DNA of 14,735 bases from Chloroflexota bacterium (GTDB taxonomy: Bacteria; Chloroflexota; Limnocylindria; Limnocylindrales; CSP1-4), in the NCBI GenBank assembly GCA_021815005.1, contig JAKAHL010000018.1:1-14735 (forward strand). The letters run 5' to 3'. The notes under the pieces were generated by a model, which was given only the letters and a program-made list of their open reading frames with translations, did no database searches and had not been told where the DNA came from. Both the position numbers and the translations under genes were made by a program. Shown one piece after another: positions 1-14,735 of the stretch; the stretch's first letter is position 1, and every line of letters begins with the position of its first letter.

Positions 1-71
1 GCCCGGCGGGCGGCTCGCCAGCGCGCGCGGCCGTGCGGCTCGCCCGCCACGCGGGCGGCGGGCGGCCGTAT

Positions 72-88
72 CGGCGGGAGACCCGCCG
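72..88 (-). terminator. possible terminator hairpin downstream of the nucleoside phosphorylase
   Basis: The arms 72-78 and 82-88 pair perfectly (7 bp, all G/C) around a 3-nt loop. The hairpin lies about 40 nt beyond the stop codon of the minus-strand phosphorylase. There is no T-run after the stem, so termination is only a guess. Positions 1-128 otherwise hold no gene I can support. A minus-strand GTG at position 50 opens a frame that runs off the left edge, but the 16 codons visible give nothing recognisable. Confidence 0.3.
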
Positions 89-128
89 GGGCGTCGGGCG
101 AACTAGAGCCGGTCGGGCCCGGGCGAGG

Positions 129-902
129 CTAGCCCCGGCCGAGCCGGGCCGCCGCCTTGAGCGCCGCGCCGATCGTGAGGTCCACGCGCCGGACCACCTC
201 GTCCTCCGGCGGGCGGTACCACGGCTCGCCATCGACCCGAGTGGCGTTGGGGTCGTCCGGGTCCACGATGACGTCGGAGACCGTGAGGATCGTCCCGGCG
301 CGGACGGGCCGGCCCTTGGCTCGCTCGCGCATTGCGATCAGGAACAGCGCCGCGCTCTCCATCTCGACGCCCATGTAGCCGCGCCGTCCCCAGCGGACCG
401 AGCCCACGGGGTGCGGGTCGTAGAACACGTCGGAGGTGATGATCGGCCCGACGTGCGTGACCAGGCCCTCGGCGATCGCCGCCGCCTCGAGCGCCCTGAC
501 CACCTCGTAGTCGGCCGTCGGGGCCGAGGGCTCGCCCCCGCCCAGCACGGCGCCCATGCCCGTCGCCGGGGCGGCCGCCATGGCCACCAGCGCGTCGCCG
601 ATGTCCAGCCTGCCGAAGCCGCCGGTTGTGCCGACGCGGATGAAGGTCGTCACGCCCAGCGTCAGCAGCTCCTCGACCACGATGGAGGTGGTCGGGGTGC
701 CCATCATCGTGGTCTGGACCGAGACCGGGACACCGTCCACGGTGCCGGTGTAGCCGAGCAGGCCGCGACGCTCGGAGACGAGGCGGGCCCGCTCGAGGCC
801 ACCGTCGAAGCGGGCGGCGATGCGGGTGGCGCGGAGCGGATCGCCCGGCAGGAGGACGACGGGGGCGAAGTCGCCCGGCTCGGCGGCGACGTGGATCGGC
901 AT
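129..902 (-). CDS. deoD: purine nucleoside phosphorylase, DeoD-type (PNP/UDP family)
   Basis: A cytoplasmic enzyme of 257 aa that splits a nucleoside with phosphate into free base and (deoxy)ribose-1-phosphate. The N-terminus has the DeoD layout: His4, then the phosphate-binding GDPLRA at 20-25 (Arg24). A second phosphate-site Arg lies in IRVGTTGG (88-95, Arg89). The substrate signature GVEMESAALF is at 178-187. The TVSD motif (207-210) supplies Asp210, which matches the base-protonating Asp of E. coli DeoD. Its length is slightly above the roughly 240 aa of E. coli DeoD; the extra residues are mostly in a Gly/Ala/Pro stretch at 113-129 and the 213-232 loop. The ATG at 902 has a GGAGG box 5 nt upstream. 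The gene diverges from the nucleoside importer operon, so it probably processes imported nucleosides. Uridine phosphorylase or a broad-specificity phosphorylase is possible from sequence alone, though the N-terminus favours DeoD. Confidence 0.9.
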   Translation of the reverse strand: MPIHVAAEPGDFAPVVLLPGDPLRATRIAARFDGGLERARLVSERRGLLGYTGTVDGVPVSVQTTMMGTPTTSIVVEELLTLGVTTFIRVGTTGGFGRLDIGDALVAMAAAPATGMGAVLGGGEPSAPTADYEVVRALEAAAIAEGLVTHVGPIITSDVFYDPHPVGSVRWGRRGYMGVEMESAALFLIAMRERAKGRPVRAGTILTVSDVIVDPDDPNATRVDGEPWYRPPEDEVVRRVDLTIGAALKAAARLGRG

Positions 903-907
903 CAGGA

Positions 908-912
908 CCTCC
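908..912 (-). promoter_or_regulatory. ribosome binding site of the nucleoside phosphorylase
   Basis: On the minus strand GGAGG stands 5 nt before the ATG at 902, which fixes that start codon. Confidence 0.8.
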
Positions 913-1034
913 AGTGGTGCGGACAGGCTGGTCGCGACGGGGCCCTGCGGCGGCCGCGCCCCGGCTCGGCCCAGTATGTGGTGTGGAGCGGGGAGGCGGC
1001 CACCGCCGCAAGCAGGCCACCGGCGGGCGCCTTC

Positions 1035-1056
1035 CCAGCGGGGGCCTTCCCGCTGG
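1035..1056. promoter_or_regulatory. 8-bp inverted repeat in the divergent promoter region
   Basis: The arms CCAGCGGG and CCCGCTGG pair perfectly around the 6-nt loop GGCCTT. It lies about 215 nt before the lipoprotein start and 133 nt before the phosphorylase start. It could be an operator for a dimeric regulator or an RNA hairpin in a leader on either strand. The sequence does not decide which. Confidence 0.4.
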
Positions 1057-1256
1057 CGCTGGGCGTCTCCGGGCAGGGCGCGCCGAGGCCCTCGGCCCGG
1101 CGGATGGCCCGGGGCTCCCGCGATCTCCCGTCGATTCGGCCTGTCGGGCCGGGTCCGGAGGGGCCACGGTTGACTAGATTCGGCACCCCGCTCGACGCGA
1201 TTCTCGCGTACATTAGCCGTCGGCCCGGCCCCGCAGCCGAGGGCGCCCGGGATCTT

Positions 1257-1264
1257 AGGAGGAG
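1257..1264 (+). promoter_or_regulatory. ribosome binding site selecting the TTG start of the BMP lipoprotein
   Basis: AGGAGGAG lies 6 nt before the TTG at 1271, a near-perfect Shine-Dalgarno sequence. It decides the start in favour of this TTG, and the protein then opens with a clean lipoprotein signal peptide. Confidence 0.9.
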
Positions 1265-1270
1265 ATTGCG

Positions 1271-2485
1271 TTGCAGTTTTCGAAGCGGCTGATCGCGCTC
1301 GGCGCGACGACAGCCATCGTCATCTCCGCGTGCAGCGGCTCGTCGGCCACGCCGGCGCCGAGCGCTGCCGCGTCCGCGGCCCCGTCCGCCGCCGCGGCTG
1401 CCAGCGCCGCCCCGAGCGCAGCGGCATCGGCCGCGGCGTCGGCCGCCAGCTCGGCGGCCCCGTCCGCTGCCGCGTCCCAGAACACCAACTGGGTTGCCTG
1501 CGTCGCGTTCGACACGGGCGGTCTTGGTGACAAGGGATTCAACGACCTCGCCAAGAAGGGCCTGGACGAGGCGGCGGCGCTGGGCATGACCACGCACTAC
1601 AGCGAGGCCAAGGGCTCGACCGACTACGCGGCCAACATCCAGCGCCTGCTCGACCAGGGCTGCCAGTCGATCATCGCGGTCGGCTTCAACCAGCAGCAGG
1701 CCGTCCAGACCGCCGCCCTGGCCAACACCAAGGTGGACTTCGGCCTGGTGGACGCCACGTGGGACCCGAGCGGCCCCGACGGCAAGATCGGCACCGCCGA
1801 CGACATCAAGCAGCCGGCCAACTTCACCGGTCTCGACTTCCAGATCGACCAGGCCGCGATGCTCGCGGGCTACCTCGTCGGCGGTTGGAGCAAGACCGGG
1901 ATCATGGGCACGTACGGCGGCCAGCAGTTCCCCGGCGTGACCCGGTTCATGGACGGCTACTACGCCGGCATCAAGTACTGGGACCAGGAGAAGAGCGCGA
2001 GCGTCAAGCTCCTGGGCTGGGACGCCTCGACCCAGACCGGCACCTTCGTGAACGGCGACAACCCGTGGGGCGACGCGGCCAAGGGCGAGTCGCTCGCCAG
2101 CGGCTTCGTGGACCAGGGCGCTGACGTGGTCGGCCCGGTCGCCGGCTCCACCGGCAACGGCTCGATCAAGTTCATGCAGTCCAAGGGCCTGTGGGCGATC
2201 GGCGTGGACACCGACCAGGCCGTCTCGCTGCCGCAGTACGCCAGCGCGATCCTGACCTCCGCGCAGAAGGTCATCGACAACGCCGTGCTCGACACGTTCA
2301 AGATGAACGCCAACGGCAACTCGGGCGGCGGCAACTACGAGGGCACCCTCGCCAACGGCGGCGTCACCCTCGCCCCGTTCCACAACTTCGACAGCCAGAT
2401 CTCGGCCGACCTCAAGGCTGGGATCGACGCCCTCAAGGCGAAGCTGATCGACGGCAGCGTCAAGGTCTCCGACTACCTCAAGTAG
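1271..2485 (+). CDS. BMP-family nucleoside-binding lipoprotein of an ABC importer
   Basis: Extracytoplasmic substrate-binding lipoprotein of 404 aa that would capture nucleosides and hand them to the permeases encoded downstream. Residues 1-20 are a type II signal peptide with charged Lys5-Arg6 and a hydrophobic core, ending in the lipobox I-S-A-C with lipidated Cys21. Residues 22-69 are a low-complexity Ala/Ser/Pro tether. The BMP/PnrA fold starts near 72. Its hallmark is DTGGLGDKGFND (81-92), and the conserved AAMLAGYLVGG (195-205) and AIGVDTDQ (309-316) follow. An acidic Gly-rich loop, DPSGPDGKIGTADD (165-178), looks like an insertion with calcium-loop character. The TTG start is fixed by a strong Shine-Dalgarno box. 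It is the first gene of the operon and is followed by a long hairpin, as expected when the binding protein must be made in excess. The family fits purine or general nucleosides; the exact ligand is not readable. Confidence 0.93.
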   Translation: MQFSKRLIALGATTAIVISACSGSSATPAPSAAASAAPSAAAAASAAPSAAASAAASAASSAAPSAAASQNTNWVACVAFDTGGLGDKGFNDLAKKGLDEAAALGMTTHYSEAKGSTDYAANIQRLLDQGCQSIIAVGFNQQQAVQTAALANTKVDFGLVDATWDPSGPDGKIGTADDIKQPANFTGLDFQIDQAAMLAGYLVGGWSKTGIMGTYGGQQFPGVTRFMDGYYAGIKYWDQEKSASVKLLGWDASTQTGTFVNGDNPWGDAAKGESLASGFVDQGADVVGPVAGSTGNGSIKFMQSKGLWAIGVDTDQAVSLPQYASAILTSAQKVIDNAVLDTFKMNANGNSGGGNYEGTLANGGVTLAPFHNFDSQISADLKAGIDALKAKLIDGSVKVSDYLK

Positions 2486-2516
2486 TCGAGTCGCGACGTC
2501 TGGTCTGACCAACCTG

Positions 2517-2552
2517 CCCGCCCGCCCCCGGGGTCGCCCGGGGGCGGGCGGG
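2517..2552 (+). terminator. perfect 16-bp intercistronic hairpin (attenuator or mRNA stabiliser)
   Basis: The arms 2517-2532 and 2537-2552 are perfect reverse complements, almost wholly G/C, with a 4-nt loop GTCG. The hairpin begins 31 nt after the lipoprotein stop and ends 23 nt before the ATPase start. No T-run follows, so full intrinsic termination is unlikely. Partial termination, or protection of the upstream message from 3' exonucleases, would give more binding protein than membrane components, as is usual for ABC importers. Confidence 0.75.
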
Positions 2553-2575
2553 TCGCATCCGAGGGTCGAACGCGC

Positions 2576-4077
<1,502 letters not shown>

Positions 4078-4081
<4 letters not shown>

Positions 4082-5280
4082 GCAGCCTGCGACGGCGGCT
4101 GAGGCCCGCCGTGATCCCGATCCTGGCGGTCATCTCGGCCTTCATCGTCGGTTCGGTGTTCCTGATCTTCACCGACATCCCGGCGCTGCAGCAGCTGTTC
4201 GGCGGCCAGCCCCTCGGCTTCCTCGGGACGGCCCTGGGCAACGTCGTCAAGGCCTACACCGCGCTGCTCACCGGCTCGCTCGGCGACCCGTCCCGCTACG
4301 CGGATGCGCTGCGGCTGGGGACGCCCGACGCGTGGGCCACGGCGGTGCGGCCGCTCAGCGAGACCCTGGTCGCGGCGACGCCGCTGATCTTCACCGGCCT
4401 CGCCATCGCCGTCTCGTTCCGCTCGGGCGTGTTCAACATCGGCGGCGATGGCCAGTTCGTGCTCGGCGCGCTCGGCGCGACCGCGACGGCGCTGCTCATG
4501 CGCGGCCTCCCGGCCCCGCTCATCCTGGTCGCGGCGCTGGCGGCGGGGATCGTGTTCGGCGCGGCGTGGGGCTTCATCCCCGGCTTCCTCAAGGCCCGGA
4601 CCGGGGCCCACGAGGTCATCACCACGATCATGCTCAACTACGTGGCGCTGCAGATCGTCCAGCTGTCGCTGCGGACGGACTTCATGCGGCCGCCCACCGG
4701 CTCGGAGCCGATCTCCAAGGTGATCGACTTCGTCCGCGTCCCGGCGCTGCTGCCGCTGCCCGGCCTCCGGCTCCACTGGGGGTTCGTGGTGGCCCTGGTC
4801 GTCGCCGCGCTGGTGTCCTACTTCATGTTCCGCACGACGAAGGGCTTCGAGCTCCGTACCGCGGGCCTCAACATGACGGCGGCGAGGTACGCCGGCATGA
4901 GCGCAGGCGGCTCGATCGTCCTGGCGATGGTCGTGTCGGGCGCCCTGGCCGGCCTCGGCGGCGCGTTCCAGGTGCTGGGCACCGTCACCCAGATGTCCAA
5001 CGACATCGACGCCGGCTACGGCTGGACCGCCATCGCGCTTGCCCTGCTGGGCGGCACGCGCCCCGGCGGCGTGGTCGTGGCCGCGCTGCTCTTCGGCGCG
5101 CTCAACAACGGGGGTCACGAGATGCAGATCGAGACGTCGATCCCGCTCGACCTGCTGGTGTTCATCCAGGCGCTCGTGATCATGTTCGTCGCCGCGCCGG
5201 ACCTGGTGCGCAAGATCTACCGGCTGAGGGCCAGGGGCACGGAGCCCGGCACGCCCGCCGAGGAAGGAGCCGCCGCATGA
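4078..5280 (+). CDS. nucleoside ABC transporter permease 1 (BPD_transp_2 family)
   Basis: Integral membrane permease (400 aa), one half of the importer's transmembrane channel. An N-terminal membrane segment (about 10-31) follows an Arg-rich start, then a long loop (32-90) precedes the permease core. Core motifs typical of BMP-linked permeases are visible: SGVFNIGGDGQFVLGALGA (116-134), EVITTIMLNYVA (179-190) and GLNMTAARYAGM (263-274), the last being the cytoplasmic coupling loop that contacts the ATPase. GYGWTAIALALLGG (313-326) follows, with a final segment near 355-373. The TTG start with GGGAGG 6 nt upstream overlaps the ATPase stop by 3 nt. The stop overlaps the ATG of permease 2 (ATGA). 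The two permeases should form a heterodimer. Confidence 0.93.
5264..5269 (+). promoter_or_regulatory. ribosome binding site of permease 2
   Basis: AAGGAG lies 7 nt before the ATG at 5277, within the last codons of permease 1. It fixes the permease 2 start, although its reading frame is open far upstream. Confidence 0.85.
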
Positions 5281-6593
5281 CGGCCGCGGCCGCGCCCGTC
5301 AACGTCGCCACGCCCGTCGCGAGCGAGGCCGAGCGCCGGGCCCACCGGAGTGCCCGCATCCGCGGGATCGTGATCGCCGCCCTGGGGGTCATCGCCTTCG
5401 GGCTGGCCGTCAACACCCTCGGCGGGGACGTCACGTTCAAGTTCTGGCTCCAGCAGCAGGGCAAGGCGTTCGCCCAGGTGGACACCAGTCCGGGCGAGCT
5501 GTGGATCCTGACGGGCCTCGCCACCGGGTTCACCGGCCTCTGGCAGCTCTGGCGGGGCGCCGCGGTCCGCTGGCGGCTGTGGCTGGTCCTGTGGCTGCCG
5601 TTCTGGGTGGTGGCCACCATGGGCACGCTGCTGGACCGCCAGACCGCCGTGCTCACCAACCTGTTCTCCAGCACCCTCGAGTACGCCTTCCCCATCTCGA
5701 TGGGGGCGTTCGCGGCGCTGATCAGCGAGCGGTCCGGCATGTTCGACATCGCCGTCGAGGGCCAGATGCTGGTGGGCGCCGCGGCGGCGTCGATCGCGGG
5801 CAGCATGGCGCTCCAGTGGCTGGGCCCGGACGCGGGTGCGATCGCGGGACCCGTCATCGGCCCCGCGGCGGCCGCGCTGTCCGGCATGGGCATCGGGCTG
5901 CTCATGGCGTGGCTGGCGATCCGGTACCACGTGGACCAGATCATCAGCGGGACGGTTGTCAACTTCGGCGCCCTGGGCCTCACGAACTTCCTCTACCTGC
6001 GGGTGCTGCAGACCTACACCGACTACAACACGCCGCCGACGATCGAGAAGATCCAGATCCCGCTGCTGGCGGACATCCCGGTCCTGGGGCCCATCTTCTT
6101 CCAGGGCACGCCGTACATGTACATCGGCTGGGTCGTGATGCTGGTGCTGACCTACTTCATCTTCCGGACGCGCTGGGGCCTCCGGCTCCGGGCGTCGGGC
6201 GAGTACCCGCAGGCGGCGGCCACGGTGGGCATCAACGTCATCCGCATCCGCTACCGGGCCATGATCCTCGCCGGCGCGATCGCCGGCTTCGCCGGCTCGT
6301 ACCTGTCCCTGCACTCGGCCGGCAGCTTCCAGATGAACATGTCGGCCGGCAAGGGCTGGATCGCGATCGCCGCCATGATCTTCGGCGCCTGGAACCCGAT
6401 CGGCGCATTCGGCGCTGCCCTGGTGTTCGGCTTCGCCGACGCCGCCCAGCAGCTCCTCTCGGAGCTCGGCGTGACCATCCCGCCGCAGTTCCTGGCCAGC
6501 GTGCCGTACCTGCTGACCGTCGTCGTGGTCGCCGGTGTCGTCGGCCGCGTGCGCGGACCGGCCCAGGCGGGGCAGCCGTACGAGCAGGGGTGA
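5277..6593 (+). CDS. nucleoside ABC transporter permease 2 with extended N-terminus
   Basis: Second membrane permease of the importer, 438 aa. The BPD_transp_2 core begins near 130. It carries SERSGMFDIAVEGQMLVGA (150-168), matching the family's RxGxxNIGxEG region but with Asp157 where Asn is usual. VDQIISGTVVNFGALGLTN (219-237) and the cytoplasmic coupling loop around SGEYPQAAATVGINV (307-321) follow. Family members are commonly about 300-320 aa. The extra roughly 130 N-terminal residues carry a basic stretch (20-29) and three hydrophobic segments (about 30-48, 75-92 and 100-116), so this protein probably has additional helices. The true start is the ATG at 5277, which overlaps the permease 1 stop and has AAGGAG 7 nt upstream. 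The open frame extending to 4332 is a shadow of permease 1. Confidence 0.92.
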   Translation: MTAAAAPVNVATPVASEAERRAHRSARIRGIVIAALGVIAFGLAVNTLGGDVTFKFWLQQQGKAFAQVDTSPGELWILTGLATGFTGLWQLWRGAAVRWRLWLVLWLPFWVVATMGTLLDRQTAVLTNLFSSTLEYAFPISMGAFAALISERSGMFDIAVEGQMLVGAAAASIAGSMALQWLGPDAGAIAGPVIGPAAAALSGMGIGLLMAWLAIRYHVDQIISGTVVNFGALGLTNFLYLRVLQTYTDYNTPPTIEKIQIPLLADIPVLGPIFFQGTPYMYIGWVVMLVLTYFIFRTRWGLRLRASGEYPQAAATVGINVIRIRYRAMILAGAIAGFAGSYLSLHSAGSFQMNMSAGKGWIAIAAMIFGAWNPIGAFGAALVFGFADAAQQLLSELGVTIPPQFLASVPYLLTVVVVAGVVGRVRGPAQAGQPYEQG

Positions 6594-6597
6594 GCCG

Positions 6598-7647
6598 GTG
6601 AGCGCCGGCGTCAACCTCGAAGACTGGGGACCCGTCCACGCGATCCCCACCTACCACAGGGTCAAGGCGGGCGAGCGCACCGCACCGGTCGGGACCCGGG
6701 AGCACCCGCTCCCGCTCATCATCGACAGCGATCCCGGCTTGGACGACGCGCTGGCCATCGGCCTGGCCTGCGCGTCGCCGGAGGTGCGGCTGCTGGCGGT
6801 GACGACCGTGGGCGGCAACGCCGACGTGGCCCGCTGCACCGAGAACGCCCTGCGCCTGCTCCACGCCTACGGCCGAGACGACGTGCCGGTTGCGGAGGGG
6901 GCGGCCGGGGCGCTGCTGGGCGACATCGTCCGGGCCACCGAGGTCCACGGCGTGTCCGGCGTGGGCAACACGCAGCTGCCGCCGGCGCCGACGGAGGCGC
7001 GCCCGGAGGGGGCCGTGGCGCTCATGGCCCGGCTGCTCGCCGAATCGCCGGAGCCCGTGGCGATCGCGCCGATCGGGCCGCTCACCAACATCGCGCTGCT
7101 GCTCAGGACCTACCCGCACCTCGCCCCGAAGATCGCCCACCTGTGCCTGATGGGCGGCTCGATCGGCGAGGGGAACACCACGGCCGCGGCCGAGTTCAAC
7201 GTCGTGGCGGATCCCGAGGCGGCCGACGCCGTCTTCCGGAGCGGCGTGCCGATCACCATGATCGGCCTCGACGTGACCCACCAGGCGCTCCTCGACCGGG
7301 CGGCCGCGCAGGCGCTGCGGGGCATCGGCAACGCGTCCGGCCGGATCGCCGCCGAGCTCACCGACTACGCGCTCGACCGGAACCTCGAGTGGTCCGGCGC
7401 CACGTCCACGGCGATCCACGACGCGGTGGCGATCGCGCACCTGATCGTGCCGGACCTGGTCGCGGTCGCCCGGTACCACGTCGCGGTCGACACGGGCCAC
7501 GGCCCGGCGCGGGGCCGGACGGTGTGCGACGGGCTGCCGTACCGGCTCCGGCGCCTGGGGCTGGTCCCCAACGCCGACGTGGGGATCGTGATCGACCGCG
7601 GCCGCTTCGAGCGGCTCCTGCTGGACGCGTACTCGAGGCTCCCGTGA
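6598..7647 (+). CDS. nucleoside hydrolase 1 (inosine-uridine preferring family)
   Basis: Cytoplasmic enzyme (349 aa) that hydrolyses the N-glycosidic bond of a nucleoside to base and ribose. The metal-binding DxDxxxDD motif is DSDPGLDD at 43-50. The substrate loop AEFN is at 198-201, and the His-Asp pair of the active site is His274-Asp275 in IHDAVA. The ribose- and metal-contact region LMGGS (184-188) is present. About 38 extra residues precede the fold and contain no signal peptide. I chose the GTG at 6598, with AGGGG 7 nt upstream, 4 nt after the permease 2 stop. A later start would leave no suitable codon near the fold. The importer context says it acts on nucleosides brought in by the ABC system; base preference cannot be read. 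It shares the fold with the next gene but the two differ throughout. Confidence 0.92.
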   Translation: MSAGVNLEDWGPVHAIPTYHRVKAGERTAPVGTREHPLPLIIDSDPGLDDALAIGLACASPEVRLLAVTTVGGNADVARCTENALRLLHAYGRDDVPVAEGAAGALLGDIVRATEVHGVSGVGNTQLPPAPTEARPEGAVALMARLLAESPEPVAIAPIGPLTNIALLLRTYPHLAPKIAHLCLMGGSIGEGNTTAAAEFNVVADPEAADAVFRSGVPITMIGLDVTHQALLDRAAAQALRGIGNASGRIAAELTDYALDRNLEWSGATSTAIHDAVAIAHLIVPDLVAVARYHVAVDTGHGPARGRTVCDGLPYRLRRLGLVPNADVGIVIDRGRFERLLLDAYSRLP

Positions 7648-8600
7648 CCCCTGACCCTGCCACCCGAACGCCCGTCATCATCGACTGCGACCCGGGCCAC
7701 GACGACGCCCTGGCGATTGCGCTGGCATTGGCGAGCCCGGAGGTCGAGGTGCTGGGCATCACCACGATCGGCGGGAACGCGCCGCTGGCAGCCACCACGC
7801 GCAACGCCGGGAGGGTCCTGGCGCTGCTCGGGCGGGCGGACGTGCCGGTCGCGGCAGGTCCGGCGCAGCCGCTCAACCGGCCCCTGGAGACGGCGCCCCA
7901 AGTGCACGGGGTGTCCGGCCTTGACGGCGCGGACCTGCCCGAGCCGCTGGCCGCGCCCCGCCCGGAGGGCGCGCTCGAGTTCCTCCGCCAGACGCTGCTC
8001 GCCGCGCCCGCGCCGGTGACGCTGGTGCCCACCGGACCGCTGACCAACATCGGCCTGCTGCTGAGGACGTACCCCGAGGTTGCCGCGAAGATCGGCCGGA
8101 TCTCGCTCATGGGCGGCGCGATGCGGGCCGGCAACTGGACGCCGGCGGCGGAGTTCAACATCTGGGTGGATCCCGAGGCGGCCCGGATCGTCTTCCGGAG
8201 CGGCCTGCCGATCACGATGTGCGGGCTCGAGGTGACGCACAAGGCGCTGTTCGGGTGGCCGGAGATCGCCCGCCTGGACGCGCTTGGCACGCGGATCGGC
8301 ACGGTGTTCGCGGACCTGCTGCGGTTCTTCGTCAAGTTCCACCTCGAGCGGTACGGCACCGCCGACACGCCGGTCCACGACGCCGTGGCGGTGGCCGCCG
8401 TCGCGCGGCCCGGGATGGTCGGCACGAGGCGCTACCACGTGGACGTGGAGGTCACCGGCGAGCTGACGCGCGGCCGGACCGTGGTGGACGACCGCGGCCA
8501 GAGCGGCACGGGGCTCGAGGCCAACGTGGACGTGGCGCTCGACATCGACCGCGCGGCCTTCGCGGACCTGCTGATCGGCGCGATCGCCAGCTACGGCTGA
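7644..8600 (+). CDS. nucleoside hydrolase 2 (inosine-uridine preferring family)
   Basis: Second nucleoside hydrolase (318 aa), of standard family length. The metal site is DCDPGHDD (14-21), the conserved TTIGGNA is at 40-46, AEFN at 169-172 and the active-site pair is His245-Asp246 in VHDAVAV. The central LMGGAMRAGNWTPAAEFNI region (155-173) closely follows bacterial ribonucleoside hydrolases. GTG at 7644 overlaps the TGA of hydrolase 1 (GTGA), with GAGG 5 nt upstream, so the pair is translationally coupled. Close motif parallels with hydrolase 1 suggest an old duplication followed by divergence, or assembly of two paralogues with different substrate ranges such as purine versus pyrimidine nucleosides. 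It is the last gene of the importer operon. Confidence 0.93.
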   Translation: MTPDPATRTPVIIDCDPGHDDALAIALALASPEVEVLGITTIGGNAPLAATTRNAGRVLALLGRADVPVAAGPAQPLNRPLETAPQVHGVSGLDGADLPEPLAAPRPEGALEFLRQTLLAAPAPVTLVPTGPLTNIGLLLRTYPEVAAKIGRISLMGGAMRAGNWTPAAEFNIWVDPEAARIVFRSGLPITMCGLEVTHKALFGWPEIARLDALGTRIGTVFADLLRFFVKFHLERYGTADTPVHDAVAVAAVARPGMVGTRRYHVDVEVTGELTRGRTVVDDRGQSGTGLEANVDVALDIDRAAFADLLIGAIASYG

Positions 8601-8632
8601 CGGCTCGCTGGCGCCGGACGAGGCTGGCGCGG

Positions 8633-8664
8633 CGCTGGGCCCGGCCGGGCGCCTCGATCCAGCG
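8633..8664. terminator. possible bidirectional terminator between convergent genes
   Basis: Between the convergent ends of hydrolase 2 (8600) and the GerMN lipoprotein gene (8705), CGCTGG at 8633-8638 pairs with CCAGCG at 8659-8664. The arms enclose a self-complementary GC-rich element at 8639-8650. No T-run is visible on either strand. The placement suits a shared terminator, but the structure is only moderately convincing. Confidence 0.3.
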
Positions 8665-8704
8665 TGGCCGGCGTGGCGCCTGGAGGCGGCGCGGCAGGTT
8701 CGGG

Positions 8705-9751
8705 TCAGCCCGCTGGCGTCAGCCACGTCGGGTAGTCCACGACATGCACGGGCGTGCCGTCTTTCGCGGACAGGTCGTAGACGCGGAGCGTGCCCCACTG
8801 TCCCTTGCCCACCGCGTACCCGAGCGTCGTCGAGAAGTCGCCCCAGCAGCCGGTGCCGCAGGCGGCTTGCACCTGCTGGTCGGCCAGGACCGTCCCGGCC
8901 GCGTCCCTGATCTGAGCTCGGAACACGGCCTCGAAGACGTTGGCGGTCCCGCTGACCCGGGCGGGGTTGCCCGCGGCCGCGCCCCACGCCGGGCGGTCCA
9001 CGAAGATCGCGGGCAGCCACGAGGTCGCCGCCGCGCGGGTCGCGGGCCAGCCGCTGACGGGCTGGCCGTTCAGCTCGAAGGCCACTTGGCCGACCGTCGA
9101 GAACTGCGTCAGCGCGTAGAGCAGCTGGGCCACGCGGGCGCTCGGCTTGGCGGGGTCCATCCCCGCCGCGAACTCGCTCGAGAGGTCAACCGTGGCCAGG
9201 CCCTTCGAGATGGCGAGGCCCAGGAGCCGCGTGTCCGCCGGGACGTCCGACGAGACCGCGGGCTGCGCGTTCCGCTCGCTCGCGTTGGGCCCGGCGATCA
9301 ACTCGCGGACCGCCGCCGCCGCAACCCCAGCCGTCGCCGGGATCTCGCGCAGCACGGGCACCAGGCCGGCATCGCCGGACGGGCCCGCGATGAGGAAGTA
9401 CGCGCGGACGATCACCGTCCCGGTCGCCGCGGGCGCCGCCGTGGGGGAGGGGACTGGTGCGGTCGTGGGCAGGTCCTGGCTCGCGTCGGCCGGCGTCGCG
9501 GGCGCGCCGGACGCAACGGGCGCGCTGGGCGCGCCGGGTGTGGTGGACGCGCTTGGCGCGCCGGAGGGAACGGACGCGCTGGGCGCGCCGGACGCCGTCC
9601 CGCCCGATGAGGGCACGACAGACGCGCCCGCGGCGGGGGACGTCGCGGCCGTCGTGGCCGTCGGCTGGGTCGCCGGGGCGCAGCCGGCCACCAGCCCGAC
9701 GACCGACAGGGCCACGAGGAGTGCGGAGGGAAGGCCGGCGGCGGCGCGCAT
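8705..9751 (-). CDS. GerMN/Gmad2-domain lipoprotein
   Basis: Secreted lipoprotein of 348 aa. Residues 1-23 form a signal peptide ending in V-A-G-C, with lipidated Cys24. Residues 25-110 are a Ser/Ala/Pro/Thr linker containing four 9-residue repeats (54-89). A GerMN domain follows at about 112-235, with TVIVRAYFL (112-120), the stretch VREL (148-151) and ATVDLSSEF (186-194). A Gmad2 immunoglobulin-like domain completes it at about 248-348, with ARVSGTANVFEAVF (264-277) and GYAVGKGQWGTLRVYDLSA (311-329). These domains are known from spore-germination GerM, actinobacterial LpqB (GerMN) and many cell-envelope lipoproteins; their ligand is unknown. I chose the ATG at 9751 because GAGG lies 8 nt upstream and it opens directly into the signal peptide. 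The frame continues to 9814, but that part overlaps the kinase gene. It starts 13 nt after the stop of the kinase homologue, so the two are co-transcribed. Confidence 0.85.
   Translation of the reverse strand: MRAAAGLPSALLVALSVVGLVAGCAPATQPTATTAATSPAAGASVVPSSGGTASGAPSASVPSGAPSASTTPGAPSAPVASGAPATPADASQDLPTTAPVPSPTAAPAATGTVIVRAYFLIAGPSGDAGLVPVLREIPATAGVAAAAVRELIAGPNASERNAQPAVSSDVPADTRLLGLAISKGLATVDLSSEFAAGMDPAKPSARVAQLLYALTQFSTVGQVAFELNGQPVSGWPATRAAATSWLPAIFVDRPAWGAAAGNPARVSGTANVFEAVFRAQIRDAAGTVLADQQVQAACGTGCWGDFSTTLGYAVGKGQWGTLRVYDLSAKDGTPVHVVDYPTWLTPAG
9501..9608 (-). repeat. four tandem 27-bp repeats in the lipoprotein linker
   Basis: The palindromic core GGCGCGCCGG recurs at 9501, 9528, 9555 and 9582, an exact 27-nt period. 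In protein this gives four 9-residue units: SGAPSASVP, SGAPSASTT, PGAPSAPVA and SGAPATPAD (residues 54-89). The array stays in frame whatever the copy number, so linker length could vary between strains by slippage. Confidence 0.8.
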
Positions 9752-9764
9752 GGCCGTGACCTCG

Positions 9765-11312
9765 CTAGGGGTTCCGATGGGCCCCAGCGTCCTCTGCCGG
9801 CGCGTTGGCCGCATCCCCCAGAGGTAACGAACCGGTCACGGCTGCGCGCGGCACGGCCAGCGCGAGGATGAGCCCTCCGCCCGGCCGGGCGCGGACCCGG
9901 AGCGAGGCGCCGATCGTCGCGGCGTCTGCGGCGGCGCCGGCCAGGTCGTCGTCGGCCGAGGCGCCGGACCGAGGCGGATTCCCCTCGGCGCGACGCTCGA
10001 ACAGGCGAGCCAGGGCATCATGCGGCACCGCCGGTCCGCGGTCGGCGACCGTCACCACCGCCCCGTCGCGCACGGCCACGACCGACAGCTCGGCCATGGC
10101 GTCCGGAGAGCGCCGCGCGACGCTGTCGACGAGACGGTCCACGATCCGCCCGAGGCGGCGCGCGTCCGCCACCGCCACGACGGGCTGCGGCGGGAGGGCC
10201 ACGACCGCTCCGGGCAGGCGCGCCGCGACCGAGGCCTCCAGCAGCCGGCCGAGGTCCACCGCCTCCACGGCCGGCGGCTCGGCCAGCGTGTCGGTCAGGC
10301 CGGCGGGGACAGGGCCGTGACCGCCGCCCGGCAGCCCGCCCACCGCTCCGGGGGACGAGAGCGGGCCGCGGCGGGCTTCCCGCTCGAGGCTCGGCCCCGC
10401 CGCCTGCAGGGCGTCTGCCGCGCGGTTGAACGCCCGGGCCAGGTCGGCCAGCTCGCCTCCGCCCCGGACGGGCGCCCGCGCTGAGAGGTCGCCGTCCGCG
10501 AGGCGCCGGGCCGCATCGGCCACGCCGCCAACGGGCCGCAGGAAACCCCTCGCCACGACGTGCGCGGCGAGCAGGGCGAGCAGGACGGCGACGGCCACGC
10601 CCGCCAGGATGGCCAGGCGGATCCGGTCCAGCGCCCGGTCCACGGGCGTCGCGTCGTACAGGAAGTAGAGGTCCGGCGGCCCGAGCTGCCGCCCGCCGAC
10701 GATCAGCACGCTCCTGCCACGGAGATCCTGCCAGGCGTACCCGAGGCCGCCTCCCGCGACGGTCGCCCGGAGCTGCGGGTCGATCTCCGGCACGGCGTCG
10801 GCCAGCGCCGGGTCGGACGCGAAGACGTCGCCGTTGCCGTAGTCGGCGATCGTGATCGCGTCGCCGCGGATCTGGAACGCGGCGGGCAGGCCGCTCGCGG
10901 CGAACGCGGCGGCGGTGGCGGGCGCCGGGACGACGGCCGGCAGCAGCACCGTCAGGTTGAACGTCGCCTGGCGCTGGGCCTCGGCGACCATCGCGTCGCG
11001 CAGGGAGGCGTCGGCGGTCGCATAGGCCCCGACCCCGACGCCAGCCGTCGTTGCCGCCGCGAGCGCCGCCAGCAGCAGGGCCAGCCGCAGGCGGAGGCCG
11101 CCCGGCAGCCGAGCGCGACGAGGCCAGCGGCGCGGGCGCGCCCGGCCGGGATCCCGGGGGACGCCTGCCGCCGAGGCCGCGTCCGGGCGCCCGCCGATCT
11201 CAGTGGCCCCCGTGTGCGGGCTCGCCCAGGAGCCTGTGGATCCGCTCGTCGTCCAGGCCCAGCTGGTGCCCGACCTCGTGGAGGACGGTGGACCGGACCC
11301 GCGCCCGGACAC
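9765..11312 (-). CDS. degenerate HAMP-containing sensor-kinase homologue, probably catalytically inactive
   Basis: Membrane protein laid out like a sensor histidine kinase. Numbering from the GTG at 11312: membrane segment 1 at about 75-98, an extracytoplasmic region at 99-228, membrane segment 2 at 232-254, HAMP at 255-309 (with RRLADGDLSAR, 269-279), a short linker at 310-350, and a GHKL-like ATPase fold at about 352-490. The dimerisation/phosphoacceptor domain with its H-box is missing; only about 40 Gly/Pro-rich residues fill its place. In the ATPase part the N-box reads LVDSVARRS (395-403), with Ser where Asn is expected. The G1 box is ADRGPAVP (423-430), and no G2 GxGLG motif is found. 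The start is uncertain. GTG 11312 has GAGG 6 nt upstream but overlaps the peptidase gene by 113 nt, and no ATG, GTG or TTG lies between the peptidase end and membrane segment 1. It is co-transcribed with the GerMN lipoprotein, and no response regulator is adjacent. Confidence 0.7.
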   Translation of the reverse strand: MSGRGSGPPSSTRSGTSWAWTTSGSTGSWASPHTGATEIGGRPDAASAAGVPRDPGRARPRRWPRRARLPGGLRLRLALLLAALAAATTAGVGVGAYATADASLRDAMVAEAQRQATFNLTVLLPAVVPAPATAAAFAASGLPAAFQIRGDAITIADYGNGDVFASDPALADAVPEIDPQLRATVAGGGLGYAWQDLRGRSVLIVGGRQLGPPDLYFLYDATPVDRALDRIRLAILAGVAVAVLLALLAAHVVARGFLRPVGGVADAARRLADGDLSARAPVRGGGELADLARAFNRAADALQAAGPSLEREARRGPLSSPGAVGGLPGGGHGPVPAGLTDTLAEPPAVEAVDLGRLLEASVAARLPGAVVALPPQPVVAVADARRLGRIVDRLVDSVARRSPDAMAELSVVAVRDGAVVTVADRGPAVPHDALARLFERRAEGNPPRSGASADDDLAGAAADAATIGASLRVRARPGGGLILALAVPRAAVTGSLPLGDAANAPAEDAGAHRNP

Positions 11313-11595
11313 CCTCGACCTCGGGCGCCGATCGGATGCAGGGACCCTTGTAGATCGTGATCGTCGAGGGCGGCCGCACGGCGACCGAGCCGTCGAGCAT
11401 GCCCAGGTGGAAGCCTCGGAAGTGGCCGTACAGGTCGTAGGCGCCGTAGTGGGCCTTGAGCTCGGCCGGCGCCTCGTCCTCGATCAGGACCGCGAGCGAG
11501 CCCAAGCCGAGCCGGAGTCGCTCGGGGAGCTCGTCGAGCGCGTCGAACACCCAGTCCTCGAACGTGTCGTCGTCGATCTGGCGAGGGTCGTCCAC
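11200..11595 (-). CDS. small zincin-type metallopeptidase (possible zincin family, PF06262-like)
   Basis: A 131-aa protein with no signal peptide or membrane segment. The zinc motif HEVGH is at 106-110 and is followed by QLGLDDERI (111-119), the HExxHxxGxDDE pattern typical of the small 'possible zincin' family. The middle contains the family-like STITIYKGPCIR (77-88). The length matches the usual 120-140 aa. The acidic N-terminus (1-25) fits the family too. The family's substrate is not known to me. The GTG at 11595 has only a weak purine stretch upstream. It is the first gene of the minus-strand unit, and its 3' end overlaps the only canonical start codon available to the kinase homologue. 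It diverges from the hybrid kinase across 238 nt in which I see no gene and no clear promoter. Confidence 0.85.
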   Translation of the reverse strand: MDDPRQIDDDTFEDWVFDALDELPERLRLGLGSLAVLIEDEAPAELKAHYGAYDLYGHFRGFHLGMLDGSVAVRPPSTITIYKGPCIRSAPEVEGVRARVRSTVLHEVGHQLGLDDERIHRLLGEPAHGGH

Positions 11596-11820
11596 GCCCG
11601 CAGGGTACCGGGACGCGGCGGCGAGCGCTCAGGACGTGCCGACTCGCCGACCCGCTCGTACGGGCCCGGCCAGCCGTCGTCGCGCCTCCGCCACCCCGGA
11701 CCGGGGTCGGGGTCCACCCTGCCATCCCCACGACCCGGGTCTGCCGCCGGCCGACGGGAAGCCCGATTCTGGGGGAGCGCCCGCTTGCCCGCGCCCGGTG
11801 GGCCGGGAGCGACGCGCCGT

Positions 11821-11826
11821 GAGGAG
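11821..11826 (+). promoter_or_regulatory. ribosome binding site suggesting a TTG start for the hybrid kinase
   Basis: GAGGAG lies 7 nt before the TTG at 11834 in the kinase frame. The ATG at 11846, four codons later, has no box at comparable spacing, so TTG is preferred. The frame also stays open far upstream without conserved sequence. Confidence 0.55.
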
Positions 11827-11833
11827 CAGCAGG

Positions 11834-13471
11834 TTGGCGACCGACATGCGACGGGCGAAGGGGCGGCGCCGGCACGCGCCGGACGGTGGCGATGCGCGTG
11901 GCTCTGGCGTCGGCCCGCGCGCGTCCGGCCCGACACCGGTGTCGGCCGCGCCGGCTGCGCCCACCGTGCCGGCAGAGCACGGCCGCCTCCTCGCCGCGAT
12001 CGAGCAGTCGAGCGACGGCGTCCTTGTCCTCGACCAGGACCGTCGGGTCAGCTATGCGAACGGCGCGCTGCTGCGCATGAGCGGCTTCGAGCGAGAGCGC
12101 CTGTACGGCAACCCGCCCTCGGTCCTGTTCGGCGGGCCGGCGAGCGGCACCCTGCCGGCCGCCGTCGAGCGGGGCTCGGCGTGGTCGGGCTCGCACCCGG
12201 CGTGGACCGCGGACGGCCGGACGTTCGAGGCGGAGTGGGCCGTGACGCCGACCCTCGACGCCGATGGCGGCCTGTCGGGCATGGTGGCGGTGGCCCGCGA
12301 CCGCACGCGCGAGCGGGCGCTCGAGGCGCAGGTCGCCCGCATCCAGCGGCTCGAGGCGCTCGGCCAGTTCTCGGCCGGGATCGCCCACGACTTCAACAAC
12401 CTGCTGGCCGCGATCCTCGGCTACGCGGGGATGCTGCGCGACGCGATCGCCGGCGACGACACCGCGGCGCGCGATGTCGAGGAGATCGTGGCCGCCGCGG
12501 ATCGTGGCGCCACCCTGGTCCGCCAGCTCGTCGCGTTCAGCCGCAGGCAGATCACGCGGCCCGAGGTGGTGGACCTCAACAACGTCGTGAACGAGGTGGC
12601 GCCCATGCTGCGTCGCCTCCTGGGCGAGCAGGTCCACCTGCAGACGAACCTCGCCGGCGGCCTCGGGCACGTGCTCGCCGACGCAGGCCAGCTGGAGCAG
12701 GTGCTGGTGAACCTGGCCGGCAACGCCCGCGACGCCATGCCGGGCGGCGGCCGCCTGACCATCGAGACGACCAACGTGACGCTCGACGAGGTCTACGCGA
12801 GCCAGCACGCCGGCGTCAACCCCGGCCGCTACGTCCTCCTGGCCGTGAGCGACACGGGGATCGGGATGGACGCCGGCACGCTCGCCCAGATGTTCCACCC
12901 GTTCTTCACCACCAAGGGGCCTGAGCACGGCACGGGGCTCGGCCTGGCCACGGTCCACGGCATCGTGTCGCAGGCGGGCGGCCACGTGTGGGCGTACAGC
13001 GAGCTCGGTCTCGGCACCAGCTTCAAGGTGTACCTGCCCCGGGTGGACAGGTCGGTGGCGTCGCCCGCGGCAGGCGTCTCGGTCCAGCCGGTGGGCGGCA
13101 CCGAGACGATCATGCTCGTGGAGGACGAGCCGGCGCTCCGCAGCCTCATGGCGAGGGTCCTGGAGCGGGCCGGGTATCGCGTCCTCGTGGCGCCCCATCC
13201 CCATGCGGCGCTCGCGACGCCGCCCGGGGTTCTGGACGGCGTGGCGCTGCTCCTCACGGACATGGTGATGCCCGACCTGTCCGGCCCCGAGCTGGCGGCG
13301 ATCCTGCTTGACCGCGTCCGCGGCCTGCGCGTCCTGTGCATGTCGGGCTACGCCGAGCAGTCGGCCGCCTACCAGGGGCTGGGCGCGGCCGTGACCGACT
13401 TCATCGCCAAGCCGTTCACCGCCGAGCAGCTGCTGGTGACCATCCGGGGTCTGCTCGACGCGCGGTCCTGA
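11834..13471 (+). CDS. soluble hybrid sensor histidine kinase: PAS, HisKA, HATPase, receiver
   Basis: A hybrid kinase of 545 aa with no membrane segment, so it probably senses a cytoplasmic signal. After a disordered, basic Gly/Pro N-terminus (1-46), a PAS domain spans about 48-160, starting RLLAAIEQSSDGVLVLD (51-67). HisKA carries the phosphoacceptor His185 in GIAHDFNNLLAAILGYAG (182-199). The HATPase has an N-box at LVNLAGNARDAMP (291-303, Asn297), G1 SDTGIGM (339-345), an F-box FHPFFTTKG (354-362) and G2 GTGLGLATV (366-374). The receiver domain (about 424-543) has acidic Glu430-Asp431-Glu432, phosphoacceptor Asp476 in LLLTDMVMPDLSG, and Lys526 in DFIAKPF. All catalytic residues are intact. 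The phosphate probably passes from His185 to Asp476, and the final output partner is not in this window. The TTG at 11834 is preferred on its ribosome binding site; ATG 11846 is the alternative. Confidence 0.93.
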   Translation: MATDMRRAKGRRRHAPDGGDARGSGVGPRASGPTPVSAAPAAPTVPAEHGRLLAAIEQSSDGVLVLDQDRRVSYANGALLRMSGFERERLYGNPPSVLFGGPASGTLPAAVERGSAWSGSHPAWTADGRTFEAEWAVTPTLDADGGLSGMVAVARDRTRERALEAQVARIQRLEALGQFSAGIAHDFNNLLAAILGYAGMLRDAIAGDDTAARDVEEIVAAADRGATLVRQLVAFSRRQITRPEVVDLNNVVNEVAPMLRRLLGEQVHLQTNLAGGLGHVLADAGQLEQVLVNLAGNARDAMPGGGRLTIETTNVTLDEVYASQHAGVNPGRYVLLAVSDTGIGMDAGTLAQMFHPFFTTKGPEHGTGLGLATVHGIVSQAGGHVWAYSELGLGTSFKVYLPRVDRSVASPAAGVSVQPVGGTETIMLVEDEPALRSLMARVLERAGYRVLVAPHPHAALATPPGVLDGVALLLTDMVMPDLSGPELAAILLDRVRGLRVLCMSGYAEQSAAYQGLGAAVTDFIAKPFTAEQLLVTIRGLLDARS

Positions 13472-13501
13472 CGTCGCCCCCTCGAACGCGGGCCGGCCGG
13501 G

Positions 13502-14735
13502 TCAGCCGCGGGCGAGGCGCTCGCCGTCGGCGAGGAGCCAGTCCCGGGTGGACTCCGACGTGGCCTCGGCGTACACGCGGCACAGCGGCTCGGTCCCGGA
13601 GGTGCGGATCATGACCCACGACCCGTCCTCGACGAAGAACTTGTAGCCGTCGTTGGTGGACAGCGCCTGCGTGCGGACCACGGCCTGGCCAGCGAGCTCG
13701 GCGGGAGTCGCGACGCGCAGCCCCTCCACGATGCGCTCCTTGACGGCGTCATAGCCCGCCCGCTCGAAGTGGAGGTCCGTGCGCAGGTAGAACGACGGCC
13801 CGGCGATCTGGTGGAAGTGCTCGAGCGCCTTCGAAACCGGCCACATTCCGCGGGCGCGCTCGCGCAGGAACAGGTCAAGCAGCAGCAGGTCCGCGTAGAT
13901 GCCGTCGCGCTCGGGCAGGTGCATGCCCAGCCCGAAGCCGCCCGACTCCTCGGCGCCGAGCATGGCGCCGGTCTCGATCATCTTGGGCCCGATGAACTTG
14001 AAGCCCACCGGCGTCTCGTGCACGGGGAAGCCGTAGAGCTCGCCCAGTCTCGGGACCATGGACGTGTTGTTGACGCTGTAGACCACGGGGTCGCGCCAGC
14101 CGCGGTGCTCGGCGAGGTAGTAGGCGAGCAGGCCTGTCACCTGGAGCTGGTGGATGAAGACGCCGCGCTCGTCGGCCGCGCCGGCCCGGTCCGCGTCCCC
14201 GTCGAGCATGAGGCCCAGGTCGAAGCCGCCCGCGGCCAGCCTGGCCAGCGCCTCGTTCACGTTGGGTCGGATGGGCTCGGGGTTGACGCCGCCGAAGTAC
14301 GGGTTGCGCTCCTGGTGGAGCTCGGTCACGCGGATCCTGCCGCCCCCGAGCAGTCGGCTGATCCATCCCGCGCCCGCGCCCCAGAGCGGCTCCACCAGCA
14401 CGCTGACGTCCGCCGCCCGGAGCGCGTCGAGATCGAGCGTCTTGCGGACGTGGGCCTCGTAGGCGTCGAACGGGTCGAAGCGGGTGACGAGACCGGCCGC
14501 CTCGGCGTCGGCCAGGGGACGCCGCTCGATCTCGATCCCGGCCGTCTGGGCGATCCGCGCCTCGATGGGCTTGAGGATCTCCCCGCCCGCCGCGGCCCCG
14601 GTGGGGGCCTTCACCTTGAACCCGTTGTCGGTCCAGGGGTTGTGGCTGGCCGTGATGACGATGCCGGCCGCCGCGCCGCGCAGGACGACCTCGAGCGAGG
14701 ACATCTGGGTGGGCACGGCCTGGGTGGCGAGCAGA
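13502..14735 (-). CDS. phosphoglucomutase/phosphomannomutase family protein, 5' end cut by window edge
   Basis: Alpha-D-phosphohexomutase, which moves phosphate between C6 and C1 of a hexose (mannose or glucose phosphate) for sugar-nucleotide or glycogen metabolism. The frame is open to the right edge, so the N-terminus is missing. Counting from the Val codon at 14716 as residue 1, the catalytic phosphoserine loop ITASHNP is at 21-27 (Ser24). The metal-binding loop DGDADR is at 172-177, the sugar-specificity loop GAEESGGFGLG at 254-264, and the C-terminal phosphate-binding RTSGTEP at 371-377. All four signature motifs are present, so the enzyme should be active. Few residues are lost: SHNP normally sits near residue 100 or earlier, so roughly 60-90 aa lie outside the window. 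Substrate (glucose, mannose or both) cannot be told. It converges on the hybrid kinase, and only 30 nt separate the two stop codons. Confidence 0.92.
   Translation of the reverse strand, partial: LLATQAVPTQMSSLEVVLRGAAAGIVITASHNPWTDNGFKVKAPTGAAAGGEILKPIEARIAQTAGIEIERRPLADAEAAGLVTRFDPFDAYEAHVRKTLDLDALRAADVSVLVEPLWGAGAGWISRLLGGGRIRVTELHQERNPYFGGVNPEPIRPNVNEALARLAAGGFDLGLMLDGDADRAGAADERGVFIHQLQVTGLLAYYLAEHRGWRDPVVYSVNNTSMVPRLGELYGFPVHETPVGFKFIGPKMIETGAMLGAEESGGFGLGMHLPERDGIYADLLLLDLFLRERARGMWPVSKALEHFHQIAGPSFYLRTDLHFERAGYDAVKERIVEGLRVATPAELAGQAVVRTQALSTNDGYKFFVEDGSWVMIRTSGTEPLCRVYAEATSESTRDWLLADGERLARG

Follow-up and report, generated by a model that had tools for sequence, protein, structure and literature searches.

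What becomes of a two-component system when its sensor kinase loses the catalytic machinery and the input half persists? The question is raised by a gene in the window analyzed here, a stretch of 14,735 nucleotides from contig C264 of a draft Chloroflexota genome (G000, 72% complete). A first-pass annotation had described a sensor-kinase homologue that might be a pseudokinase, a scaffold for the neighboring lipoprotein, or a decaying gene. We compared the locus with related genomes, including the sister species of the same genus, Chloroflexi bacterium BP4.bin63 (G002, JAJXTS010000092.1, 85% complete). Its features are as follows.

8705..9751, minus strand: GerMN lipoprotein gene (Germane and Gmad2 by Pfam), in an LpqB-like position
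9765..11198, minus strand: degenerate MtrB-like sensor kinase in the frame common with G002; 477 codons plus stop, aligned to the G002 orthologue and 30 intact kinases
9823..9839, minus strand: GTGACCGGTTCGTTACC, an MtrA-site-like direct repeat within the 3' end of the kinase gene; the lipoprotein gene follows downstream
9849..10292, minus strand: HATPase remnant without the N-box Asn and the G2 glycines (Pfam and alignment)
10293..10400, minus strand: linker at the site of the missing DHp/H-box domain; fast-changing and mostly predicted to be disordered
10401..10556, minus strand: HAMP domain, residues 215-266 (Pfam, 7.3e-15; 8e-15 for the ORF at 9765-11312)
10644..10991, minus strand: extracytoplasmic sensor domain, residues 70-185, with alpha/beta elements in the AlphaFold model
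10992..11108, minus strand: TM1 region; its CTG at 11108, shared with G002, could act as a non-standard start
11124..11126, minus strand: ancestral start-codon position, to which the start residue of many intact homologues aligns; TGG here, GGG in G002
11200..11595, minus strand: Zincin_1 metallopeptidase gene (Pfam); the regulator gene that adjoins it in intact relatives is missing here
11310..11312, minus strand: in-frame GTG within the zincin gene; no start codon at this place in G002

By these coordinates, 13 nt separate the kinase stop codon from the ATG of the GerMN gene. Elsewhere in the window, positions 1271-8600 hold a nucleoside uptake cluster with a BMP-type binding protein (Pfam match) and genes that we take to encode an ABC ATPase, two permeases, and two nucleoside-hydrolase-like proteins. 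A PAS-HisKA-HATPase-receiver hybrid kinase lies on the plus strand (11846-13471) between the zincin and phosphomannomutase genes; it is not at the matching place in G002, where those two genes are ~110 bp apart.

Losses in the kinase

The TM-sensor-TM-HAMP input half is retained, with TM1, the extracytoplasmic domain, TM2, and HAMP all present as the first-pass annotation had judged. The AlphaFold model of the window protein (mean pLDDT 74.6, pTM 0.42) places helices at residues 35-88 and 184-234. The 50 Foldseek matches listed are mostly histidine-kinase and phytochrome structures, and they give the sensor fold no name.

Pfam detects no HisKA domain in the window protein, and the H-box falls in a stretch that is missing relative to the intact homologues and appears as a gap in the alignment. 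The AlphaFold model contains no DHp hairpin, and residues 274-307 have pLDDT below 50. Measured by Pfam borders, the HAMP-to-HATPase_c spacing is 78 residues, compared to 116 in the intact homologue P0010. Both the absence of the H-box helix and the shortened junction had been described before and are borne out here, as is the argument against a simple frameshift: the net loss in the DHp region keeps the reading frame, and no H-box occurs in the other minus-strand frames over the gap in the window locus.

The HATPase_c match of the window ORF is marginal (27.2 bits for a cut-off of 26.4), and that of the G002 orthologue falls below the cut-off (23.5 bits). In the window kinase the N-box DNAREHA has become DSVARRS, confirming the reported replacement of Asn by Ser, and FERFYK reads FERRAE. 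The change of the N-box Asn to Ser and that of the G1 motif GPGV to GPAV occur in both species. The G2 motif GLGL is DDDL in both species. The loop had been called missing, but it is substituted at equal length rather than deleted. Judged from these motifs, the kinase should not autophosphorylate or relay. What makes a functional sensor histidine kinase is thus gone, namely the DHp His, the N, G1, and G2 motifs, and an adjacent cognate regulator, and only the input half is in place.

Homologues and the start of the gene

We scored 7996 candidate proteins and retained 33 homologues at E of at most 1e-20, of which 31 contain HisKA. The two exceptions are the G002 protein P0002 and P0001, which is almost identical to the window protein; both gene models start at an ATG after TM1. 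The motif alignment used the 30 intact homologues P0003-P0032, and the weak match P0033 was left out. Some match was found in 55 of 61 related genomes searched, although many of these are generic HAMP or ATPase matches, and one of the same genus, G002, possesses a full-length orthologue (83% identity) showing the same losses. A search of genome contigs returned the G002 record and three distant matches (26-32%).

Close relatives thus carry a normal HisKA at this place, which had been named beforehand as a refuting sign of a recent deletion or an assembly error and is borne out in part. Since JAJXTS010000092.1 is in the same state at 83% identity, the losses are not an assembly error, and the chance of such an error or of a very recent deletion in one genome is negligible. 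Frameshift and assembly error alike were ruled out by this orthologue, by the other frames, and by the alignment.

The ORF had been drawn from the GTG at 11312. That GTG falls within the zincin gene, and G002 has no start codon there. We use the common frame from 11198 to 9765. The frame in G002 has no ATG, GTG, or TTG upstream of TM1, and the ancestral kinase start is lost in both species. The ATC at 11198 and the CTG at 11108 are common to both and could serve as non-standard starts. Because G002 has no standard start, continued translation requires an unusual or recently lost one.

An ancestral regulator-kinase-lipoprotein set

Six genus members with intact loci have the gene order zincin, MtrA-like regulator, MtrB-like kinase, and GerMN lipoprotein. 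The set resembles MtrAB-LpqB of Actinomycetota, with the same order of regulator, kinase, and GerMN lipoprotein, a GerMN-domain protein directly downstream of the kinase, and a direct-repeat sequence of MtrA type at the kinase loci. MtrB is the best NCBIfam match of the intact kinase P0010 (288 bits) and MtrA that of the G004 regulator (264.5 bits), both below the equivalog cut-offs of 450 and 300, respectively; the window protein scores 90 bits against MtrB. The systems differ in phylum (Chloroflexi, by the G002 record) and in the lipoprotein, which here combines Germane and Gmad2 and has no NCBIfam match. The window itself, moreover, lacks the regulator, and its kinase is degenerate. Among 10 of 455 literature matches we found no published report of an MtrAB-LpqB-like set in Chloroflexi; one may exist. 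LpqB is reported to bind the extracellular domain of MtrB (PMC3353115).

A regulator orthologue (at least 80% identity) occurs in six of the 12 genus genomes, and these are the six with intact kinases (G001, G003, G004, G005, G010, and G011). In the remaining six, the best regulator is a paralogue at 47-53% identity (53% in G000 and 52% in G002). The regulator is missing beside the kinase in both G000 and G002, and on the G002 contig the zincin gene abuts the degenerate kinase. With drafts 72% and 85% complete, it is possible that the regulator was relocated elsewhere in the genome. The G006 contig holds only the 3' end of the kinase, with a normal G2 motif. In two further genus members the zincin gene is followed directly by GerMN, and the stretch fetched contains nothing that matches the regulator or the kinase.

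G009, L145 1568-2982: locus without regulator and kinase; zincin next to GerMN, with roughly one repeat half remaining
G007, L149 78-1428: locus without regulator and kinase; zincin next to GerMN, with roughly one repeat half remaining

G016, G022, and G025, from other genera, likewise carry GerMN in different surroundings, and the stretches fetched from them contain no match to either regulator or kinase. The occurrence of GerMN without regulator and kinase in these five genomes indicates that it does not need the kinase.

A tree of the flanking transporter and hydrolase proteins (G005 not included) places G004 beside G000 and G002, but in zincin and kinase G004 is hardly nearer to these two than G003 or G005 is. 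Recombination at the locus is likely. The identity of G004 to the window is 89-91% in a permease and nucleoside hydrolase and only 54-67% in zincin, kinase, and GerMN, a contrast that suggests a recombination boundary. Judging from the flanking genes only, the gene loss in G007 and G009 would be separate from that in G000 and G002. The zincin protein is itself more diverged in G000 and G002 than in relatives (identity to G011 of 0.44 for G000 vs 0.56 for G004), and despite this divergence its present-day omega is 0.06.

A direct repeat at the kinase 3' end

The repeat occupies the last kinase codons, includes a TTA codon, and has the form GTGAC-n6-GTTACC in the window. Of the 15 kinase loci with the 3' end in view, 14 have the pattern GTnAC-n6-GTnAC at this place (G000-G005, G010, G011, G014, G017, G019, G020, G031, and G035); the exception, G006, has one mismatch. 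What is conserved is DNA rather than protein, since the stop codon of the G004 kinase falls inside the repeat. A stricter form, GTNAC-n6-GTTACC, has 10 matches in the 12 genus genomes, eight of them at the kinase 3' end and two elsewhere. It shows no genome-wide enrichment (10 matches vs 8 of a control pattern in the same 12 genomes), and the case for the repeat therefore rests on position. In the family, 56 of 107 genomes have a match to the strict motif, and other genera have further matches elsewhere. At the matching place, by eye, G007 has one GTGACC and G009 has ATGACC. G000 and G002 retain both halves even though the regulator is missing.

PMC6265350 quotes the MtrA motif of M. tuberculosis as cGTnACc, four bases, cGTnACc, and the repeat with its flanking C fits this description. 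An S. coelicolor study (PMC5650626) also reports two short direct repeats, whereas the motif strings tabulated for S. venezuelae in PMC13189361 look unlike the present repeat. The repeat may be an operator of MtrA type that controls the GerMN gene and to which the regulator would bind. With eight of the 10 strict matches in the 12 genus genomes at this position, the regulator may have a single dedicated target in the genus.

Selection and maintenance of the frame

Between G000 and G002, omega is 0.35 for the whole kinase gene and 0.02-0.10 for nine neighboring genes, with values that vary with the codon-frequency model. By part, it is 0.12 for the TMs with the sensor, 0.26 for HAMP, 1.2 for the linker (49% amino acid identity), and 0.28 for HATPase, whose last third gives 0.20 (2dlnL 9.5); upstream of TM1 it is 1.1-1.25. 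The sensor domain is the slowest-changing part (13 differences in 348 nt), and changes in TM1 are mild (L/F, A/S, T/A, and G/V). GerMN has an omega of 0.10-0.11, with no acceleration in the two species. Selection on the kinase is relaxed, not absent, and with dN/dS below 1 the gene is not a plain neutral pseudogene. The dN/dS check proposed in advance thus returned values well below 1 for the sensor half and relaxation for the gene overall.

Simple counts (pN/pS 0.79 overall) give only a weak rejection of neutrality, with a P of 0.06 for the whole gene, or of 0.375 if mutation is AT-biased. Depending on mutation bias, P is 0.02 or 0.11 for the sensor and 0.22 or 0.45 for HATPase. In a branch model of eight species with the tree set by hand, tip omega is 0.21-0.33 for the sensor/HAMP half, below 1 under both codon-frequency models (2dlnL 12.7-23.5), and 0.37-0.57 for HATPase (2dlnL 3.2-9.4). 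Stem omega is 0.05-0.19 vs a background of 0.07-0.15 for the sensor half, showing no relaxation, and 0.23-0.33 vs 0.05-0.09 for HATPase, although near-saturation of silent sites and the hand-set tree make the stem values unreliable. Changes at codon positions 1 and 2 relative to position 3 number 22/474 and 24/237 in the sensor half (p = 0.009) and 32/290 and 20/145 in HATPase (p = 0.43).

The location of the changes is informative. In residues 70-267, 8 of 16 changes hit conserved columns, compared to 30 of 283 in 11 disjoint intact pairs (p = 2e-4; a small sample of 16 changes); for HATPase the figures are 17 of 28 and 36 of 254 in 12 intact pairs (p = 2e-7). A first, uncalibrated version of the sensor-half test was not significant, and ordinary constraint on this half was rejected once the test was calibrated against intact pairs. 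Both species have lost 30 of 130 conserved sensor-half positions. The changes thus spare conserved columns no more than random change would, and neither half keeps the site pattern expected of a working sensor kinase, although the first half changes more slowly.

The frame has nevertheless been kept. Over 1434 bp, the two kinase genes differ by one 3-bp indel, with no stop and no frameshift, whereas three spacers in the same genomes carry 7 indels in about 104 bp, 13 in about 118 bp, and 2 in about 90 bp; these are the three longest clear spacers and possible hot spots. Shorter spacer bits (about 45 and 34 bp) have zero indels, and stretches of the second region left unclassified by a crude coding test add six more. 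The contrast between kinase and spacers is large and makes it probable that the frame was maintained through most of the period after the split. In neutral simulations, 80-90% of runs gave at least one stop. Neither the omega near 1 nor the frame damage of a pseudogene is seen. Plain neutral decay over the whole interval is disfavored by the few indels and the sensor-half omega, although simple counts alone could not reject it.

Explanations for the degenerate kinase

In our judgment, the gene is probably a catalytically dead MtrB-like relic of a system that is being dismantled stepwise, with the lipoprotein being what selection keeps. It looks like a system caught during dismantling rather than a new kind of signaling. 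The ancestor would have carried an MtrAB-LpqB-like set of regulator, kinase, and GerMN lipoprotein. Loss of the regulator gene, and of the DHp domain and ATP-site residues of the kinase, would have preceded the split of G000 and G002; afterward, the ORF would have stayed open, with the TM/sensor/HAMP half changing more slowly. Given the open ORF and the slower half, translation probably continued through most of that period. Any residual role would be non-catalytic, most likely a contact between the sensor domain and GerMN by analogy with LpqB and MtrB. Several observations sit uneasily with this account. A frame held end to end and a sensor-half omega well below 1 exceed what a dying gene needs, the sensor half shows no stem relaxation, and the last third of HATPase is itself constrained. 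GerMN manages independently of the kinase in five genomes, G002 would need an unusual or recently lost start, and the regulator might merely have moved in these incomplete drafts.

The original suggestions of a pseudokinase, a scaffold, or a decaying gene survive in part: the motif losses stand and a residual scaffold role is possible, but stepwise dismantling is favored over a stable pseudokinase because the regulator is missing, the ancestral start codon is gone, changes hit conserved sites, and G007 and G009 have no kinase at this locus but keep the lipoprotein. A stable, useful pseudokinase, in which the sensor/HAMP half senses the envelope or scaffolds GerMN and the ATPase remnant is a passive tail, is unlikely. 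It would explain a state common to two species, the held frame, the low sensor-half tip omega without stem relaxation, the slower codon positions 1 and 2, and the mild TM1 changes, and it accords with the reported LpqB-MtrB contact; it fits poorly with changes that no longer avoid columns conserved in intact sensors, the lost conserved positions, the missing standard start in G002, and a model without a DHp hairpin. We are more doubtful still that the kinase has become a pure membrane partner of GerMN, an MtrB cut to its LpqB-binding half and translated from a non-standard start; if true, a three-component signaling set would have turned into a two-part envelope complex. That the gene is a pseudogene no longer translated in either species seems improbable: the lost ancestral start, the omega above 1 before TM1, and simple counts that are compatible with neutrality for HATPase and reject it only weakly for the whole gene are set against the single 3-bp indel, the absence of stops that most neutral simulations produced, the indels gathered by the three spacers, and an omega that stays under 1 in the sensor half with either codon-frequency model. 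Very unlikely is an ORF kept open merely for translation through to GerMN, avoiding polarity, with the protein irrelevant. This idea overlaps with stepwise dismantling and suits an intact frame in which the ATPase-half changes look random, the in-frame DHp-region loss, and the closeness of stop and ATG, but the sensor half changes more slowly, a start codon would be needed too, and G007 and G009 manage without the ORF.

Known pseudokinases of the histidine-kinase family offer a partial parallel. ChrS (with a frameshift in the CA domain), DivL, and RocA are, like the window kinase, membrane sensor kinases without catalysis; ChrS acts via a paralogous kinase and its regulator, whereas the window kinase has no DHp domain and its cognate regulator was not found. 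DivL and RocA retain DHp-like helices. Bacterial unitary pseudogenes resemble the locus in the loss of partner, ancestral start codon, and motifs and in having relatives with the full deletion. They differ in that here there is no frameshift or stop and one half changes more slowly.

Taken across the genus, the loci form a graded series, from the intact set (six genomes) through a missing regulator and dead kinase (G000 and G002) to the absence of both genes from the locus (G007 and G009), and the lipoprotein gene is retained at every stage. This series suggests that a GerMN (LpqB-like) protein can be important even where its two-component system is lacking, and it provides natural knock-outs for studying the role of GerMN lipoproteins.
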